64,000 nucleotides of DNA from Hyphomicrobium sp. (GTDB taxonomy: Bacteria > Pseudomonadota > Alphaproteobacteria > Rhizobiales > Hyphomicrobiaceae). The number at the start of each line of letters is the position of its first letter. The stretch's first letter is position 1. The stretch spans positions 1-64,000 of the forward strand of contig JASBSU010000022.1 in the NCBI GenBank assembly GCA_030148725.1, written 5' to 3'. The notes beneath the pieces are model-generated. The model worked only from the letters and a program-made list of their open reading frames with translations. It ran no database searches and was not told the DNA's origin. Both the position numbers and the translations under genes were made by a program. This document shows, piece by piece, positions 1-64,000 of the stretch.

Positions 1-1
1 T

Positions 2-77
<76 letters not shown>

Positions 78-217
78 GACCGTTGGGAATTCGAGGGCGT
101 CTGGCGCCCCCGAACGAGTTGGCCTCTCTAGTGCCTTCCCCGCAAAACTGCAAGGGCGAAATTGGCGCTGCGCGAGCGGGCGCTCTAGAGCTCGACGTCA
201 ATCGTCACGACGAGGAA

Positions 218-577
218 TTACGGCTCCTCTTCGCCCTCGACCGGGCCGCCGACGATGTCGGAAACGTTGCCGTCGTCCTCTTCCTCTTCGAGGAAGGTCT
301 CGTCGGCGTCATCGGTGGCCGCCTCTGCGTCATCGGCCTCGACATCCGCCAGCGCGTCCTCGGCCTCGGGCTCGACTGCCTCGGCCTCGAACTCAGGCTT
401 CTTCACCTTGCGCGGGACCTTCTCCTCGGCAGCGATCGGCACGGGCGAATGCGCGATCGCGTACTTCGAACCGCAGATCGGGCAGATGATCGGATTGCGC
501 ATGAGGTCGTAGAAGCGGGCACCGCAATCGCCGTTTTGGCAGGTGCGCTTTGTCCCGCGGTCTTTATTGGTCGCCAT
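218..577 (-). CDS. FYDLN acid domain protein (TIGR02300 family)
   Basis: A 119-residue protein. Its N-terminal half carries a small zinc-ribbon-like region (TCQNGDCGARFYDLMRNP followed by ICPICGS, so two CxxC-type pairs). The FYDL signature and the very acidic, low-complexity C-terminal half (runs of E, D and A) define the alphaproteobacterial FYDLN-acid family, whose function is unknown. The ATG at 577 is preceded by AAGG at a reasonable distance. It is divergent from aroA, and this tRNA-Ala/FYDLN/aroA order is familiar in Hyphomicrobiales genomes. The identification is confident; no biochemical role should be inferred. Confidence 0.9.
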   Translation of the reverse strand: MATNKDRGTKRTCQNGDCGARFYDLMRNPIICPICGSKYAIAHSPVPIAAEEKVPRKVKKPEFEAEAVEPEAEDALADVEADDAEAATDDADETFLEEEEDDGNVSDIVGGPVEGEEEP

Positions 578-762
578 AGAGCCAACCTTGCTTCGTCAAT
601 AAGGGGATTTGGCGCGGCATGCCACATGGCCCGGGGCTTGTCAAAAACAAACCTGAGCGGCGCGGCGTGGCGTTGACACGGAGACGGCCCGTCGGCTCTA
701 TCGCACGCGCATCAGCGGCCTTAAATGCCCGCCAAATCTGCCAGCTGAGGAGTTTTCCCGAC

Positions 763-2112
763 TTGTCCGCCGACACCGTCAATGCCACTAGGCCACTGGC
801 CGCGCTCACTTCCGGCCCGCTTCAGGGGCGCGTCCGCGTACCGGGGGACAAGTCCATATCCCACCGCGCCCTGATGTTTGGCGCGCTATCGACGGGCACG
901 ACGCGCCTCAAAGGGCTGCTCGAGGCAGAAGACGTCATCAATACCGCGAAGGCGCTGACGGCGCTCGGAGCGCCGATCGAGAAGATCGGATCCGAATGGC
1001 ACGTCAAAGGGCGCGGGGTCGGCGGATTGCGCCAGCCTGACGGGCCGCTCGATTTCGGCAACTCGGGAACCGGCACGCGGCTGATGCTCGGGATCATCGC
1101 CGGACACGATATGACGGTCGAACTCACGGGCGATGCTTCGCTCAGCCGGCGCCCGATGGGACGCGTGCTCACGCCGCTTCAAAAGATGGGGCTCGAGATC
1201 GAGGGCGCGCGCGATCGCCTGCCGCTCGTGGCTCGCGGATCGGCGAGCCTTGTTCCGATCGTCTACGAACTGCCTGTTCCTTCGGCGCAGGTGAAGAGCG
1301 CGGTGCTGCTTGCGGGTTTGCATGCCGCAGGCGAGACGAGCGTGATCGAGAGCGAAGCGACGCGCGATCATACCGAGCGCATGCTGCGCCATTTCGGCGC
1401 CGAGGTTCGCGTCGCGGCGGAGGGTGGCAAGACGCGTATCACGGTTGTGGGTGACGCAGAGCTCACCGGATGCGATGTCGTGGTGCCTGCCGATCCGAGC
1501 TCGGCGGCGTTCATTGCTGCCGCAGCAGCGCTGGTGCCGGGATCGGATGTTACCGTCGAAGGCGTTCTTATCAATCCGACGCGCATCGGCTTCTATGAAG
1601 TGCTGCGCGAGATGGGGTGCGAAGTCGATTTCCTCGATGCGCGCGATGAAGGCGGCGAACCGGTCGCCGATATCCGTGTGCGCCATGCCCCGCTGAAGGG
1701 TGTGCACGTCGCGGCTCACCGCGCACCGAGCATGATCGATGAATACCCAATCCTCGCGGTCGTATCGGCGTTTGCTGCCGGCGAAACGCGCATGGACGGT
1801 CTCGCTGAGCTGAAGGTGAAGGAGAGCGACAGGCTGGCCGCTACGGTTGCCGGGCTGCACGCCAATGGCGTCGATGCGAAGGCTGATGGAGATACGCTGT
1901 TCGTCAACGGCGGGCGGCAGGTGCGCGGTGGCGGCACGGTCGCGACGCATCTCGATCACCGCATCGCCATGTCGTTCCTCACGATGGGGCTGGCCAGCCA
2001 AGAGCCCGTGACCGTCGATGATACATCGATGGTGGCGACGAGCTTTCCGGAATTCCTGTCGCTGATGCAGAGCCTCGGGGCTCGCTTCGGCACCAGCGCG
2101 GGACAGGCATGA
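763..2112 (+). CDS. aroA: 3-phosphoshikimate 1-carboxyvinyltransferase (EPSP synthase), class II
   Basis: Joins shikimate-3-phosphate and phosphoenolpyruvate to make EPSP, the sixth step of the shikimate pathway. I chose the TTG at 763 because a GAGGAG Shine-Dalgarno lies about 10 nt upstream and the protein then begins shortly before the conserved GDKSISHR (residues 28-35), giving 449 residues, close to the usual 440-455. Reading back to an ATG at 619 adds about 48 residues without family character. Class II landmarks are present: GDKSISHR, SAQVKSA, RDHTE and NPTR. The loop at residues 99-105 reads GNSGTGT. The last four bases overlap the cmk start (ATGA), so aroA and cmk are translationally coupled. 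Confidence 0.96.
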   Translation: MSADTVNATRPLAALTSGPLQGRVRVPGDKSISHRALMFGALSTGTTRLKGLLEAEDVINTAKALTALGAPIEKIGSEWHVKGRGVGGLRQPDGPLDFGNSGTGTRLMLGIIAGHDMTVELTGDASLSRRPMGRVLTPLQKMGLEIEGARDRLPLVARGSASLVPIVYELPVPSAQVKSAVLLAGLHAAGETSVIESEATRDHTERMLRHFGAEVRVAAEGGKTRITVVGDAELTGCDVVVPADPSSAAFIAAAAALVPGSDVTVEGVLINPTRIGFYEVLREMGCEVDFLDARDEGGEPVADIRVRHAPLKGVHVAAHRAPSMIDEYPILAVVSAFAAGETRMDGLAELKVKESDRLAATVAGLHANGVDAKADGDTLFVNGGRQVRGGGTVATHLDHRIAMSFLTMGLASQEPVTVDDTSMVATSFPEFLSLMQSLGARFGTSAGQA

Positions 2113-2738
2113 TGATCATTGCCATCGATGGTCCGGCGGCGTCCGGCAAGGGGACGCTCGCCAAACGCATCGCCGACCTGTGGGGGCTGCCGTGCCTCGA
2201 TACGGGCCTCTTGTACCGGGCCGTCGCGCGGAATGTCGGTGCGCGCGGATTCAAGCTGAACGATGTGTGGGCAGCGCTCGCGGCGGCGCGCAGCCTCGAT
2301 CCGTCCGAGCTTTGCGATCCGGCACTGCGGGGCCCGAAGGCCGGCGACGGGGCTTCGATCGTAGCCCGCATCCCGGAGGTTCGGGCGGCCCTGCTGGCCT
2401 ACCAGCGGGCATTCGCCGGTCAGCCGGGCGGGGCGGTTCTCGATGGCCGGGATATCGGGACGGTAGTTTGCCCGGCCGCCGATGCCAAAATTTATGTCAC
2501 CGCTAGGCCGGATGTGCGCGCCAAGCGCCGATACAACGAATATATCGCTCGTTCAGAGCCCGTAACCTATGAGGTCATCCTGCACGACATCCTGAAACGT
2601 GACGAACGCGACGCCTCGCGCGAAAGTGCGCCGATGCGGCCGGCGCAAGACGCGTGCTTGCTCGACACCTCCGACTTGGATATAGAGGCCGCATTCGACG
2701 CTGCTGTCGGATTGATCAAGAGGAAGATCGGCCAATAG
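2109..2738 (+). CDS. cmk: Cytidylate (CMP/dCMP) kinase
   Basis: Phosphorylates CMP and dCMP to the diphosphates with ATP. The 209-residue protein opens with MMIIAIDGPAASGKGT, a P-loop at residues 8-16, and later has the family's LDGRDIGTVV and AKRRYNE blocks. The ATG at 2109 overlaps the aroA stop; a second ATG follows immediately at 2112 and could equally be used. aroA-cmk-rpsA is a widely conserved order linking aromatic synthesis, nucleotide supply and ribosomal protein S1. A 189-bp gap separates it from rpsA and probably holds the rpsA leader. Confidence 0.96.
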   Translation: MMIIAIDGPAASGKGTLAKRIADLWGLPCLDTGLLYRAVARNVGARGFKLNDVWAALAAARSLDPSELCDPALRGPKAGDGASIVARIPEVRAALLAYQRAFAGQPGGAVLDGRDIGTVVCPAADAKIYVTARPDVRAKRRYNEYIARSEPVTYEVILHDILKRDERDASRESAPMRPAQDACLLDTSDLDIEAAFDAAVGLIKRKIGQ

Positions 2739-2927
2739 GGGCCCGAAACGGGTACCCAATTCTTGTTGGCAGGGCAGTAGGCCCATCACAGCGGCTCAGG
2801 AAACTCAACACACCGCCGGCAGGAGACTGTCCGCCCACGTGCGATCGTGGCTGGGGCTTCGCCGCAATCCGCAATCCATGGGCCGCTCGCCGGCCCGCGA
2901 CAACGATTTGAGGAGCACTGGAAGTAT

Positions 2928-4649
2928 ATGCCCGATACCGGCCTATCCAAAGAGTTCACCCCGACGCGCGATGAATTCGCCGCGCTGCTCGCCGAGAGCC
3001 TTGCGAAAGAGGACCTGTTCGAAGGCAGTGTCGTCAAAGGCAAGATCGTCGGCATCGAGAAGGACCTCGCCGTCATCGACGTCGGCCTGAAGACCGAAGG
3101 CCGCGTGGCGCTGCGCGAGTTCGCGGTTGGCGGCAAGGCCGACCTGAAGATCGGCGATGAGGTCGAAGTTTACCTGGAGCGCGTCGAGAACGCGCTCGGT
3201 GAGGCTGTCTTGTCGCGCGACAAGGCTCGCCGCGAGGAGAGCTGGACCCGTCTCGAGAAGCAGTTCGAGAAGGGCGAGAAGGTGACGGGCGTCATCTTCA
3301 ACAAGGTCAAGGGCGGCTTCACGGTCGACCTCGACGGCGCCGTGGCGTTCCTGCCCGGCTCGCAGGTCGACATCCGTCCGGTGCGCGACATCGGTCCGCT
3401 GATGCATCAGCCGCAGCAGTTCCAGATCCTCAAGATGGATCGCCGTCGCGGCAACATCGTCGTGTCGCGCCGCTCGGTGCTGGAAGAGACGCGTGCAGAG
3501 CAGCGCGCCGACATCGTGGCTCGCCTCGAGGAAGGCCAGGTCATCGACGGTCTGGTCAAGAACATCACCGATTACGGTGCGTTCATCGACCTCGGCGGCA
3601 TCGACGGCCTGTTGCATGTCACCGACATGGCCTGGCGCCGCGTCAATCATCCTTCCGAGATTCTCAACGTCGGCGACACGGTGAAGGTGCAGATCATCCG
3701 CATCAACCCCGAGACGCAGCGCATCTCGCTCGGCATGAAGCAGCTGCAGTCGGATCCGTGGCAGTCGATCGAGGCGAAGTACCCGGTTGGCGCACGCGTC
3801 AAGGGCACTGTGACCAACATCGCCGACTACGGTGCGTTCGTTGAGCTGGAGCCGGGCGTCGAAGGCCTCATCCACGTTTCGGAGATGAGCTGGACGAAGA
3901 AGAACATCCACCCAGGCAAGATCGTCTCCACCAGCCAGCAGGTCGAAGTGCAGGTGCTTGAGGTCGACGCCAACAAGCGCCGCATCTCGCTGGGCCTCAA
4001 GCAGACCCAGGACAATCCGTGGGAGTCGTTCCTCGCCGTGCATCCGAAGGGTTCGGAGGTCGAGGGACCGATCCGCAACATCACCGAGTTCGGTCTGTTC
4101 ATTGGCCTCGATGGCGGTGTGGACGGCATGGTCCATCTGTCGGACCTCGACTGGTCGAAGCCCGGCGACGAGGTGATCAAGGACTACAAGAAGGGCGACA
4201 CCGTCAAAGCGATCGTGCTCGACGTGGACAGCTCGAAGGAGCGCATCTCGCTGGGCATCAAGCAGCTCGGCGGCGATCCGATCGACTCGCTGGCGAAGTA
4301 CAAGAAGGGCGACACCGTCACCTGCAACGTCATTGCTGTTCAGGAGAACGGCATCGAGGTGAAGACCGCCGATGGCGAGCTGACGGCGTTCATCAAGCGC
4401 TCCGACCTGTCCCGCGACCGCTCCGAGCAGCGTCCTGAGCGCTTCAACGTCGGCGACAAGGTCGATGCGTTCGTCATCTCTGCCGACAAGGCCGCACGCC
4501 GTCTGGCGCTGTCGATCAAGGCGCTCGAGATCGCCGAAGAGAAGCAGGCCGTGGCGCAGTACGGTTCGTCCGACTCGGGTGCTTCGCTGGGCGACATCTT
4601 CAAGGCCGCCATCCGCAAGCGCGATGAAGGCGAGGACGACAAGGAGTAA
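2928..4649 (+). CDS. rpsA: 30S ribosomal protein S1
   Basis: Binds mRNA leaders and brings them to the 30S subunit. The reading frame is open from 2847, but the ATG at 2928 has AGGAG at 2911-2915 and gives the usual N-terminus, for 573 residues. Six S1 (OB-fold) repeats are visible, starting near residues 29, 117, 203, 288, 375 and 460. Repeats 3-5 share the DYGAF/EFGLF type core, while repeats 1 and 2 are divergent, as in other S1 proteins that dock on the ribosome. A GC-rich hairpin follows the stop. Confidence 0.97.
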   Translation: MPDTGLSKEFTPTRDEFAALLAESLAKEDLFEGSVVKGKIVGIEKDLAVIDVGLKTEGRVALREFAVGGKADLKIGDEVEVYLERVENALGEAVLSRDKARREESWTRLEKQFEKGEKVTGVIFNKVKGGFTVDLDGAVAFLPGSQVDIRPVRDIGPLMHQPQQFQILKMDRRRGNIVVSRRSVLEETRAEQRADIVARLEEGQVIDGLVKNITDYGAFIDLGGIDGLLHVTDMAWRRVNHPSEILNVGDTVKVQIIRINPETQRISLGMKQLQSDPWQSIEAKYPVGARVKGTVTNIADYGAFVELEPGVEGLIHVSEMSWTKKNIHPGKIVSTSQQVEVQVLEVDANKRRISLGLKQTQDNPWESFLAVHPKGSEVEGPIRNITEFGLFIGLDGGVDGMVHLSDLDWSKPGDEVIKDYKKGDTVKAIVLDVDSSKERISLGIKQLGGDPIDSLAKYKKGDTVTCNVIAVQENGIEVKTADGELTAFIKRSDLSRDRSEQRPERFNVGDKVDAFVISADKAARRLALSIKALEIAEEKQAVAQYGSSDSGASLGDIFKAAIRKRDEGEDDKE

Positions 4650-4682
4650 GCCAGCCAGAAGGCTGGTGGTTACAACAACTCA

Positions 4683-4712
4683 AGCGCGGCGGGGGGCAAC
4701 TCCCGCCGCGCT
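4683..4712 (+). terminator. Strong hairpin after rpsA
   Basis: AGCGCGGCGGG pairs perfectly with CCCGCCGCGCT (11 bp, 8-nt loop). There is no clear T run afterwards, so it may slow polymerase or stabilise the rpsA mRNA end rather than act as a classic intrinsic terminator. It lies about 115 bp before sppA. Confidence 0.6.
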
Positions 4713-4827
4713 AGTATATTGGCAAGGCTGTCGGTGCCGCTTGTCTTGTCGGCAACCAATTCCTTGCCTAACGTCGCGGCGCCCGGACCCACGCAGTGGG
4801 ACGCCGAGCTGAGGTCGGAGCTTTTGA

Positions 4828-5787
4828 ATGACTGCTGAGATCGACACCGTGCTCGAGAGACGCCGTATCCGGCGTCGTCTGACCGTCTGGCGCTCTTTGG
4901 CCATTGCTGCGGGCGTCATCGCATTGTTCGCGCTCGGCACCAGCAGCCAGGACTGGTCCGGCATCGGGTCGAAGCAGATCGCGCGCGTTTCGATTTCAGG
5001 AACGATCACCGAGGACCGCGATCAGCTCGAGCTCCTGAAGAAGATTGCCGATTCCGACAGGGCTGCGGCACTGTTGGTGTACGTCAACAGCCCGGGTGGC
5101 ACGACGACGGGCGGCGAGGCGCTGTTCGCCGCGCTGCGCGAGGTGGCCAAGAAGAAGCCGGTCGTCGCGCAGTTCGGTACCGTTGCGGCGTCGGCCGGCT
5201 ACATCGTGGGGCTGGGCGCGGACCATATCGTGACACGCCAGAATACGATCACGGGTTCGGTCGGCGTGCTCATCCAGTGGCCCGAAGTCAGTCAGATGCT
5301 CGACAAGATCGGCATCAAATTCAACGAGATAAAGAGTGGCGACCTTAAGGCGGTGCCGTCTCCCTTCGAGCCGCTCAACGCGGAAGGCCAGAAGGTTACG
5401 CAGTCGATGATCGATGAGGGATTTCGCTGGTTCCTCGGCCTCGTGGAGCAGCGTCGAGGCATCAAGGCGGATGAGATCCCTGGGCTCAAGCAGGGCCGTG
5501 TCTTCACCGGACGCGAGGCGGTTGCGCTGAAGCTCGCCGACTCCATCGGCGGCGAGGAAGAGGCCGTCGCATGGCTGCAGAAGGAGCGAAAGGTCGATAC
5601 GAGCCTCAAGGTCGTCGAGTGGAAGACGCAGGCGGCGAGCTCATTTGGGCTCTTCAGTTCGCTCGGGTCCGCGGCAGCGAGCTTTTTCAACCACACCTAT
5701 TTGGGACAAATGCTGGCACGGGACCCTTCGGTAGCGGGTCTTGGCCTTGACGGGTTCATTTCCGTTTGGCACCCTTCGGAAAAGTAA
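4828..5787 (+). CDS. sppA: Signal peptide peptidase SppA-type serine protease (S49)
   Basis: A short-form SppA of 319 residues, anchored by one membrane helix (about residues 19-38) after a very basic N-terminus, with the protease domain outside the membrane. The Ser-Lys dyad is visible: Ser122 in TVAASAGY and Lys174 in SGDLKAVPSP. VNSPGG at residues 86-91 is the usual substrate-strand motif. The family degrades signal peptides left after secretion. The ATG follows a GGTCGGAG Shine-Dalgarno. It sits between rpsA and ihfB, as in many relatives, although the three probably do not form one tight transcript. Confidence 0.93.
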   Translation: MTAEIDTVLERRRIRRRLTVWRSLAIAAGVIALFALGTSSQDWSGIGSKQIARVSISGTITEDRDQLELLKKIADSDRAAALLVYVNSPGGTTTGGEALFAALREVAKKKPVVAQFGTVAASAGYIVGLGADHIVTRQNTITGSVGVLIQWPEVSQMLDKIGIKFNEIKSGDLKAVPSPFEPLNAEGQKVTQSMIDEGFRWFLGLVEQRRGIKADEIPGLKQGRVFTGREAVALKLADSIGGEEEAVAWLQKERKVDTSLKVVEWKTQAASSFGLFSSLGSAAASFFNHTYLGQMLARDPSVAGLGLDGFISVWHPSEK

Positions 5788-5818
5788 TAAATTACAGTAA
5801 TTTGCGGGCGGGACGCGG

Positions 5819-6112
5819 ATGATAAAGTCAGAGTTGATACATCGAATTGCCAGCACGAACCCTCATCTTTACCATCGCGACGTCGAGCGGATCGTGAAAG
5901 TTGTGTTCGACGAGATCGTTGATGCATTGTCACGCGGCGACCGGGTCGAGCTGCGCGGTTTCGGCGCCTTCACCGTCAAACATCGCGCGGCGCGCCAGGG
6001 TCGGAACCCGCGCACCGGCAAGTCGGTTTCGGTGGCAGAGAAATTCGTGCCGTTCTTCAAGACCGGTAAAGAGCTGCGCGATAGGCTGAACAACGGCAAA
6101 GAAAGCCACTAG
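5819..6112 (+). CDS. ihfB: Integration host factor subunit beta
   Basis: A 97-residue DNA-bending protein of the HU/IHF family, expected to pair with IHF-alpha. It has the IHF-beta start [11 protein letters not shown], the core [14 protein letters not shown] and the intercalating-arm sequence GRNPRTG with the proline that wedges into the minor groove. Length is typical (94-100). The rpsA-sppA-ihfB-lapA order mirrors rpsA-ihfB neighbourhoods in other proteobacteria, which supports the beta rather than the alpha assignment. Confidence 0.95.
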
Positions 6113-6130
6113 CAACTCGAGGCGTGCATC

Positions 6131-6493
6131 GTGCTGAGGCGGATCGTCTGGCTGCTCATCGCAATCCCCGCCGGGCTTTTGCTCGTTACGCTTGCCGTTG
6201 CCAATCGCCATGAGGTTCGTCTGGTGCTGGATCCGTTCCGGCCCGAGAACCCGGCGATCTCGCTCGCGATGCCGCTCTACGCCTACATCTTCATCGCGCT
6301 GGTCGCCGGCGTGCTGCTCGGCGGCACGGCGACGTGGCTGAGCCAGGCGCGATGGCGCCGGGGTGCCCGTGAGCAGGGGCGCGCGGCAGCCCGATGGCAT
6401 GCCGAGGCTGATCGCCTGACGCGCGAGCGCGATGCCGCCGCAGCAACCAAAACCGCGAGCAATCGTCCGCGGCTTGCAGCGACCGGCTCCTAA
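6131..6493 (+). CDS. LapA-like (DUF1049) inner-membrane protein
   Basis: A 120-residue protein with two hydrophobic segments (about residues 4-22 and 48-72) flanking the short loop NRHEVRLVLDPFRPENP, the typical LapA/DUF1049 layout. In Escherichia coli LapA works with LapB in controlling lipopolysaccharide synthesis; that role is only inferred here. The C-terminal third is basic and helical (RARWRRG..., then RLTRERDAAAA) and probably cytoplasmic. It starts with GTG 18 bp after ihfB, so the two are likely cotranscribed. No lapB is visible next to it. Confidence 0.8.
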   Translation: MLRRIVWLLIAIPAGLLLVTLAVANRHEVRLVLDPFRPENPAISLAMPLYAYIFIALVAGVLLGGTATWLSQARWRRGAREQGRAAARWHAEADRLTRERDAAAATKTASNRPRLAATGS

Positions 6494-6594
6494 AGCGAAC
6501 TTGCCCGTCCGGCGCGTCGTCATCGGTCGCATCATGGATGCGGTCGGTGCCAATCTTCATTCAAAAAACGCGAGGCGGCTCGTCCGCTCAATCC

Positions 6595-7287
6595 ATGACA
6601 ACCGAAGTCAAAATCTGCGGGCTGCGTGACGACACCGCGCTTCAGGCTGCACTGGATGCGGGGGCCGACTATGTGGGCTTCGTGTTCTTCGCGCGCAGTC
6701 CGCGCAACGTCACCCCGGCTGTGGCACGCGGTCTCGCCGAAAAAGCGCGCGGGCATGCGAAGGTCGTGGCGCTGCTGGTCGATCCGGACGATGCGCTGAT
6801 CGAGGACGTCGTTACCGCCGTCGATCCCGACATCATCCAGTTGCACGGCGCAGAGACGCCCGAGCGGGTCCGGGAGATTGCAGGTCGCTTCGGCCGCCCG
6901 ATCATGAAAGCTGTCGCGGTGACCGACGCTGCCGATGTCGAAGCGGCGCTTGCCTACGCGGGAGCGGCCGACCGCATCCTGTTCGACGCCAAGGCTCTGC
7001 CCTCAGAAGGCAGTGCGCTGCCCGGCGGCAACGGCGTCGCGTTCGACTGGCGGGCCCTTGCCGGCGTCAATGGACGTATCGATTTCATGCTGGCGGGCGG
7101 TTTGAACCCCGGGAACGTCGCCGAGGCGGTGCGATTGACCGGAGCCCGCGCCGTTGACGTTTCGTCCGGGGTGGAAACCAAGCCGGGCGAGAAGGATGCC
7201 GATCTCATCCGCCGCTTTATCAGTGCGGCAAAGACGGCTAAGCAGACCCCTGAACGGCGGCCCTCTTCGGGCGCAAAGGATCAGTAA
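6595..7287 (+). CDS. trpF: Phosphoribosylanthranilate isomerase
   Basis: Catalyses the Amadori rearrangement of PRA to CdRP in tryptophan synthesis. The ATG at 6595 gives [10 protein letters not shown], where the conserved VKICGL carries the catalytic cysteine, and a 230-residue protein. The frame runs open to 6538, but those residues look unlike the family. The phosphate-binding GGLNPGN and the DVSSGVE motif are present near the C-terminus. The stop overlaps the trpB start by one base (TAATG), a coupled trpF-trpB-trpA operon. No attenuator or leader peptide is evident upstream. Confidence 0.95.
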
Positions 7288-8528
7288 TGGCGACGTCCAG
7301 CGATAAATCCAAAGACGCCAAACTCAACACGTTCCGCGGCGGGCCCGATGAACGCGGGCACTTCGGCATTTTCGGCGGCCGCTTTGTCGCCGAAACGCTG
7401 ATGCCGCTGATCCTCGATCTGGAGAAGGCGTACAACGAGGCGAAGGCCGATCCGGCGTTCAAGGCGCAGCTCGATTACCTCAACACGTACTACTCCGGAC
7501 GTCCGAGCCCCCTGTATTTCGCCGAGCGTCTCACCGAGCACCTCGGCGGCGCGAAGATCTACCTGAAGCGCGACGAGCTCAATCACACCGGCAGTCACAA
7601 GATCAACAACTGCCTCGGCCAGATCCTGCTCGCCAAGCGCATGGGCAAGACGCGCATCATCGCCGAGACCGGTGCGGGCCAGCACGGTGTCGCGGTGGCG
7701 ACGGTCTGTGCGCGCTTCGGCCTGCCGTGCGAGATTTTCATGGGCGCCACGGACGTGCAGCGCCAGAAGCCGAACGTCGCCCGCATGCATATGCTGAAGG
7801 CGAAGGTGAACCCGGTGACGAGCGGCGCCGGGACGCTGAAGGACGCCATGAACGAGGCGCTGCGCGATTGGGTCACCAACGTGCACGATACCTATTACAT
7901 CATCGGCACGGCCGCAGGACCGCATCCCTATCCGGAGCTGGTGCGGGATTTCCAATCGATCATCGGCAAAGAAGTGCGCGAGCAGATGCAGGCCGCCGAA
8001 GGGCGCCTGCCCGATACGCTGGTTGCGTGCATCGGTGGCGGCTCGAATGCGATCGGGCTGTTTCACCCGTTCCTCGATGACGAGAGCGTGAAGATCTACG
8101 GCGTCGAAGCCGGCGGCCACGGGATCGATGTCGAGAACGGGCACGCGGCGTCGATGACCGGCGGTCGTCCGGGCGTTCTGCATGGCAATCGCACCTATCT
8201 GCTGCAGGATGCCGAAGGGCAGATCCTCGAAGGGCATTCGATCTCGGCGGGCCTCGATTACCCCGGTGTTGGGCCGGAGCACTCGTGGCTGCGCGATACC
8301 GGCCGAGTGACCTACGTGCCGGCGACGGATAAGGAAGCACTCGACGCATTCCAGCTCTGCGCGCAGCTCGAGGGCATCATCCCGGCGCTTGAGCCGGCGC
8401 ACGCGCTGGCGTTCGTGACGAAGCTCGCACCGACGCTGCCGAAGGACAATCTCCTCGTCATGAACATGTGCGGCCGCGGCGACAAAGACGTGTTCGCGGT
8501 CGCCGGCTACCTCGGCATGGACATCTGA
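7287..8528 (+). CDS. trpB: Tryptophan synthase beta chain
   Basis: PLP enzyme that condenses indole with serine to give tryptophan, working as an alpha2-beta2 complex with TrpA. The 413-residue protein has the PLP lysine Lys105 in [10 protein letters not shown], the catalytic GAGQHGVA loop and the GGGSNAIG phosphate-binding loop. Length and sequence match TrpB1 rather than the indole-salvage TrpB2 group. It overlaps trpF by one base and lies 5 bp before trpA. Confidence 0.98.
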
Positions 8529-8533
8529 AACAT

Positions 8534-9361
8534 ATGACCAAAGAGACGCGCATCGACCGCCGCTTCGCGAAGCTGAAGCGTGAGGGGCGCAAGGGCCTCG
8601 TCACCTTCATCACAGCCGGCGATCCCGACCTCGAAACGTCGAAGAAGCTGCTGCTCGGCTTGCCGAAAGCCGGTGCCGATGTGATCGAGCTCGGGATGCC
8701 GTTTTCCGATCCGATGGCCGACGGGCCCGCGATCCAGGCGTCTTCGCTGAGAGCCCTCAAGGCTGGACAAAAGATGCGCGACACGCTCGCGATGGTCGCG
8801 GAGTTCCGCAAGCAGGACGACGACACCCCCATCGTGCTGATGGGGTATTACAACCCGATCTACGTCTATCCGAATGCACAGTTCATCACCGATGCTGTGG
8901 CGGCTGGCGTCGATGGCCTGATCGTCGTCGATCTGCCGCCCGAGGCGGACGATGAGCTGTGCGTGCCCGCGACGGCGGCGGGGCTCAACTTCATCCGCCT
9001 GACGACGCCGACCACCGACAGCAAGCGGTTGCCGGCGGTGCTCTCCAATACGTCAGGGTTCCTCTATTACGTTTCGATCACCGGCATCACCGGTACCGCA
9101 GCGCCCGACGTTAACAATGTTCAAAAACACGTTCAGCGCATCAAAGCGGCGACGACGCTTCCCGTGGCGGTCGGTTTCGGCGTAAAAACCCCCGACCAAG
9201 CAAAGGCCCTCGGGCAGGTCGCTGATGCGGTGGTGGTTGGATCGGCCTTGGTCGGCGCGCTCGAAAAGAGCCTCGATTCGGACGGCCGCTCCACTAGCAA
9301 GACGGTCCCGGCTGTCCTAGATTTGGTTGGCTCTTTGGCGGCCGCGTTGCGCGCTGCCTGA
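8534..9361 (+). CDS. trpA: Tryptophan synthase alpha chain
   Basis: Cleaves indole-3-glycerol phosphate to indole, which passes through a tunnel to TrpB. The ATG at 8534 gives [11 protein letters not shown] and 275 residues; the frame is open to 8468 but that part lies inside trpB. The catalytic acids correspond to Glu52 (ELGMPFSDP) and Asp63 (MADGPAIQ). The GFGVKTP phosphate loop is present. It is the last gene of the trp operon, followed by 166 bp without a gene before accD. Confidence 0.97.
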
Positions 9362-9527
9362 GCCGAGCCGAAGCTGCCGGTTAACTGCTTTTATTGCCGC
9401 AGTGCAGTGCAAAGCCTATAAGCGCCATAATTAGAAGGGTATTGCAGCCTGCCGTGTAGGCTGAAGCCCTTGAAAAACAAGGCAGACACCGCCGCGATAG
9501 TCCGGCCATGGCGAGAGGCCAAAGAGC

Positions 9528-10610
9528 GTGAACTGGATTAACAACGTCGTCCGGCCCAAGATCCGCAGCTTCCTCACCACGAAGCGCGAGGTTCCGGACA
9601 ACCTTTGGATCAAATGTCCCGAGACCGGGCAGATGGTCTTTTACAAGGACCTGGAGGCGAATCAGTTCGTCGTTCCCGGGTCCGACTTCCATATGCGCAT
9701 GGCCTCGGACGTGCGCCTGCAGCATCTGTTCGACGGTGGCAACTTCACGCGTGTTCCGGTGCCGTCGGTGCCGCTCGATCCGCTGAAGTTCCGCGACGGC
9801 AAGAAGCGCTACACGGAACGGCTGCGCGACGCCAAAGCCGAGACGAGCCTGGAAGACGCCGTGCTGATCGGCGAGGGCAAGCTCGACGGCATGGAGATCG
9901 TCGCCGCGGCGCAGGACTTCCGCTTCATGGCGGGTTCGCTCGGTATGGCAGCCGGCGAAGGCGTGATCGCGGGCATGATGCGTGCGGTCGAGAAGAAGAC
10001 ACCTTTCATCCTGTTCGCTGCATCGGGCGGCGCGCGTATGCAGGAAGGTATCCTGTCGCTGATGCAGATGCCGCGCACGACCATTGCTGTGCAGCGCCTG
10101 CGTGAAGCCAAGCTTCCCTACATCGTCGTGATGACAGATCCGACGACGGGCGGCGTTACTGCGTCCTATGCGATGCTCGGGGACATTCACATTGCCGAGC
10201 CCGGCGCGCTCATCTGCTTCGCGGGACCGCGCGTGATCCAGCAGACGATCCGCGAGAACCTGCCGGAAGGATTCCAACGCGCCGAGTATCTGCTCGAGCA
10301 CGGCATGATCGACATGGTGGTGCACCGCCATCAGATGCGCGAGACCCTGAGCCGGCTTTGCCATCTTCTGATGGGCGAGCAGCCGGCAAAGCACGGCGAC
10401 AAGAAGAAGCTCAACGGCAAGACGCATACGAACGGCAGCACGATCGAGGCGCATCTCATCAATACGAGCAGCGGCTCGGCGCCGGCCATCGAGCCTGAGA
10501 TCCTGGGGCCTGAGGAGCGTTTCGATCCGGCGCGCATCGAGCACCGTGAGGCTTCCGACGACGAGCACAAACCGACGACGCGGGCGCTCCCCAAAGACAG
10601 ACAACATTAA
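9528..10610 (+). CDS. accD: Acetyl-CoA carboxylase carboxyltransferase subunit beta
   Basis: With AccA, transfers the carboxyl group from biotin to acetyl-CoA to make malonyl-CoA. The GTG at 9528 gives the conserved [10 protein letters not shown] start (360 residues). The crotonase-fold core is intact, including [17 protein letters not shown]-like [14 protein letters not shown] and the [10 protein letters not shown] block. The region that is a four-cysteine zinc ribbon in E. coli reads KCPETGQ...[10 protein letters not shown], leaving only Cys30. As I recall this loss is shared by rhizobial AccD, so it is lineage-wide. The last 80 or so residues after CHLLMGE are hydrophilic and probably disordered. 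folC follows, a common arrangement. Confidence 0.96.
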
Positions 10611-10712
10611 TGCGCATCGCATTCCCGCTTCGGTTCTCTACCGTTCGTCCCGGTGGCAGCATTGCGCTCACGCTTCCGCTGGCCGCGGACGACGCGTAAC
10701 GGAGTGGGCCGT

Positions 10713-12056
10713 ATGCCGACGAGCGGAAAGCTCCTCGCCGAAATGAAGCTTCTGCATCCGCTGCTGATCGATCTTTCGCTCGGCCGGGTGGAACGGCTGC
10801 TGGGCAAGCTCGGCGATCCGCACAAGAAGCTGCCGCCGGCGGTGCACATCGCCGGCACCAACGGCAAGGGCTCGGTCACCGCCTACCTCAAGGCGATGCT
10901 GGAAGCGGCCGGCGCGCGCGTGCATGTCTATACGTCGCCGCATCTCGTACGCTTCCACGAACGTATCGAGCTGGCGGGGCCTGACGGGAAAGCTGCGCCG
11001 ATCGGGGAGGAGGCTCTGGTCGACGTGCTGACGCGCGCGCAGGCGATCAATGGTGCCGACGACGTTACGCAGTTCGAGATCACGACCGCTGCAGCGTTCC
11101 TCGCATTCTCCGAGCAGCCGGCCGATGTGCTCTTGCTGGAAGTCGGGCTCGGGGGCCGGCTCGACGCGACGAATGTCGTCGAGCGTCCGGTGCTGGACGT
11201 CATCACGCCGATCTCGCTCGATCACGCCGAGAAGCTCGGCGCCACGATTGCCAAGATCGCCTACGAGAAGGCCGGTATCCTGCGGCGCGGCGTTCCAGCC
11301 GTGATCTCGCAGCAGGAGCCTGAGGCCGAGGATGTGATCCGTGCCGAAGCGCTGAAAGTCGGTGCGCCGCTGATCGTGTGGGGCGAGCATTTCGACGCCT
11401 ACGAGCAGCGCGGCCGCCTGGTGGTGCAATTGGAGGATCTGCTGCTCGACCTGCCACTGCCGTCACTCGTCGGTCGGCATCAAATCATCAATGCGGGCAC
11501 TGCGGTGTCGGCAGCACTGCGGCTCGCTGCGGCGCTGCCGAGCCTTGGGATCGGCGAGCGCGCCATCGAGCAAGGTTTGACGAGCGCGCGTTGGTCAGCA
11601 CGCATGCAACGGCTCGATGCCGGACCGTTGCCGTCGCTGCTGCGGCCCGGTGCAGAACTGTGGCTCGACGGTGGGCATAATCCGGCGGCGGGAAGCGCGC
11701 TCGCGCAGACCTTGGCGGACCTTGAAGAGCGGTCGCCGAAGCCGCTGCATCTCATCGTCGGCATGATGGGACTGAAGGATGCGGCCGGATTCCTGGCGCC
11801 GTTCCGCGGGCTCGCGAGCCACGTGGTGACGGTGCCCATTCCAGGCGCGCACGAAGCGCCGCACGCGCCGGAGACGCTCGCTGAGACGGCTCGCGAGGTT
11901 GGGCTCAAGGCGGAAAGTGCGGCCGACGTGATCTCCGCTTTGAAGCGGACCGACGCCTATGAGCCGGGACCCAAGCGCGTGCTCATCTGCGGCTCGCTGT
12001 ACCTCGCCGGGCACGTGCTCGGCCTGCAGGAAGGCGTCGAGCCGCAGGCGAATTGA
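10713..12056 (+). CDS. folC: Bifunctional folylpolyglutamate / dihydrofolate synthase
   Basis: Adds glutamate to dihydropteroate and to folates, which retains tetrahydrofolate; serine-cycle methylotrophs need large folate pools. The ATG at 10713 has GGAG 8 nt upstream and gives 447 residues; the open frame to 10653 is unlikely to be translated. Mur-ligase features are present: the ATP loop HIAGTNGKGS (residues 45-54), the omega-loop YTSPHLVRFHER and LLLEVGLGGRLDATN. It follows accD after 102 bp and ends convergently with the RraB-like gene. Confidence 0.95.
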   Translation: MPTSGKLLAEMKLLHPLLIDLSLGRVERLLGKLGDPHKKLPPAVHIAGTNGKGSVTAYLKAMLEAAGARVHVYTSPHLVRFHERIELAGPDGKAAPIGEEALVDVLTRAQAINGADDVTQFEITTAAAFLAFSEQPADVLLLEVGLGGRLDATNVVERPVLDVITPISLDHAEKLGATIAKIAYEKAGILRRGVPAVISQQEPEAEDVIRAEALKVGAPLIVWGEHFDAYEQRGRLVVQLEDLLLDLPLPSLVGRHQIINAGTAVSAALRLAAALPSLGIGERAIEQGLTSARWSARMQRLDAGPLPSLLRPGAELWLDGGHNPAAGSALAQTLADLEERSPKPLHLIVGMMGLKDAAGFLAPFRGLASHVVTVPIPGAHEAPHAPETLAETAREVGLKAESAADVISALKRTDAYEPGPKRVLICGSLYLAGHVLGLQEGVEPQAN

Positions 12057-12254
12057 GTTCGGTGACACGGGCGGAGAGAGGCATTGTTTGCGGCTGGATG
12101 GTCGCAAGCTGATGGCCGGCGCTCGCGCCGGGCGCCCTTGGCGCCTGAGCATGGCACCTACGGCGCCATGCTGAAAAGGCAATCGGGCGCGGTCGTATCG
12201 ACGACGCGTTTGTGGCTCGATTCATCGAACTCTATTGCGCTGTCCTGGAAGGTA

Positions 12255-12572
12255 TTAGACGCGGAAAAAACCCCAGCCATCGGAGTGGCCTCGATGTAGT
12301 CGCGCCAAGGCGTCCAAACGCTCTTCAGTGTCGGTGATGTTCGCGCAGGTTGGTACCATTTCCTTAGACGCCGTGACGTCCCAGGTGGCTTCGCCATCAA
12401 TCTCAGTGACGGTCGTCGAAAAGCCTTCGCGTTCAGCTTCGCGAGCAAAGGCCACTGCAGACGATTGATCGGGGAAGACGTGTGAGAAATCGATGGAGCG
12501 AGGTGGACCGAGATCGCTCCCGTTCGCCTCCATGTTTCCCAAAATGGCGGCGTTGTCCTCGAATAGCGACAT
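12255..12572 (-). CDS. RraB-like protein (ribonuclease E inhibitor family)
   Basis: A 105-residue acidic protein. The block GPPRSIDFSHVFP..., the TWDVTASKEMVPT strand and the ending GHSDGWGFF match the RraB family, whose E. coli member binds RNase E and lowers its activity. The role in this organism is inference. I chose the ATG at 12572 (MSLFEDN); a TTG six codons upstream is the alternative. It starts 22 bp after the uvrD stop on the same strand and is probably cotranscribed. The 198 bp between it and folC hold nothing obvious. Confidence 0.72.
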   Translation of the reverse strand: MSLFEDNAAILGNMEANGSDLGPPRSIDFSHVFPDQSSAVAFAREAEREGFSTTVTEIDGEATWDVTASKEMVPTCANITDTEERLDALARLHRGHSDGWGFFRV

Positions 12573-12594
12573 TGGCGAACCATATGGCAAGCGG

Positions 12595-15186
12595 CTAAGC
12601 GCGGTCGACGAAACTATCGACGACGCGCTTGCGGCCGGCCTCGTCGAACTCGATGGTCAGCTTGTTACCGTCGACATCGGTGACGGTGCCGATGCCGAAT
12701 TTCTGATGCACCACGCGCTCGCCGCGCTTGTAGGTCGCCGGCTCACTCGATGAGGCGACTAGTTCGCCCTCGATGGTGAGCGGACCGCGCTTCTTTCGGT
12801 GGTCGGCGGGGCTCCACTTTTTCGGCTGCTCGCGCGTGCGCTCCTGTGCCCGCTGCCAGCCGGGCGTGTCATACTGGCCTTCGAACGGTGCGGCTTCGTC
12901 GAAGCGGCTGCGACCATATCCGGAACGGCCGAAGGTGCCGCCGAAGTTCTGATAGGCGCCGCCGAAAGGCATCTTCGCCTCGGCAACTTCGACGTGCGCG
13001 TCGGGCAATTCGTCGACGAAACGGGACGGCAGCGCGGATTGATAAAGCCCACGATTGCGGCGGTTCTGCGCGAAGGAAATCTTGCCGATGCGCTTGGCGC
13101 GCGTGATGCCGACATAGGCGAGGCGGCGTTCTTCCTCGAGGCCGGCCTGCCCGCTTTCATCGAGCGAGCGCTGATGCGGGAAGAGACCCTCTTCCCAGCC
13201 GGGGAGGTAGACGACCTCGAACTCGAGACCTTTGGCGGCGTGCAGCGTCATGATGGAGACGCGGTCGCCGTCGCCGGCCTGATCGACATCCATGACGAGG
13301 CTAACGTGCTCGAGGAAGCCTTCGAGGGTTTCGAACTGGTGCATGAAGCGCACGAGCTCTTTCAAGTTTTCCAAGCGCGACTGCGCTTGCGGGCTCTTGT
13401 CGGCCTGCCACATGGCGGTGTAGCCGGATTCATCGAGGATCAGCTCGGCCAGTTCGGTGTGCTTGATGGTGCCGATCTGGCTGCGCCAGCGCTCGAAGCT
13501 GCGGATGAGGTCGGTGAGCGCCTTGCGCGCCTTGCCCGGCAGCTCCTCGGTTTCAACGATGATCTGCGCCGCCTGATACATTGGGATGGAGCGGGCGCGG
13601 GCCAGCTCGTGGACGCGCTTCACCGAGGTGTCGCCGAGGCCGCGCTTGGGCACGTTGACGATGCGTTCGAACTTCAGGTCGTTGGCCGGGTTGGCGGCGA
13701 TTTCCAGATAGGCGATGGCGTCCTTGATTTCCTGGCGCTCGTAGAAGCGCGGGCCACCGATGACGCGATAAGGAAGTCCCATGGTCATGAAGCGGTCTTC
13801 GAAGGCGCGCATCTGGAACGAGGCGCGCACCAGAATCGCCACCTCGTTGAGCGGTTCGCCGGAGCGCTTGCGCATCGTTTCGATGTCATCGCCGATGGTG
13901 CGGGCTTCCTCCTCGTCATCCCAAACGGCAGTGACTGTGACGCGGGTGCCGAGGGCGCCGTCGGTGAAGAGCGTCTTGCCGAGGCGACCCTGATTGGCGG
14001 CAATGAGACCGGAAGCGGCACCGAGGATATGGCCCGTCGAGCGATAATTCCGTTCGAGGCGAATGACCGTGGCGCCGGGGAAGTCCTTGTCGAAGCGCAG
14101 GATATTGTCGACCTCGGCACCGCGCCAGCCGTAGATCGACTGATCGTCGTCGCCGACGCAGCATATGTTGGGCGAGCCTTGCGCGAGCAGGCGGAGCCAG
14201 AGGTACTGGGCGACGTTGGTGTCCTGGTACTCGTCGACGAGGATGTAGCGGAAGCGGCGCTGATAGTCCGCGAGCACGTCGGGATGCTGCGTGAAGAGGC
14301 GCAGGTTTTCCAGAAGCAGGTCGCCGAAGTCGCAGGCGTTGAGCTCCTTGAGGCGCTGTTGGTAGGCGGCGTAGAGCTTGGCGCCCTTGCCGGCACCGAA
14401 AGCAAAAGCTTCGCCGGACGGGATTCTGTCGGGTGTCAGGCCGCGGTTCTTCCAGCCGTCGATGTGGTTCGCCAACTGCCGCGCCGGCCAGCGATCCTTG
14501 TCGAGCCCCTCGGCTTCGATCACCTGCTTCAACAGGCGGATCTGGTCGTCCGTGTCGAGGATCGTGAATCCGGATTTGAGGCCGACGAGTTCGGCGTGGC
14601 GGCGCAGGATCTTGACGCCGATCGAGTGGAACGTGCCGAGCCAGGGCATGCCTTCGACGGCGCCACCGACGAGCAGACCGATACGCTCCTTCATCTCGCG
14701 CGCGGCTTTGTTGGTGAAGGTCACGGCCAGGACCTGACCGGGGAATGCGCGGCCTGTCGCCAGGATGTGGGCGATACGCGTGGTCAGCACACGGGTCTTG
14801 CCGGTGCCGGCGCCGGCGAGCACGAGCACAGGGCCATCGAGGGCTTCCACGGCGGCGCGCTGCTCAGGATTGAGGCCATCGAGGTACGGCGGGGCGGCAA
14901 CCGGCGGGGCCGCGCCGTGAAGCGCGCGCGCCGAAATCGACTGGCGCGGCGGCTGTTGCGAGGGCGCGGCGGGAAGATCGAAGGGCGCATCGTTGGGATC
15001 GGCGGCCCGAGGAGAGGCTTGCGGCAGGTCGAAAGGCGGATCGTCGGCGTCTTCGGGGGGCGGTGCAGCATTTTCTTGCGGCGGCGCGGACGTTCTCGCC
15101 GGCGGCGCGGCCGGGAGATCGAACGGAAGCTCTTCAGACGCCTCCGACCTTGCTGCGTTCGCCAAATGTTTTCTGCTCTGCACCAT
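12595..15186 (-). CDS. uvrD: UvrD/PcrA-type DNA helicase
   Basis: Superfamily 1A 3'-5' helicase for excision and mismatch repair, 863 residues. All helicase motifs are visible: Walker A GAGTGKT (residues 125-131), Walker B LVDEYQDTN, motif III GDDDQSIYGWRG, LERNYRS, motif V VSIMTLHAAKGLEFE and motif VI RRLAYVGITRAK. The C-terminus carries the Tudor-like RNA polymerase-binding module (RGERVVHQKFGIGTV). An unusual N-terminal extension of about 100 residues is Pro/Ala/Asp-rich with three PFDLP motifs (21-25, 51-55, 68-72). A TATAGT hexamer 8 nt before the ATG could be a -10 box giving a very short leader. A long open frame on the opposite strand is only a shadow. Confidence 0.95.
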   Translation of the reverse strand: MVQSRKHLANAARSEASEELPFDLPAAPPARTSAPPQENAAPPPEDADDPPFDLPQASPRAADPNDAPFDLPAAPSQQPPRQSISARALHGAAPPVAAPPYLDGLNPEQRAAVEALDGPVLVLAGAGTGKTRVLTTRIAHILATGRAFPGQVLAVTFTNKAAREMKERIGLLVGGAVEGMPWLGTFHSIGVKILRRHAELVGLKSGFTILDTDDQIRLLKQVIEAEGLDKDRWPARQLANHIDGWKNRGLTPDRIPSGEAFAFGAGKGAKLYAAYQQRLKELNACDFGDLLLENLRLFTQHPDVLADYQRRFRYILVDEYQDTNVAQYLWLRLLAQGSPNICCVGDDDQSIYGWRGAEVDNILRFDKDFPGATVIRLERNYRSTGHILGAASGLIAANQGRLGKTLFTDGALGTRVTVTAVWDDEEEARTIGDDIETMRKRSGEPLNEVAILVRASFQMRAFEDRFMTMGLPYRVIGGPRFYERQEIKDAIAYLEIAANPANDLKFERIVNVPKRGLGDTSVKRVHELARARSIPMYQAAQIIVETEELPGKARKALTDLIRSFERWRSQIGTIKHTELAELILDESGYTAMWQADKSPQAQSRLENLKELVRFMHQFETLEGFLEHVSLVMDVDQAGDGDRVSIMTLHAAKGLEFEVVYLPGWEEGLFPHQRSLDESGQAGLEEERRLAYVGITRAKRIGKISFAQNRRNRGLYQSALPSRFVDELPDAHVEVAEAKMPFGGAYQNFGGTFGRSGYGRSRFDEAAPFEGQYDTPGWQRAQERTREQPKKWSPADHRKKRGPLTIEGELVASSSEPATYKRGERVVHQKFGIGTVTDVDGNKLTIEFDEAGRKRVVDSFVDRA

Positions 15187-15568
15187 GCTTCCGCACTATA
15201 TCACCCGGCATTCTGGGGCAACGGCCGGCCTCGCGCCGCCCACACCAGATATGGGCAAGCTTTGGCTGGAATATGGGGATTGGCGCGCCAATGTACCCAA
15301 CGCGACGACCGATTAACGCACATGCCGCAGTGCCATTTTTTTGTTGCCGGCCCGTGCCAAGAAGGTGGGGAACCCGGTCAAGACGTGGACGAGCGAATAA
15401 GCTAGAGTGCGCGCGACCATAGCGGGCGAAATTCCTCGAGCCGGGCTGCCCGCGGCGTGATTGGCTCGGACATTCTTGGGGACGACGGTTCAGCGGGGGT
15501 GCTGGGGCACCTCCAGCTGCGCAATGCTTGTGACGAGGGTCGATCATTGTCGGCCCCTGAAAGGTTAG
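15187..15568. other. Divergent promoter region between uvrD and the AsmA-like gene
   Basis: A 382-bp gene-free stretch. The only signals I can point to are TATAGT just before uvrD (minus strand) and AAGG before the ATG at 15569. No ORF with coding character, RNA gene or repeat was recognised. Confidence 0.6.
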
Positions 15569-18500
15569 ATGAGCAACGGGCTTCTCTATATAGCGGGGCT
15601 GGTCTCACTCGCTCTCGCGGCGCTGTTTGCAGTTCCGTATTTCGTCGACTGGAACGGGTATCGCGGCGTCTTCGAGGAGGAGGCAACGCGTATTCTCGGG
15701 CGGGAAGTGCGGGTCGGCGGCAACGTCAACGTGCGCCTGCTGCCTTCGCCCTATGTCAGCTTCGAGAAGCTGCGCATTGCTGACCCGACCGGGGCAACGG
15801 GAGAGCCGTTCTTCCGCGCCGAGAGCTTCACGATGCGCCTGTCGGCGCCGCCGCTGCTCAAGGGGATCATCGAAGCCAACGAGATCGTGCTGGAAAAGCC
15901 GTTCGTGCGGCTGGCCGTCGATGCCAACGGCGACGGCAACTGGCGCAGCTTCCAGGTCGCTTCCGCGTCGCTGCCGTTCATCCCGGCGGGCGTGACGCTG
16001 CAGTCGGTGAAGATCAACGACGGGACAATCGCGCTGCACGGCCCGAAGGGTATCGGCTTTGCGCAGGTCGGGGGCCTCAACGGCGAGCTGAAGGCGGAAT
16101 CGATCAACGGTCCGTTCTCGTTCAAGGGTGTTGCCGAGACGGCCGTCGGCGAGCGCGAGGTGCGGCTTGCGACGGGTCCGATGGAGGCCGATGGCGGCAT
16201 CCGGTTCAAGGCCACGGCGCGAGGGACGGCGCATGACGCCAACACATACGCCATGGATGGTCGCCTCGCTGACCTCAAAGGTCGGCCGCGCGTCGACGGC
16301 GAACTGACCGCCAAGCTCATGCTGCCGGCCGATGCGGTGGTGCAGCCGACGGCGCCGGCAACGCCCGGCACCAAGCCCGAGACGCCGTCCATTGACTTCA
16401 AGGCCCGCGTTTCGGGCGACTCGCAAGGACTGCGCGTCGACGACATCGCGCTGGCGTTCGAGCACATCGGGCAGCCGCAACTCATCGCAGGTTCTGCCAC
16501 GGCTTCGTGGACGGAAACCCTTACGATCGGGATGGACCTTTCCTCGCGCTGGCTCGACCTCGATCGCGTCGCGAAATCTTCGACCGAGGGTAGCGATCCG
16601 TTCAACACGGCGCGGAATTTCGTACTCGCCATGATGGAGGCGCTGCCGGAAAACGCCGACAGCAAGGTTGCCTTCGATCTCGACCAGGCGACGCTCGGTG
16701 GCGAGGCGGTCAATGGCGTGCGGCTGGAGGTTCGCCGGGCGCAAGGCGCCCTGCTGCTCAATACGCTGCGCGCGGGACTGCCCGGCGGCACACGCGTTGC
16801 GCTGGACGGATCGGTGGCCGGCGATGCAACGACCGGCCAGGCGTTCCGGGGAGAAATCACGCTTTACGGCTCCAGCCTGTCGCGCTTCCTCGACTGGGCG
16901 GCGAAGGACAAGCAGATCGCGTCGGCGGTGCGCAACGAGGGGCCGTTCTCGCTGCAGGGGCAGCTGGCGATGACCGGAACCAGCGTCGAGCTTACGGACG
17001 CGGGGGCGGAACTCGGCGGGCGTCCCATCAAGGGAGAGGTCCGCTACAGCACCAAAGCTGCGCGGCCGCGTCTGGCGATCGCCCTCGACAGCAATGAAAT
17101 CGATGCCGGGGAGCTTTGGCCGGCGGGCGTTGCCGGGCTGAAGCGCGTGCTCGCGGGCAACGCAGCGGCAAGCGAGGCTCCGAAAGCGAAGTTCGCGTGG
17201 CTCGATCCATCGGTCACGGATTTGCAGCTGAAGCTGCGTGCGGGTGAGCTGCTGACCGGTCAGGGCCGGTTGCGCGATGTCGATATGGACATCGGGATCG
17301 ATGACGGGCGGCTCGCCGTCCGCAGTTGCTCGTTTGCGTCGGCCGACGATCTCCACGTCGACCTTGAGGGCAACGTCGCAGACACGATGAAGACCCCTCG
17401 GGGTGCTTTGCACTGGATTGTCGCCGCGCCGAGCAAGGATGCATTTGCGAGCCTCGTGAAGCTGTTCGATCTGACGGACGATGTGCGTCAACAGGTGGAT
17501 GCGCTCGCTTCATTCGCGCCGTTGCGGCTGGCGGGTGGTGTGCAACTGGGTATGCGGTCGGCGCAATCGGCGGACGTGTCCATCGACGGCAGCGTGCAGA
17601 ACGGTGGCCGGCTCGTGATGTCGGCGCTGCTCGATGGCGGGCTCGACAACTGGCGCGCTGGCGCAGCCGACATCTCGGCGACCATCAACAGCTCGGACGT
17701 CGCGGCGGTCTGGCAGGGTGTCAGTGCGCACGGGTCTGCGCCGCCGTCGGCGGCTTCGCCGCACGCCGGCGAGATCTTCTTCAAGGCAGCGGGCACGCCG
17801 ACGAAGGGCATGACGGCCACTGCGTCGGTGAAGGCGCCGGCTCTGTTCTTCGGGTATGACGGCCGCATCACGCTGCCGGATGACGGAAGCCGGGCCCTCG
17901 ATGGCGAATTGCGCATTGCTGCGCGCGGCTTCGGCGATGCCATGGCGATTGCTGGCCTCGGTTCCGGGTCCGCGCTCCAGGATGCTCCGGTGTCGGGGAC
18001 GCTGAAGGTCGTTTCGACGAACCACGCCACCGAGCTTAAGCCCGAAAATCTGACGATCGGCGGCAGCAAGGTAGGGGGCAGCATTGCGCTGTCGTATCCC
18101 ACCGAGGGCGCCGCCATCGTTACGGGCGAAATCAACGTCGATGCGGCGACGATCCCGGGGCTGCTGGCGCTGGTGCTCGACAGGAAACAAATTGCAGAAG
18201 CGCCGGGGGCGGAGCCGCTCACGGCAGGCCGGACGCTGTGGCCGGAGCATTCGTTCGACTTTGCAGCGCTTGACGGTGTCGAGGGCAAACTGAGCGTCAG
18301 CTTCGGCAAGCTAACGCTCGCAGACGGCATGACCGTCGCGAAGGCGCGTGCTGGCGTCGAGTTCGCGCCAGGCAAGGTCGTCGTCAGCAATCTTGAGGGC
18401 AGGGTTCTCGGCGGCGATCTCGTGGCCAATGTTGCGATCGAGCGAGCTCCGGGCGGTGCGGATCTCAAGGCTGACATGCGTGTCGCGGACATGCTCGTTC

Positions 18501-19501
18501 GGCCGGGCAAGGATGAGAAGGCTTCGCTGTCGGTGGCGCTTTCTGGGCGCGCGTCGACGCCGGGTGCGCTCATTTCGGTGGCAACTGGTAAGGGTGAGCT
18601 GCAACTCGGTGCGCTCTCGGTGGCAGCACCGACGCCGCTCGCGGTGGTGCAGGCTTCCGAGGCTGTCCTCACCGGCGAAGCTGGCGGAAGTGGTGAACAG
18701 CTCGCCGCGGCGCTGCGCACGAAGATCGATGCCGGGCAGATTCCGGTCGGCCCTCGCTCGATCCCGATCGACATCGCAGACGGCGCCGCGAAGCTGCAGT
18801 CGTTCACGCTCGATTCCGAAGCGGGGGCAACAAAGGTCGAAACAACCGTCGATCTGGCGTCGCTCGTCGTCGACAGCGCCTGGGTCGTGCAGCCGCGCGG
18901 GCCCGATGTGGCGCAGGCCGAGAAGCCGCGTCATGGCGCGCTGCCGAGCGTGAGCGTCGTCTACACGGGGCCGCTCGCCAACGTCTGGATGTTGGAACAG
19001 CGCGTGGCCGTCGACCCGCTGGAGCGGGAACTCGCCATACGCAAGATGGAACTCGACGCCGATCAGCTCGAGAAGCTGCGCAAGGCCGATACGGATCGGG
19101 CGGCACGCGAGGAGGAACGGCGGCGGGCACTGGAATCCGATGAAGGCAGCACGCTGCCAGAGGATCCGGGTGCTGGGGCTGCCGGTTCGACGACCAATGG
19201 AACGGATGAGCCGAACGCCTCGCTCAATCCCGAAGGCGCTGCGCCAGACCATGCGGCAGTGCCTGCCATTCCTCCCAGCAGTGCCAGCGCGGCGGGCGTT
19301 TCGGTGACGCCGGCACCGGGCCAGGAAGGGCAGACATTCGGTGCGGTTGCGAACGGCGATGGGACTGGCGCCACTGGAGCGCCGACGGAGGCGGGGAGCA
19401 TTACGCCCGCTGCGCCGTCGCCAGCCTATCGGCCGCGGAAACCGCAGCGTCAGGTGCGGCCGAATGAGCAGGTGCTGCGCAACCTCATGAATACGAACTG
19501 A
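15569..19501 (+). CDS. AsmA-family protein
   Basis: A 1310-residue envelope protein with one N-terminal membrane helix (residues 5-24) followed at once by the AsmA signature FVDWNGYRGVFEEEATRILG and GGNVNVRLLPSPYV. The long middle is beta-rich and repetitive, as expected for a repeating-beta-groove lipid-transfer fold spanning the periplasm; that mechanism is known for relatives and inferred here. The last 250 residues change character: a charged helix near 1150-1190 (RKMELDADQLEKLRKADTD), a Pro/Gly/Ala-rich disordered stretch, then a basic tail ending RPNEQVLRNLMNTN. AAAGG precedes the ATG. It is a single gene divergent from uvrD. Confidence 0.88.
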   Translation: MSNGLLYIAGLVSLALAALFAVPYFVDWNGYRGVFEEEATRILGREVRVGGNVNVRLLPSPYVSFEKLRIADPTGATGEPFFRAESFTMRLSAPPLLKGIIEANEIVLEKPFVRLAVDANGDGNWRSFQVASASLPFIPAGVTLQSVKINDGTIALHGPKGIGFAQVGGLNGELKAESINGPFSFKGVAETAVGEREVRLATGPMEADGGIRFKATARGTAHDANTYAMDGRLADLKGRPRVDGELTAKLMLPADAVVQPTAPATPGTKPETPSIDFKARVSGDSQGLRVDDIALAFEHIGQPQLIAGSATASWTETLTIGMDLSSRWLDLDRVAKSSTEGSDPFNTARNFVLAMMEALPENADSKVAFDLDQATLGGEAVNGVRLEVRRAQGALLLNTLRAGLPGGTRVALDGSVAGDATTGQAFRGEITLYGSSLSRFLDWAAKDKQIASAVRNEGPFSLQGQLAMTGTSVELTDAGAELGGRPIKGEVRYSTKAARPRLAIALDSNEIDAGELWPAGVAGLKRVLAGNAAASEAPKAKFAWLDPSVTDLQLKLRAGELLTGQGRLRDVDMDIGIDDGRLAVRSCSFASADDLHVDLEGNVADTMKTPRGALHWIVAAPSKDAFASLVKLFDLTDDVRQQVDALASFAPLRLAGGVQLGMRSAQSADVSIDGSVQNGGRLVMSALLDGGLDNWRAGAADISATINSSDVAAVWQGVSAHGSAPPSAASPHAGEIFFKAAGTPTKGMTATASVKAPALFFGYDGRITLPDDGSRALDGELRIAARGFGDAMAIAGLGSGSALQDAPVSGTLKVVSTNHATELKPENLTIGGSKVGGSIALSYPTEGAAIVTGEINVDAATIPGLLALVLDRKQIAEAPGAEPLTAGRTLWPEHSFDFAALDGVEGKLSVSFGKLTLADGMTVAKARAGVEFAPGKVVVSNLEGRVLGGDLVANVAIERAPGGADLKADMRVADMLVRPGKDEKASLSVALSGRASTPGALISVATGKGELQLGALSVAAPTPLAVVQASEAVLTGEAGGSGEQLAAALRTKIDAGQIPVGPRSIPIDIADGAAKLQSFTLDSEAGATKVETTVDLASLVVDSAWVVQPRGPDVAQAEKPRHGALPSVSVVYTGPLANVWMLEQRVAVDPLERELAIRKMELDADQLEKLRKADTDRAAREEERRRALESDEGSTLPEDPGAGAAGSTTNGTDEPNASLNPEGAAPDHAAVPAIPPSSASAAGVSVTPAPGQEGQTFGAVANGDGTGATGAPTEAGSITPAAPSPAYRPRKPQRQVRPNEQVLRNLMNTN

Positions 19502-19542
19502 GGTTGGCCGGCTAATGCCCGGTGCTGCGTGAGCGCCTAGTC

Positions 19543-19803
19543 TTACGGTGAGATGTTGCGTTGGCGGTAATAGTCGAGGATCCAGACCCGCACGGCGCTC
19601 GACAGACCGGCTTCCCCGCGCCCCTTGTCAATCAGGGCGATGAGGCCGGCGAGTGAGGTGTTCTCGCGTGCCGCTGCCTGCTGCAGGGCCTCCCAGAACG
19701 GTGTCTCCATCGAGATCGACGTGCGATGCCCCTTGATGGAGAACGAGCGCTTCTGCGGGCGCGCGGCGCCTTCGAGAGCAGAAGGCTTGTCGCCAGGGCC
19801 CAT
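19543..19803 (-). CDS. Ribbon-helix-helix domain protein
   Basis: An 86-residue protein whose core KRSFSIKGHRTSISMETPFW...LAGLIALID...SSAVRVWILDYYR matches the ribbon-helix-helix family PF13467 as I know it, a small DNA-binding fold that acts as a dimer. I place the start at the ATG at 19803, one base after the DUF4169 stop; an ORF extending 13 codons further back lies inside that gene. It is the last gene of a fumC-DUF4169-RHH run. Target genes cannot be read from sequence; autoregulation is possible. Confidence 0.8.
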   Translation of the reverse strand: MGPGDKPSALEGAARPQKRSFSIKGHRTSISMETPFWEALQQAAARENTSLAGLIALIDKGRGEAGLSSAVRVWILDYYRQRNISP

Positions 19804-19804
19804 C

Positions 19805-19999
19805 TCAGGTCTCGGGTTTGTCGACGTCGCGGCGGAGGGCATCGAGACGGCGCTCGTCGAGGCTCTTACGAGCGCGCTCCGTCTCGCGCTCGTGCCGGGT
19901 GCGTCCGAACTTTATGCGGTTCTCGTCGGCCTCGTTCGCTGCAACCTGGCGCTGCTTGGCCTTTCGCGCACGGCGCAGGTTGATGATGTCAGCGGCCAT
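19805..19999 (-). CDS. DUF4169 family small protein
   Basis: A 64-residue, highly charged protein starting MAADIINLRRARKAKQR and continuing with FGRTRHERETERARK and LDERRLDALRRD. The INLRRARKAK opening and the FGRTKxER block define DUF4169, a small alphaproteobacterial family of unknown function that is probably one long helix. It lies 32 bp downstream of fumC and one base upstream of the RHH gene, so the three are probably one transcript. Confidence 0.85.
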   Translation of the reverse strand: MAADIINLRRARKAKQRQVAANEADENRIKFGRTRHERETERARKSLDERRLDALRRDVDKPET

Positions 20000-20031
20000 G
20001 GCTCGCTCCGGCGTTTGCTCAGACCGCCCGG

Positions 20032-21429
20032 TTAGTCCGGCGCGATCATCTTGCGCGGGTCGACGATTTCGTCGAACTCCTGGTCGGTCACGTAACCGCC
20101 GCCGACCGCCTCATCGCGCAGGGTGGTGCCGTTCTTGTGGGCGGTCTTGGCGATTTTCGCAGCCGCATCGTAGCCGATTTTTGGCGCGAGTGCGGTGACG
20201 AGCATCAGTGAGCGCTCGAGGCCGGACTTGATGTTGTCGACGCGTGGCTTGATGCCGACGACGCAGTTGTCGGTGAAGGAGACGGCAGCGTCAGCCATGA
20301 GGCGGACCGATTGCAGGAAATTGTAGGCCATCACCGGGTTGTAGACATTGAGTTCGAAGTGACCCTGGCTACCGGCGAAGGTAATGGCGGCGTTGTTGCC
20401 GAAGATCTGCACGCAGACCTGGGTCAGCGCCTCGCACTGGGTGGGGTTCACCTTGCCGGGCATGATCGACGAGCCGGGCTCGTTCTCGGGCAGCGATAGC
20501 TCACCAAGGCCGGAGCGGGGGCCGGAGCCAAGCAGCCGAATGTCGTTGGCGATCTTGAAGAGGCCGGCGGCGAGGGTGTTGATGGCGCCGTGGGACATCA
20601 CCATCGCGTCGTGGGCGGCGAGCGCCTCGAACTTGTTCGGTGCCGAGGTGAAAGGAAGCTGGGTGATTGCCGCGATTTTCTCGGCGATCTTCTCGGCAAA
20701 CCCCTTGGGGGCGTTGAGACCGGTGCCGACCGCGGTGCCGCCTTGCGCCAGTTCCATCAGCGAGGGAAGCGTCTGCTCGATGCGCTTGATGCCGTTCTCG
20801 ACCTGTTGAGTGTAGCCGGAGAACTCCTGACCGAGCGTCAGCGGCGTTGCGTCCTGCGTGTGGGTGCGGCCGATCTTGATGATGTCCTTCCACGCCTGCG
20901 CCTTGTCATTCAGCGCGTTGCGCAGCTTCTGCAGCGCCGGAATGAGCCGGTGGACGATCTCCTCGGCGCAGGCGATGTGCATGGCCGTCGGGTAGGTGTC
21001 GTTGGACGACTGGCTCATGTTGACGTGATCGTTGGGGTGCACTGGCTTCTTCGAGCCCTGCTCCCCGCCCAGCATCTCGATGGCGCGGTTCGAGATCACC
21101 TCGTTGGCATTCATGTTCGACTGGGTGCCGGAGCCAGTCTGCCAGACGGCGAGGGGGAAGTGCTGGTCGAGCTTGCCCTCGATCACCTCCTGAGCGGCCT
21201 TGACGATCGTCTCGGCGACCTTCGTGTCGAGACGTCCGAGTTCCATGTTGGTCTCGGCCGCCGCCCGCTTGACGATACCGAGGGCGCGCACGATCGGCTG
21301 CGGCTGCTTCTCCCAGCCGATTTTGAAGTTACCGAGCGAGCGCTGAGCCTGGGCGCCCCAGTATTTGTCAGCGGCAACCTCGATGGGGCCGAAGGTATCG
21401 GTTTCGGTGCGGGTCGGCTTGTTCGTCAT
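20032..21429 (-). CDS. fumC: Class II fumarate hydratase
   Basis: Converts fumarate to L-malate in the TCA cycle without an iron-sulfur cluster. The 465-residue protein has the superfamily signature [11 protein letters not shown], the [10 protein letters not shown] loop and [19 protein letters not shown], which together form the tetrameric active site. Length matches E. coli FumC (467). The ATG at 21429 gives [14 protein letters not shown]. Malate supply is relevant to the serine cycle, though this enzyme is general housekeeping. It leads the run with DUF4169 and RHH genes. Confidence 0.97.
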
Positions 21430-21527
21430 GGGGCGGGTTCACCTAGCGTGAATGAAATCCACGCCGCCAATAGCACGCGGCGCGGCTCCGGACAGCAGGC
21501 ATTCGGCTGCAGGGTATCCGGTGGGCG

Positions 21528-21740
21528 TCAGTCGGCGTCGCGCAGCATGGCGAGGGCGGAATTGCGCTCGGATGGCTTCAGCTTGAGGAACGCTGTGCGC
21601 GCCGCCTTGATGTCGCGTTCCAGGCCGCTGTCCGACGCGGTCTGCAGCGCGATGGTGGTCGGATGCTGGGGTCCGCAGATGAAGCCGAGCGCTTTTGCGA
21701 GCCGGCCCATGGCCGCGCGGTCGATGACGGGTTCTTGCAT
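21528..21740 (-). CDS. Small unrecognised protein, possibly leaderless
   Basis: A 70-residue protein, MQEPVIDRAAMGRLAKALGF at the N-terminus and ending KPSERNSALAMLRDAD; amphipathic and helical, no signal peptide. I do not recognise the family. The start could also be an ATG three codons earlier (21749). A perfect TATAAT lies 7 nt before the ATG at 21740, which would place transcription initiation almost at the start codon. A matching -35 is weak. Codon use resembles the neighbours. It sits alone between fumC and a divergent hydrolase. Confidence 0.5.
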   Translation of the reverse strand: MQEPVIDRAAMGRLAKALGFICGPQHPTTIALQTASDSGLERDIKAARTAFLKLKPSERNSALAMLRDAD

Positions 21741-21921
21741 GGCATGCATTATAGAACGGGGCCAGCAACATGGATAGCTGGTGGACATCTGTGCCCACAC
21801 GAAAGGCCGGACCGAATTGAGCTCAGCGCGCGGCCAGAACCCGACGCTGGGATCGACTACCCCGGCGTCCGCGATATGCTTGTGTCCAAGAGCTACGTTG
21901 CCGCCGGAATGGGATTGCAGC

Positions 21922-22827
21922 ATGCCAGTCGAGTTGCCGGAAGGGTTAATCGAGGGCTTCACGCGGCGGCGTCTGCCGGGCGACGGGGTGATGATCGACG
22001 CACTCGTCGGCGGCTCCGGGCCTCCGCTGCTGTTGCTGCACGGCTATCCGCAGACCCGTGTGATGTGGCGGGCCGTGGCGCCGGATCTGGCGCGCCGGTT
22101 CACCGTCGTCATTCCCGATCTGCGTGGCTATGGCCGGTCGGACAAGCCGCCGGGCGACGATGAACACCTGACCTATTCGAAGCGCACGATGGCCAAGGAC
22201 CAGATCGCGACCATGCGCGCGCTGGGGTTCGACCGGTTTTCAATTGCCGGCCACGATCGGGGTGGCAGGGTCGCCTATCGCCTGGCGTTCGATCATCCGG
22301 GGGCCGTCGCAGCGCTGGCCGTTTTCGATATCCTGCCGACAGCGGATGTGTGGGCGCGCATCGACGTCGATGGTGCCATGCGCATGTATCACTGGTTCTT
22401 TCTTGCGCGTCCTCGGCCGTTTCCGGAGACACTGATCGGCGGTGCGCCCGAGTTCTTTCTGCGCACCGTGTTAACCGACTGGGCGGCGCCTGGGTTCGCA
22501 TTCGACCGCGAGAACTGGGCCGACTATGCCGCCTGCTTCTGCGATCCCGCAACGATCCATGCCTCGTGCGAGGACTACCGTGCCGGATGGGGTGTCGACC
22601 GGGCGCATGACGAGGCTGACCGGGGATCCAAGAGGATCGCAGCGCCGACACTGGCGATCTGGAGCGAGGGGTTCAGCGTCGCGCGGGGCGAGCCGCTGAA
22701 AACGTGGTCCAACTGGGCCGAAAACGTCGTTGGTCACGCCGTGCCCGGCGGGCATTTCGTATGCGAGGAGCAGCCGCAGAGGGTGGCCGCTCTGTTGCAG
22801 GATTTTCTGGCAATACAGGGCGTCTGA
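21922..22827 (+). CDS. Alpha/beta hydrolase of the haloacetate (fluoroacetate) dehalogenase type
   Basis: A 301-residue alpha/beta hydrolase. I chose the ATG at 21922 because the family-like sequence begins there; the frame is open back to 21781. Compared from memory with Rhodopseudomonas fluoroacetate dehalogenase, every key residue is present: nucleophile Asp112 with Arg113 and Arg116 (GHDRGGR), acid Asp136 (VFDILPT), halide-pocket His157 and Trp158 (MYHWFF) and Tyr202, base His278 (GGHF), plus the HGYPQT oxyanion loop. It would hydrolyse a C-halogen bond of a short haloacid to a hydroxyacid. An epoxide hydrolase is less likely given the His-Trp pair. No haloacid permease is adjacent. Confidence 0.82.
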   Translation: MPVELPEGLIEGFTRRRLPGDGVMIDALVGGSGPPLLLLHGYPQTRVMWRAVAPDLARRFTVVIPDLRGYGRSDKPPGDDEHLTYSKRTMAKDQIATMRALGFDRFSIAGHDRGGRVAYRLAFDHPGAVAALAVFDILPTADVWARIDVDGAMRMYHWFFLARPRPFPETLIGGAPEFFLRTVLTDWAAPGFAFDRENWADYAACFCDPATIHASCEDYRAGWGVDRAHDEADRGSKRIAAPTLAIWSEGFSVARGEPLKTWSNWAENVVGHAVPGGHFVCEEQPQRVAALLQDFLAIQGV

Positions 22828-23402
22828 TGGGCGCCAACCAGGCGCTGGCGACGCTCTGCGGGAGCAGTAAGGACAGCTCTGCAATGCGCCGTGAATGCCG
22901 CCGAGGGCTTCCGCGGCGCAGGACGTGTCGACGGACGGAGCCGCGGCGGGGGTGCTCGCTCAACGAGCGGCGCTGGGTCGGTTCGGTGAGCCAGTAACCA
23001 TCACGCGCGAGTGACGAGCACTGGTATGCGCGCTGAGTGTCGGGATGATCGGGGCGCCGCAGCCGCACCACCTTCGACTGACAGCACCCCTTCGCCAAGC
23101 GGCAATAGGTGCGGTGCCGACGAAAACCGCTGCGGCGTCGGCGCGGTGTCGCGGCGTAGAGCATTTGCGGAGGCTGACCAGCTTCGGGCATGAACATCTC
23201 GATCGCCAATACAGATGTTGTAGCGAGTAATGTTGCGCTCGTCGATGCTTACGAACGTCGCGATGCGTGAGATCGTTTCGTAATTGTTGCGAGCGATGCG
23301 CGCTGAACATCTGCAAGCACGCAAACACATCATCGATGGTATGGAAGTTTGCGCATAGACGCTCTGCGAAGAAGAGCGGTCATGCATTCGGGAGACGTCG
23401 CT
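22828..23402. other. Gene-free accessory stretch
   Basis: 575 bp between the dehalogenase-like gene and the RibD-like gene. Several short open frames overlap on both strands, but none has a believable start, family resemblance or steady codon bias. It may be decayed DNA. No RNA gene or repeat was recognised. Confidence 0.5.
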
Positions 23403-23975
23403 ATGGGAAAGCTGGTGCTATCGATGTTCGTCAGTCTCGATGGGTACATCGAGAAGGTCTCCGGGTTCGCTCCGCCGCAATGGTCAGACGATCTGGCGGA
23501 GCACTGGTCCGGCCACGCCCTCGGCCGAGCCAAACACCTCGTCTACGGGCGGCGGAACTTCCTCTTCAACAAAGCTTTCTGGAGCGCGGCAGACACCGAT
23601 CCGGAGAGCCCGGCGGCCTCGATCTCATACGCTGGGACGATGAACGGCCTACCGAAGACGGTGTTCTCCACCACGCTGACGGGCGATCCCGGCTGGAATG
23701 GAAAGCTTGCGGGCGGGGATGTTGCGAGGACCATCACTGATCTGAAGCAGAGCGTCGAAGGCGAGATCTTCTCTTTCGGCGGTGCAGGTATCGCCAACAG
23801 CCTCGTGCGGTACGACCTCGTCGATGAGTACAGGCTGATGATAACGCCGAACCTGTTCGGGGATGGTAAGCGGCTGTTCGAGCCCGGCGGACCGGAGATC
23901 AATTTGGAACTGATCGAGGCTCAGCCGCTCGATACCGGCGCGGTCATACTGCGCTACGCGCGCGTTGGTAGGTGA
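23403..23975 (+). CDS. RibD C-terminal/dihydrofolate reductase-like protein
   Basis: A 190-residue protein starting MGKLVLSMFVSLDGYIEK, the opening strand and loop of the RibD-C/DHFR-like fold. Later elements are LVYGRRNF, KTVFSTTL and EIFSFGGAGIANSLVRYDLVDEY..., followed by NLFGDGKRLFEPG. These proteins are NAD(P)H-dependent reductases of unknown substrate in most genomes; a role in folate or flavin synthesis should not be assumed, since a true folA is present at 35006. GGAG lies 9 nt before the ATG. Its stop codon is followed within 6 bp by the GST start, so the two are probably coexpressed. Confidence 0.8.
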   Translation: MGKLVLSMFVSLDGYIEKVSGFAPPQWSDDLAEHWSGHALGRAKHLVYGRRNFLFNKAFWSAADTDPESPAASISYAGTMNGLPKTVFSTTLTGDPGWNGKLAGGDVARTITDLKQSVEGEIFSFGGAGIANSLVRYDLVDEYRLMITPNLFGDGKRLFEPGGPEINLELIEAQPLDTGAVILRYARVGR

Positions 23976-23980
23976 CACCG

Positions 23981-24643
23981 ATGACATTGCAACTCTATGC
24001 GCATCCGTTCTCGTCGTACTGCCAGAAGGTGTTGATGGCGCTGTACGAGAACGACACGCCCTTCGAGTGGCGTCTGCTGACGTTCGCCGAAGACGACATA
24101 AACACCACAGCTTTCGCGCAGATGTGGCCGGTGAAGCGCATGCCGCTGCTGGTCGACGACGGCGAGGTGGTGATGGAAAGCAGCACCATCATCGAGCACC
24201 TAGGACTGCGCCATCCCGGTCCGGTGGCGCTTTTGCCGGCCGACGCCAAAACAGCGCTCTCTGCGCGGCAGATGGATCGGATTTTTGACAATTACATCAT
24301 GACGCCGATGCAGAAGGTCGTGTTCGATCGCATACGGCCGGAGAGCGACCGGGACGCCTACGGTGTCGGCGAAGCTCGCGCCAATCTGGAGCGGGCCTAT
24401 GGATGGCTCGACGGCGTGATGGCGAGCCGACGCTGGGGCGTTGGCGATGATTTCACGCTGGCTGATTGCGCAGCTGCGCCATCGCTTTTTTATGCAGATT
24501 GGGTGCATCCCATTCCAGATCGCCTGTCCGCGTTGCGTGACTACCGAGCTCGGCTGCTTAGTCGGCCGAGCTTTGCGCGTGCGGTAGAGGAGGCACGGCC
24601 ATACCGGCCGTTTTTCCCCGGCGGTGCTCCAGATCGCGATTGA
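23981..24643 (+). CDS. Glutathione S-transferase family protein
   Basis: A 220-residue protein. The thioredoxin-like N-domain starts MTLQLYAHPFSSYCQKVLMAL, with a Ser-Ser-x-Cys near the helix-1 start where GSTs hold the glutathione-activating residue. VKRMPLLVDDGEVVMESSTIIEHL is the cis-proline and glutathione-binding ES motif. The all-helical C-domain carries the GDDFTLADCAAAPSLF capping box. A GTG three codons earlier (23972) is a possible start, but AGGTG is better spaced for the ATG. Substrate unknown; it may act in detoxification with the neighbouring reductase and dehalogenase. Confidence 0.85.
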   Translation: MTLQLYAHPFSSYCQKVLMALYENDTPFEWRLLTFAEDDINTTAFAQMWPVKRMPLLVDDGEVVMESSTIIEHLGLRHPGPVALLPADAKTALSARQMDRIFDNYIMTPMQKVVFDRIRPESDRDAYGVGEARANLERAYGWLDGVMASRRWGVGDDFTLADCAAAPSLFYADWVHPIPDRLSALRDYRARLLSRPSFARAVEEARPYRPFFPGGAPDRD

Positions 24644-24747
24644 GCCCGTCGCGAATAGATGTCACGCATCATAATTAGAGGGTGGCGCGTGTTCCGACGG
24701 CTGTCCTATAGTCGGTTCAGCCAAACTCACGCGAGGAGCCAGCCAGC

Positions 24748-25212
24748 ATGATCAACCTCACCGTCAATGGGTCGAAGGTGTCCGTCCCTGTCGAGGGCGA
24801 CACACCGCTGCTTTGGGTGATCCGCGATGTTCTCGGGATGACCGGCACCAAGTTCGGCTGCGGCATCGGACAGTGCGGTGCCTGCACCGTGCACGTCGAT
24901 GGGTCGCCCGTCCGGTCCTGCCTGACGCAAGTCTCCGACGTCGCGGATCGGGAGGTGATGACGATCGAGGGGATCGGCGCCACCAAATCGGGCAAGGCGG
25001 TGCAGGATGCCTGGCTGGCGCTCGATGTCGTCCAATGCGGGTATTGTCAGTCGGGGCAGATCATGAGCGCAGCCGCACTAATAGAAATGACGCCCGAACC
25101 TACGGACACCGACATCGACCAGGGCATGACGGGCAACATCTGCCGCTGTGGCACGTACGTGCGCATTCGTGAGGCGATCAAGCAGGCGGCCAAAGCCGCC
25201 GCCGGAAAGTGA
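24748..25212 (+). CDS. (2Fe-2S) subunit of a molybdenum hydroxylase (isoquinoline 1-oxidoreductase alpha type)
   Basis: A 154-residue small subunit with two iron-sulfur clusters. The N-terminal plant-type ferredoxin cluster uses Cys38, Cys43, Cys46 and Cys58 (FGCGIGQCGAC and RSC). The helical domain cluster uses Cys97, Cys100, Cys132 and Cys134 (QCGYC and ICRCG). It passes electrons from the molybdenum site of the next gene. Its stop overlaps the GTG upstream of the large-subunit start, so the pair is coupled. No FAD subunit is present, which is typical of the isoquinoline oxidoreductase/aldehyde dehydrogenase branch that hands electrons to another carrier. Confidence 0.92.
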   Translation: MINLTVNGSKVSVPVEGDTPLLWVIRDVLGMTGTKFGCGIGQCGACTVHVDGSPVRSCLTQVSDVADREVMTIEGIGATKSGKAVQDAWLALDVVQCGYCQSGQIMSAAALIEMTPEPTDTDIDQGMTGNICRCGTYVRIREAIKQAAKAAAGK

Positions 25213-25220
25213 GGTCCGCG

Positions 25221-27401
25221 ATGCTCTTCGATAAAATTGCCAAGACGACGGATGGCGTTTCGCGGCGCAGGTTTCTGCAGGCGGGCGCTGCGTTCGGCGG
25301 TGGCCTGATGATCGGCTGGGTCGATGTCGCGGATGCAGAACCCGGCAGCGCGCCCGTGGCCGCGTTCACGCCCAATGCCTTCATCAGCATAGACCGGGAC
25401 GGCAAGGTGACGGTCATCTCGCCATCGATCGAGATGGGACAGGGCACTTACACCTCCCTGCCGATGCTGGTGGCGGAGGAACTCGATGTCGACATGAGCG
25501 CTGTCGGCGTCACGCATTCGCCGCCCAGCGACAAGCTCTACGGAAATCCGGCGCTCGGTGGCGCGCAGCTGACGGGCGGGTCAACGTCGATCCGGGGCTT
25601 TTATACGCCGCTTCGGGAAGCCGGCGCTGCCGCGCGCGAGATGCTGGTGTCGGCTGCCGCGGCGAAGCTCAACGTCGCCGCCTCCGAGCTGACGACCGCC
25701 GATGGTCAGGTCATCCATGCCAAGAGCGGGCAGAAGATCGGCTACGGCGCGCTCGTCGACGATGCGGCGAAGCTCCCGGTACCTGCGAAGCCAGCGCTCA
25801 AGTCGCCGGATCAGTTCAAGATCATCGGGACGCCGGTAAAGCGGCTCGATGGCCGGGAGAAGGTCGACGGGACGGCCAAGTTCGGCATCGACGCGCAAGT
25901 GCCCGGCATGAAGATCGCGGCCATCGCGATCTCGCCGGTGTTCGGCGGCAAGGTGAAGTCGGTCGACGAGGCGGCCGCGCTGGCGGTGCCCGGCGTCGTG
26001 CAGGTTGCGAAGATCGACGAGGCGGTGGCGGTCATCGCAGATCACTATTGGGCGGCCAAGAAGGGCCTCGAGGCGGCCGCGCCGCAGTTCGATGCCGGGC
26101 CGCACGCGTCTCTCAGCACGGCCGATGTCGTTGCGGCGCTGGCCAAAGCGTCGGAACGCGATGGCGCGGTTGCCAAGAAGGAAGGTGACGCGGCCGGTGC
26201 GCTCAGTGGCGCGGCGGTGAGGGTCGAGAGCGTCTATGAGAACCCCTTCCTGGCGCACGCCACGATGGAGCCTTTGAACTGCACGGTGCATGTGACCGAC
26301 AGCGGCTGCGATATCTGGGTCGGGACGCAGATCCCGTCGAATGCGCAGCTCGCGGTGTCGGAGGCGCTGGGCATCGATCGCGATAAGGTGCGCATCCACA
26401 ATCACCTGCTCGGTGGTGGGTTCGGGCGCCGGCTGGAGTTCGACTTCATCGTGCTGGCGGCGAAGATCGCCAAGCAGTCGAAGGATCCGGTCAAAGTCAT
26501 CTGGAGCCGTGAGGAGGACATCCAGCACGACATGTACCGGCCGTACTACTACGACCGGATCAGCGCGGGGTTGGACGACAGCGGCAAGCTCGTCGCATGG
26601 AACCACCGCATCACTGGGTCGTCGATCATGGCGCGGTTCTTTCCGTCATCGTTCAAGGGCGGGCTCGATATCGATGCGGTCGACGGTGCAATAGAGCTGC
26701 CGTACGACATTCCAAATTTCCTCGTCGACTACGTGCGCGAGGAGCCGCCGGGAATTCCCACGGCGTTCTGGCGCGGCGTCGGGCCGACACGCAATGCGTA
26801 CGTTGTCGAGAGCTTCATCGATGAACTGGCAGCGGCGGCGAAGAAAGATCCGGTCGATTTCCGGCGCCAGCTGACTGAGAAGAGCCCGCGTGCGCGTCAC
26901 GTTCTGGAGCGCGCAGCGGAGATTTCGGGCTGGGGCACGCCGATGGGTGAGCGGCAGGGACGCGGCGTTGCTCTGCTCTATGCGTTCGGAACGTATCTGG
27001 CCGAAGTTGCGGAGGTGACGGTCGGCAAGGGTGGCGAAGTTCGCGTGGACCGCGTCGTTGCGGTGGTCGATTGCGGGCAAGTCGTAAACCCGGACACGGT
27101 CGCGGCGCAGCTGCAGAGCGGGATCATCTTCGGCATCAGCGCCGTGCTGTGGGGCGAGATCACGCTAAAGGATGGCCGCGTCGAACAGTCGAACTTCGAC
27201 AACTATCGCGTGCTGCGCATCGATGAAGCGCCGAAGATCGAAATCGAGATCGTGAAGAGCGGCGAGAAGCCGGGCGGTCTTGGCGAGCCGGGTACATCGG
27301 CGCTGGCACCGGCAGTGCTGAATGCGGTCAACGCGGCGACCGGCGTGAGGCTGCGGAGACTGCCACTCGAAGCGGCGGCTCAGTCGCTGCGCTCGGCGTA
27401 G
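25221..27401 (+). CDS. Molybdopterin-binding large subunit of a molybdenum hydroxylase, Tat-exported
   Basis: A 726-residue large subunit. The N-terminus has a twin-arginine signal (SRRRFLQAGAAFGGG), so the folded holoenzyme is probably periplasmic. Molybdenum cofactor contacts include SIEMGQGTYT, the GGGFGRRLEFD loop and the C-terminal catalytic glutamate in GEPGTSALAP. I chose the ATG at 25221 with AGG upstream; a GTG at 25209 overlaps the preceding stop. Relatives oxidise N-heterocycles or aldehydes; the actual substrate cannot be read off. A cytochrome c partner gene is not adjacent. Confidence 0.9.
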   Translation: MLFDKIAKTTDGVSRRRFLQAGAAFGGGLMIGWVDVADAEPGSAPVAAFTPNAFISIDRDGKVTVISPSIEMGQGTYTSLPMLVAEELDVDMSAVGVTHSPPSDKLYGNPALGGAQLTGGSTSIRGFYTPLREAGAAAREMLVSAAAAKLNVAASELTTADGQVIHAKSGQKIGYGALVDDAAKLPVPAKPALKSPDQFKIIGTPVKRLDGREKVDGTAKFGIDAQVPGMKIAAIAISPVFGGKVKSVDEAAALAVPGVVQVAKIDEAVAVIADHYWAAKKGLEAAAPQFDAGPHASLSTADVVAALAKASERDGAVAKKEGDAAGALSGAAVRVESVYENPFLAHATMEPLNCTVHVTDSGCDIWVGTQIPSNAQLAVSEALGIDRDKVRIHNHLLGGGFGRRLEFDFIVLAAKIAKQSKDPVKVIWSREEDIQHDMYRPYYYDRISAGLDDSGKLVAWNHRITGSSIMARFFPSSFKGGLDIDAVDGAIELPYDIPNFLVDYVREEPPGIPTAFWRGVGPTRNAYVVESFIDELAAAAKKDPVDFRRQLTEKSPRARHVLERAAEISGWGTPMGERQGRGVALLYAFGTYLAEVAEVTVGKGGEVRVDRVVAVVDCGQVVNPDTVAAQLQSGIIFGISAVLWGEITLKDGRVEQSNFDNYRVLRIDEAPKIEIEIVKSGEKPGGLGEPGTSALAPAVLNAVNAATGVRLRRLPLEAAAQSLRSA

Positions 27402-27406
27402 AAATC

Positions 27407-27442
27407 GAACCGGCGGCGGCGCTGTTGCCCCACCGCCGGTTC
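27407..27442. terminator. Convergent hairpin between the Mo-hydroxylase and the 28-residue-repeat gene
   Basis: GAACCGGCGG pairs with CCGCCGGTTC (10 bp, 16-nt loop) in the 58-bp gap where the two genes converge. There is no T run on either side, so it is a moderate candidate for a shared terminator. Confidence 0.5.
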
Positions 27443-27459
27443 AAAGCGTCGGTGCCTCG

Positions 27460-27744
27460 TCAGTGCGTACCAGGCAGGTCACGCATTGCCTTGGTGGTGA
27501 GATTGCCATCCTCGGCGGCTGCTGTCGGCGCGCCCGTGCTGCCGCCCGACGTGCCGGGAAGATCCTTCATGGCCTTGGTTGTGAGATTTCCATCGCTGGC
27601 TTTCGCGGTGGGATTTGCGGTCGTACCACCCATCGTGCCCGGCTGGTCGCGCATCGCCTTCGAGGAGATGCTGCTATCCTCGACGGCAAAAGAAAGTGTG
27701 GTGGTGGCGGCGAGGAGGAGAGTGGCAAGAGTCAGCTTGTACAT
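27460..27744 (-). CDS. Small secreted protein with 28-residue tandem repeats
   Basis: A 94-residue protein with a clear Sec signal peptide (MYKLTLATLLLAATTTLSFA, cut near residue 20). The mature part is two and a half copies of a 28-residue unit: SISSKAMRDQPGT..., NLTTKAMKDLPGTSGG... and NLTTKAMRDLPGTH. Each unit is a conserved basic KAM[RK]DxPGT followed by a Gly/Thr/Ala-rich spacer. I do not recognise a named family. There is no cysteine, so extracytoplasmic disorder or ligand binding is more likely than a rigid fold. Its upstream region carries the same composite promoter as the gene at 27938. Confidence 0.75.
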   Translation of the reverse strand: MYKLTLATLLLAATTTLSFAVEDSSISSKAMRDQPGTMGGTTANPTAKASDGNLTTKAMKDLPGTSGGSTGAPTAAAEDGNLTTKAMRDLPGTH

Positions 27745-27779
27745 TTTTCAGCTCCGTTGGTTTGTGTCCCCTGCATCCA

Positions 27780-27836
27780 CTACGGAGGACCGCTCGGAGC
27801 TGTTACGGAAGTATTTTTTCTGGACGCCGTGTAACA
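27780..27836 (-). promoter_or_regulatory. ECF-like composite promoter of the 28-residue-repeat gene
   Basis: On the minus strand: TGTTAC, 24 nt, GTAAC (in CCGTAAC), 17 nt, CGTAG, then 35 nt to the ATG at 27744. The GTTAC/GTAAC pair forms an inverted repeat. GTAAC-N17-CGTAG has the layout of an ECF sigma factor promoter (AAC in the -35, CGT in the -10). The same elements with identical spacings occur upstream of the next gene. Confidence 0.65.
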
Positions 27837-27887
27837 ATTCATCCGCCAGCTGAATGTTGCGCCAACGTTGGCAATCCGCGAAAAAAA

Positions 27888-27911
27888 GCGGCGCTCTGGT
27901 GGGAGCGCCGC
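27888..27911 (-). terminator. Intrinsic terminator of the MXKDX-type gene
   Basis: On the minus strand GCGGCGCTC pairs with GAGCGCCGC (9 bp, 6-nt loop) and is followed by a run of seven T. It starts 26 bp after the stop of the gene at 27938. This is a textbook intrinsic terminator. Confidence 0.85.
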
Positions 27912-27937
27912 ATGTCATTCGACTCGAAAGTTGAGCG

Positions 27938-28204
27938 TTATTTGCTCATCTTGTCGTCGCTTTTCATCATGCTGTCACCACTCATCGCCTTGTCGTCCGA
28001 CTTCATGCTGTCGCCGGTGCCCATCTTGTCGTCGCTCATCTTGTGATCGCTCGACATTGCACCATCGCCTGATTTCGGCGTCATGGCTTCCATGCTCGTC
28101 GTGCCGCCCATAGCCGAATCTTTGCTCGGGGCATTTGGCTCGGCAGCGATGGCGAGCGTGGTCGACAGTGCGAGCGCGAGCGCGCACAGGATGGTCTTCT
28201 GCAT
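27938..28204 (-). CDS. Secreted Met/Lys/Asp-rich repeat protein (pentapeptide MXKDX type)
   Basis: An 88-residue protein. The ATG at 28204 has AGAGGAG 6 nt upstream; an ORF 10 codons longer lacks this support. A Sec signal peptide (MQKTILCALALALSTTLAIA) is followed by a low-complexity mature part rich in Met, Asp, Ser and Lys, with SSDHKMSDDKMG, DSMKSDDKAMSG and DSMMKSDDKMSK as degenerate repeats. This fits the pentapeptide MXKDX-repeat family, whose role is not established. The regular Met plus acidic residues suggest metal (for example copper) binding, which is inference. Confidence 0.8.
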   Translation of the reverse strand: MQKTILCALALALSTTLAIAAEPNAPSKDSAMGGTTSMEAMTPKSGDGAMSSDHKMSDDKMGTGDSMKSDDKAMSGDSMMKSDDKMSK

Positions 28205-28240
28205 CGGTATCTCCTCTAAGCGTTTTCCGTCCAATGGCGT

Positions 28241-28297
28241 CTACGTCCCGCGGCGCACGAGAGTTACGGCGAAATATTTTTCGAGTGCGACGTAACA
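28241..28297 (-). promoter_or_regulatory. ECF-like composite promoter of the MXKDX-type gene
   Basis: On the minus strand: TGTTAC, 24 nt, GTAAC (in CCGTAAC), 17 nt, CGTAG, then 36 nt to the ATG at 28204. Element sequences and spacings equal those before the gene at 27460, while the intervening bases differ, so the match is not a simple duplication. Confidence 0.65.
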
Positions 28298-28299
28298 AA

Positions 28300-29052
28300 T
28301 CACGTCAGGTATACGGCGTCCGAGACCAGCTTCTGCAGACGCGGATCGGTCAGCTCAAAGAATGCGGCCTCAATACGCGGCACGACGCCCGGCCGTGCGA
28401 GGAACGCGCCTATCGCATCGGCCTCCTCGGGGTACTCGTCGAGGTAGGCGGAATGGAAGTAAGTGCGACCTGCTTCGTGGTGTAAGCGGTCGAGCAGGGC
28501 TGCCATATGAACCGAGGCGCCAGGGTCCGCCGCTGTTTCCCAAGTCGCGAGCACGCGATGTAGATCGCCATGCGCGGTCACGACGAGGGTCAGAATGTCA
28601 GCGATGTCGAACGCGAGGCGCCATCCCACCGGCCATTGAACAAGGTCGGTGCGCTCGAGCCCCTGCAGCAGGAGCTCGTCGAAGAACCTGTCGATGATCG
28701 CGCATTCCCGTTCGGGCCATTTTGCGCGCCAGTCAGCATACCGCAGGCGGCGCAGGCAAATATCCATTCCGCAGGTATCGGGTGGATCGTTGTCAGCCAG
28801 GAGCTCGAAATAGCGTGGCAGGAAGTAGCGCATTTCGCGGGCAACGGGACCGTCATCCCACGAATGAGCTGAATTCGTATATTCAGCCAGCAGCGTCGAA
28901 GGGATTTCTCTTAGCGGGGTCTTGATGAGCAGGTGTTCGTCCGCCTCTGTCACGCAGCAGCTGCAATGACAAACTGTCAGTGAGCGGCTTACGCGATAGG
29001 TCGCGAATTTTTCGTATGCCTCCTCGACGAGGCAGCGGAGCTCGGTGCGCAT
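28300..29052 (-). CDS. Uncharacterised protein with an N-terminal Cys cluster
   Basis: A 250-residue soluble protein that I have seen as a conserved hypothetical but cannot name. Near residues 28-33 it has VCHCSCCV, four cysteines in six residues, an obvious metal-binding candidate. It is followed by TPLREIPSTLLAEYTNSAH and RYFLPRYFELLA, which look like the family core; the rest is helical and acidic. No signal peptide. It lies just upstream of, and on the same strand as, the MXKDX-type gene, but the twin promoter sits between them, so they need not be cotranscribed. Confidence 0.6.
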   Translation of the reverse strand: MRTELRCLVEEAYEKFATYRVSRSLTVCHCSCCVTEADEHLLIKTPLREIPSTLLAEYTNSAHSWDDGPVAREMRYFLPRYFELLADNDPPDTCGMDICLRRLRYADWRAKWPERECAIIDRFFDELLLQGLERTDLVQWPVGWRLAFDIADILTLVVTAHGDLHRVLATWETAADPGASVHMAALLDRLHHEAGRTYFHSAYLDEYPEEADAIGAFLARPGVVPRIEAAFFELTDPRLQKLVSDAVYLT

Positions 29053-29133
29053 AGAGTGCTCGATCAGTCGCTAGATCGCAGCACGTTAGCATTGTGGGCG
29101 GCGGAGTTTGTTCCCGGCGTGACACCAGCGGCG

Positions 29134-31671
29134 TCAGCTGCGCAGCTTGGCCAAAGCATCGAGCAGCGTTGCCGCCTCGTAGGGCTTGCGTACGACGTTG
29201 TGCTGTTTGAGGTCCTGGGGGATCTGCGTGGAGTCGCCGTAGCCGGTTGCAAATGTGAAAGGTACCCCAAGGCGCACCAACTCATGCGCGACGGGTATCG
29301 AAGACCCGATGCCGAGATTGACGTCCAGAATTGCAAGGTCGGGGCGACCGTTGGCGAGGATGCGCATCGCTTCGGCTGCCGTCGCCGCGGTCATGACTGA
29401 TGTCGCGCCGTTTTCGGCGAGGACGGCTTCAACCTCCAGCGCGATGATGAGCTGGTCTTCGACGAGCAGGATCTTCAGTCCGTCGAGTGCGCGATGTGCG
29501 TCAGGCGGCAGGGCCGGCCGGCCTTGCGCGCTTCGCTTCTGACCATCTCGCACGGACACAAATTTCGAGGGGATGACGAAGCGTGCGCGGACGCCGTGCG
29601 GATCGAAGTCCAACTCGCTTTCTCCGCCCAAGTCGTAAGGGAGGCTACGTTCGACCAGCACTGTGCCGAACCCGCGGTGGCGAGGCGGTGAAACGGGCGG
29701 GCCGCGCGTTTCACTCCAGCGCAGGTCGCAATCGCCATCGCTGGTCAGCTGCCAGCGCACTTCGACGATGCCGGAGTCGGCAGAGAGGGCGCCGTACTTG
29801 GCCGCGTTGGTCGCCATCTCGTGCAGCACGAGCGCCATGACGGAATAGGCGCGCGCGTCAAGGGCGATACTCGGCCCGTCCAGAGTGACGGTTCGCGCGG
29901 CGCCGCGGTAAGGACTGAGCTCGGCATCCAGCAGGCCGCGGAGGTCCCCGCCTCCGTCGCTCCGCACGACCTGGTCGTGGGCGAATGACAAGGCCATCAC
30001 GCGACCCTTCAGCGAGGCCACATAGTCCTCAAGCGAACGGTCGCCGCCGCCAGTTTGCTTGATGAGAGACTTGATGAGCGCCAGGATGTTCTTGACGCGA
30101 TGATTGAGCTCGTCGTTGAGAACTTTCTGGCGCACCTCTGCCTGTCGCCGCTCGCCTGCCAGAAGCTCGTTCTGGCGCATCAGAACTTCGAGCAGCGCTG
30201 TGCGTGCCGCGTCGGCGCTGTCGCGGTCGGCAGTCGACCACGGGATCGACTGGCGTTCGACCGTCTGCTTCCAGATCGCGAAACTGGAGCGGGGCGTGAG
30301 GCGATCACCCAACGGGCCATATTCGTAGCTCTTGTTGGGATCCCCCGCCCAATGGATCGTTTCGATCACCTCTTTGCGAAAGAAGAAGAGGTAATCGCGC
30401 GGCATCTGCGACAGAGGGACCGCAAGCAGGCCCGACACGTCGGCGGCGTATTCGGCGGCGGCAGGAATATGTGCGGAAAGCTGATGGGTTGCCCAAACGC
30501 GCCCTTCCGACAGCGAGGAAATGAGACGGGCAAGACCCGGGATAGCAGTGCGGGGCGGCACGCTGCCGTGTCCGTTCCATGTGCCGTTGAGCCAGATGCC
30601 TACGCCGTCGCAGGGCAGGAGCGCGCGGAATGTTTCAATCCTGTCGCTGAGGAACGCGGCGATATCGTCGCGGTAGGAGACCTCGAGCAGGATTTCGTCC
30701 AGCGTGCGGCGCGCTCGCAGCGATGCCTCCAGCCTTTCGCGCTGGTGCATTGCTTCAAGGTTGAGCGAGAAGTAATCGCCGAACATTTCCGCCGCGATGC
30801 GCTCGGGCATATTCAGAACGCGCGGAGAATAGTGATGGCAGGCGAGCAGGCCCCAGAGCTTGCCGCCGACGATGATCGATATCGACATCGATGCAGCAAC
30901 GCCCATGTTGCGCAGATATTCGCAGTGGATTGGCGAGACGCTGCGCAAGTGGGCGAAGCTCAAGTCGAGCGGTTCACCCGATGCGTCGCGGACAGGCTCT
31001 ATCGGAACGCGCGCGGCGTCGACATCGCCAATCAGGCGGATCGTATTTTTCAGGTAGAGATCTCGCGCCTGGCGGGGAATGTCGCTGGCCGGGAAGTGCT
31101 GGCCGAGAAAGCTCTCCAGATCCGGTCGCTTCGCCTCGGAGACCACCTGTCCCGAGCCATCGTGCGCGAAGCGGTAGATCATGACACGGTCGTAGTCGAG
31201 CAGCGAGCGGACGAGACGCGGTGTCTGATCCAACAGCGTCTTCGATGCGCTCAGATCCTTGAGACGGGAGACCAGCGTTCGCGACAAATGCAGAGGGCGG
31301 CCGGACTCCTCCTCGTCGGCGCGTTCGATCTCGATGATCGTCTCGCCCTTGCTGCGGTGTGCTGAGATGTCGAAGCGATCGTTGCCGATGCTGATCGATG
31401 TAATAAGCGCAGCGCGCGAGGGATGACGCCAGTGCATCAGGGCATTGCGAATGGCGTGAGCGGTTTCGTGACCCAGCACGTCGTCGACGCGGCATCCATT
31501 GAGATCATCCTTGCGGACGCCGAGGGTCGTGCGTGCGTTCGCGGAATGGCGCGTGATCGTCGTGAATGACGCATCACATGCCAGCAGGCAGCCGTGCGGT
31601 TGAATGCTGCCAGGGATGTGGATCGGCTCGCGATCGCAGTTGGTCAGCGTAACGTTTTCAAAGTCCTGCAT
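29134..31671 (-). CDS. Bacteriophytochrome HWE-type histidine kinase with C-terminal receiver
   Basis: An 845-residue red/far-red photoreceptor. Domains in order: PAS with biliverdin-attachment Cys12 (NCDREPIHIPG); GAF with PASDIP at 194-199 and His249; PHY with the tongue PRSSF near 460-464; an HWE-family kinase with phosphoacceptor His524 (ELNHRVKN), N box HEMATNAAKYG and the RWSE motif; and a receiver with acidic Glu738/Asp739, phosphoacceptor Asp783 (ILDVNLG) and Lys829. This layout resembles Agrobacterium Agp2, a bathy phytochrome, but dark state cannot be read from sequence. No heme oxygenase or bilin-synthesis gene is nearby in this window. Confidence 0.93.
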   Translation of the reverse strand: MQDFENVTLTNCDREPIHIPGSIQPHGCLLACDASFTTITRHSANARTTLGVRKDDLNGCRVDDVLGHETAHAIRNALMHWRHPSRAALITSISIGNDRFDISAHRSKGETIIEIERADEEESGRPLHLSRTLVSRLKDLSASKTLLDQTPRLVRSLLDYDRVMIYRFAHDGSGQVVSEAKRPDLESFLGQHFPASDIPRQARDLYLKNTIRLIGDVDAARVPIEPVRDASGEPLDLSFAHLRSVSPIHCEYLRNMGVAASMSISIIVGGKLWGLLACHHYSPRVLNMPERIAAEMFGDYFSLNLEAMHQRERLEASLRARRTLDEILLEVSYRDDIAAFLSDRIETFRALLPCDGVGIWLNGTWNGHGSVPPRTAIPGLARLISSLSEGRVWATHQLSAHIPAAAEYAADVSGLLAVPLSQMPRDYLFFFRKEVIETIHWAGDPNKSYEYGPLGDRLTPRSSFAIWKQTVERQSIPWSTADRDSADAARTALLEVLMRQNELLAGERRQAEVRQKVLNDELNHRVKNILALIKSLIKQTGGGDRSLEDYVASLKGRVMALSFAHDQVVRSDGGGDLRGLLDAELSPYRGAARTVTLDGPSIALDARAYSVMALVLHEMATNAAKYGALSADSGIVEVRWQLTSDGDCDLRWSETRGPPVSPPRHRGFGTVLVERSLPYDLGGESELDFDPHGVRARFVIPSKFVSVRDGQKRSAQGRPALPPDAHRALDGLKILLVEDQLIIALEVEAVLAENGATSVMTAATAAEAMRILANGRPDLAILDVNLGIGSSIPVAHELVRLGVPFTFATGYGDSTQIPQDLKQHNVVRKPYEAATLLDALAKLRS

Positions 31672-31997
31672 GCAAACCTCAGAGCAGCCTAGCGGCTGGC
31701 CTAGATCGCCTGCGGGAGGCGTGGCGTCGCTGCGATGTTGAGGGATTGATGCACATGGCTACGGCATTCGGCTGGAACGTCCGACCGGGTCGGATCGAGG
31801 CTGCCGCTTTCCAAGGATTTGTTCTCACCCTGCACCAAACGCGCAAGGGATGGGTCTGGTTTCCTCGTTCAGAATGGCCGGATGTGCGGCGCACCAAGGC
31901 TGGCGTGCAGGCGAGCGCTCATGCGCGTGAGAATGCGTGGTGCCCGCTTCTCAAGCCGTCGATGCAACCTCAGGGCGTCAGGCGCCGCGGATTGATT
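31672..31997. other. Gene-free stretch between sspB and the phytochrome gene
   Basis: 326 bp that must hold the phytochrome promoter and the sspB 3' end. A plus-strand open frame crosses it into sspB, but it looks like a shadow. I see no convincing terminator, operator or RNA gene. Confidence 0.5.
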
Positions 31998-32720
31998 CTA
32001 TTTCTTGCGGAAAGCGTCGAGGCGGACGATCTGGGCGCCGCCGTTGTCCTGCTTCGGCTTGTCGTCGCTGGATTTGTCCTCGTTGCTCGTCGCTTGAGCG
32101 GCGGGAGCAGCAGGTTGCCGATTGGGCTTCAAAGGCGTCGGTTGAACCGGAATCGGTTGGACTGGAGTTGCCTGAACTGGGGCAGGTGCTGCCTTCGGTG
32201 AGGCGGGAGATATATCCTCGACCGTGTCGCTCTTTGCCTTGCGCGGCACGCGGGGCTTCTTCGGCGCGGTCGAGCGCAGGGTGGGCCGGCCGCCTGTGGC
32301 ACGTTCCGGAGAACGCCCGGCCATGCGCTCGCTCAGGTCGGTCTGATCGGGTCCCGCTGCGTCGGGCTCGTCGAATTGCAGTCCATAGCGCACGCTCGGG
32401 TCGAAGAAGACGCGAATGGCAGCGAATGGAACGACCAGCCGCTCGGGTATGCCGTCGAAGGTCAGCTTCACCTCGAAGCCATCATCGGTGACGGCGAGGT
32501 CCCAGAAGCGATGTTGGAGAACAATCGTCATCTCAGAAGGATACTTGTCCTTCAATCGCTTCGAGAGCACGACGCCGGAGGCGCCGGTATCGAACGAGAT
32601 ATAGAAATGGTGATCGCCCGGCAGGCCCGACTTGGCCGCCTGCGTGAGCACAGTACGCACGACGCCTCGCATGGCGTCTTGCGTCAGGGCCTCGTAATCG
32701 ATCGTCGGCTCGGCCGGCAT
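31998..32720 (-). CDS. sspB: SspB-alpha, ClpXP adaptor for ssrA-tagged proteins
   Basis: A 240-residue adaptor. The N-terminal substrate-binding domain (YISFDTGASGVVLS, MTIVLQHRFWDLAV, VKLTFDGIPERLVVPF) binds the ssrA tag. A disordered Pro/Gln/Lys-rich linker of about 100 residues follows. The extreme C-terminus IVRLDAFRKK is the tether that docks on the ClpX N-domain, as in alphaproteobacterial SspB. The protein delivers tagged, incompletely made proteins to ClpXP. Remarkably, the tmRNA gene that encodes the tag lies directly upstream on the same strand. Confidence 0.92.
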   Translation of the reverse strand: MPAEPTIDYEALTQDAMRGVVRTVLTQAAKSGLPGDHHFYISFDTGASGVVLSKRLKDKYPSEMTIVLQHRFWDLAVTDDGFEVKLTFDGIPERLVVPFAAIRVFFDPSVRYGLQFDEPDAAGPDQTDLSERMAGRSPERATGGRPTLRSTAPKKPRVPRKAKSDTVEDISPASPKAAPAPVQATPVQPIPVQPTPLKPNRQPAAPAAQATSNEDKSSDDKPKQDNGGAQIVRLDAFRKK

Positions 32721-32774
32721 CAGTCTCGCTTATTCGTCCCCGAGTGCACCCGAGCCTCAGGATCGTGGCTCGAG

Positions 32775-33154
32775 CTAAAGTGGAGGGCTTCTGTTGCCCG
32801 GTGCCCTCCGGACCGCGCCTTACCCGGCTAGGGGCAAGGGCTTCAAGTTCAGGCTTTTGGCACTGCGTTACGCAGCGACAGCAGCCTCAGCATAGTTGTC
32901 ATTGGCAACTATTCTGAATGGCCCGATGACGGCGGAACCATGCCGAGCAAAAGCAAAGCCCTTTACACCTTCGTCGATCCTAGTTCGCCCCCATCAAATG
33001 CCGCCGCGGATGTTCTCCGCGACCAATCTTACGTGCCGGTCCGAGGCAACCAGTTGCTTCAGTCGGCGGCATTTGGTGGAGGCGCCGGGTACTGCCCCCG
33101 GGTCCGATCGGCTTATTACGACCGCGTTTATCGCCATAGTCGGACGAATCCGAC
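32775..33154 (-). ncRNA. ssrA: Transfer-messenger RNA, permuted two-piece form
   Basis: On the minus strand. The acceptor piece comes first and ends GGCGCCTCCACCA with CCA at 33076-33074. An excised spacer of about 80 nt (33073-32993) follows, flanked by AATGCCGCC and GGCGGCATT that pair to bring the ends together. The coding piece then starts GGGGGCGAAC at 32992. GGGGGCG pairs with CGCCTCC including the G3:U70 alanine identity pair. The tag frame at 32906-32868 reads ANDNYAEAAVAA then TAA. The 5' end near 33154 is set by TATATT at 33166-33161 and a GTCGGA/TCCGAC stem; the 3' end near 32775 is approximate. A CCGAGCC/GGCTCGA hairpin lies just beyond. Circular permutation is the alphaproteobacterial form. 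Confidence 0.93.
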
Positions 33155-33455
33155 ACGCTCAATATAGAGGCAGACGCGCCAGAAAAAAAGCCTGTCTCAT
33201 CCGCGACATGTCGAGATCTCTCAAACGCAGATGCGCGCAAGCCTCCGGTAAGCATGAAAGAGATTGCGACTGGCGAGCGAGCAAAATTATGGCTCGGTCG
33301 CCGAACGGGAATGCATGGTATAGGGCGAGGTCCCATCTCTTGCGCCGCCTGAGGCGCTCTTTGTTCGGAGCCGCACGCTGTCAGTTCCTCCCATCCAGGA
33401 CCCGCCCGCCGGTCGCTATGCCTACGTTCCGCGCACCGGTTGGCCAGCGTGGGCC

Positions 33456-34166
33456 GTGCTGCCGGCCGCACTGCTGATTTTCGCGGGAGCCGCGGTGGTC
33501 GGCACGATCGCCTCGGCCGGTGTCGGGGCGTTGATGGGACAAGGTTCGGGCGGCGGACTGCCGGCGGACGCGGAACTCAAAATCGTCGTCGGCTGGCTTG
33601 CAGGGCTGCAGATCGGGCTTGTGGTTCTCACCATCATTGCTGCCGGCTTTTTCTCTTCCAACCGAATGGAGACCTTGGCGCTACGTTCGCCAGCCGGCGG
33701 GTGGGGCTTCATGGTTTGGGCGCTGGTGCCGATGTTCCTCGCAACCGGTGCGTGGACGGCTCTGCTGATCTGGTGGCAACCGGAGGTCGTGGTCGGCGAT
33801 CTCAAGGTTTTCAAGCAGTTGCTCAGTGGCGAGACGGCGCTGATGGCGCTGCTCGTCATCGGTATCGGGGCGCCGCTGTCGGAGGAGTTGCTATTCCGAG
33901 GTTTCCTCTTTTCAGGGCTCGCGAAGTCGCGCCTCGGCCTCATCGGGACGAGCCTGCTGACAGCCACCCTGTGGACGGCGCTGCACTTTGGCTACTCGCT
34001 GTTCGGGCTCATCGAGGTGCTGGCGATCGGCCTCTATTTCTCTTGGCTGCTGATCAAGACCGGAAGCGTCTGGGTTACGATCTTCTGCCACGCGGTCTAC
34101 AACACGGTGGTGGCTCTGGTGCTGTATTTCGTGAGTTTGCCAGCGGTGCCGGCCGTACCCGGCTGA
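33456..34166 (+). CDS. CPBP-family intramembrane metalloprotease
   Basis: A membrane protein with about six to eight helices and the CPBP (CAAX protease/bacteriocin-processing) motifs: motif 1 SEELLFRG with the EExxxR, motif 2 ALHFGYS, and motif 3 FCHAVYNT. GTG 33456 is the first conventional start and gives 236 residues, but it opens inside the first hydrophobic segment. The same frame upstream reads SVPPIQDPPAGRYAYVPR, which looks coding, so the true start is probably earlier (CTG 33378 has GGAG 7 nt before it). An ATG at 33315 in this frame is blocked by TAG two codons later. Substrate unknown. The 300 bp before it contain no other gene. Confidence 0.82.
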   Translation: MLPAALLIFAGAAVVGTIASAGVGALMGQGSGGGLPADAELKIVVGWLAGLQIGLVVLTIIAAGFFSSNRMETLALRSPAGGWGFMVWALVPMFLATGAWTALLIWWQPEVVVGDLKVFKQLLSGETALMALLVIGIGAPLSEELLFRGFLFSGLAKSRLGLIGTSLLTATLWTALHFGYSLFGLIEVLAIGLYFSWLLIKTGSVWVTIFCHAVYNTVVALVLYFVSLPAVPAVPG

Positions 34167-34199
34167 CGCGCGTGCGGGGAATCGCCTATATAGAAGGCG

Positions 34200-34994
34200 A
34201 TGCAACAATACCTCGACCTGATGCGCCGGGTGCGTGACGACGGCGTCAAAAAGACGGACCGGACGGGTACCGGCACGCTGAGCGTGTTCGGGCACCAGAT
34301 GCGCTTCGACCTCGCCGACGGGTTTCCGTTGGTGACGACGAAGAAGGTGCACCTGAAAAGCGTGATCCATGAGCTGATCTGGTTCCTGGCCGGCGAGACG
34401 AACACCGCCTACCTCAAGCAGAATGGCGTCAGCATCTGGGAAGAATGGGCGGACGAGAACGGCGATCTCGGGCCCGTCTACGGAAAGCAGTGGCGCTCGT
34501 GGGCGGCGCCGGACGGTCGCACCATCGACCAGATCACCGAGATCGTCGAAACGCTGAAGACGAACCCCGACAGTCGGCGCATGATCGTGTCGGCATGGAA
34601 TCCGGCGGACATTCCCGACATGGCGCTGGCGCCATGCCATTGCCTGTTCCAGTTCTACGTGGCGGACGGGCGGCTGTCGTGTCAGCTCTACCAGCGCTCG
34701 GCCGACATCTTCCTGGGCGTGCCGTTCAACATCGCCAGCTATGCCTTGCTGACCATGATGATGGCGCAGGTGACAGGGCTCAAACCGGGCGAGTTCGTGC
34801 ATACGTTCGGCGATGCGCACCTCTATCTCAACCACCTGGAACAGGCGGATGAGCAGTTGCGTCGGACGCCTCGAGCGTTGCCGCGCATGGAGATCAACCC
34901 GGCCGTGACGTCGATCTTCAAGTTCCGGTACGACGACTTCAAGCTCACCGGCTATGAGCCGCACCCGCACATCAAAGCCGACGTCGCGGTATAG
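34200..34994 (+). CDS. thyA: Thymidylate synthase
   Basis: Methylates dUMP to dTMP with 5,10-methylene-tetrahydrofolate, producing dihydrofolate. The 264-residue protein has exactly the E. coli length, with nucleophile Cys146 ([10 protein letters not shown]), the dUMP-binding RTGTGT at 21-26 and [16 protein letters not shown]. The ATG follows GAAGGCG. folA lies 11 bp downstream and recycles its product, so thyA-folA is a functional pair. Confidence 0.98.
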
Positions 34995-35005
34995 GTGTCA
35001 GAAGA

Positions 35006-35509
35006 ATGCGCATCTCGATCGTCGTCGCAGTGGCCGACAATGGTATCATCGGCCGCGATGGGGGGCTGCCGTGGCGGATTTCATCGGATCTGAAGACTTT
35101 TCGACGGCTCACGATGGGCAAGCCGCTCATCATGGGGCGGCGCACGTTTCAGTCACTCAAGAAGCCGCTGGATGGTCGCGACAACATCGTCGTGACGCGG
35201 AACCCTGACTACAAGCCAGACGGCGCGCTGGTCGCCCCGGACTTCGAGGCGGCGCTTGCCGTCGCGCGCACTTGTGCCGACCAGCGTGGCGTGGACGAGA
35301 TCGCGATCATCGGGGGGACGGCGGTCTTTTCAGCCGCGCTGCCGATGGCGGATCGCATCTACAAGACGGAAGTGCACGGGGCGCCGGCCGGCGATGCGAC
35401 ATTCCCCGAGGTCGATTGGGGAGCTTGGCGCGAGGTTGCGCGCGAGCAGCTGCCGGAAGGCCCGAACGACGACTTCCGCGCGACGCTCGTGGTGCTCGAC
35501 CGACGCTGA
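35006..35509 (+). CDS. folA: Dihydrofolate reductase
   Basis: NADPH-dependent reduction of dihydrofolate to tetrahydrofolate, 167 residues. Recognisable elements are the start ISIVVAVADNGIIGRDGGLPWRI (substrate loop and Trp), GKPLIMGRRTFQSL and the NADPH-binding IIGGTAVFSAAL. AGAAG precedes the ATG. It follows thyA directly, which fits coupled dTMP and folate metabolism. A 235-bp gap then separates it from hflK. Confidence 0.97.
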   Translation: MRISIVVAVADNGIIGRDGGLPWRISSDLKTFRRLTMGKPLIMGRRTFQSLKKPLDGRDNIVVTRNPDYKPDGALVAPDFEAALAVARTCADQRGVDEIAIIGGTAVFSAALPMADRIYKTEVHGAPAGDATFPEVDWGAWREVAREQLPEGPNDDFRATLVVLDRR

Positions 35510-35744
35510 CTTTTCCAGCGGTGAAACTTTGCGGGCTGCCTATTCCGATTTCGACGCAGGTCCACGCTTGAAGCTGCGCTCAGGGCACCAAATCTAACGT
35601 GCGTGTTTGCGCAGCGAGGATGCCCTGGCCTATAAGCGACTTCCGATCTCCCGATACGCACGTGAGAGAGGGTTTCCGGGCCATACGCTTGGCGCTCGGC
35701 AGGCTTAGCGTTACCCCACATAAAGCATTGAAGGATCTCTATAA

Positions 35745-36866
35745 ATGCCCTGGAACAATCAAAGTGGCGGCGGCGGCTGGAAAAGCGGCGGCGGCAACGG
35801 TGGAGGTCCGTGGGGCCAGGGATCGGGTGGCGGTGGCGGTGGCCAGCCCCCTGATCTGGAAGAGATGCTAAAGCGCGGGCAGGACAAGGTTAAGCAGGTC
35901 ATGCATGGGGGTGGCGTTCCGGGGCCGCTCCTTTTTCTGGTGGCGGTCATCGCGTGTGCCGTCGTCGCCTGGCAGGCCTTTACGTTCCGGGTCAATCCCG
36001 ATGAGCTCGGCGTCGTAATGCGCTTCGGCAAGTTCGTCGGAAGTTATCCGCCGGGCCTGCACTTCCGCTTGCCCTATCCGATCGATGAGGTGCGCCTGCC
36101 GAAGGTGACGCGCCAGAACATCATCGAAGTCGGCCGCTCGTCGGCCGGGCGAGCTGCCGGTGGCACGCGCGACCAGCGGGCTGAAAGCCTGATGCTGACG
36201 GGTGACGAGAACATCGTCGATATCGATTTCGTCGTCTTTTGGCGCATCCGGAATGCCGAAGAGTATCTGTTCAATATCCAGAACCCCGACTCGACGGTGA
36301 AGGAAGTCGCCGAGAGCGCGATGCGCGAGGTGGTCGGGCAATCGAACATTCAGCCGATCCTGACCCAGGAACGGCAGAAGACCGAAGAGGCCGTGCAGGC
36401 GCTGATGCAGCGGATGCTGGATGGCTACGGAGCGGGCATTCAGATCGACCAGGTGCAGCTGCAGAAGGTCGATCCGCCGTCCGAGGTTATCGACGCTTTC
36501 CGCGACGTGCAGGCCGCACGCGCCGACAAGGAGCGTCTGCAGAACGAGGCTTATGGCTACTTCAATAAGGTCGTCCCTGAGGCGCGCGGTGAAGCCGAGC
36601 GCATTCTGCAGGCCGCCGAGGGCTATAAGCAGCAGGTCGTCAACGACGCCACCGGTCAGACGTCTCGTTTCACGCAGGTCTACGATCAGTACAAGAACGC
36701 GCCTGAAGTGACGCGGCAGCGCATGTTCCTCGAGACGATGGAGCGGGTGCTCGGCGGCACGGACAAGATCATCATGGACGGAAAGAGCAGCTCGGGTGTC
36801 ATTCCTTACCTGCCGCTCGAGAAGCTGCAGAGCCGTACTCCTGCCAGCACTGAGGGAGCCAACTAA
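35745..36866 (+). CDS. hflK: HflK, FtsH-regulating SPFH membrane protein
   Basis: Forms a large cage with HflC around FtsH in the inner membrane and modulates its proteolysis. The 373-residue protein begins with a Gly/Asn/Trp-rich cytoplasmic tail (residues 1-40), then one membrane helix (about 61-79) and the SPFH domain (GVVMRFGKFVGSYPPGLHFRLPYP), followed by a long helical stalk (QAARADKERLQNEAYGYFNKVVPEARGEAERILQAAE). GAAGGA precedes the ATG. hflC starts 3 bp after its stop. Confidence 0.95.
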   Translation: MPWNNQSGGGGWKSGGGNGGGPWGQGSGGGGGGQPPDLEEMLKRGQDKVKQVMHGGGVPGPLLFLVAVIACAVVAWQAFTFRVNPDELGVVMRFGKFVGSYPPGLHFRLPYPIDEVRLPKVTRQNIIEVGRSSAGRAAGGTRDQRAESLMLTGDENIVDIDFVVFWRIRNAEEYLFNIQNPDSTVKEVAESAMREVVGQSNIQPILTQERQKTEEAVQALMQRMLDGYGAGIQIDQVQLQKVDPPSEVIDAFRDVQAARADKERLQNEAYGYFNKVVPEARGEAERILQAAEGYKQQVVNDATGQTSRFTQVYDQYKNAPEVTRQRMFLETMERVLGGTDKIIMDGKSSSGVIPYLPLEKLQSRTPASTEGAN

Positions 36867-36868
36867 TC

Positions 36869-37774
36869 ATGCGCGCGTTTCTCGCACTGCTGGTCATCTG
36901 CGCCGGCCTCGCTGCCGTCGCCATCTACTCGTCAGCCTTTATCGTGCACCAGAACGAGCAGGCGCTCGTGCTGCGCTTCGGCGAGCCCAAGCGCGTGGTG
37001 ACGGATCCCGGCCTCAATTGGAAGGTGCCGTTGGTCGATACGGTCGAGATCTACGACAAGCGTATTCTCGACCTCGACAGCCAGCCTCAGGAAGTGACTG
37101 CGTCCGACCAGAAGCGTCTCGTGGTCGACAGCTTTGCGCGGTACCGCATCGTCGATCCTCTGAAGTTCTACCAGACCCTGCGCTATGAGGATGCCGTGCG
37201 CTCGCGACTCGGGCCGATCATCGATTCCGCCATGCGGCGCGTTCTGGGTGCAAGCACGTTCCAGGACGTGGTGCGCGACAAGCGCGAGGATCTGATGAAG
37301 CGCATTCTCGCCCAAGTTAACAAAGAGGGCGACGACTTCGGACTGCAGGTCGTGGACGTTCGCATCAAGCGTGCCGACCTGCCCGAGCAGAACTCCAAGA
37401 GCGTGTTCGAGCGTATGCGCGCCGAGCGTCAGCGCGAAGCTGCCGAGTTCCGCGCGCAGGGCACCGCCGAAGCCAACCGTATTCGCGCCACGGCCGATCG
37501 CGAGGCTACCGTCATCGAGGCGGAAGCGACGCGCAAGGGTGAGGAACTGCGCGGTGCGGGCGACGCGGATCGCAACAAGATCTACGCCGAGGCCTACACC
37601 AAGGACCCCGAGTTCTTCCAGTTCTACCGCTCGATGCAGGCTTATGAGCGCGGGCTCAAGTCGGCCGACACACGCTTGCTGCTGTCGCCGGACAGTCCGT
37701 TCTTCAAATACTTCTCCGATCCGCACGGCTCGACCCCTGCCCCGCCGGCAGGGACGGGAGCCGCGCAGCGCTAA
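36869..37774 (+). CDS. hflC: HflC, partner of HflK
   Basis: A 301-residue SPFH protein with an N-terminal membrane anchor (residues 4-22), the EQALVLRFGEPKRVVTDPGLNWKVP start of the SPFH fold and a long coiled region (RAERQREAAEFRAQGTAEANRIRATADREA). It ends in a Pro/Gly tail. GGGAG lies before the ATG. hflK-hflC-DUF2065-protease is the usual proteobacterial order and points to membrane protein quality control. Confidence 0.95.
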   Translation: MRAFLALLVICAGLAAVAIYSSAFIVHQNEQALVLRFGEPKRVVTDPGLNWKVPLVDTVEIYDKRILDLDSQPQEVTASDQKRLVVDSFARYRIVDPLKFYQTLRYEDAVRSRLGPIIDSAMRRVLGASTFQDVVRDKREDLMKRILAQVNKEGDDFGLQVVDVRIKRADLPEQNSKSVFERMRAERQREAAEFRAQGTAEANRIRATADREATVIEAEATRKGEELRGAGDADRNKIYAEAYTKDPEFFQFYRSMQAYERGLKSADTRLLLSPDSPFFKYFSDPHGSTPAPPAGTGAAQR

Positions 37775-37960
37775 ATGACCGATCTGGTCGTTGGTATCGG
37801 TCTCGTCCTGGTGATCGAGGGCCTCATTTGGGCCCTCGTTCCCGATCTTGGGGCGCGGTTGCTGCAGGCAATGGCCGCGGTGCCGCAAAGTACGGTGCGC
37901 TATTGCGGCTGGTCGTGCGTCGGCGTGGGGTTGCTGCTCGTCTGGCTGGTGCGGGGGTAA
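37775..37960 (+). CDS. DUF2065 small membrane protein
   Basis: A 61-residue protein with two hydrophobic helices (about residues 5-22 and 41-59) and the family pattern GLVLVIEGLIWALVPD ... RYCGWSCVGVGLLLVWLVR. Family members are regularly encoded after hflC (E. coli YjeT). Function unknown; it may be an accessory of the HflKC-FtsH complex. The ATG follows the hflC stop without a gap. Confidence 0.88.
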   Translation: MTDLVVGIGLVLVIEGLIWALVPDLGARLLQAMAAVPQSTVRYCGWSCVGVGLLLVWLVRG

Positions 37961-38096
37961 GGGCCGTCTATCGCCCGCTTGGCCGCGTTGACAGCCGACG
38001 CGGCTTGCCATCCACTTGCCGCGCCTCCTGGCTAAGAAGCACGGAAAAAGCGGCGCTTCGGGGAGTGGCCGGTCTGGACCGGCGGGAGAAACGAGG

Positions 38097-39581
38097 ATGC
38101 TTGGGATGACGGCTCGCGGCTTGTGGCGGAGCGGCGCTTGGCGTGATGTGAGGCTGGTCCGGTGCTCCTTGGCAGTTCTGTTCTGCGGGATGCTGGTGGC
38201 CGTGCCTGCTTCGGCGCAAAAGCGCGGGCCGGAATCGGTGGCGCCGATCGCCGAAGGGCTGATCGAGGCGGTGGTCAACATCTCGACGAGCCAGGCCATC
38301 AAGGGACCGCAGGGGCTCCCGCTGCCGAGCGTGCCCAAAGGCTCGCCTTATCATGAATACTTCGAGGAGTTCTTCGACAATCGCAGCGGGCGCTCGCCGC
38401 AGGATCGCATGGTGTCGTCGCTCGGCTCGGGTTTCATCGTCGACGGCAAGCAAGGCATCATCGTCACCAACAACCACGTGATCGATGGCGCGGAAGAGAT
38501 TCAGGTGAACCTGCACGACGGCTCGAAGCTGAAGGCCGAGCTGCTGGGCAAGGACACCAAGACGGATATCGCCATCCTCAAGGTGACGCCGAAGGCGCCT
38601 CTCAAGGAGGTGAAGTTCGGGTCCTCGCAGGCGATACGCGTCGGCGATTGGGTCATGGCGATCGGAAACCCATTCGGCCTCGGTGGCAGCGTGACGCTCG
38701 GCATCATCTCGGCGAAAGCGCGCAACATCAATTCGGGGCCCTACGACGACTACCTGCAGACGGACGCCTCGATCAACAAGGGCAACTCCGGCGGGCCGCT
38801 GTTCAACATGGACGGCGAGGTCGTGGGCGTGAACACGGCGATCATCTCGCCGACCGGGGGCTCGATCGGCATCGGCTTTGCCGTGCCGGCGGATACGGTC
38901 GGCCCGGTCGTGCAGCAGCTCACGCAGTTCCACGAAGTGCGGCGCGGATGGCTCGGCGTGAAGATCCAGTCCGTCTCGGAGGAGATTTCCGGTGCGCTGG
39001 GTCTTCCTGAAAATGCCGGCGCGCTCATTGCTGCGGTGACGCCGGACGGCCCGGCGGCCAAGGGCGGCATTGCTGCGGGCGACGTCATCACGAAATTCGA
39101 CAACGAGGATGTGACCGCCATGCGCTCGCTGCCGCGTCTCGTTGCGCGCGCGCCGATCGACAAGCAGGTGCCGGTCGAGATCCTGCGCAAGGGCGAACGC
39201 AAGACGCTGCAGATCACGGTCGGGCGGCTTGCCGATGACGAAGAGAAAGCGCCCGGCGAGGGTGACAGCAAGGCGGCGCCCGCGAGCACCGACGTGCTCG
39301 GCTTGAAGCTTTCCGCGCTCACCGACGCACTGCGCTCCAAGTATGGGCTCGATGCGACGGTTAAAGGTGCACTGGTCGATGCCGTCGATCCGAAGAGCCC
39401 GGCGGCGGGAAGCATCAAGGCCGGTGACGTGATCGTGCAGGCAGCGAATGAGCCGGTTGCGAGCCCGCAAGATCTGACGCGGCGCATTGACAGCATCAAG
39501 AAGAGCAAACGCACGACCATGATGCTCGAGGTTGAAGATGCCAAGGGTGGGCATCGGTTCGTCTCGGTTCCGGTCGAATAA
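38097..39581 (+). CDS. degP: Do-family periplasmic serine protease (DegP/DegQ/HtrA)
   Basis: A 494-residue secreted protease and chaperone. The ATG at 38097 has GGGAG 8 nt upstream; the frame is open to 38016 without support. A Sec signal peptide ends near ASA-Q (residues 40-41). The triad is His127 (TNNHV), Asp157 (DTKTDIAIL) and Ser231 (NKGNSGGP). Two PDZ domains follow (LGVKIQSVSEE... and LGLKLSALTD...). It degrades or holds misfolded periplasmic proteins. Position after hflKC is conserved. Confidence 0.94.
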   Translation: MLGMTARGLWRSGAWRDVRLVRCSLAVLFCGMLVAVPASAQKRGPESVAPIAEGLIEAVVNISTSQAIKGPQGLPLPSVPKGSPYHEYFEEFFDNRSGRSPQDRMVSSLGSGFIVDGKQGIIVTNNHVIDGAEEIQVNLHDGSKLKAELLGKDTKTDIAILKVTPKAPLKEVKFGSSQAIRVGDWVMAIGNPFGLGGSVTLGIISAKARNINSGPYDDYLQTDASINKGNSGGPLFNMDGEVVGVNTAIISPTGGSIGIGFAVPADTVGPVVQQLTQFHEVRRGWLGVKIQSVSEEISGALGLPENAGALIAAVTPDGPAAKGGIAAGDVITKFDNEDVTAMRSLPRLVARAPIDKQVPVEILRKGERKTLQITVGRLADDEEKAPGEGDSKAAPASTDVLGLKLSALTDALRSKYGLDATVKGALVDAVDPKSPAAGSIKAGDVIVQAANEPVASPQDLTRRIDSIKKSKRTTMMLEVEDAKGGHRFVSVPVE

Positions 39582-39643
39582 CATCGCGACGGCTCGCTGC
39601 CGCTATCGGAGCGGCGGGCCAGTCCAAATTTGGGAGCACTCTC

Positions 39644-40357
39644 GTGTCGAACCGTCACGGCCTCGTCGATACCATCATCGACAGCCTCGCCCCCGTGCAT
39701 CGGGACGGGCACAAGTTCATCGCCATCGCGGCCGGGCTGGCGCTGGTGTTCTTCCTTATCTGGCCGCCACTGGCCTGGGTATTCGTCATCGCGGCGCTCT
39801 ATATCGCCTACTTCTTCCGCGATCCCGATCGCGTCACGCCGCTGCGTGACGGCCTGATCATTGCTCCGGCAGACGGACGGATCGCAGCCATCGAGACGGT
39901 GACGCCACCGGCAGAGATGGGCCTTGGTCCCGATCCCAGGGTGCGGATCTCGACGTTCCTCAGCGTGCTCGACGTCCACATCACGCGCTCGCCGGTCTCA
40001 GGCCGTCTGGTGCGGTCGGTTTACGTGCCCGGCGCCTTCCTAAACGCTGCGCTCGACAAGGCCAGCGAAGAGAACGAGCGGCGGGTGATGATCATCCAGA
40101 AGCCGGACGGGACGGAAATCGGCGTCGTTCAGATCGCCGGGCTGGTGGCGCGGCGCATCGTGCCGTTCGTCCATGAAGGTGATAACCTCGGCGTCGGTGA
40201 GCGGGTCGGCCTCATCCGCTTCGGGTCGCGAGTCGATGTCTACCTGCCGCCGGGCAAGCATGCACTGGTGGCTGTCGGGCAGCTCGCCAATGCGGGCGAG
40301 ACCGTACTGGCCGATTTGCAGTCGCTTGAGCCGGAGCGTGTTTCGCGGCGGAGCTGA
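39644..40357 (+). CDS. psd: Phosphatidylserine decarboxylase
   Basis: Makes phosphatidylethanolamine from phosphatidylserine. The 237-residue proenzyme is of the short, soluble-type PSD common in alphaproteobacteria, with one or two hydrophobic segments near residues 27-57. Self-cleavage at Gly194-Ser195 in IRFGSRVDVYLP would turn Ser195 into the pyruvoyl cofactor. VHITRSPVSG is the other family block. The start is GTG 39644 with GGGAG 8 nt upstream. pssA follows after two bases, so substrate and product enzymes are coexpressed. Confidence 0.95.
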   Translation: MSNRHGLVDTIIDSLAPVHRDGHKFIAIAAGLALVFFLIWPPLAWVFVIAALYIAYFFRDPDRVTPLRDGLIIAPADGRIAAIETVTPPAEMGLGPDPRVRISTFLSVLDVHITRSPVSGRLVRSVYVPGAFLNAALDKASEENERRVMIIQKPDGTEIGVVQIAGLVARRIVPFVHEGDNLGVGERVGLIRFGSRVDVYLPPGKHALVAVGQLANAGETVLADLQSLEPERVSRRS

Positions 40358-40359
40358 GC

Positions 40360-41319
40360 ATGGTCAAGGTCAGGCACTGGCGCAGAGGTTTTCGGGATCA
40401 GAAGGTATCCGGCATGGATCCAGTACTCCCACGTCTGGAGCGCGAGACATGGCGTCGTCGCCGGGCGCCGATCTTCCGACACCAGCGCGTGCCGGTGCGG
40501 ATGCTCGTCCCGAACTTCTTCACGCTCATCGGGCTTTGTGCCGGCCTGACGTCGATCCGCATGTCGATCGAGGGGCGCTATGAGCTGGCGCTCGCGGCCA
40601 TCGTCTTCGCGGCGCTACTGGACGGAATCGATGGCCGGGTCGCGCGACTGCTCAAGGCCTCGTCGCGATTTGGCGCGGAGCTCGACAGCCTCGCAGACTT
40701 CGTCAACTTTGGCGTTGCTCCAGCGTTCTTGATCTTCACCTGGGGGCTTGGGGATCTCAAAAGCCTCGGTTGGATCTGCGTGATGATCTTCGCGCTCGCC
40801 TCGGCGCTAAGGCTTGCGCGCTTCAACGTGGCGCTCGATGACGACAAGCCGAAGTGGCAGACCGCCTACTTCAGCGGCATGCCGACGCCGGCAGCGGCGA
40901 TCGTGGTGCTGCTACCGGTCTACATCGAGCATCTCGGGTTCACGCAGGTCCGTACATCGCCGCTGATGCTCGACGTGATCCTCGTCTATACGCTCGTCAT
41001 TGCGTTCATGATGGTTTCGACCATTCCGACGTTCTCGGGGAAGCTGCTCGGCGAGCGCATCTCGCGCGAGTACGTGCTGCCGCTGTTCATGCTGGCTGTC
41101 GGGTTCGTGGCGCTGCTTGTGACGTACCCATTCGCGACGCTGAGCGGCGGCTGCCTCGTCTATCTCGCGATGATTCCAGTGAGCTGGGCGCGGTTCCGAC
41201 AGATGCTGGCGGCCTCGCCGGCACCTGCGGGCGCCACACCGGCGGAGGGGCCTGAGGCCGCCACGACCGGTCCACGCCGTATCGTGGCGCTCCGCTCGGG
41301 CGAACCTCCGACGCGCTGA
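40360..41319 (+). CDS. pssA: CDP-diacylglycerol-serine O-phosphatidyltransferase
   Basis: Forms phosphatidylserine from CDP-diacylglycerol and serine, feeding Psd. The 319-residue polytopic protein has the CDP-alcohol phosphotransferase signature DGRVARLLKASSRFGAELD with the final Asp three residues on (DSLAD), and about eight membrane helices. The N-terminal 50 residues are very basic; an ATG at 40414 (MDPVLPRLER) is an alternative start. The C-terminal 40 residues are Ala/Pro-rich. It ends convergently with the HerA-like gene, the two stops only 9 bp apart. Confidence 0.94.
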   Translation: MVKVRHWRRGFRDQKVSGMDPVLPRLERETWRRRRAPIFRHQRVPVRMLVPNFFTLIGLCAGLTSIRMSIEGRYELALAAIVFAALLDGIDGRVARLLKASSRFGAELDSLADFVNFGVAPAFLIFTWGLGDLKSLGWICVMIFALASALRLARFNVALDDDKPKWQTAYFSGMPTPAAAIVVLLPVYIEHLGFTQVRTSPLMLDVILVYTLVIAFMMVSTIPTFSGKLLGERISREYVLPLFMLAVGFVALLVTYPFATLSGGCLVYLAMIPVSWARFRQMLAASPAPAGATPAEGPEAATTGPRRIVALRSGEPPTR

Positions 41320-41328
41320 ACGCGTGCG

Positions 41329-43374
41329 TCAGCGCTGCTGGCGTTGGATGAGCCGATCGCGCAGCGATTTGAGGGCGGACCCGGCCGCCAATTCCTTGTC
41401 TTCGATGCCTACTTCCGGCGCAGTTTCGCTGGATCGCGGCTGCGCCGTGTCACGGCGGGTCGCGCTGGCGCCGGCCGGGTTTGACCATGACGGTACTGTC
41501 GGCGGCGGTGTCGCCCCGCGCGGCGCGCCGTGGGCGGATGGCGGCGCTGGCGGGCGCATACCATCGGGTTCGCGGCGAGGGGGAGGCTGCGTCCTGGTGT
41601 CCGCACGCGGCGCCTCAGCGTTCGCACCAGGCTGCGACTGCTCGGGCCCATATGGCTCGGCGAGGAACGCCGGGTGCGGCCCGAGATCGAGACCGGATGC
41701 CATGTCCGAGGTGCGCCATCGCTCGACGACCTGCTCCAGGAAGCCCTCGTCGCCGACCGAGCGCTGCCAGTGCTCGGTGAAGCGCGCGGTCGTGGAGCGT
41801 GGCAGGCAGTGCATCGGCAGTTCGTCGAACTTTATGCGAACGGGGAGGGCGACGCCGTCGCCGAATGCGAGCGCCTCTCGCTGACCGAGCGAGGGGAGGA
41901 ACTCGAGCAGGCCGGAGCCGGTGTCGGTGATGGCCGAGGTGACGATCTCCTGGTCGCGGTCATTCGACATGCGCAGCGCGAACACGGTGTTGCACTGAGA
42001 GAGGATGGTCGGGTCGACCTCGGCCGGGCGCTGGGACACGATGCAAAGCGCGACGCCGTACTTGCGCCCTTCCTTGGCGATCTTGGCGATGGCGCGCTTG
42101 CAGGGCTCGAAGCCCGCGTTGTCGGATGCGGGGACGTAGCGGTGGGCCTCCTCGCAGACGAGCGTGAGCGGCACCTTGCCGTCGCTCCAGTGCGCGAAGT
42201 CGAAGGTCATGCGGGCGAGGACGGAGACGACGACGTTGATGATCTCCGTAGGCAGGCCCGTCAGCTCGACGATGGTGATCGGCTTGTTGTTGACCGGGAC
42301 GCGGAAGATGCGGCTGAGGACTTGCGTCATGCCGTCGTAGACGGTCAGCGAGCCGAACATGAACGCATAGCGGCCGTCCTGCGAGATCGCGTCGATGCGG
42401 GCGCGCAGATTGCGGTAGGGCGACAGATCGCGCTTGTTTTCGAGCTTGCCCATGCGCTCGTCGATCAATCCGGTGATGTCGGAGATGCGGTAGGGCACCG
42501 GCGTGTCGACGGTGTAGCGCGCTTGGTCCGGCATCACGGAACGGCGCATCACCTGATTGTCGCGCGCGCGGCCGGCGCTGTAACGCGCTTTGGCGATCGG
42601 GATCAGCTCCTGGAGGATCTCGATCTCGGCCTTGCGCGCGGGATCGGAGATGAGCACCTCGACCACCTCCTCGAAATTGAGGAGCCAGAAGGGAAGCTGC
42701 ATGTTGCGCGGGCTGATGACCTCGGCCCACTCGCTGAACGCGGTGGCGTATTCGTTGTGCGGATCGAGCAGCACGATGTGCGCGGCTGGATTGCGCTCGA
42801 GGATCGAGCGGAGGATCAGCGCCGTGGTGCAAGATTTGCCGGTGCCGGTGGTGCCCAGAACCGCGAAGTGCTTTCCAAGCAGCTCGTCGACGCGGATCAT
42901 GGCGGGGATGGTCGAATCCTGGCGGATGGTGCCGACCCGAACGGACCGTCCCGGCTCGCCGCAGAACGCTGCGCCGAGTTCGGCCTTGGAGGCGACGCGG
43001 ACGCGGTTTCCGAGGGAGGGATACGCGGTGACGCCGCGCGCGAAGATGGTCGCGTGGCCGGCGTTATCGCGCCACAACTCACCGACGAGGCCCAGCTCGG
43101 CGATCCAGATCTCGCCTTCGTCGTCGCGATGGGCGGGCACCGGCACGCTGAGGGCTGAGACGATTGCGAGCACGACGGTATTGGGCGTGTCGATGGCGAG
43201 CAGGGTTCCCATGTCCGGGCGGTCGGGGCGCGCCGGCGTTCCTTTGGCGCTGTCGAGCAGAACGATGGCCTTAGAGCCGGTCACCGAGACGATGCGGCCG
43301 ATGGAACGATCGGCAGGCGCGGCCTGTCGCGATGTCTGCGGCATTGAGAGCTGGAAATCTGCGGTTTCGCTCAC
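41329..43374 (-). CDS. HerA-like ATPase (DUF87, HAS-barrel type)
   Basis: A 681-residue FtsK/HerA-superfamily ATPase. The N-terminal 130 residues fit a HAS barrel (GRIVSVTGSKAIVLL...). Walker A is GTTGTGKS (174-181), Walker B region HIVLLDPHNEYA. The C-terminal core contains VCEEAHRYVPA and VSQRPAEVDPTILSQCNTVFALRM, which carry the sensor residues. The last 120 residues are Pro/Arg-rich and disordered. Archaeal HerA works with the NurA nuclease in DNA end processing; no NurA is nearby here, so the process is unknown. It begins 15 bp after the histidine kinase stop and is probably cotranscribed with it. Confidence 0.85.
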   Translation of the reverse strand: MSETADFQLSMPQTSRQAAPADRSIGRIVSVTGSKAIVLLDSAKGTPARPDRPDMGTLLAIDTPNTVVLAIVSALSVPVPAHRDDEGEIWIAELGLVGELWRDNAGHATIFARGVTAYPSLGNRVRVASKAELGAAFCGEPGRSVRVGTIRQDSTIPAMIRVDELLGKHFAVLGTTGTGKSCTTALILRSILERNPAAHIVLLDPHNEYATAFSEWAEVISPRNMQLPFWLLNFEEVVEVLISDPARKAEIEILQELIPIAKARYSAGRARDNQVMRRSVMPDQARYTVDTPVPYRISDITGLIDERMGKLENKRDLSPYRNLRARIDAISQDGRYAFMFGSLTVYDGMTQVLSRIFRVPVNNKPITIVELTGLPTEIINVVVSVLARMTFDFAHWSDGKVPLTLVCEEAHRYVPASDNAGFEPCKRAIAKIAKEGRKYGVALCIVSQRPAEVDPTILSQCNTVFALRMSNDRDQEIVTSAITDTGSGLLEFLPSLGQREALAFGDGVALPVRIKFDELPMHCLPRSTTARFTEHWQRSVGDEGFLEQVVERWRTSDMASGLDLGPHPAFLAEPYGPEQSQPGANAEAPRADTRTQPPPRREPDGMRPPAPPSAHGAPRGATPPPTVPSWSNPAGASATRRDTAQPRSSETAPEVGIEDKELAAGSALKSLRDRLIQRQQR

Positions 43375-43389
43375 GGCTCTGTTCCTGAA

Positions 43390-44238
43390 TTAAAACGGCT
43401 CGGGATCGCCAGGACCGGCGATGGGAATATTCACCTCGACAAGCGTGCCTTCGCCCTTAGCGCTCTTGATGATGAGCGAGCCGCCATGCAGCTGCACGAG
43501 CGCGCGCGCAATCGGCAGGCCGAGCCCGGTTCCCTCGCGCCAGCGTGCGTGGGTCGCGTCGACCTGGCCGAAAGGTGTCAATGCGACGGCGACCTCTTCC
43601 GGTGTCATGCCGACGCCGGTGTCGCGGATGCTGACGAGGACCGATTCCGGCGCGCTTTCGGCGATGACGCTGATGGTGCCACCGCTGTGGGTGAATTTCA
43701 GCGCGTTCGAAATGAGGTTGGTGAAGACCTGGCGCAGGCGAACGCTGTCGCCGCGGATCGACGGCAGCTGCCGATTGATGCGCTCGTCGAGGCGCACGCC
43801 GGCGTTTTCAGCCATGAGGCGGAACGAGGATGCCGAGGCGCTCAGGACTTCGCTGAGGTTCACCTCGCGGGTGTCCATCGGGCACTTGCCACTCTGGATC
43901 TTCGAGATATCGAGGATGTTGTTGATCACCGCGAGCAGGTGGCCTGCCGCGTCATGTATGAGATTTGCGTAATCGGTGACCTGGGCGTCGGAGAGATGGC
44001 GCTGGTCCTGCTCAGACAACAATTTCGAGAAGCCGATGATGGCGTTGAGCGGCGTGCGCAGCTCATGGCTCATATTGGCGATGAACTCGGACTTGATGCG
44101 GCTGGCGAGCTCGGCCTCGACGCGCGCCGACCGCTCGGCAACGCGCGCGCGGTGGCGCAGTACGGCGTCGCCCAGGAGCGAGGCGTACTCGTTCATGAGA
44201 GAGGCGGGTTTTTGCCGTGAGAGCGGTCCGCTGAACAT
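43390..44238 (-). CDS. Sensor-less histidine kinase
   Basis: A 282-residue soluble kinase with no input domain or membrane segment. A coiled helix (residues 25-50) leads directly into the dimerisation box with His58 ([18 protein letters not shown]). The ATPase domain shows [24 protein letters not shown] and [18 protein letters not shown], so it should be active. It resembles the PdhS/DivJ-like kinases of alphaproteobacteria in its HisKA, but the short N-terminus leaves partners unknown. M15 is an alternative start. No response regulator is adjacent; it precedes the HerA-like gene. Confidence 0.88.
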
Positions 44239-44388
44239 CGCCTAGACAAACTGTGGAAGTTTTGAGGCGACCGTAGCCGTCGAACCATAATGAGCAGTTA
44301 ACCGGCGTCTTCGAGTGAGACGAATAAAGCGTTTAGCTGCGTGCCGCAGCGGAACGATAACTCAGCATTTCCGCGACTTTTGCTCAGC

Positions 44389-45096
44389 TCAGCGGGTCAC
44401 GAAGCGGAAGGGGACCTGCATCTCCAGCGATCCGCCGGAAACCTCGCCGGGCAGAGGCGGGAAGGGTGCCGACCGGTCGAGCGAGGCCAGGGCGGCGTCG
44501 TCGAGCAACTTCGACCCGGAACTTTGCAGCACGGTGCGGGAAAGAATTTCGCCGCGCTTATCGACCGTGAAGCCGAGGACGACGGTGCCGGTCTGCGTGG
44601 AACGCGGGTTGACCTTGTTGCGGTGCAGCTTCTTGGCGATTTCGCCCATGTAGGCGCGACGCGCTGTAACGTCGCCGCCCGATAGCTTGGAGCCGACGTT
44701 CTGCTGTTCGGCAGCAACCATCGGTGCCACTTCCTGCATCGTTACCGGCTGCGGCTTCTCTTCTTCGATCGGCTTCGCCTCGACGATTTCGACAGGAGCC
44801 TCGGTCGTCGCTTCAGACGAGGTGATCAGGTCCTTGAGTTCCGGCTCCTTCGTCTCGACGGGGTCGGCGGCAGTCATCTGCTGAACCGGTGCGATATCGA
44901 CCGCTTCCACGACTTCCTCGGCTCCGCCGAGCATGGCCGAACCGTCGAGCTGGATCGTCATCTCGTTGCTGAAGGCGTCGCCACCTGAGCCGTCATCGAA
45001 GGCCGTCAATGCTGGCTCCGACGTGATGAATGCCGTCGCGAGTGCGGCATGAACCGCAATCGAGGCAAGCACGGCGATCGGACGAAGAACCTGCAT
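44389..45096 (-). CDS. tonB: TonB family protein
   Basis: A 235-residue energy transducer. The N-terminal helix (VLRPIAVLASIAVHAALATAF, residues 3-23) has the SxxxH-type pattern that contacts ExbB-ExbD. A periplasmic acidic/Pro linker (EAKPIEEEKPQPV) replaces the classic EP-KP repeat. The C-terminal domain ends with the TonB core (IAKKLHRNKVNPRSTQTGTVVLGFTVDKRGEI...). It lies 11 bp after exbD and closes a secreted protein-exbB-exbD-tonB operon facing away from two TonB-dependent receptors. Confidence 0.9.
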   Translation of the reverse strand: MQVLRPIAVLASIAVHAALATAFITSEPALTAFDDGSGGDAFSNEMTIQLDGSAMLGGAEEVVEAVDIAPVQQMTAADPVETKEPELKDLITSSEATTEAPVEIVEAKPIEEEKPQPVTMQEVAPMVAAEQQNVGSKLSGGDVTARRAYMGEIAKKLHRNKVNPRSTQTGTVVLGFTVDKRGEILSRTVLQSSGSKLLDDAALASLDRSAPFPPLPGEVSGGSLEMQVPFRFVTR

Positions 45097-45107
45097 GGCG
45101 TTGGTAG

Positions 45108-45566
45108 CTAGCGATTGGCCGGCGGCGGTGAGCCGGGTTGTGCCTTGGCGAGAAGGGAGACACGGGCATATCCGCTCTCGCCGACGAGCGTGAGGATGTC
45201 CATGACATCGCCGTACGCTGATTTCGTGTCGCCCCGCACGTAGACTACGGCGTCGCCCTCGGCGGCGCGGATGTCGCGCAGGCGCGGCACCAATGTGCCC
45301 CGATCCACGAACTCGTCTCGGATCTGAAGCCGTCCGTCCTGAGTGAGCGTCACGACCATCGGCTTCTTGGATTGGCCAACGCGCGGCGCGGTGGTCTTCG
45401 GCAACTCGACAGGCACGCCGGCGACCATCAGCGGTGCGGCGACCATGAAGATGATGAGCAGCACCAGCATGACGTCGACCATCGGCGTGATGTTGATCTC
45501 GGCCATAGGCCGGTACGTCGCGCCGTCTTCGTCGTCGCCTGCCGGAAGATTTACCGATGCGCCCAT
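45108..45566 (-). CDS. exbD: ExbD/TolR-family biopolymer transporter
   Basis: A 152-residue protein with a short cytoplasmic start, one membrane helix (about residues 29-48) bearing the proton-path aspartate in INITPMVDVMLVLLIIFMV, and a periplasmic domain (VDRGTLVPRLRDIRA...VYVRGDTKSAYGDVMDI). Its ATG shares one base with the exbB stop (TGATG). With ExbB it uses the proton motive force to energise TonB. A TolR role is less likely given the adjacent tonB and no tolA/pal. Confidence 0.92.
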   Translation of the reverse strand: MGASVNLPAGDDEDGATYRPMAEINITPMVDVMLVLLIIFMVAAPLMVAGVPVELPKTTAPRVGQSKKPMVVTLTQDGRLQIRDEFVDRGTLVPRLRDIRAAEGDAVVYVRGDTKSAYGDVMDILTLVGESGYARVSLLAKAQPGSPPPANR

Positions 45567-46264
45567 CAGATGCTCTTCCCTGCGCGCATCGGGACAACGG
45601 TTTCGGAGGTCGGACGGGACATGATCTTGGCGATGGCCGTCAGCGCGTTGCCGGCGCGGGCTGCGAGGCGGCCAAGCGAAACGGAGACGGCGTTATAGGC
45701 CATGACCGCTGGAATGGCGGCAGCGAGGCCAAGGGCTGTTGCCAGGAGAGCCTCGGCGATGCCCGGGGCGACCGTGGCGAGGCTGGTGTCCTGCGCCATG
45801 CCGATGGCGGTGAAGCTGTTCATGATGCCCCAAACGGTGCCGAACAAGCCGATGAAGGGCGCGGCCGAACCAATGGTGGCGAGGAACGGCAGGCCGGCTT
45901 CCTGCCGCTGCAGCTCGCTCTTCAATGTGGTGCGCATCGCTCGCTCGATGCGGCTGCGGACCGCGCTGCGATCTTCGCCGCGCGACGCACCATCGACGAG
46001 TTCCTCTTCGCCAGAGCTGAGAAGCTTTCCGACCAAGCCGCGCTCGCTGCCGCTCGCCGTTCCGCTTTGCGCGACACGGTCCAGGCGGCGGATCTGACCG
46101 CGCAGCCATGATAGGCGGATCAGTTTTTCGAAGATGATGGCCCAGCAGGCTACCGAGGCGAGCACCAACCCGATCATCACGCTTTTGACGATCGGGTCTG
46201 CCTGCATGAACATGCCGTAGAACGAGTAGTCCGGCGCGCCCGCCGCGGCAGTCAGCAATGTCAC
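45566..46264 (-). CDS. exbB: ExbB/TolQ-family proton channel protein
   Basis: A 232-residue membrane protein with three helices (about residues 26-48, 131-152, 172-194) and the MotA/TolQ/ExbB core TIGSAAPFIGLFGTVWGIMNSF and GIAEALLATALGLAAAIPAVMAYN. The start is GTG 46264 with AAGGG upstream. A 10-bp gap separates it from the secreted protein gene upstream. It forms the pentameric channel around ExbD. Confidence 0.92.
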   Translation of the reverse strand: MTLLTAAAGAPDYSFYGMFMQADPIVKSVMIGLVLASVACWAIIFEKLIRLSWLRGQIRRLDRVAQSGTASGSERGLVGKLLSSGEEELVDGASRGEDRSAVRSRIERAMRTTLKSELQRQEAGLPFLATIGSAAPFIGLFGTVWGIMNSFTAIGMAQDTSLATVAPGIAEALLATALGLAAAIPAVMAYNAVSVSLGRLAARAGNALTAIAKIMSRPTSETVVPMRAGKSI

Positions 46265-46274
46265 TTTCGTACCC

Positions 46275-46712
46275 TTACTTCGAAATTTCGACCTTGGTCA
46301 GCGACTTCACTTTGAGGCGCGCGAGACAGTCCTGCGCCGGGGCGCCGTCGGCCCGGCATTCCATCACGTCGTTGACGAGGAACTTGCCAATGTTCTCGCA
46401 GTCCGTGCCATCGAGCTCGAAGAGCTTCACAGTGCTCTTGTCGGGCCGCACGGGCGCGAGATCGAGAGCGAACCGGCGCCCGATGATCCCGTCCGTCTGG
46501 AAGAGTACGAGATCGAGTTTGTAAGCATCGTAAGATGTTTGCGTTGGATTGCTCACAACCACGTAAGCGCGGCAGCCCTTCTCAGACTTCTCGAGCTTGT
46601 TGAGTTCGAGGGATACGGTCGGGGTATCCTGCGCTTTAACGAACGTCGTCAAAGTCGCGGTTGCCATCACGGCAGCTGCAAGCCGAGCAATTTTGGAGGT
46701 CATCGATGTCAT
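46275..46712 (-). CDS. Secreted uncharacterised protein leading the exbBD-tonB operon
   Basis: A 145-residue protein with a Sec signal peptide (MTSMTSKIARLAAAVMATATLTTFVKA). The mature part has four or so cysteines (GCRAY, DGTDCEN, VMECRAD, QDCLAR) and beta-type sequence (AYKLDLVLFQTDGIIGRRF). I do not know its family name, although proteins of this kind preceding exbB are familiar in Hyphomicrobiales. Start chosen at M29 of a longer ORF; M32 (46703) is equally possible. Only 10 bp from exbB, so it is very probably part of the same periplasmic uptake function. Confidence 0.7.
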   Translation of the reverse strand: MTSMTSKIARLAAAVMATATLTTFVKAQDTPTVSLELNKLEKSEKGCRAYVVVSNPTQTSYDAYKLDLVLFQTDGIIGRRFALDLAPVRPDKSTVKLFELDGTDCENIGKFLVNDVMECRADGAPAQDCLARLKVKSLTKVEISK

Positions 46713-47051
46713 CGGGCGTAACCAGTCCTGTTGATACGAGTGCATCGGACGCACGGTATAGGGTCCGCCTTTGTCAATGACTTGGCGTGGCATCATTCGT
46801 TGCCTGCAGAAATGGGCGTGCGTCGGTCGTTCTCGTGTCCTGGCTACGGTGTATAGAGCTTTCGCATTTCGTCCTTCTCCCCTCGGCCAATCGCTTGTCG
46901 TGTGCGTTCGGCTCTTTTTCTCGGCTTCACCAGGCCTGATTGACCACTTCCTCCAACCAGGGGATGGGTCATCTTCCCTATGTGTGCCGTTAAGTGAGGT
47001 AACACCGGCTGGATGACGCCTGTCAAACGCGGAAAATCGGGCACCTTGAGG

Positions 47052-47088
47052 CGGGAATTATTCCCGACATAGTCGGGAATTATTCCCG
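47052..47088. promoter_or_regulatory. Tandem perfect palindromes, probable operator
   Basis: Two identical 15-bp palindromes CGGGAATTATTCCCG at 47052-47066 and 47074-47088. Each is a 7-bp inverted repeat around a single central T, and their centres are 22 bp apart, about two helical turns, so two protein dimers could bind the same DNA face. It lies 255 bp before TonB receptor 1. A one-copy variant occurs before receptor 2. I cannot name the regulator. Confidence 0.75.
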
Positions 47089-47128
47089 TATTTGATGCCC
47101 TTGGGCCACACACGCAGTCGGTTATATT

Positions 47129-47146
47129 GTTGCCACTTTGCGCAAC
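47129..47146. repeat. GTTGC-N8-GCAAC inverted repeat
   Basis: A perfect 5-bp inverted repeat with 8-nt spacing, 197 bp before TonB receptor 1. The same half-site is densely clustered before receptor 2 at 49941-50007, which suggests a second shared control element. Confidence 0.45.
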
Positions 47147-47342
47147 CTTGACCGCGTGTACTGCCTCGATCTTCTCTACCTCAGTTAATTACGTCCGCTT
47201 TCAAAAAATATCCCGAGCAACGGGAAACTTTGGAAGTCGGGGAAGGCCGGAATGAACCCGCGAACCGTGGCAGTTCGCATCGAAGGTTCAGCCGGAATGT
47301 CGGTGAGTTCGTCACCTCGCGTACGTCTGGGGGAGTTGAGTA

Positions 47343-49835
47343 ATGCGTTCTGCGTCTGCGTTCACGTCCGTATTGTGTCTTGTTCTTGGTTCCGCACCAG
47401 CCTTCGCGCAGGATGCTGCTGGAACCGCTCCGCCGCCCGCCACCGGCGGCGCTGTCGAGACGCTTCCCGAAGTGGAAGTCGTGCAGCAAACGCCGAGCCA
47501 AAAAGCGGCACGGGCGAAGAAAAAGGCTCCGGCCGTATCCCCCCTCAGCAGCGTGGGGACAGGCACGCCGGGCACGGCGCCGCAAAATGCCGCCGCTCAA
47601 GCAGCATCAGCCGCCATTTCCGCCGCCCCGCCCATTACTGTTCCGAGCGCAGTGACCAACGTCACCGATTCCGACATCGAGGCGGAAGGCACCGGCTCCA
47701 TCCAGCAGACGCTGCAGCAGAAAGTTCCAGGCATCATCATTTCCGACGCGGCAGGCAATCCGCTGCGCGCCGAGCTTTCGTTCCGCGGCTTCGATGCCTC
47801 GCCCGTCAGCGGCCGGGCCCAGGGCCTTGCCGTCTACCAGAACGGCGTGCGCATCAACGAAGCGTTCGGCGACGTCGTCAACTGGGACGTGCTGCCGAGC
47901 AATGCCATTTCGTCGATGTCGGTCGTCAGCAACAATCCGTCGTTCGGATTGAACGCTCTCGGCGGCGCCGTCAGCATCGCGATGAAGGACGGTTTCAATT
48001 ACCAGGGCGGCGAGCTGGACGTGATGTTCGGGTCGTTCGGTCGCCGGCAGGTCGGCGTCCAAGCCGGTGGCGCGAGCGGGAACGCTGCGTTCTATGTTGC
48101 GGCGGAGGGCATTCAGGAGGATAGCTTCCGCAACTACTCGGACAGCGAGATCAAGCGCTTCTATGGCGATCTCGGCCTCAAGGGCAGCTTCACCGAGGTG
48201 CACTTCAACCTGACGGCAGCCAGCAATCATTTCGGTGCCACGGCGGCTGCGCCGGTCGAGCTGCTCGCAGACGATTGGGCCAACACCTTCACATCGCCTC
48301 AGACGACGGATCTTGAAGTCTTCATGCCGTCGATCTCTGCGTCGGTGAAGGCGACGGATACGCTGACCTTCTCCGGCGTTGGCTACTATCGCCGATTTAA
48401 GAATCGGGTCGTCGACGGCAACTTGACGGAAGCGGACGAGTGTGACGCGGACGACGATTTCCTCTGCCTTGATGAAGGCGAGGGCGATCCGCTCCTTTAC
48501 AACAGCGGGCCTAACGCAGGGCAGCCGATCAACGTTGAGGATCTGGGCCTTGAGGAGCCGTTCGGCTCGATCGAGCGGTTGGCGACCACGAGCAGCAGCT
48601 GGGGCGGCGTCATCGAGGCGCAGGAAAAGGCCAGGCTGTTCGGAATGCGCAATTTGTTCCTCGCCGGCGTTTCCTACGATCACGGCACTTCCAACTACAA
48701 GACGTCAAGCGAACTCGGGACCATCCAGCCGGGATATGTGGTGGACGGAACTGGGATCATTGTCACTGACGACGACTTTGAGACCGCTCCGCGGAACCTC
48801 GACGCCGAGAATACCTACTGGGGCGTCTACTTCTCTGACGCACTCGATCTGACAGACCGGCTCACGGTCACGGTTGGCGGTCGCTACAATTTCGCTCGCA
48901 TCAAGCTGACTGATAACACCGGTCTGTTTGACGGGCTCAACGCGACCAACACGTATGAACGCTTCAACCCGATGGTCGGTGCCAATTACAAGCTATCGCG
49001 AGAGGTATCGGTCTACGGCGGCTACTCCGAGTCCAATCGTGCGCCGACGCCGGCCGAGCTTGGTTGCTCCGAAGAAGACAATCCCTGCCTTATCGAGAGC
49101 TTCCTGACCGACGACCCGCCGCTGAACCAGGTCGTCGGGCGTACGGGAGAAATCGGTCTGCGTGGCCAGGGCGTATGGAACGGAGGCCTTTACACCTGGG
49201 GTGCAGGCCTGTTCCGGACGCTGGCGTCCGACGACATCCTGCCGGTCACCCTTACGTCGGGAGGCGCATCGCGGATCTTCTTCAAGAATGCTGGCGACAC
49301 TCTGCGCCAGGGTGTGGAGCTTTCGGGTACGTATGAGACGCGCCGCTGGAGCGTGTACGGATCGTACGCCTTCGTCGACGCCACCCTCGACAAGTGCACC
49401 GATCCCGGAGAAGACGGCTTGTGCGCGTTTCTCGGAGACGGCGATCGCTTGCCCGGCGTTCCGCGTCACCGCTTCAAGGCCGGCTTCGACTACGCTCTGA
49501 CCAAGAAGTGGAAGTTTGGTGCGGATCTCGTTGCGGCAAGCAACTCTCCGTTGTTCCCGAACGAGGCGAAAGAGGACGCGGACGAGGACGGCATTTCGTC
49601 CATGCTCGGCGGCTACACTCGCGTCGATCTGCACACCTCGTATGACGTTACGCAGAACGTTCAGGTCTATGGCCTCGTCAAGAACCTGTTCGATCGCAGA
49701 TACGGCCTCTATGGGACGTACTTCGAGGAGCCGGATGAGGTTCCTGTGTTCGGCCGGCCGCCGCTGAGCGATCCGCGCACCATCTCGCCGGCCATGCCGT
49801 TCGCAGCCTACGGTGGCGTCAAGATCAAGTACTGA
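47343..49835 (+). CDS. TonB-dependent receptor 1
   Basis: An 830-residue outer-membrane receptor. Signal peptide to residue 22 (APAFA-Q), a TonB-box-like LPEVEVVQ (41-48), then an unusual basic Ala/Lys/Pro linker up to about 105, the plug (SFRGFDASPVSG, RINEAFGDVVNWD, GLNALGGAVSIAMKDG) and a beta-barrel ending AAYGGVKIKY. Three putative surface loops hold acidic cysteine pairs: Cys367/375, Cys575/582 and Cys685/694. GGGGGAG precedes the ATG. Substrate unknown: the acidic loops suggest a metal or metal chelate. It lies opposite exbBD-tonB and is followed by a terminator and a paralogue. Confidence 0.9.
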   Translation: MRSASAFTSVLCLVLGSAPAFAQDAAGTAPPPATGGAVETLPEVEVVQQTPSQKAARAKKKAPAVSPLSSVGTGTPGTAPQNAAAQAASAAISAAPPITVPSAVTNVTDSDIEAEGTGSIQQTLQQKVPGIIISDAAGNPLRAELSFRGFDASPVSGRAQGLAVYQNGVRINEAFGDVVNWDVLPSNAISSMSVVSNNPSFGLNALGGAVSIAMKDGFNYQGGELDVMFGSFGRRQVGVQAGGASGNAAFYVAAEGIQEDSFRNYSDSEIKRFYGDLGLKGSFTEVHFNLTAASNHFGATAAAPVELLADDWANTFTSPQTTDLEVFMPSISASVKATDTLTFSGVGYYRRFKNRVVDGNLTEADECDADDDFLCLDEGEGDPLLYNSGPNAGQPINVEDLGLEEPFGSIERLATTSSSWGGVIEAQEKARLFGMRNLFLAGVSYDHGTSNYKTSSELGTIQPGYVVDGTGIIVTDDDFETAPRNLDAENTYWGVYFSDALDLTDRLTVTVGGRYNFARIKLTDNTGLFDGLNATNTYERFNPMVGANYKLSREVSVYGGYSESNRAPTPAELGCSEEDNPCLIESFLTDDPPLNQVVGRTGEIGLRGQGVWNGGLYTWGAGLFRTLASDDILPVTLTSGGASRIFFKNAGDTLRQGVELSGTYETRRWSVYGSYAFVDATLDKCTDPGEDGLCAFLGDGDRLPGVPRHRFKAGFDYALTKKWKFGADLVAASNSPLFPNEAKEDADEDGISSMLGGYTRVDLHTSYDVTQNVQVYGLVKNLFDRRYGLYGTYFEEPDEVPVFGRPPLSDPRTISPAMPFAAYGGVKIKY

Positions 49836-49880
49836 CGTCATCCTATCGGACCGAGCGGCCGGCCGCTCCGCTCACGAATG

Positions 49881-49908
49881 AGCCCTCCTCGCCCCCGTGA
49901 GGAGGGCT
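49881..49908 (+). terminator. Terminator of TonB receptor 1
   Basis: AGCCCTCCTC pairs with GAGGAGGGCT (10 bp, 8-nt loop) and is followed by ATTCGTTT, a modest T-rich tail. It lies 46 bp after the stop. Confidence 0.75.
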
Positions 49909-49940
49909 ATTCGTTTGCGCGGTCCGATGGGCTGGCGTTG

Positions 49941-50007
49941 GCAACCTGTGCAACACGTGTGAGTTGCTCGCGCGCAACTTTTGCAACGCGATACACAGTT
50001 GCGTTGC
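49941..50007. repeat. Cluster of seven GCAAC/GTTGC half-sites
   Basis: GCAAC at 49941, 49950, 49974 and 49983 and GTTGC at 49963, 49998 and 50003. Two direct pairs have the same 9-bp period (GCAAC-N4-GCAAC), and one pair is inverted (GTTGC-N6-GCAAC). The density in 67 bp is far above chance for a pentamer, so a regulator may bind here. It lies about 190-250 bp before receptor 2. Confidence 0.5.
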
Positions 50008-50092
50008 CGCGACGCGCTTGACGCAGCCAGCTGCCAACCACCCAATTATTTTCGCTTCCACGTTGAGTCGTGCTGGAAGACAAGGGGAAAAA

Positions 50093-50107
50093 TGGGAATT
50101 TTTCCCG
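50093..50107. promoter_or_regulatory. Single variant of the receptor palindrome
   Basis: TGGGAATTTTTCCCG matches 13 of 15 bases of the tandem operator before receptor 1. It lies 85 bp before the receptor 2 ATG and sits within a longer GGGAAAAAT/ATTTTTCCC inverted repeat (50085-50106). Shared control of the two receptors is the simplest reading. Confidence 0.6.
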
Positions 50108-50191
50108 GGTTAGAAGTGTTCAGTGTCCCGACCAAGTTTGTGGCGTCGAGAGGAGTAACAGCAGGCAAAACATTCCACGCTGGGGGGCGAA

Positions 50192-52915
50192 ATGGACGGA
50201 CGGGGATTGAAGCGGTTGGCGCGGGCAGCCGGAGTAACGGCCTTGCTTGTCGTCCCATCGGTAGCGCAGCAGCCGTCACCTGCCCCACAGGTCCCACAGT
50301 CCCCGCCACCAGCCGCTTCGCCGGCTCCGGCCGCGCCGGCACCGAATGCCAATACGCCTGCTGCTGCCCCCGGCGCGGCAGGACAGACGGCGCCAGCCGC
50401 TCAAGCTCCGACACCGGCGCCAGCCGCCAACCAGCTGCCGCCGGTCGACATCATCCAGAAGAAGGCCGAGCCGGCACCAAAGGCAGCCGCCAAGAAGCAG
50501 GCTCCAAAGAAGCAGGCCGTTTCGCCCCCGCCGGTTGCTCCCGCTGCCGCGACGCCGCCCCCGACGAGCACCGCGACGCCGACCTCGGCGCCAATGCTCG
50601 ACACCCCCACGACCTATCAGCCCGGTGAGGGCGGCATCGACAGCGGCACGGTGATGATGTCGCCGGTCGAAGGCAGCGCGATCCCGATCGGCAAGTTCCC
50701 TGGCGGGGTGGGCCGTGCCAGCGACGCGGACATCGCGCGCACCGGCTACACGTATGTGCCTGAGGTACTGCAGCAGACGGTGCCCGGCGTCATTCTCGAG
50801 GACGCGCAGGGCAATGTGTTCCAGCGCAACCTGCAGTTCCGCGGCTATGAATCTTCGCCGGTCAACGGTGTGCCGCAGGGTCTCGCCGTTTATCAGAACG
50901 GCGTACGCATCAACGAGTCGTTCGGCGATATCGTCAACTACGACTTCCTGCCGGACAACGCCATCAGCGGCATGACGATCATCGGTGCCAACCCGGTGTT
51001 CGGCCTCAACGCTCTCGGTGGCGCGCTGACGATCATGATGCGCGACGGCTTCAACTACCAGGGCGCCGAACTCAACATCATGGGCGGCTCGTTCGGTCGC
51101 TATCAGGGTGGCCTCGCCGTCGGTGGAAACAGCGGGTCGTGGGGCGGGTTCATGGCCCTCGAAGGCATCCACGACAATGGCTATCGCGACTTCTCGGCGT
51201 CGCGCATCCGTCGCATGTACGCCGACATCGGCGCCAAAGGTGACGGCTCTGAGTTCCATTTGAACTTCACCGGCGCCGCGAACTACGTGGGTGTCACGGC
51301 AGCCGCACCGGTACAGCTTCTCGACCTCAGCTGGAGCAATACCTTCACGTCGCCGCAGACGACAAAGAACCAAGTGGCGATGATCTCGGCCAATGGCCAG
51401 ATCGAAGTATCGCCCACGTGGTCATTGCAGGGCGTCGGCTATTACCGCTGGTTCAAGCAGTCGCACATCGACGGCAACATCTCCGAGGCCGAGGATTGCG
51501 GCGGAGCCGATGCTGGCCTGCTGTGTCTTGAAGGCGAGGTTGCTGAAGGTGTGGGCCCCGGCGTCAATCCGGATGGCACCATTCCATCCGACATCGCCGA
51601 TCCGCTCGGCTCGCTCGATCAGACGTCGCAGCTGACGAACAGCTTCGGCTTCGCAGGCCAGGCGGTCAACAAGGACTACCTGTTCGGCTACAAGAACCAG
51701 TTCCTGATCGGCGCAAGCTACGACCAGGGCAACGTTGCCTACGGCGCGACGTCGACGCTCGGTTCGTTTGCCCCGCAGTTCGTGGTCAACAGCCTCGGCA
51801 TTCTGCTCACCGAGCCGGACGATGTGTCGCCGCGCGATCTCTCGACGACGAATAACTACGTCGGCCTTTATTTCTCGGATACGGTCGACCTGACGAGCGA
51901 ACTCGCCCTCACCGTCGGTGGCCGCTATAACTTCGCGCGGGTGATCATCGAGGACAATTCCGGCAATGCGCCGGAGCTCAACGGCAACAACTCGTTTCAG
52001 CGCTTCAACCCGATGGTGGGCGGCACCTACCTGCTGCATCCCGGCCTGACGCTCTTTGCAAGCTACGCGGAAGCCAACCGCGCGCCGACGCCGGCGGAGC
52101 TCGCCTGCGCCGATCCGAACTTCCCGTGCTTGCTGGAAAGCTTCCTCACCGCCGATCCGCCGCTCGAGCAGGTCGTCTCGCACACGTGGGAGCTTGGTCT
52201 GCGCGGTAACATGCAGGGCCACACCAACGAGCGGTTCGAGTGGTCGGCCGGTCTGTTCCGGGCGCTCAACAGCAACGACATCTACACGGTCGCGGCGCCC
52301 ATCACCGGCCGCGGTTACTTTGACAACATCGGCGATACGCTGCGGCAGGGCATCGAAATCGGCGGCCGGTATACCGACCCGCGCTGGATGATCTACGCGA
52401 ACTACGCGCTGGTGCACGCCACCTTCCAGTCGAGCTTCATTTTGCCGTCGCCGAACAACCCTGTGGCCTTCGAGTGCGGCGAGGATGATGGTGAGGAGCT
52501 GACCTGCGTGCAGGTCAACTCGGGCGATCGCATCCCAGGCATTCCGCTCAGCCGCTTCAAGGCAGGCTTCGACTACCTCATCACGCCGCAGTGGCGGTTC
52601 GGTGCGGATCTCGTTGCTGCCTCGAGCCAGATCTTCTTCGGAGACGAGGGTAACGATACGGCGCCGCTCGGCGGGTATGCCAAGGTCGACCTGCACACCT
52701 ACTACGACCTGACCGAGAACGTGCAGCTCTACGGCTTGGTCTACAACCTCTTCAACTCGCACTACGGCCTGTTCGGCAACTACTTCAATCTGGAAGCTGC
52801 GAACGAGGCGTCGGAAGCCAACCCGGCGACGGGCGACAACTTCTTCACCAACCCGCGTACGATCACGCCGGCTCCGCCGCTGGTCGCGTACGGCGGTGTG
52901 AAGTTCCACTACTAA
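50192..52915 (+). CDS. TonB-dependent receptor 2, paralogue of receptor 1
   Basis: A 907-residue receptor. Signal peptide to about residue 25, then a 55-residue Pro/Ala run, a TonB-box-like LPPVDIIQ (82-89), a Lys/Ala linker (KKAEPAPKAAAKKQAPKKQ) and another Pro/Thr stretch. The plug (FRGYESSPVNG, RINESFGDIVNYD, GLNALGGALTIMMRDG) and barrel parallel receptor 1 along the whole length. Its loop cysteine pairs fall at matching places: Cys436/445, Cys639/646 and Cys762/772. The barrel ends VAYGGVKFHY. The longer Pro-rich N-terminus is the main difference. No ABC importer or siderophore gene accompanies the pair. Confidence 0.9.
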   Translation: MDGRGLKRLARAAGVTALLVVPSVAQQPSPAPQVPQSPPPAASPAPAAPAPNANTPAAAPGAAGQTAPAAQAPTPAPAANQLPPVDIIQKKAEPAPKAAAKKQAPKKQAVSPPPVAPAAATPPPTSTATPTSAPMLDTPTTYQPGEGGIDSGTVMMSPVEGSAIPIGKFPGGVGRASDADIARTGYTYVPEVLQQTVPGVILEDAQGNVFQRNLQFRGYESSPVNGVPQGLAVYQNGVRINESFGDIVNYDFLPDNAISGMTIIGANPVFGLNALGGALTIMMRDGFNYQGAELNIMGGSFGRYQGGLAVGGNSGSWGGFMALEGIHDNGYRDFSASRIRRMYADIGAKGDGSEFHLNFTGAANYVGVTAAAPVQLLDLSWSNTFTSPQTTKNQVAMISANGQIEVSPTWSLQGVGYYRWFKQSHIDGNISEAEDCGGADAGLLCLEGEVAEGVGPGVNPDGTIPSDIADPLGSLDQTSQLTNSFGFAGQAVNKDYLFGYKNQFLIGASYDQGNVAYGATSTLGSFAPQFVVNSLGILLTEPDDVSPRDLSTTNNYVGLYFSDTVDLTSELALTVGGRYNFARVIIEDNSGNAPELNGNNSFQRFNPMVGGTYLLHPGLTLFASYAEANRAPTPAELACADPNFPCLLESFLTADPPLEQVVSHTWELGLRGNMQGHTNERFEWSAGLFRALNSNDIYTVAAPITGRGYFDNIGDTLRQGIEIGGRYTDPRWMIYANYALVHATFQSSFILPSPNNPVAFECGEDDGEELTCVQVNSGDRIPGIPLSRFKAGFDYLITPQWRFGADLVAASSQIFFGDEGNDTAPLGGYAKVDLHTYYDLTENVQLYGLVYNLFNSHYGLFGNYFNLEAANEASEANPATGDNFFTNPRTITPAPPLVAYGGVKFHY

Positions 52916-52936
52916 GGACTGGTCACACGTCTCCCG

Positions 52937-52974
52937 AGCGCCGGTGGCTGCAGAGCCGCCGGCGCTTTGCTTTT
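52937..52974 (+). terminator. Intrinsic terminator of TonB receptor 2
   Basis: AGCGCCGG pairs with CCGGCGCT, extended after one mismatch by GGCT/AGCC around a GCAG loop, and is followed by TTTGCTTTT. It lies just after the receptor stop and just before the convergent gene at 52979. Confidence 0.85.
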
Positions 52975-52978
52975 GCGC

Positions 52979-53338
52979 CTACATCTCGCTTACGTAGGCG
53001 CGCTCCTCGATCACGTCGTATCGGCAGACGGGCGCGTCGCTCCCGAGCGTCAGCACGAGATGGGGATGCTTGAAGCGCACCGGCCAGCGCTCGCTGGTGA
53101 GGTCCCAGATCCGGACGTCGACGTTGGAGCGGCCGATGACGAGGTCCATCGACGTCGGCCGTGTCCACAGTGGTACTGTGCCGGAGGCCGGGATGTGGGC
53201 GCTCTGGCAGGCCGCCATCGCGCGTTCGCGGTAGGCGCGGATCAGCGCTTCCTCCGCGCCGTCGCGGTAGAGGCGTTCCTGGGTGAAAATCTTCATGCCC
53301 GCCAGCACGGCGAGCGTGAGGACGAGGGCTCTCAACAT
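52979..53338 (-). CDS. Uncharacterised small exported or membrane-anchored protein
   Basis: A 119-residue protein. The ATG at 53338 gives MLRALVLTLAVLAGMKIFTQERLYRDGAEEAL, a short hydrophobic helix that may be a signal anchor. The rest is beta-type with two cysteines (MAACQSA and APVCRYD) and the segment MDLVIGRSNVDVRIWDLTSERW. I do not recognise a named family. It is convergent with receptor 2 and divergent from hprA; a link to either is unproven. Confidence 0.55.
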   Translation of the reverse strand: MLRALVLTLAVLAGMKIFTQERLYRDGAEEALIRAYRERAMAACQSAHIPASGTVPLWTRPTSMDLVIGRSNVDVRIWDLTSERWPVRFKHPHLVLTLGSDAPVCRYDVIEERAYVSEM

Positions 53339-53557
53339 GACTATCCGGCTCAATGGGCGGATCGCGGCCCGATGGCGGCTTGCCGCACCGCAGCACGCGC
53401 AGGGCGCCATCAGTTTCGCCCGGGTATGGTGAAGAAAGCGTTGCCGGACGTGTCGCCGCGCTTGTCAGCGCGCCATCATTGCGGCATGGATCGCGGCCAT
53501 CGAAGTTCGAACCTTATTTAGAAGCCAAGTCCGAATACCCGGGGAAGGACACGTCCC

Positions 53558-54526
53558 ATGAGCAAGAAGAAGATCCTCATCACCTGGCCTCTGCCGGAGG
53601 CCGTCATGGCTCGTGCCCGGGCCACATATGACGTCATCGCCCATGGCGACAATCCGAAGATCACCGTCGACGAGATGCTGGAGACCGCAAAGTCGGTCGA
53701 CGCCATCCTGCTGACCCTCAACGAGAAGTGCCCCAAGGCGGTGATCGACAAGGTCCCCGAGAACATCAAGTGCATCTCGACGTTCTCGATCGGCTTCGAT
53801 CACATCGACCTCGAAGCCTGCAAGGCGCGGGGGATCAAGGTCGGCAACGCGCCGCACGGCGTGACGGTCGCGACGGCCGAGATCGCCATGCTGCTGCTGC
53901 TTGGTTCGGCGCGTCGCGCCGCTGAGGGCGAGCACATGATCCGCACGCGCTCGTGGCCGGGCTGGCAGCCGCTGCAGCTCGTCGGTCAGCGCCTCGACAA
54001 CAAGAAGCTCGGCATCTACGGGTTCGGCAAGATTGGCCAGGCGCTCGCACAGCGCGCCCGCGGCTTCGACATGGAAATCCACTACTACGACATCTATCGC
54101 GCCAAGCCCGAGGTCGAGGCGAAGTACAACGCCACGTATCACGACAGCCTCGACAGCCTTCTGAAGGTGTCGCAGTTCTTCTCGATCAACGCGCCTTCGA
54201 CGCCGGAGACGCGCTACTTCTTCAACAAGGACGTGATCGAGAAGCTGCCGCAGGGCGCTATTGTCGTGAACACGGCGCGTGGCGATCTCGTCAAGGACGA
54301 GGACATGATCGCGGCGCTGAAGTCGGGCCGGCTGGCTTATGCGGGTCTCGACGTGTTCGCAGGAGAGCCGAAGATCAACGAAGGCTACTACGACCTGCCG
54401 AACACGTTCCTGTTCCCCCACCTTGGCTCCGCTGCCATCGAGGCGCGGAACCAGATGGGCTTCGAGGCGCTCGACAACATCGACGCGTTCTTCGCGGGCA
54501 AGGATATGCCGTTCAAGCTCGCCTGA
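53558..54526 (+). CDS. hprA: Hydroxypyruvate reductase (D-glycerate dehydrogenase)
   Basis: Reduces hydroxypyruvate to D-glycerate with NADH, a key step of the serine cycle for C1 assimilation. The 322-residue protein has the D-2-hydroxyacid dehydrogenase features: NAD-binding GFGKIG (155-160) and the catalytic Arg241, Glu270 and His288 (TARGDLV, AGEPK, FPHLGS). Large stretches such as KCISTFSIGFDHIDL and GNAPHGVTVATAEIAMLLLL resemble, from memory, the crystallised Hyphomicrobium methylovorum enzyme (322 residues or so). It begins 220 bp after a divergent gene and is followed by a VOC gene 8 bp after its stop. Confidence 0.97.
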   Translation: MSKKKILITWPLPEAVMARARATYDVIAHGDNPKITVDEMLETAKSVDAILLTLNEKCPKAVIDKVPENIKCISTFSIGFDHIDLEACKARGIKVGNAPHGVTVATAEIAMLLLLGSARRAAEGEHMIRTRSWPGWQPLQLVGQRLDNKKLGIYGFGKIGQALAQRARGFDMEIHYYDIYRAKPEVEAKYNATYHDSLDSLLKVSQFFSINAPSTPETRYFFNKDVIEKLPQGAIVVNTARGDLVKDEDMIAALKSGRLAYAGLDVFAGEPKINEGYYDLPNTFLFPHLGSAAIEARNQMGFEALDNIDAFFAGKDMPFKLA

Positions 54527-54534
54527 GGCGGGCG

Positions 54535-54909
54535 ATGATCCAGCTCGGCCGGATCATTCTTTACGTTCAGAACGTCGAGCGCCTGTCGGACTTCTACCGG
54601 CAGGCGTTCGCATTTCCGCTGGTTCAGCACATTCCTGACGAGTGGGCGGTGCTCAAGGCGGGTCACTGCGAGCTGGCGCTGCATCGCGTTGGGCGACCTT
54701 ATCGCGGCGGAACGGCCCGACCGGGTGAGGGAAGCAACGCCAAGGTCGTGTTCCAAACAGACGCGCCGATCGGTGCGATGCGCGACATGCTGATCGCGCT
54801 CGGTGCGACCATGGGAGAGATCAAGCAATATCCGGGATTTACGAGCCAGCTATGCGATGGGCAGGACCCTGAGGGCAACGTGTTTCAGCTTGTCGAAGGT
54901 GTGAGCTGA
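54535..54909 (+). CDS. VOC-family (glyoxalase/dioxygenase-fold) protein
   Basis: A 124-residue protein with the two beta-alpha-beta-beta-beta modules of the vicinal oxygen chelate fold: LGRIILYVQNVERLSDFYRQAF at the start and GFTSQLCDGQDPEGNVFQLVE at the end. Candidate metal ligands are His48-like and the terminal Glu (FQLVE). The substrate is unknown. It starts 8 bp after hprA, so it is almost certainly cotranscribed; a role in handling a reactive C2/C3 intermediate is plausible but only inference. Confidence 0.85.
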   Translation: MIQLGRIILYVQNVERLSDFYRQAFAFPLVQHIPDEWAVLKAGHCELALHRVGRPYRGGTARPGEGSNAKVVFQTDAPIGAMRDMLIALGATMGEIKQYPGFTSQLCDGQDPEGNVFQLVEGVS

Positions 54910-55027
54910 GGGCTAATTCAAAGGTAATACCAAGGGGGGATGCTGAGGGGGAAGGTGTGAACACGCCGCCTTAGGCCCCATTGCGATCCTCGCGATCCGG
55001 GCGGGCGGCTCCAGAAGGAGCACTGCC

Positions 55028-55336
55028 ATGGAATCTTTCGAGCAGAGCAGCACTTCGGTTCCGGAACAGCGCAAGTCCACGTTCGGCGACACGGCGATCT
55101 GGATGCGCGGCCTCTACATGCTGCTGCTGGCGCTGGCTTTCGGCGTGGCGCAGACGCTTCTCTGCATCACGGCCATCGCCCAGTTCTTGTGGCTGCTGTT
55201 TTCCGGCGCGCCGAACGGGCAGCTGACGCGGTTCGGCAGCTCGCTCGCGCGGTGGGTCGCGGAGACGGCGCGTTTTCTCACCCTCGCGAGCGAGGTCAAG
55301 CCGTTCCCATGGGCACCCTGGCCGCCGGCCGAGTAG
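55028..55336 (+). CDS. DUF4389 family membrane protein
   Basis: A 102-residue protein with one strong hydrophobic segment (about residues 29-58) and the family ending FGSSLARWVAETARFLTLASEVKPFPWAPWP. GAAGGAG lies 8 nt before the ATG. DUF4389 proteins occur in many proteobacteria; their function is unknown. It is convergent with the amidase gene, whose stop is one base away. Confidence 0.82.
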   Translation: MESFEQSSTSVPEQRKSTFGDTAIWMRGLYMLLLALAFGVAQTLLCITAIAQFLWLLFSGAPNGQLTRFGSSLARWVAETARFLTLASEVKPFPWAPWPPAE

Positions 55337-55337
55337 T

Positions 55338-56675
55338 TCAGGCCATAAATTCCTCGGCAAGCCAACGCGCGGTGCGCAGAAGACGCGCATCGTCGTGGCG
55401 AAGGCCGACGAGTTGAACGCCGACAGGCAGGCCTTTGGCTTCGAGCAGCGGCAGCGAGACGGTGGGCATACCGAGGTAGGTCCACAGTCCGTTCATGATC
55501 GGGCTGCCGGTGGCGGCGAAGCCTTCGGGCGCCGGGCCGAGCGCTGCGGCGGTTAGAATAGCGCTGAAGCCGCGCATTCCAGCGGCGACTGCACGGTAGG
55601 CCGGCTCCCGCCCGGTGATAGCGCGCAGATACGCCTGAGCGTCGACAGCGCGGCCTTCTTCGAGGCGCTTTGTGAGTCCGGGGGAAATGTGCTCGGGCGC
55701 CTCGTCGAGAAGCGGACCGTAATAGAGAGCGTTCTCCGCAAGCTGCACGATGCGCTGGAATTCGATGACGTCGGCGAGCACCGGCATTTCGATTTCGATA
55801 GCGCGATCGCCGAGCTTTGCAACCAGCGCCTCAAGCGCCGCCTGCATGTCCTTGTCGGCGTCGATCCACGGTGGCGGTTTCACGAAGGCGAAGCGCGGTG
55901 GGACGGGCGGCCGAGCGCGGGTCGTGCCAAGGAGCGGTGGCCGGCTGCGGCGGAAGCTCACCACGTCGTCCGGATCGATCGCCGTCATGTAGTCAGTCAC
56001 GAGCGCGAGGTCCTCGACGCAGCGACCGTAAAGGCCGACCGTGTCGAGCGTGTGCGATTGCATGAGCACGCCGCGCCGCGGCACGAGGCCGAGCGTCGGC
56101 TTGAAGCCGTAGACACCGCAGAATGATGCCGGACGAATGATCGAACCGGCGGTCTGGCTGCCGAGCGCGGCCGGCACCATGTGGTCGGCCACGGCGGCGG
56201 CGGAACCCGCCGACGAGCCGCCAGGCGTGTGTGCGAGATTGGCGGGATTGCGCGTGCGCGCGGGCGTGAGAAGCGCAAGCTCGGTCGTCACCGTCTTGCC
56301 GATAATGATCGCACCGGCGTTGCGAAGCGCGTCGACGCAGGTCGCATCGCGCTCGGGGCGTCTTCCAGCAAAAACGGGTGAGCCGTTTTCGGTGGGGAAA
56401 TCACTCGTGTCGAAGATGTCCTTGGCGCCGACCGGCACGCCGTGGAGCGGGCCCACATCGTCGCCTCTGGCGAGCGCGCTATCGGCCTCGCGTGCCTCGG
56501 ACAAGGCCAGCTCCGGATCGAGATGCGCCCATGCCTCGATCTCGGGCTCGCGTGCGTCGATACGGGCGAGGCAGGCGCCGACCAGTTCGACGGAGGAAAT
56601 GACGCCTTCGCGGATGGCGCGCGCGGCTTCGTGTGCCGAAAGTGCGGTCAGGTCTTTGGGGCGCTGTCGGCTCAT
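55338..56675 (-). CDS. Amidase-signature family amidohydrolase
   Basis: A 445-residue enzyme. The ATG at 56675 gives MSRQRPKDLTALSAHEAAR; an ORF 22 codons longer has no support. The Ser-cisSer-Lys triad is visible: Lys85 (VPVGAKDIF), Ser154/155 in the PGGSSAGS loop and nucleophile Ser178 in GSQTAGSIIRPA. It hydrolyses an amide bond of unknown substrate. A GatA role is unlikely, since gatB and gatC are absent and the loop differs. It lies between the DUF4389 and sgaA genes but on the opposite strand. Confidence 0.88.
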   Translation of the reverse strand: MSRQRPKDLTALSAHEAARAIREGVISSVELVGACLARIDAREPEIEAWAHLDPELALSEAREADSALARGDDVGPLHGVPVGAKDIFDTSDFPTENGSPVFAGRRPERDATCVDALRNAGAIIIGKTVTTELALLTPARTRNPANLAHTPGGSSAGSAAAVADHMVPAALGSQTAGSIIRPASFCGVYGFKPTLGLVPRRGVLMQSHTLDTVGLYGRCVEDLALVTDYMTAIDPDDVVSFRRSRPPLLGTTRARPPVPPRFAFVKPPPWIDADKDMQAALEALVAKLGDRAIEIEMPVLADVIEFQRIVQLAENALYYGPLLDEAPEHISPGLTKRLEEGRAVDAQAYLRAITGREPAYRAVAAGMRGFSAILTAAALGPAPEGFAATGSPIMNGLWTYLGMPTVSLPLLEAKGLPVGVQLVGLRHDDARLLRTARWLAEEFMA

Positions 56676-56944
56676 ACTTTCGGCTGCTCCGGTGCGAGGA
56701 TTCGACGCCCTGCGACCGTGTGGCCACGGCGGTGCGGGCACTCCGTTCCCTTAATCCGTGTCGAAGGTCGAGGCAAACTGCTCAATCCTGGCGCAGGTGG
56801 CTTGACGGCTCTTTGCTTTCGTACCTATAGCTGCTCCTTTCGCGGACAAAAGAAGGCTCCGAGGGGTGCCTCGTGCCCGGTTTCGACCGGGGTGGCGCCG
56901 CAAAGTCTTGCTGCGATACTTGAAGCATGCCGAGGGGAACGTTC

Positions 56945-58141
56945 ATGGCCAATCAGACGGGCCGTCATTTCCTGCAGATTCCCGGACCGACGCCGGTTCC
57001 GGAGCGAATCCTCAATGCGATGTCGCGCCAGATGCTCGACCATCGCGGTCCGGCATTCGGCGAGTTCGGGCTGAAGCTGCTTGCCGACGTCAAGACGATC
57101 TTCAAGACGCAGCATCCCGTCATCATCTTCCCGTCGTCGGGCACCGGCGCGTGGGAGGCGGGCTTCGTCAATACGCTTTCGCCGGGCGATGAGATCCTGA
57201 TCGTCGAGACCGGGCAGTTCGCCGTGCTGTGGCGGAACATGGCAGAGCGTCTGGGCCTCAAGCCGATCGTGATCGCCACCGACTGGCATTCGGGCGCCGA
57301 CGCCAATGCCATCGAGGCGCATCTCAAGAAAGACAAGTCGCACGCGATCAAGGCCGTGTGCGTGGTGCACAACGAGACGTCTACGGGTGCGCGCACGTGG
57401 ATCGACGAGGTCCGCAAGGCCGTCGACGCCGCCAAGCATCCGGCGCTGCTGTTCGTCGATGCCATCTCGTCGCTCGCGGCGATGGATTTCCGCTTCGACG
57501 AGTGGGGCGTCGACGTTGCGATCTCGGGCTCGCAGAAGGGCCTGATGCTGCCGCCCGGCATGTCGTTCACGGCGGTGAGCCCGAAGGCTATTGCCGCTTC
57601 GAAGAAGGCGACGCTGCCGCGCTCTTACTGGAACTGGGACGACCAGCTGGCAATCAATGCCGTGGGGACGTTCCCTTATACGCCGCCGGTCGGGCTTCTG
57701 TTCGGGCTCGCCGAGGCGATCGCGATGCTGCACGAGGAAGGCCTCGACAACGTCTTCGCGCGTCATGAGCGCCTTGCCGAGGCGACGCGTCGCGCGGTGC
57801 GTGGATGGGGTCTCGAAACATGGTGCCGTGATGCGCGTGCGCATTCTCCGGCCGTGACGGCTGTCGCCATTCCGGAGGGGCACAGCGCGGATGCTTTCCG
57901 CAAGGTGGTGCTCGAGAATTTCAATATGTCGCTGGGCACCGGCCTCAACAAATTGGCCGGCAAGGCATTCCGCATCGGGCATCTCGGCTACACGAACGAG
58001 CTGACGGTGCTGGGCGCCCTGTCAGGTGTCGAGATGGGGTTCGATCTGGCCGGCGTGCCGCACCAGAAGGGCGGCGTCGCGGCAGCGATGGCCTATCTTG
58101 CAGAGACGGCGCGGCCGGCGAAGGCAGCCAAGGCTGCCTGA
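56945..58141 (+). CDS. sgaA: Serine-glyoxylate aminotransferase
   Basis: Moves the amino group of serine to glyoxylate, giving hydroxypyruvate and glycine; HprA then reduces the hydroxypyruvate. The ATG at 56945 has GAGGGGAA upstream; an ATG at 56927 contains this Shine-Dalgarno and is unlikely. The 398-residue class V PLP enzyme starts ANQTGRHFLQIPGPTPVPE, and the cofactor lysine is Lys198 in ISGSQKGLMLPPG. Other blocks are SSGTGAWEAG and NETSTGA. Together with hprA 2.4 kb away it marks the serine cycle. Confidence 0.96.
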   Translation: MANQTGRHFLQIPGPTPVPERILNAMSRQMLDHRGPAFGEFGLKLLADVKTIFKTQHPVIIFPSSGTGAWEAGFVNTLSPGDEILIVETGQFAVLWRNMAERLGLKPIVIATDWHSGADANAIEAHLKKDKSHAIKAVCVVHNETSTGARTWIDEVRKAVDAAKHPALLFVDAISSLAAMDFRFDEWGVDVAISGSQKGLMLPPGMSFTAVSPKAIAASKKATLPRSYWNWDDQLAINAVGTFPYTPPVGLLFGLAEAIAMLHEEGLDNVFARHERLAEATRRAVRGWGLETWCRDARAHSPAVTAVAIPEGHSADAFRKVVLENFNMSLGTGLNKLAGKAFRIGHLGYTNELTVLGALSGVEMGFDLAGVPHQKGGVAAAMAYLAETARPAKAAKAA

Positions 58142-58166
58142 TCCCGCAAAGAGCTTTTGAAATTTG

Positions 58167-58195
58167 GAGCCGCTCACATCGTGGGCGGCTCTTTT
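58167..58195 (+). terminator. Intrinsic terminator of sgaA
   Basis: GAGCCGC pairs with GCGGCTC, extended inward by TCAC/GTGG (one G:T pair) to an ATC loop, then TTTTC. It starts 25 bp after the sgaA stop. Confidence 0.85.
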
Positions 58196-58208
58196 CGTTC
58201 GGGCGTTG

Positions 58209-58514
58209 TTACTTCGCGGATGCCTCGAGCATCGCGCCGGTCTTGGCGGACTTGGGCACGTTCGACGGGCCGGAGTAACCAGCGAGCGCGAGCTGGGTTT
58301 TGCATCGCGTGCCAAGCTGCATGTAACGAGCGATGACGCAGCTCTTCACCTTTGCGTAGGTCGGCGAAGCTCCGAGGCAGCCGATCCGGCGCACATCGCC
58401 TTCGCAAGCAGCGCGCAGTGCCGGCGTGACTTCCGGTGGGAGCTTCAGCTCCTCGGCAGCGGCCAGGCTGCCGGGCACAGCAACGCACAATGCAACAACT
58501 CGAACAATCCGCAT
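58209..58514 (-). CDS. Small secreted Cys-rich protein
   Basis: A 101-residue protein with a Sec signal peptide (MRIVRVVALCVAVPGSLAAA) and a mature part with four cysteines (RAACEGD, IGCLGA, KSCVIAR, TRCKTQ), likely two disulfides in the periplasm. The ATG at 58514 has GAGGGGGAAG upstream; the longer ORF lacks this. Similar Cys-patterned small exported proteins are found in Bradyrhizobium and Hyphomicrobium, but I know no function. It is convergent with sgaA. Confidence 0.72.
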   Translation of the reverse strand: MRIVRVVALCVAVPGSLAAAEELKLPPEVTPALRAACEGDVRRIGCLGASPTYAKVKSCVIARYMQLGTRCKTQLALAGYSGPSNVPKSAKTGAMLEASAK

Positions 58515-58749
58515 GACTTCCCCCTCACGAGTGGCAATGAGGAGATCATCACGCAGTGCGATGCAGCAAAATGTTGACGGCTGAACGCTGTGCGACAGAG
58601 GACCACACCTAAAACGCCGCATGGGATACAGGCAGAGCGGAGGAGACGCACTTCGCGGCAGAAAGACTGATCCATGTCGCGGCGCTGGTGTGGATGCATC
58701 TTAGCGCGCCACGCGTTCGCGCGAGGTCCAGAACGACGCGACGACGCCG

Positions 58750-59808
58750 TCAGACGGAAGCGGGGGCCAGGGCCGAGCGCTTGAATGCTGCGAGGCTGTC
58801 GGCGATGCGGCGCGATCTTCCATCGGTGCCGGCAGTGTGGGCGACGACCGCCGCGGCGACGCGCTCGATGGTGTGCGCAAGCTCGCCAGAGATCGGCCAA
58901 ACGCGATCCGCAGCCGGCGCGCGATAAAGCATCGGTCGGTGAGCTTCCTCCTCGGCGAGCGAGAGCTGGAACTCCTGGGCTGCCGCGGCGGTGAGCATGG
59001 CCTGCTCGGCCGGGTGGAGGTGCTCCCACGTCGACAAGTGCACACCGAGGTAGATGGACGAGCCCTGCGCGTTGATGCTCGTGCCGGCGGAGTAAGGTGC
59101 CGCCATCAAGAGGCCGGCAGCATAGCTCGTGATGGCGCCGCCGCATTCGGCCACATCCACGTCGCCTTGCTGCATGGCGTGCGAGATTTTCTGGCCGGGC
59201 GCGAGCGATACCACGTCCATGCCGAGGCCGCGGGCGACGTCGCGGGCGAGACCGCCAACGCAGGCCTTCATTCCGGACAGCGCCGAGACCTGATCAACGT
59301 TGCGCGTCGAAAGAAGAAGGCTTAGCGCGCCCGTATGCGCGGCGAGCAGCGGCTTCAGATCGACATCGGCGGCTAGGTCGTCCCACAGGGCCTGACCGCC
59401 ACCAACCGCGATCCACGATTGGAGATCGCGCGGCGACAGTCCGTGGCGTCCGGGCAATCCGGCGAAGAATGCGAAGCCGCGATGAATGTCCTGAAGTCCG
59501 TCGACCGTGTCGAAGCAGAGGTCGGCGTCGCCGTTGCGAACGGCAGCGGCGGCATCGCTCACGCCGAAGGTGGGTGTGACCTTGAAGCGGCCACCACTCA
59601 TGTCCGTGATGTTGCGGGCGAGCCGGTGTGCCCAGTCAGCCGGGCCGGCAACGCCGTCCTGGTGCGTGACCGAGAGGCGAAGTTCGCGCAGTCCTTTGAG
59701 CGTGGCAGGCGCAGGGATCGCGGGCTCGGCGGCGGCGGTCGTGGTGGCCGCGACGGCGCTGGCTGCTGCCGCTGCACCCGTCGATCTCAGGAATTCACGC
59801 CGGTCCAT
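58750..59808 (-). CDS. TRAP-type substrate-binding protein (DctP family), Tat signal
   Basis: A 352-residue periplasmic binding protein. The ATG at 59808 gives a twin-arginine signal MDRREFLRSTGAAAAASAVAA. The mature protein has the DctP fold landmarks: LRLSVTHQDG at the first strand, ADLCFDTVDGLQDI, and LGMDVVSLAPGQKISHAMQQGDVDVAECGG, the ligand-loop region. No DctQ or DctM membrane subunit is adjacent, so either the permease is elsewhere or the protein is repurposed. The ligand is probably an organic acid, from family knowledge only. Confidence 0.78.
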   Translation of the reverse strand: MDRREFLRSTGAAAAASAVAATTTAAAEPAIPAPATLKGLRELRLSVTHQDGVAGPADWAHRLARNITDMSGGRFKVTPTFGVSDAAAAVRNGDADLCFDTVDGLQDIHRGFAFFAGLPGRHGLSPRDLQSWIAVGGGQALWDDLAADVDLKPLLAAHTGALSLLLSTRNVDQVSALSGMKACVGGLARDVARGLGMDVVSLAPGQKISHAMQQGDVDVAECGGAITSYAAGLLMAAPYSAGTSINAQGSSIYLGVHLSTWEHLHPAEQAMLTAAAAQEFQLSLAEEEAHRPMLYRAPAADRVWPISGELAHTIERVAAAVVAHTAGTDGRSRRIADSLAAFKRSALAPASV

Positions 59809-59924
59809 CGTGGCATCCCCTCGCGCAAGCCAAGTCCGCCGCATCAAACCTCAACGCTTCGTCATTTACAACCGCAGCGGGGCGGCCGCTTATCGTGCGT
59901 CAAATATCTGACAGACCAAGCGTA

Positions 59925-60683
59925 TCAAGTCTTGGCGCATTGCACGGTAACGGACCGGCTGCCGGTACCGATCGTCACTGAGCCGCCATCGCCCATGGGG
60001 CCTCCGGCGGTCGTGCCGGTGTCAGGGCTCGCCGCGCTGCCGTCCGCCGGAGCGGCCGCGCCATTGGGGGGCTGCTGCTGATCTTTGCCGAGGGCGTTGG
60101 CGAAGGCGTCGTTGAGCTTCTGCGAGTCTTCATCTTCCGGGGGCTCATGGATCGCAGCCTTGCAGGTCGCCGGCGCCTTGGCGCTCAGCTTCACCGGATC
60201 GGTTTCTGAATAGTCGAAGGCGATGAAGTAGCTCGAGTCGTAGACTGCGAAGCTGAAGCCTGGAGCGTCGGCGGCGACCGGCTGCTCGAGCGGAAGCGTG
60301 AAGTGCAGCGTGAGAATGCCCTTGTCGGTGTAGTCGAGCCAATAGTCGACCGGCGGCTTGAACTTCAGCGGCGTATTTCCGAGCTTGGCGAAGGTGAAGT
60401 ATTCGAACTCCTTGAGGCCGTCGATGTTGACCTGGGCAAGCTCCTGAAGCTCCTGACGGTCGTACTTGCCATCGCCGTTCTTATCGAGGCCCTCGATGGC
60501 CTGCTGCGTATAGATCTCGTCGAAGGTCCACGCCTGCTGCAGCCCTGTGATGGAGTTGCCGTCATAGAGGACGGTTTCCTGCATCGTCACCCAGACATGC
60601 GGATGCGCTGATGCGCACGTTGCTGCGCAGACCAGCCCGAGAGAGGCAGACAGCGTGAGGAGGCGCATTCTCAAGGCGTGCAC
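59925..60683 (-). CDS. DUF1007 periplasmic protein with EF-hand
   Basis: A 252-residue exported protein. The signal peptide ends near ASA-H (residue 26), and mature HPHVWVTMQ is the DUF1007 hallmark. A canonical EF-hand lies at residues 67-78 (DKNGDGKYDRQE) with all ligand positions filled. The C-terminal 70 residues are Pro/Ala/Gly-rich. DUF1007 genes commonly accompany NicO/RcnA-type nickel-cobalt transporters or zinc systems; here it diverges from znuA. A metal-linked role is suggested by context. Confidence 0.82.
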   Translation of the reverse strand: MHALRMRLLTLSASLGLVCAATCASAHPHVWVTMQETVLYDGNSITGLQQAWTFDEIYTQQAIEGLDKNGDGKYDRQELQELAQVNIDGLKEFEYFTFAKLGNTPLKFKPPVDYWLDYTDKGILTLHFTLPLEQPVAADAPGFSFAVYDSSYFIAFDYSETDPVKLSAKAPATCKAAIHEPPEDEDSQKLNDAFANALGKDQQQPPNGAAAPADGSAASPDTGTTAGGPMGDGGSVTIGTGSRSVTVQCAKT

Positions 60684-60813
60684 GTATCAGTCTCCGATCG
60701 CCGCAGATTGGGAACTCGCAATTGCCGCAACAAGGTGGCGGTTGCGTGGTGACGTCCGGTGCACTAGCTTGCACCGGATAATATCACATTCGAACTCCGG
60801 CTGGACTTATAGC

Positions 60814-61806
60814 ATGATAGGCTGCCTTTGGGCGCTAACGGGTACTTATTGCTGCGCCGATGCCAGCCGATGGAGGGCGGTCCGGCGCGCGTTTGCCGCG
60901 GTCTTGCTGGCAATGTGGGGTTCTGTCGGCGCGCTGGCGGGCGATGCCGACGTGGTGGTGACGATCAAGCCCGTGCACTCGCTGGTTGCGCGTATCATGG
61001 ACGGCGTCGGCACGCCGCTGCTGCTGGTCGATGGAAAGGCGTCTCCGCACAATTTCTCGCTACGTCCGTCGCAGGTTCAGGCCATCAGCAAGGCGGCCGT
61101 GTTCATTCGCGTCTCGGAGAGGCTGGAGCCGTTCACGGGCAAGCTTACGCGGGCGCTGCCAGCCGGTGTCGAAGTGGTGACGTTGGTCGACGCGCCGGGC
61201 GTCAAGTTGCGCGAACAGCGGTTGACCGGCACGTTCGAAGATCATGCCCACGCCGATCATGATGAACACGACGCCGGCCACCAGGCTTTCGACAGCCACA
61301 TCTGGCTCGATCCGGACAACGCGAAAGTCATCAGCGCGCATATCGCCAAGGTTCTGGCGGCGCGGTTTCCGGAGCACGCGGCGCGCTTCCTCTCCAATGC
61401 CGAAGCGCTGAAGTCCGATATCGACGCTTTGACGCGCGAGCTCGCGGCGACGACAGCGCCATTGCATGGCAAGCCGTTCGTGGTGTTTCACGACGCTTAC
61501 CAATATTTCGACCGGCGGTTCGGCCTCGATGCGGTCGGCTCGATCACGGTCAGCCCGGATGTGCAGCCGAGTGCGCGGCGTCTCATCGAATTGCGCCAGA
61601 AAATCCGCGAGCTCAAAGCCGTGTGCGTTTTTGCCGAACCGATGTTCCAGGGCAATTTGATCCTGGCGGTGACGGAGGGAACCGACGCACGCTCGGGGAC
61701 GCTCGATCCGGAGGGGCTGGGGCTGGAGCCCGGACCACAACTCTACTTCGTTCTGATGCGCAATCTGGCCGGCAACCTCAAGGCGTGCCTGGCACCGTCC
61801 AGTTAG
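60814..61806 (+). CDS. znuA: Zinc ABC transporter substrate-binding protein
   Basis: A 330-residue cluster A-I solute-binding protein. I chose the ATG at 60814; it leaves a long N-terminus before the hydrophobic core (RRAFAAVLLAMWGSVGALA-G), so the start is uncertain. The mature protein begins DADVVVTIKPVHSLVARI. Metal ligands include the His in SPHNFSL, His in DSHIWLDP, His in VFHDAYQYF and the Asp/Glu late in the fold. The acidic His loop EDHAHADHDEHDAGH is typical of ZnuA. No ATPase or permease gene follows; these must lie elsewhere. GATA-A-TATC at 60777 upstream could be part of a Zur site, but this is weak. Confidence 0.85.
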   Translation: MIGCLWALTGTYCCADASRWRAVRRAFAAVLLAMWGSVGALAGDADVVVTIKPVHSLVARIMDGVGTPLLLVDGKASPHNFSLRPSQVQAISKAAVFIRVSERLEPFTGKLTRALPAGVEVVTLVDAPGVKLREQRLTGTFEDHAHADHDEHDAGHQAFDSHIWLDPDNAKVISAHIAKVLAARFPEHAARFLSNAEALKSDIDALTRELAATTAPLHGKPFVVFHDAYQYFDRRFGLDAVGSITVSPDVQPSARRLIELRQKIRELKAVCVFAEPMFQGNLILAVTEGTDARSGTLDPEGLGLEPGPQLYFVLMRNLAGNLKACLAPSS

Positions 61807-61850
61807 TGCGGGTGGCGGAGTGGGACGACACACCTTACCGAAAACAAAAA

Positions 61851-61877
61851 GGGCAGCGCCAAGCGCTGCCCTTTTTT
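61851..61877. terminator. Bidirectional intrinsic terminator
   Basis: GGGCAGCGC pairs with GCGCTGCCC (9 bp, CAA loop), flanked by AAAAA on the left and TTTTTT on the right. It lies between convergent znuA and the L,D-transpeptidase gene and should stop transcription from both sides. Confidence 0.93.
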
Positions 61878-61902
61878 GTTGTGCTCGATGAGCGACGACG
61901 AC

Positions 61903-62970
61903 TTAGAGCGAGGCGCTCTTTCCGGCCTCGCCGGTCGTTGCGCGCTTGGCGTCCTCGGCCGCTTTCTTGGCGGCTTCAGCGGCAGCGCGGGCGCTCTCGG
62001 CTGCCTTGGCGGCTGCTGCGGCAGCCTTCTCGGCGGCGGAAGCTGCATCGTGCGTCGAGATTGTGTGTCCAGTGGCTGCAGGCGTCGTAGACATCGCCTT
62101 CTCCGCAGCTGGCTTCTTGTGCATCTCGGCCTTCTTCACCAGCTTCGGCTGCTCAAGCGGCTGCTCGGCGGCTGCTGCCAGCGTGGCGTCATCACCGCTC
62201 ACGTCGACGGCACCGGTGTCGCCCGTGGCAGCAACGGCCTCTGCGGCGGCGGCGGGCGTCAGTGACCTGATGGGGCGCTGGGGCACCTTATAGGATACCG
62301 GCGAAGCAGCAGGGCTGAAGGACGGCGCAGCAGCGCTGACGCCAGGGCTGTCGTTCCCACCGTCCGTGCCGGACGCGATGACCTGCGAATTGAACTGCTG
62401 CCACGTCACCGTGACCTTGGTTCCGACCGGAACGCGCGGATAAAGGTCCAGAACGTCCTCGTTGAGCATGCGGATGCAGCCCTTCGAAACGGCCTGACCG
62501 ATAGTCCAGGGCGCGTCGGTGCCGTGGATTCGATAGAGGCTCGAGCCGAGGTACATGGCGCGCACACCCAGCGGGTTCATGCGATGGCCGCCCGGCACCC
62601 ACATCGGAAGCTTGGGGTTCTCGCGAAGCATGTCCGGCGTGGGACGCCAAGAGGGGTTCACCCGCTTGTCGGTGACGCTGGTGGTTCCCTGCCAGCGGCT
62701 CTGCTCGCGCGGCACGGCGATCGGATAGCTCAGCGCCGTTCCAGCCTTGGTGATGAGATAGAGGCGACGGTCGCCGAAGCTGACGATGATCTGGCCCGCG
62801 GTGTACTTGGGGTCAAACGAGACCGTCTGCTTGCTGCCGCCCCATTCCTGCCCGCCGCCCCAAAGGAACTCGAACAGTCCCTGTGCTTGGGCCTGCGGGG
62901 CCGCAACGAATGATGCGGTGGCAACGGCGGCTGCCAGGGCGAGAGAACTCATCAGACTGCGTGAGGGCAT
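61903..62970 (-). CDS. L,D-transpeptidase (YkuD family)
   Basis: A 355-residue exported enzyme that makes peptidoglycan crosslinks or anchors proteins to the wall. The ATG at 62970 gives a Sec signal peptide (MPSRSLMSSLALAAAVATASFVAAPQAQA). The YkuD domain runs from about residue 55 to 200, with His149 and nucleophile Cys165 in HGTDAP...SKGCIRM. From about residue 215 the protein becomes Pro/Ala-rich, and the last 45 residues form an Ala/Lys/Glu helix (EKAAAAAAKAAESARAAAE) reminiscent of TolA-like spacers. A TTATAT element upstream could be its -10. Confidence 0.92.
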   Translation of the reverse strand: MPSRSLMSSLALAAAVATASFVAAPQAQAQGLFEFLWGGGQEWGGSKQTVSFDPKYTAGQIIVSFGDRRLYLITKAGTALSYPIAVPREQSRWQGTTSVTDKRVNPSWRPTPDMLRENPKLPMWVPGGHRMNPLGVRAMYLGSSLYRIHGTDAPWTIGQAVSKGCIRMLNEDVLDLYPRVPVGTKVTVTWQQFNSQVIASGTDGGNDSPGVSAAAPSFSPAASPVSYKVPQRPIRSLTPAAAAEAVAATGDTGAVDVSGDDATLAAAAEQPLEQPKLVKKAEMHKKPAAEKAMSTTPAATGHTISTHDAASAAEKAAAAAAKAAESARAAAEAAKKAAEDAKRATTGEAGKSASL

Positions 62971-63339
62971 TACTGAATGGCTCCGGGGTTCTGATCGGCT
63001 CGCGGGGGAGCATGAGGCGATAAAGGTGAATGCTGGGTATATAACAGTCCCACTTTTTCGCGGCAGAGCATGGGGGCCACACCCTTGTTTGCATCGCACC
63101 TTTTCGTACCGATCGGGGCATTTTTGCCGGACCTGTTTCCGATGTGCACTGGCAAGGGCCTGATTTTGCGGCAGATCTGGGCTCAATAGTGCGGCATCCG
63201 TGTCGCGACGCGAATCGATTCGCCGGTGGGCAAGTGGACTCTTGTGGAAAAGGTGTTCTCTGCGCCTCGATGGCAATGCAACAACCATTGGCGCCTTTTG
63301 TTCCCCTTTTGGTCTTGACGAGCCGCGCTCGCGACTATA
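62971..63339. other. Gene-free region upstream of the L,D-transpeptidase
   Basis: 369 bp with a likely minus-strand promoter (TTATAT near 63043-63048) and a 14-bp palindrome GCGAATCGATTCGC at 63210-63223 that contains two abutting GANTC sites. No coding sequence with family character was found. Confidence 0.5.
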
Positions 63340-63354
63340 GAACAAAAAAAGAAC
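63313..63354 (+). promoter_or_regulatory. SOS promoter with alphaproteobacterial LexA box
   Basis: CTTGAC at 63313-63318 and TATAGA near 63336-63341 form a plus-strand promoter with a short (15-16 nt) spacer. GAAC-N7-GAAC at 63340-63354 (spacer seven A) is a perfect match to the alphaproteobacterial LexA site and overlaps the -10 and start point, an ideal repression position. It reads toward the imuB-like remnant at 63645. Confidence 0.8.
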
Positions 63355-63544
63355 GCGACGGCTTCGTGACGTCGTCGCCTCAGTTGGTGCGAGAGCGTTC
63401 CCGTGGATCAGGTTGCCCATCCCCCACCCCACCGTCCGGCAACCTGCCCTGGATCTCGCGGCCGGAGCCTAGCCCCCAGTGAGGACTCTGTGCGGGTCCG
63501 CGTCATGAGTTGCGTCGCGTTGGGCTTGGGTGCTCTAGCCCGAA

Positions 63545-63576
63545 CCGGAACGGCGAGTCCCTCCTCGCCGTTCCGG
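63545..63576. repeat. Perfect 13-bp hairpin
   Basis: CCGGAACGGCGAG pairs with CTCGCCGTTCCGG around a 6-nt TCCCTC loop. There is no T run on either strand, so it is not an obvious terminator. It lies between the SOS promoter and the imuB-like remnant and could be a relic of a mobile or REP-like element. Confidence 0.5.
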
Positions 63577-63644
63577 GGGCTGGGCTCGCTGACATTAAAT
63601 TTCCAAGCAAATTCAGATGGTGGACCCGTGTCCGGCGCGCTTAA

Positions 63645-63785
63645 GAGCGCGCGGCGGTTCTACCAGTGGTTTTCGTCACTGCCGTCAACCCGCTGGCGGC
63701 GGCGACGGGCGTGCGCGTCGGTCAGGCCCTCACCGATGCGTGCGCCATCTATCCGGCGTCTCGCAACTGGTCGAACGACGCTTAG
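63645..63785 (+). pseudogene. Fragment resembling imuB (Y-family polymerase-like mutagenesis protein)
   Basis: The frame after a stop at 63642 reads VTAVNPLAAATG then VRVGQALTDACAIYP before a TAG at 63783. This matches, from family memory, the ImuB segment that usually reads AVNxxAAALGLxPGxxLADARAxxP. There is no start codon, no polymerase core and only 46 codons, so it is at best a relic. In a neighbouring frame just upstream RRFYQWFSSLP recalls the ImuB N-terminus, which would imply a deletion plus frameshift. An SOS promoter lies 290 bp upstream, as expected for an imuA-imuB-dnaE2 cassette. Confidence 0.5.
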
Positions 63786-64000
63786 TTTTCTGTGCGGGTA
63801 TGGGGTTCAACGGTCAGCACAGTTCCTTTGCAGCCGGTGACACGAACTTTCGTGCCGGCATCAGCGTCCGCGCCTTCGGCAGGCCAAACGCTGTCGCCGA
63901 GGCGAATGCTGCCGCGCGTTCCGCCGGCAATGGGCTCGATCACTGTTGCGACCTCCCCGATGAGCTGTTCGCCGCGGCGGTTGAGGTCCGGCTCGCTCGA
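63782..64000 (-). CDS. NfeD-family protein, C-terminal part (cut by the window edge)
   Basis: 73 codons read in from the window end to TAA. The sequence LIGEVATVIEPIAGGTRGSI then RLGDSVWPAEG and AGTKVRVTGCKGTVLTVEPH is the OB-fold domain at the end of NfeD proteins, which partner with stomatin-like (SPFH) proteins in the membrane. The N-terminal membrane part lies outside the window. The fragment is uninterrupted and probably belongs to an intact gene. Its stop overlaps the end of the imuB-like remnant on the other strand. Confidence 0.85.
   Translation of the reverse strand, partial: SSEPDLNRRGEQLIGEVATVIEPIAGGTRGSIRLGDSVWPAEGADADAGTKVRVTGCKGTVLTVEPHTRTEN

Follow-up and report, generated by a model that had tools for sequence, protein, structure and literature searches.

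The first of two TonB-dependent receptor genes in a 64,000-nucleotide stretch of Hyphomicrobium sp. DNA (the window, by which we mean the whole stretch analysed) is preceded by two identical palindromes. The question that this raises is whether they form an operator and, if so, which genes it governs and which protein reads it. The relevant features of the window were as follows.

44389-45597, minus strand: TonB (C-terminal domain at ORF residues 314-397)
45108-45566, minus strand: probable ExbD, 152 aa (position and like-sized ORFs in relatives; no Pfam search)
45566-46264, minus strand: ExbB, MotA/TolQ/ExbB family (Pfam)
46275-46796, minus strand: P173, an exported protein of unknown family (no Pfam match; homologues equally placed in relatives)
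47052-47066, no strand: putative operator copy 1 (distal), CGGGAATTATTCCCG (sequence match)
47074-47088, no strand: putative operator copy 2 (proximal), same sequence as copy 1 (sequence match)
47148-47153, plus strand: TTGACC, possible -35 element (fixed distance from the proximal operator)
47343-49835, plus strand: TonB-dependent receptor 1 (Rec1, 830 aa; Plug and barrel domains)
50085-50106, no strand: inverted repeat GGGAAAAAT-4-ATTTTTCCC, overlapping the receptor 2 operator
50093-50107, no strand: putative operator before receptor 2, TGGGAATTTTTCCCG (sequence match)
50192-52915, plus strand: TonB-dependent receptor 2 (Rec2, 907 aa)

Genes were called with a simple script (ORFs by codon-position GC). 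Starts and small genes are thus approximate; the TonB ORF probably has its true start further in, and some sites fell within P173 ORFs as called, at the 5′-end. P173 is the first gene of a divergent exbB-exbD-tonB operon and shares a common operator region with Rec1. The P173 family typically heads an exbB-exbD-tonB operon divergent from a receptor. Rec2 was 50% identical to Rec1 across the aligned part, and comparison of the receptor with PDB sequences gave no match at 0.001. Rec1 is LutH-like by context; its relatives adjoin lanmodulin genes in other genomes, and a direct comparison with the LutH of Methylorubrum extorquens AM1 was not part of the basis for this description.

The presence of two copies of CGGGAATTATTCCCG before receptor 1, claimed in the first-pass annotation, was confirmed at 47052-47066 and 47074-47088. 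Each copy is a 7-1-7 palindrome, the centre-to-centre distance is 22 bp, and the module between 47053 and 47087 matched with 0 mismatches in a tandem-module scan. The variant that the same annotation placed before receptor 2 was also present, at 50093-50107, although TGGGAATTTTTCCCG proved to be an imperfect palindrome with 2 differences from the 15-mer. Fourteen perfect 7-1-7 palindromes were found in the window, so a single one is unremarkable. A scan of the window found two exact 15-mer repeats spaced by no more than 100 bp, and the CGGGAATTATTCCCG pair is one of them. Allowing 3 mismatches, the window held 6 matches on both strands against a mean of 1.74, and 3 of 100 shuffles reached 6; by itself this result was only modestly above chance. 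At genome scale, scattering of the 15-mer would have counted against an operator. The core GGGAATNATTCCC was not scattered: exactly 3 copies occurred in the 3.84 Mb of the window's own genome (G000), namely the receptor 1 pair and a site at C60:399 before a lanmodulin gene. A stretch upstream of receptor 2 (49941-49990) contained GCAAC/GTTGC-type repeats, some of them inverted, which may be a second regulatory element.

The distance to a possible core promoter was also conserved. TTGACC started 59 bp past the proximal operator in all four Rec1 promoters of this type (G000, G003, G006, which is of the same genus as G000, and G032), and TTGAYC lay at a fixed distance after the proximal operator in 9 of 11 Rec1 promoters (59 bp in four, 63-64 bp in five). 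If TTGAYC is the -35 box, the operator centre would be near -100, which by inference suits an activator. A simple scan called no sigma-70 promoter, leaving TTGACC as a -35 element unconfirmed by that scan. The motif-positive genome G032 gave no RR1-like match (RR1 is the response regulator described below) at 1e-25. Its Hyphomicrobium-like receptor, 75% identical, sits on a 9.4 kb contig (C62), and mis-binning or transfer is possible.

The palindromes are instances of a conserved motif with the consensus CGGGAAWWWTTCCCG. Receptor promoters were compared using one receptor per genome; 57 of the 62 receptor-positive genomes in the order were included, the excluded ones (G031, G240, G267, G345 and G400) being partial or not fetched. 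The motif was present with ≤2 mismatches in 28 of the 57, 19 of them exact, against a mean of 0.6 and a maximum of 3 in 20 Markov simulations, so orthologous promoters do carry it, as an operator should. Motif-positive promoters were concentrated in two families, f1 (11/14) and f35 (14/14), with 3/29 in all others. All 11 receptor promoters from named Bradyrhizobium and Tardiphaga carried the motif with ≤1 mismatch. The exact sequence CGGGAAWNWTTCCCG occurred 54 times, spread over 42 of the 103 genomes of the family, whereas the reversed control gave 3 sites. By manual count 34 of the 54 were linked to plausible targets: 21 to receptor/P173, 3 to XoxF/SoxYZ, 1 to RR1, 5 to RR3-type (kinase/regulator) operons and 4 to two families of exported proteins. 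The remaining 20 were unlinked, several of them inside genes. Order-wide, 54 of 397 genomes had the exact site. Outside f1 and f35 this held for 27 genomes versus 13 with a control site (manual count), which is not far above background.

The 22-bp spacing recurred beyond the window. It was analysed in 35 sites picked by hand from proposed-target promoters, with near-duplicates removed and the window's own pair included. The mean matrix score over these sites peaked at offsets +22 and -22 among all offsets beyond 12 bp, and at ≤4 mismatches a second copy stood at -22 in 7 of the 35, where the per-offset mean was 0.29. Loosening the cut-off to 6 mismatches made offset -23 score as often as 22. 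A CGGGAA half-site lay exactly 22 bp on in 11/11 of the named Bradyrhizobium/Tardiphaga promoters. The tandem 22-bp module as a whole was found at 29 sites in 21 of the 103 family genomes and at none for the reversed control. Twenty-one of these sites were at receptor/P173 (receptor/exb), lanM, XoxF or HK/RR genes; the other 8 were at an RND pump operon (2), a small exported protein (2), a more distant TonB receptor (1) or unresolved or unrelated genes (3). The perfect 15-mer alone was rejected as the unit, orthologous sites varying mainly in the A/T centre. The inference that one operator is common to both receptor promoters is well supported by the orthologous promoters in two families, the recurrent 22-bp phasing and the low controls, and the case for reading the palindromes as operator sites is strong.

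Two groups of tandem or related sites touched genes of uncharacterised function. In two genera the tandem operator preceded an RND efflux gene (ACR_tran) at L351:2163-2197 (G087) and L344:1501-1535 (G109), with an intervening gene of ~345 aa that is lipoprotein-like by eye and has no Pfam; the pump is a candidate lanthanide exporter. At L121, L123, L147, L348 and L350 the operator was upstream of a small exported protein family (GCEGGKWEKETEGTGVFELDDAKCKDG...), without Pfam for those searched, which lay beside a TypA-like GTPase gene (by eye) in four of the five loci. The GCEGGKWEKETEGTGVFELDDAKCKDG family is possibly metal-binding.

Further sites in the window's own genome extended the list of candidate targets. 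At C60 the site is 106 bp ahead of a gene whose 130-aa product has four DPDNDGT-type EF-hand loops and gave lanmodulin as its best PDB match (E 2e-41). Contig C38, which carries mxaF (methanol oxidation), has CGGGAAAAATTCCCT at C38:4593, flanked by two divergent genes, one for HK1, a histidine kinase, and the other for RR1, a response regulator of the NarL/LuxR type. At C38:14550, CGGGAAAAACTCCCG precedes a SoxYZ-like carrier. Two-mismatch sites preceded an unknown exported protein (C38:29885) and a DUF3617 protein (C38:30551). Between xoxF and a SoxYZ gene there is a one-mismatch site (C27:37310), at a distance of 0.55 kb upstream of xoxF, and the corresponding xoxF/SoxYZ regions of G003 and G005 also had a one-mismatch site. 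XoxF sites were found in G068, G070, G011 and G034 as well; flanking dehydrogenases were checked as XoxF by WDYDG/WDFDG where MxaF has WDYAG. The one-mismatch sites at C16, C2, C27:61475 and C42 showed no link to lanthanide-type target genes, and the C16 site, which contains TATAAT, may be due to chance.

Lanmodulin sites were found in G000, G084, G085, G082 and G332. Among 30 lanmodulin promoters (the loci returned for 52 matches), 3 had a site with ≤1 mismatch (2/6 in the family and 1/24 outside), and a universal lanmodulin operator was rejected since 27 of the 30 lacked one at this threshold. G000 encodes three lanmodulin-like proteins (C60:504, C27:170174 and C2:188937); the operator was read only in the C60 promoter, and a one-mismatch site lies ~2 kb before the C2 copy. 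The unknown exported family on C38 (L065:10040-10471) has a 2-mismatch site plus an ATTCCCG half-site upstream, with spacing as before lanmodulin, and its homologues adjoin lanmodulin in G082, G085 and G089. The first-pass annotation could match the palindrome to no Fur, Irr, RirA or Zur box. It named neither a regulator nor a metal. The motif-sharing genes (lanmodulin, XoxF and HK/RR) point towards lanthanides and a NarL-type response regulator rather than towards the iron, zinc and manganese boxes that it considered. Assignment to a lanthanide regulon is well supported by these genes, in so far as gene content alone can support it.

RR1 has a receiver and a LuxR HTH (Response_reg 3.6e-24, GerE 2.5e-11), and HK1, encoded adjacent to and divergent from it, combines HisKA_3, HAMP and HATPase_c domains. 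When the HK1 sensor region was modelled with AlphaFold (mean pLDDT 73), nothing in the PDB matched the model at E ≤0.001. All 4 annotated Bradyrhizobium/Tardiphaga loci (L047, L051, L053 and L057) were arranged as RR1, HK1, operator, receptor, the site overlapping the 3′-end of the HK1 ORF in L051 and L053, and a MAG locus (L055) had the order HK1, operator, receptor. In G332, lanM, receptor, operator, HK1 and RR1 followed one another in a single stretch. The operator lay between RR1 and LanM in G082 and G084, and a tandem operator separated HK1 from RR1 in G028. RR1 (E 1e-48) was detected in 23 of 397 genomes; by manual count 19 of these 23 had the exact site, compared with 35 of the 374 others. 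Likewise, 19 of 21 receptor promoters in RR1-positive genomes had the motif, compared with 9 of 36 in RR1-negative ones. This association is confounded by phylogeny. For those 9 of the 28 motif-positive promoters a close RR1 (E 1e-48) was absent (e.g. G106, G107, G025, G123 and G029), so a sister regulator may serve in such genera, and two RR1-positive genomes (G016 and G089) had no motif upstream of the tested receptor. G000 also encodes a second RR1/HK1 pair on C55 (L324), beside another TonB receptor; the 6 kb read there had no site with ≤1 mismatch. Because NarL-type regulators recur beside the sites, and RR3 operons do too, a NarL-type reader is likely, with RR1 the best candidate and RR3 not excluded.

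RR3, a MoxX-like sister response regulator, is a competitor to RR1 as the reader: the operator and regulon would be unchanged, and RR1 would be involved only in some lineages. The RR3 type has a YKTVAN-type helix and a kinase with a LapD/MoxY-type sensor, and the recognition helices of both types start [SA]YKTV or [SA]YKTI. Within genus g10, five genomes (G082, G083, G087, G089 and G090) have the exact operator ahead of RR3-type HK or HK/RR genes, the G082 kinase having a LapD_MoxY_N domain, and G086 has the tandem version at RR3-type genes. The LanM site in G085 follows an RR3-type gene, and G107 (genus g21), without a close RR1, has RR3-type regulators. Against this, it is RR1/HK1 that adjoins the site in G332 and in the annotated Bradyrhizobium/Tardiphaga loci, and NarL-type relatives are found at comparable identity in genomes lacking the exact site; we regard this reading as unlikely, though one to be kept in mind. 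A metalloregulator of the Fur family, sensing a lanthanide or other metal in the cytoplasm, is the main alternative class of reader. Palindromes of 7-1-7 geometry, as here, suit Fur-family dimers, and the window's own genome encodes 4 Fur-family proteins. Their genes (contigs C5, C40 and C2) are not by any listed site, however, and by eye, with no family search, the proteins look like Fur/Mur, Irr and two Zur-like regulators. GGGAAT/ATTCCC is presumably unlike the Fur, Irr and Zur boxes, and the regulators found repeatedly beside sites are NarL-type. The repression of lutH by La3+ in M. extorquens AM1, as described in the available part of that report, does follow a Fur-like logic (PMC7391723), and even so a Fur-family reader appears improbable.

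The signal, rather than the reader, is at issue if the regulon serves methanol, PQQ-alcohol or formaldehyde oxidation, with lanthanide genes as passengers and an alcohol, formaldehyde or the redox state as the cue, a signal of the FlhR/MoxX-like kind. Sites on the mxa/xox contig and at SoxYZ-like genes would fit, as would the operator between the receptor and a divergent PQQ dehydrogenase in two Bradyrhizobium-like genomes of f35 (G346 and G427). The commonest targets are nevertheless TonB receptors with exbBD-tonB, and lanmodulin recurs, which are transport and storage genes. The mxaF surroundings in the window's own genome had no site with ≤3 mismatches. This reading is not favoured, and we give it the same weight as RR3. 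Least of all can the palindromes be ascribed to a dispersed intergenic repeat, a transcription terminator or chance. In favour of such an origin, perfect 7-1-7 palindromes are abundant in the window, copy 2 drew a terminator-like call and part of the exact family sites are unlinked. Against it, promoter position and phasing were kept across genera; an intergenic repeat or terminator was rejected on the three exact core sites in the genome and the tandem count of 29 versus 0 for the control, and this explanation is largely refuted.

The palindromes are thus probably operator sites of a lanthanide uptake and use regulon read by a NarL-type response regulator, for which RR1, with its kinase HK1, is the leading candidate. 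Sequence comparison establishes the motif together with its phasing and conservation, and also which genes share it. A lanthanide as the signal, RR1 as the binder and activation as the sign are inferred, in the absence of binding or expression data. Sites of the form CGGGAAWWWTTCCCG, frequently doubled or accompanied by a half-site at the 22-bp spacing, are found before the lanthanide-type receptors and the divergent exbBD-tonB operon; at other loci they precede lanmodulin, XoxF-associated genes and an HK/RR pair. On the preferred reading, HK1 would respond to lanthanide supply, directly or indirectly. Phosphorylated RR1 dimers may then occupy the palindromes cooperatively, on the same face of the DNA and some two helical turns from each other, and binding upstream of the core promoter would set transcription of receptor, storage and methanol-oxidation genes. 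We propose more tentatively, as a possibility that falls short of being probable, that HK1 and RR1 form a two-component system devoted to the lanthanide response and reading an operator code of its own, the tandem CGGGAAWWWTTCCCG at 22-bp spacing. Throughout Hyphomicrobiaceae and Bradyrhizobium, lanthanide receptors, the TonB energiser, lanmodulin and XoxF would come under its joint control, along with, in some genera, novel small exported proteins and the RND pump that is a candidate exporter of lanthanides.

Bacterial lanthanide sensing and uptake control remain an open question. A 2024 review, in the part available, describes the exact mechanism of the PedE/PedH switch as still unknown (PMC11845868), and the accessible portion of a study of lanM in M. 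aquaticum calls for the identification of two-component ligands and target genes (PMC9260416). A defined operator leads to simple promoter and binding assays. It predicts regulon members in Hyphomicrobium and Bradyrhizobium, flags unstudied proteins that possibly handle lanthanides and, if the signal is confirmed, could be used as a rare-earth biosensor part. No description of CGGGAAWWWTTCCCG as an operator was found in the literature searched, and the only matches to motif strings were two Acinetobacter plasmid papers; coverage was partial, and absence from print is not proven.

The nearest known box by form is that of the dormancy regulator DosR/DevR, TTSGGGACTWWAGTCCCSAA. Like the operator described here it is a GGGA...TCCC palindrome, and its reader is a NarL-family response regulator, as is inferred for the present site; it differs in having an even centre and a GGGACT half-site. 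The DosR helix, which we take to be KTVKN, compares with KTVAVICA in RR1, and the two HTH regions gave a weak sequence match (alignment not shown).

By function, the comparison is with lanthanide-linked systems. A lanthanide-type TonB receptor gene is under lanthanide control in M. extorquens AM1, where the lutH promoter was 4-fold repressed by La3+; as far as the available part of that report goes, the regulator and DNA site were not identified there (PMC7391723). A LutH-like receptor was likewise down under two lanthanide treatments in Methylosinus, according to the part of that study available (PMC12482762). The methanol dehydrogenase switch regulators MxbDM, MxcQE and MxaY/MxaB resemble, by analogy only, the role proposed for HK1/RR1 in exerting two-component control of lanthanide-linked methylotrophy, in so far as the sources available in part describe them. 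The M. aquaticum lanM promoter depends on MxcQE; the difference is that no operator is reported for MxcQE and related switch regulators in the available portion of that source (PMC9260416). The main text of a study of PedS2/PedR2 of Pseudomonas putida (PMC6115532) contains no wording on a binding site, binding motif or palindrome, and none is reported in the accessible part of PMC12997753. In that system, as is proposed here, a membrane kinase and a LuxR-type response regulator act on lanthanide-use genes; the targets of PedS2/PedR2 in the text available are pedE and pedH (PMC6115532), whereas the main ones proposed here are a TonB receptor, exbBD-tonB and lanmodulin, and the palindrome through which they would be controlled is tandem and defined.
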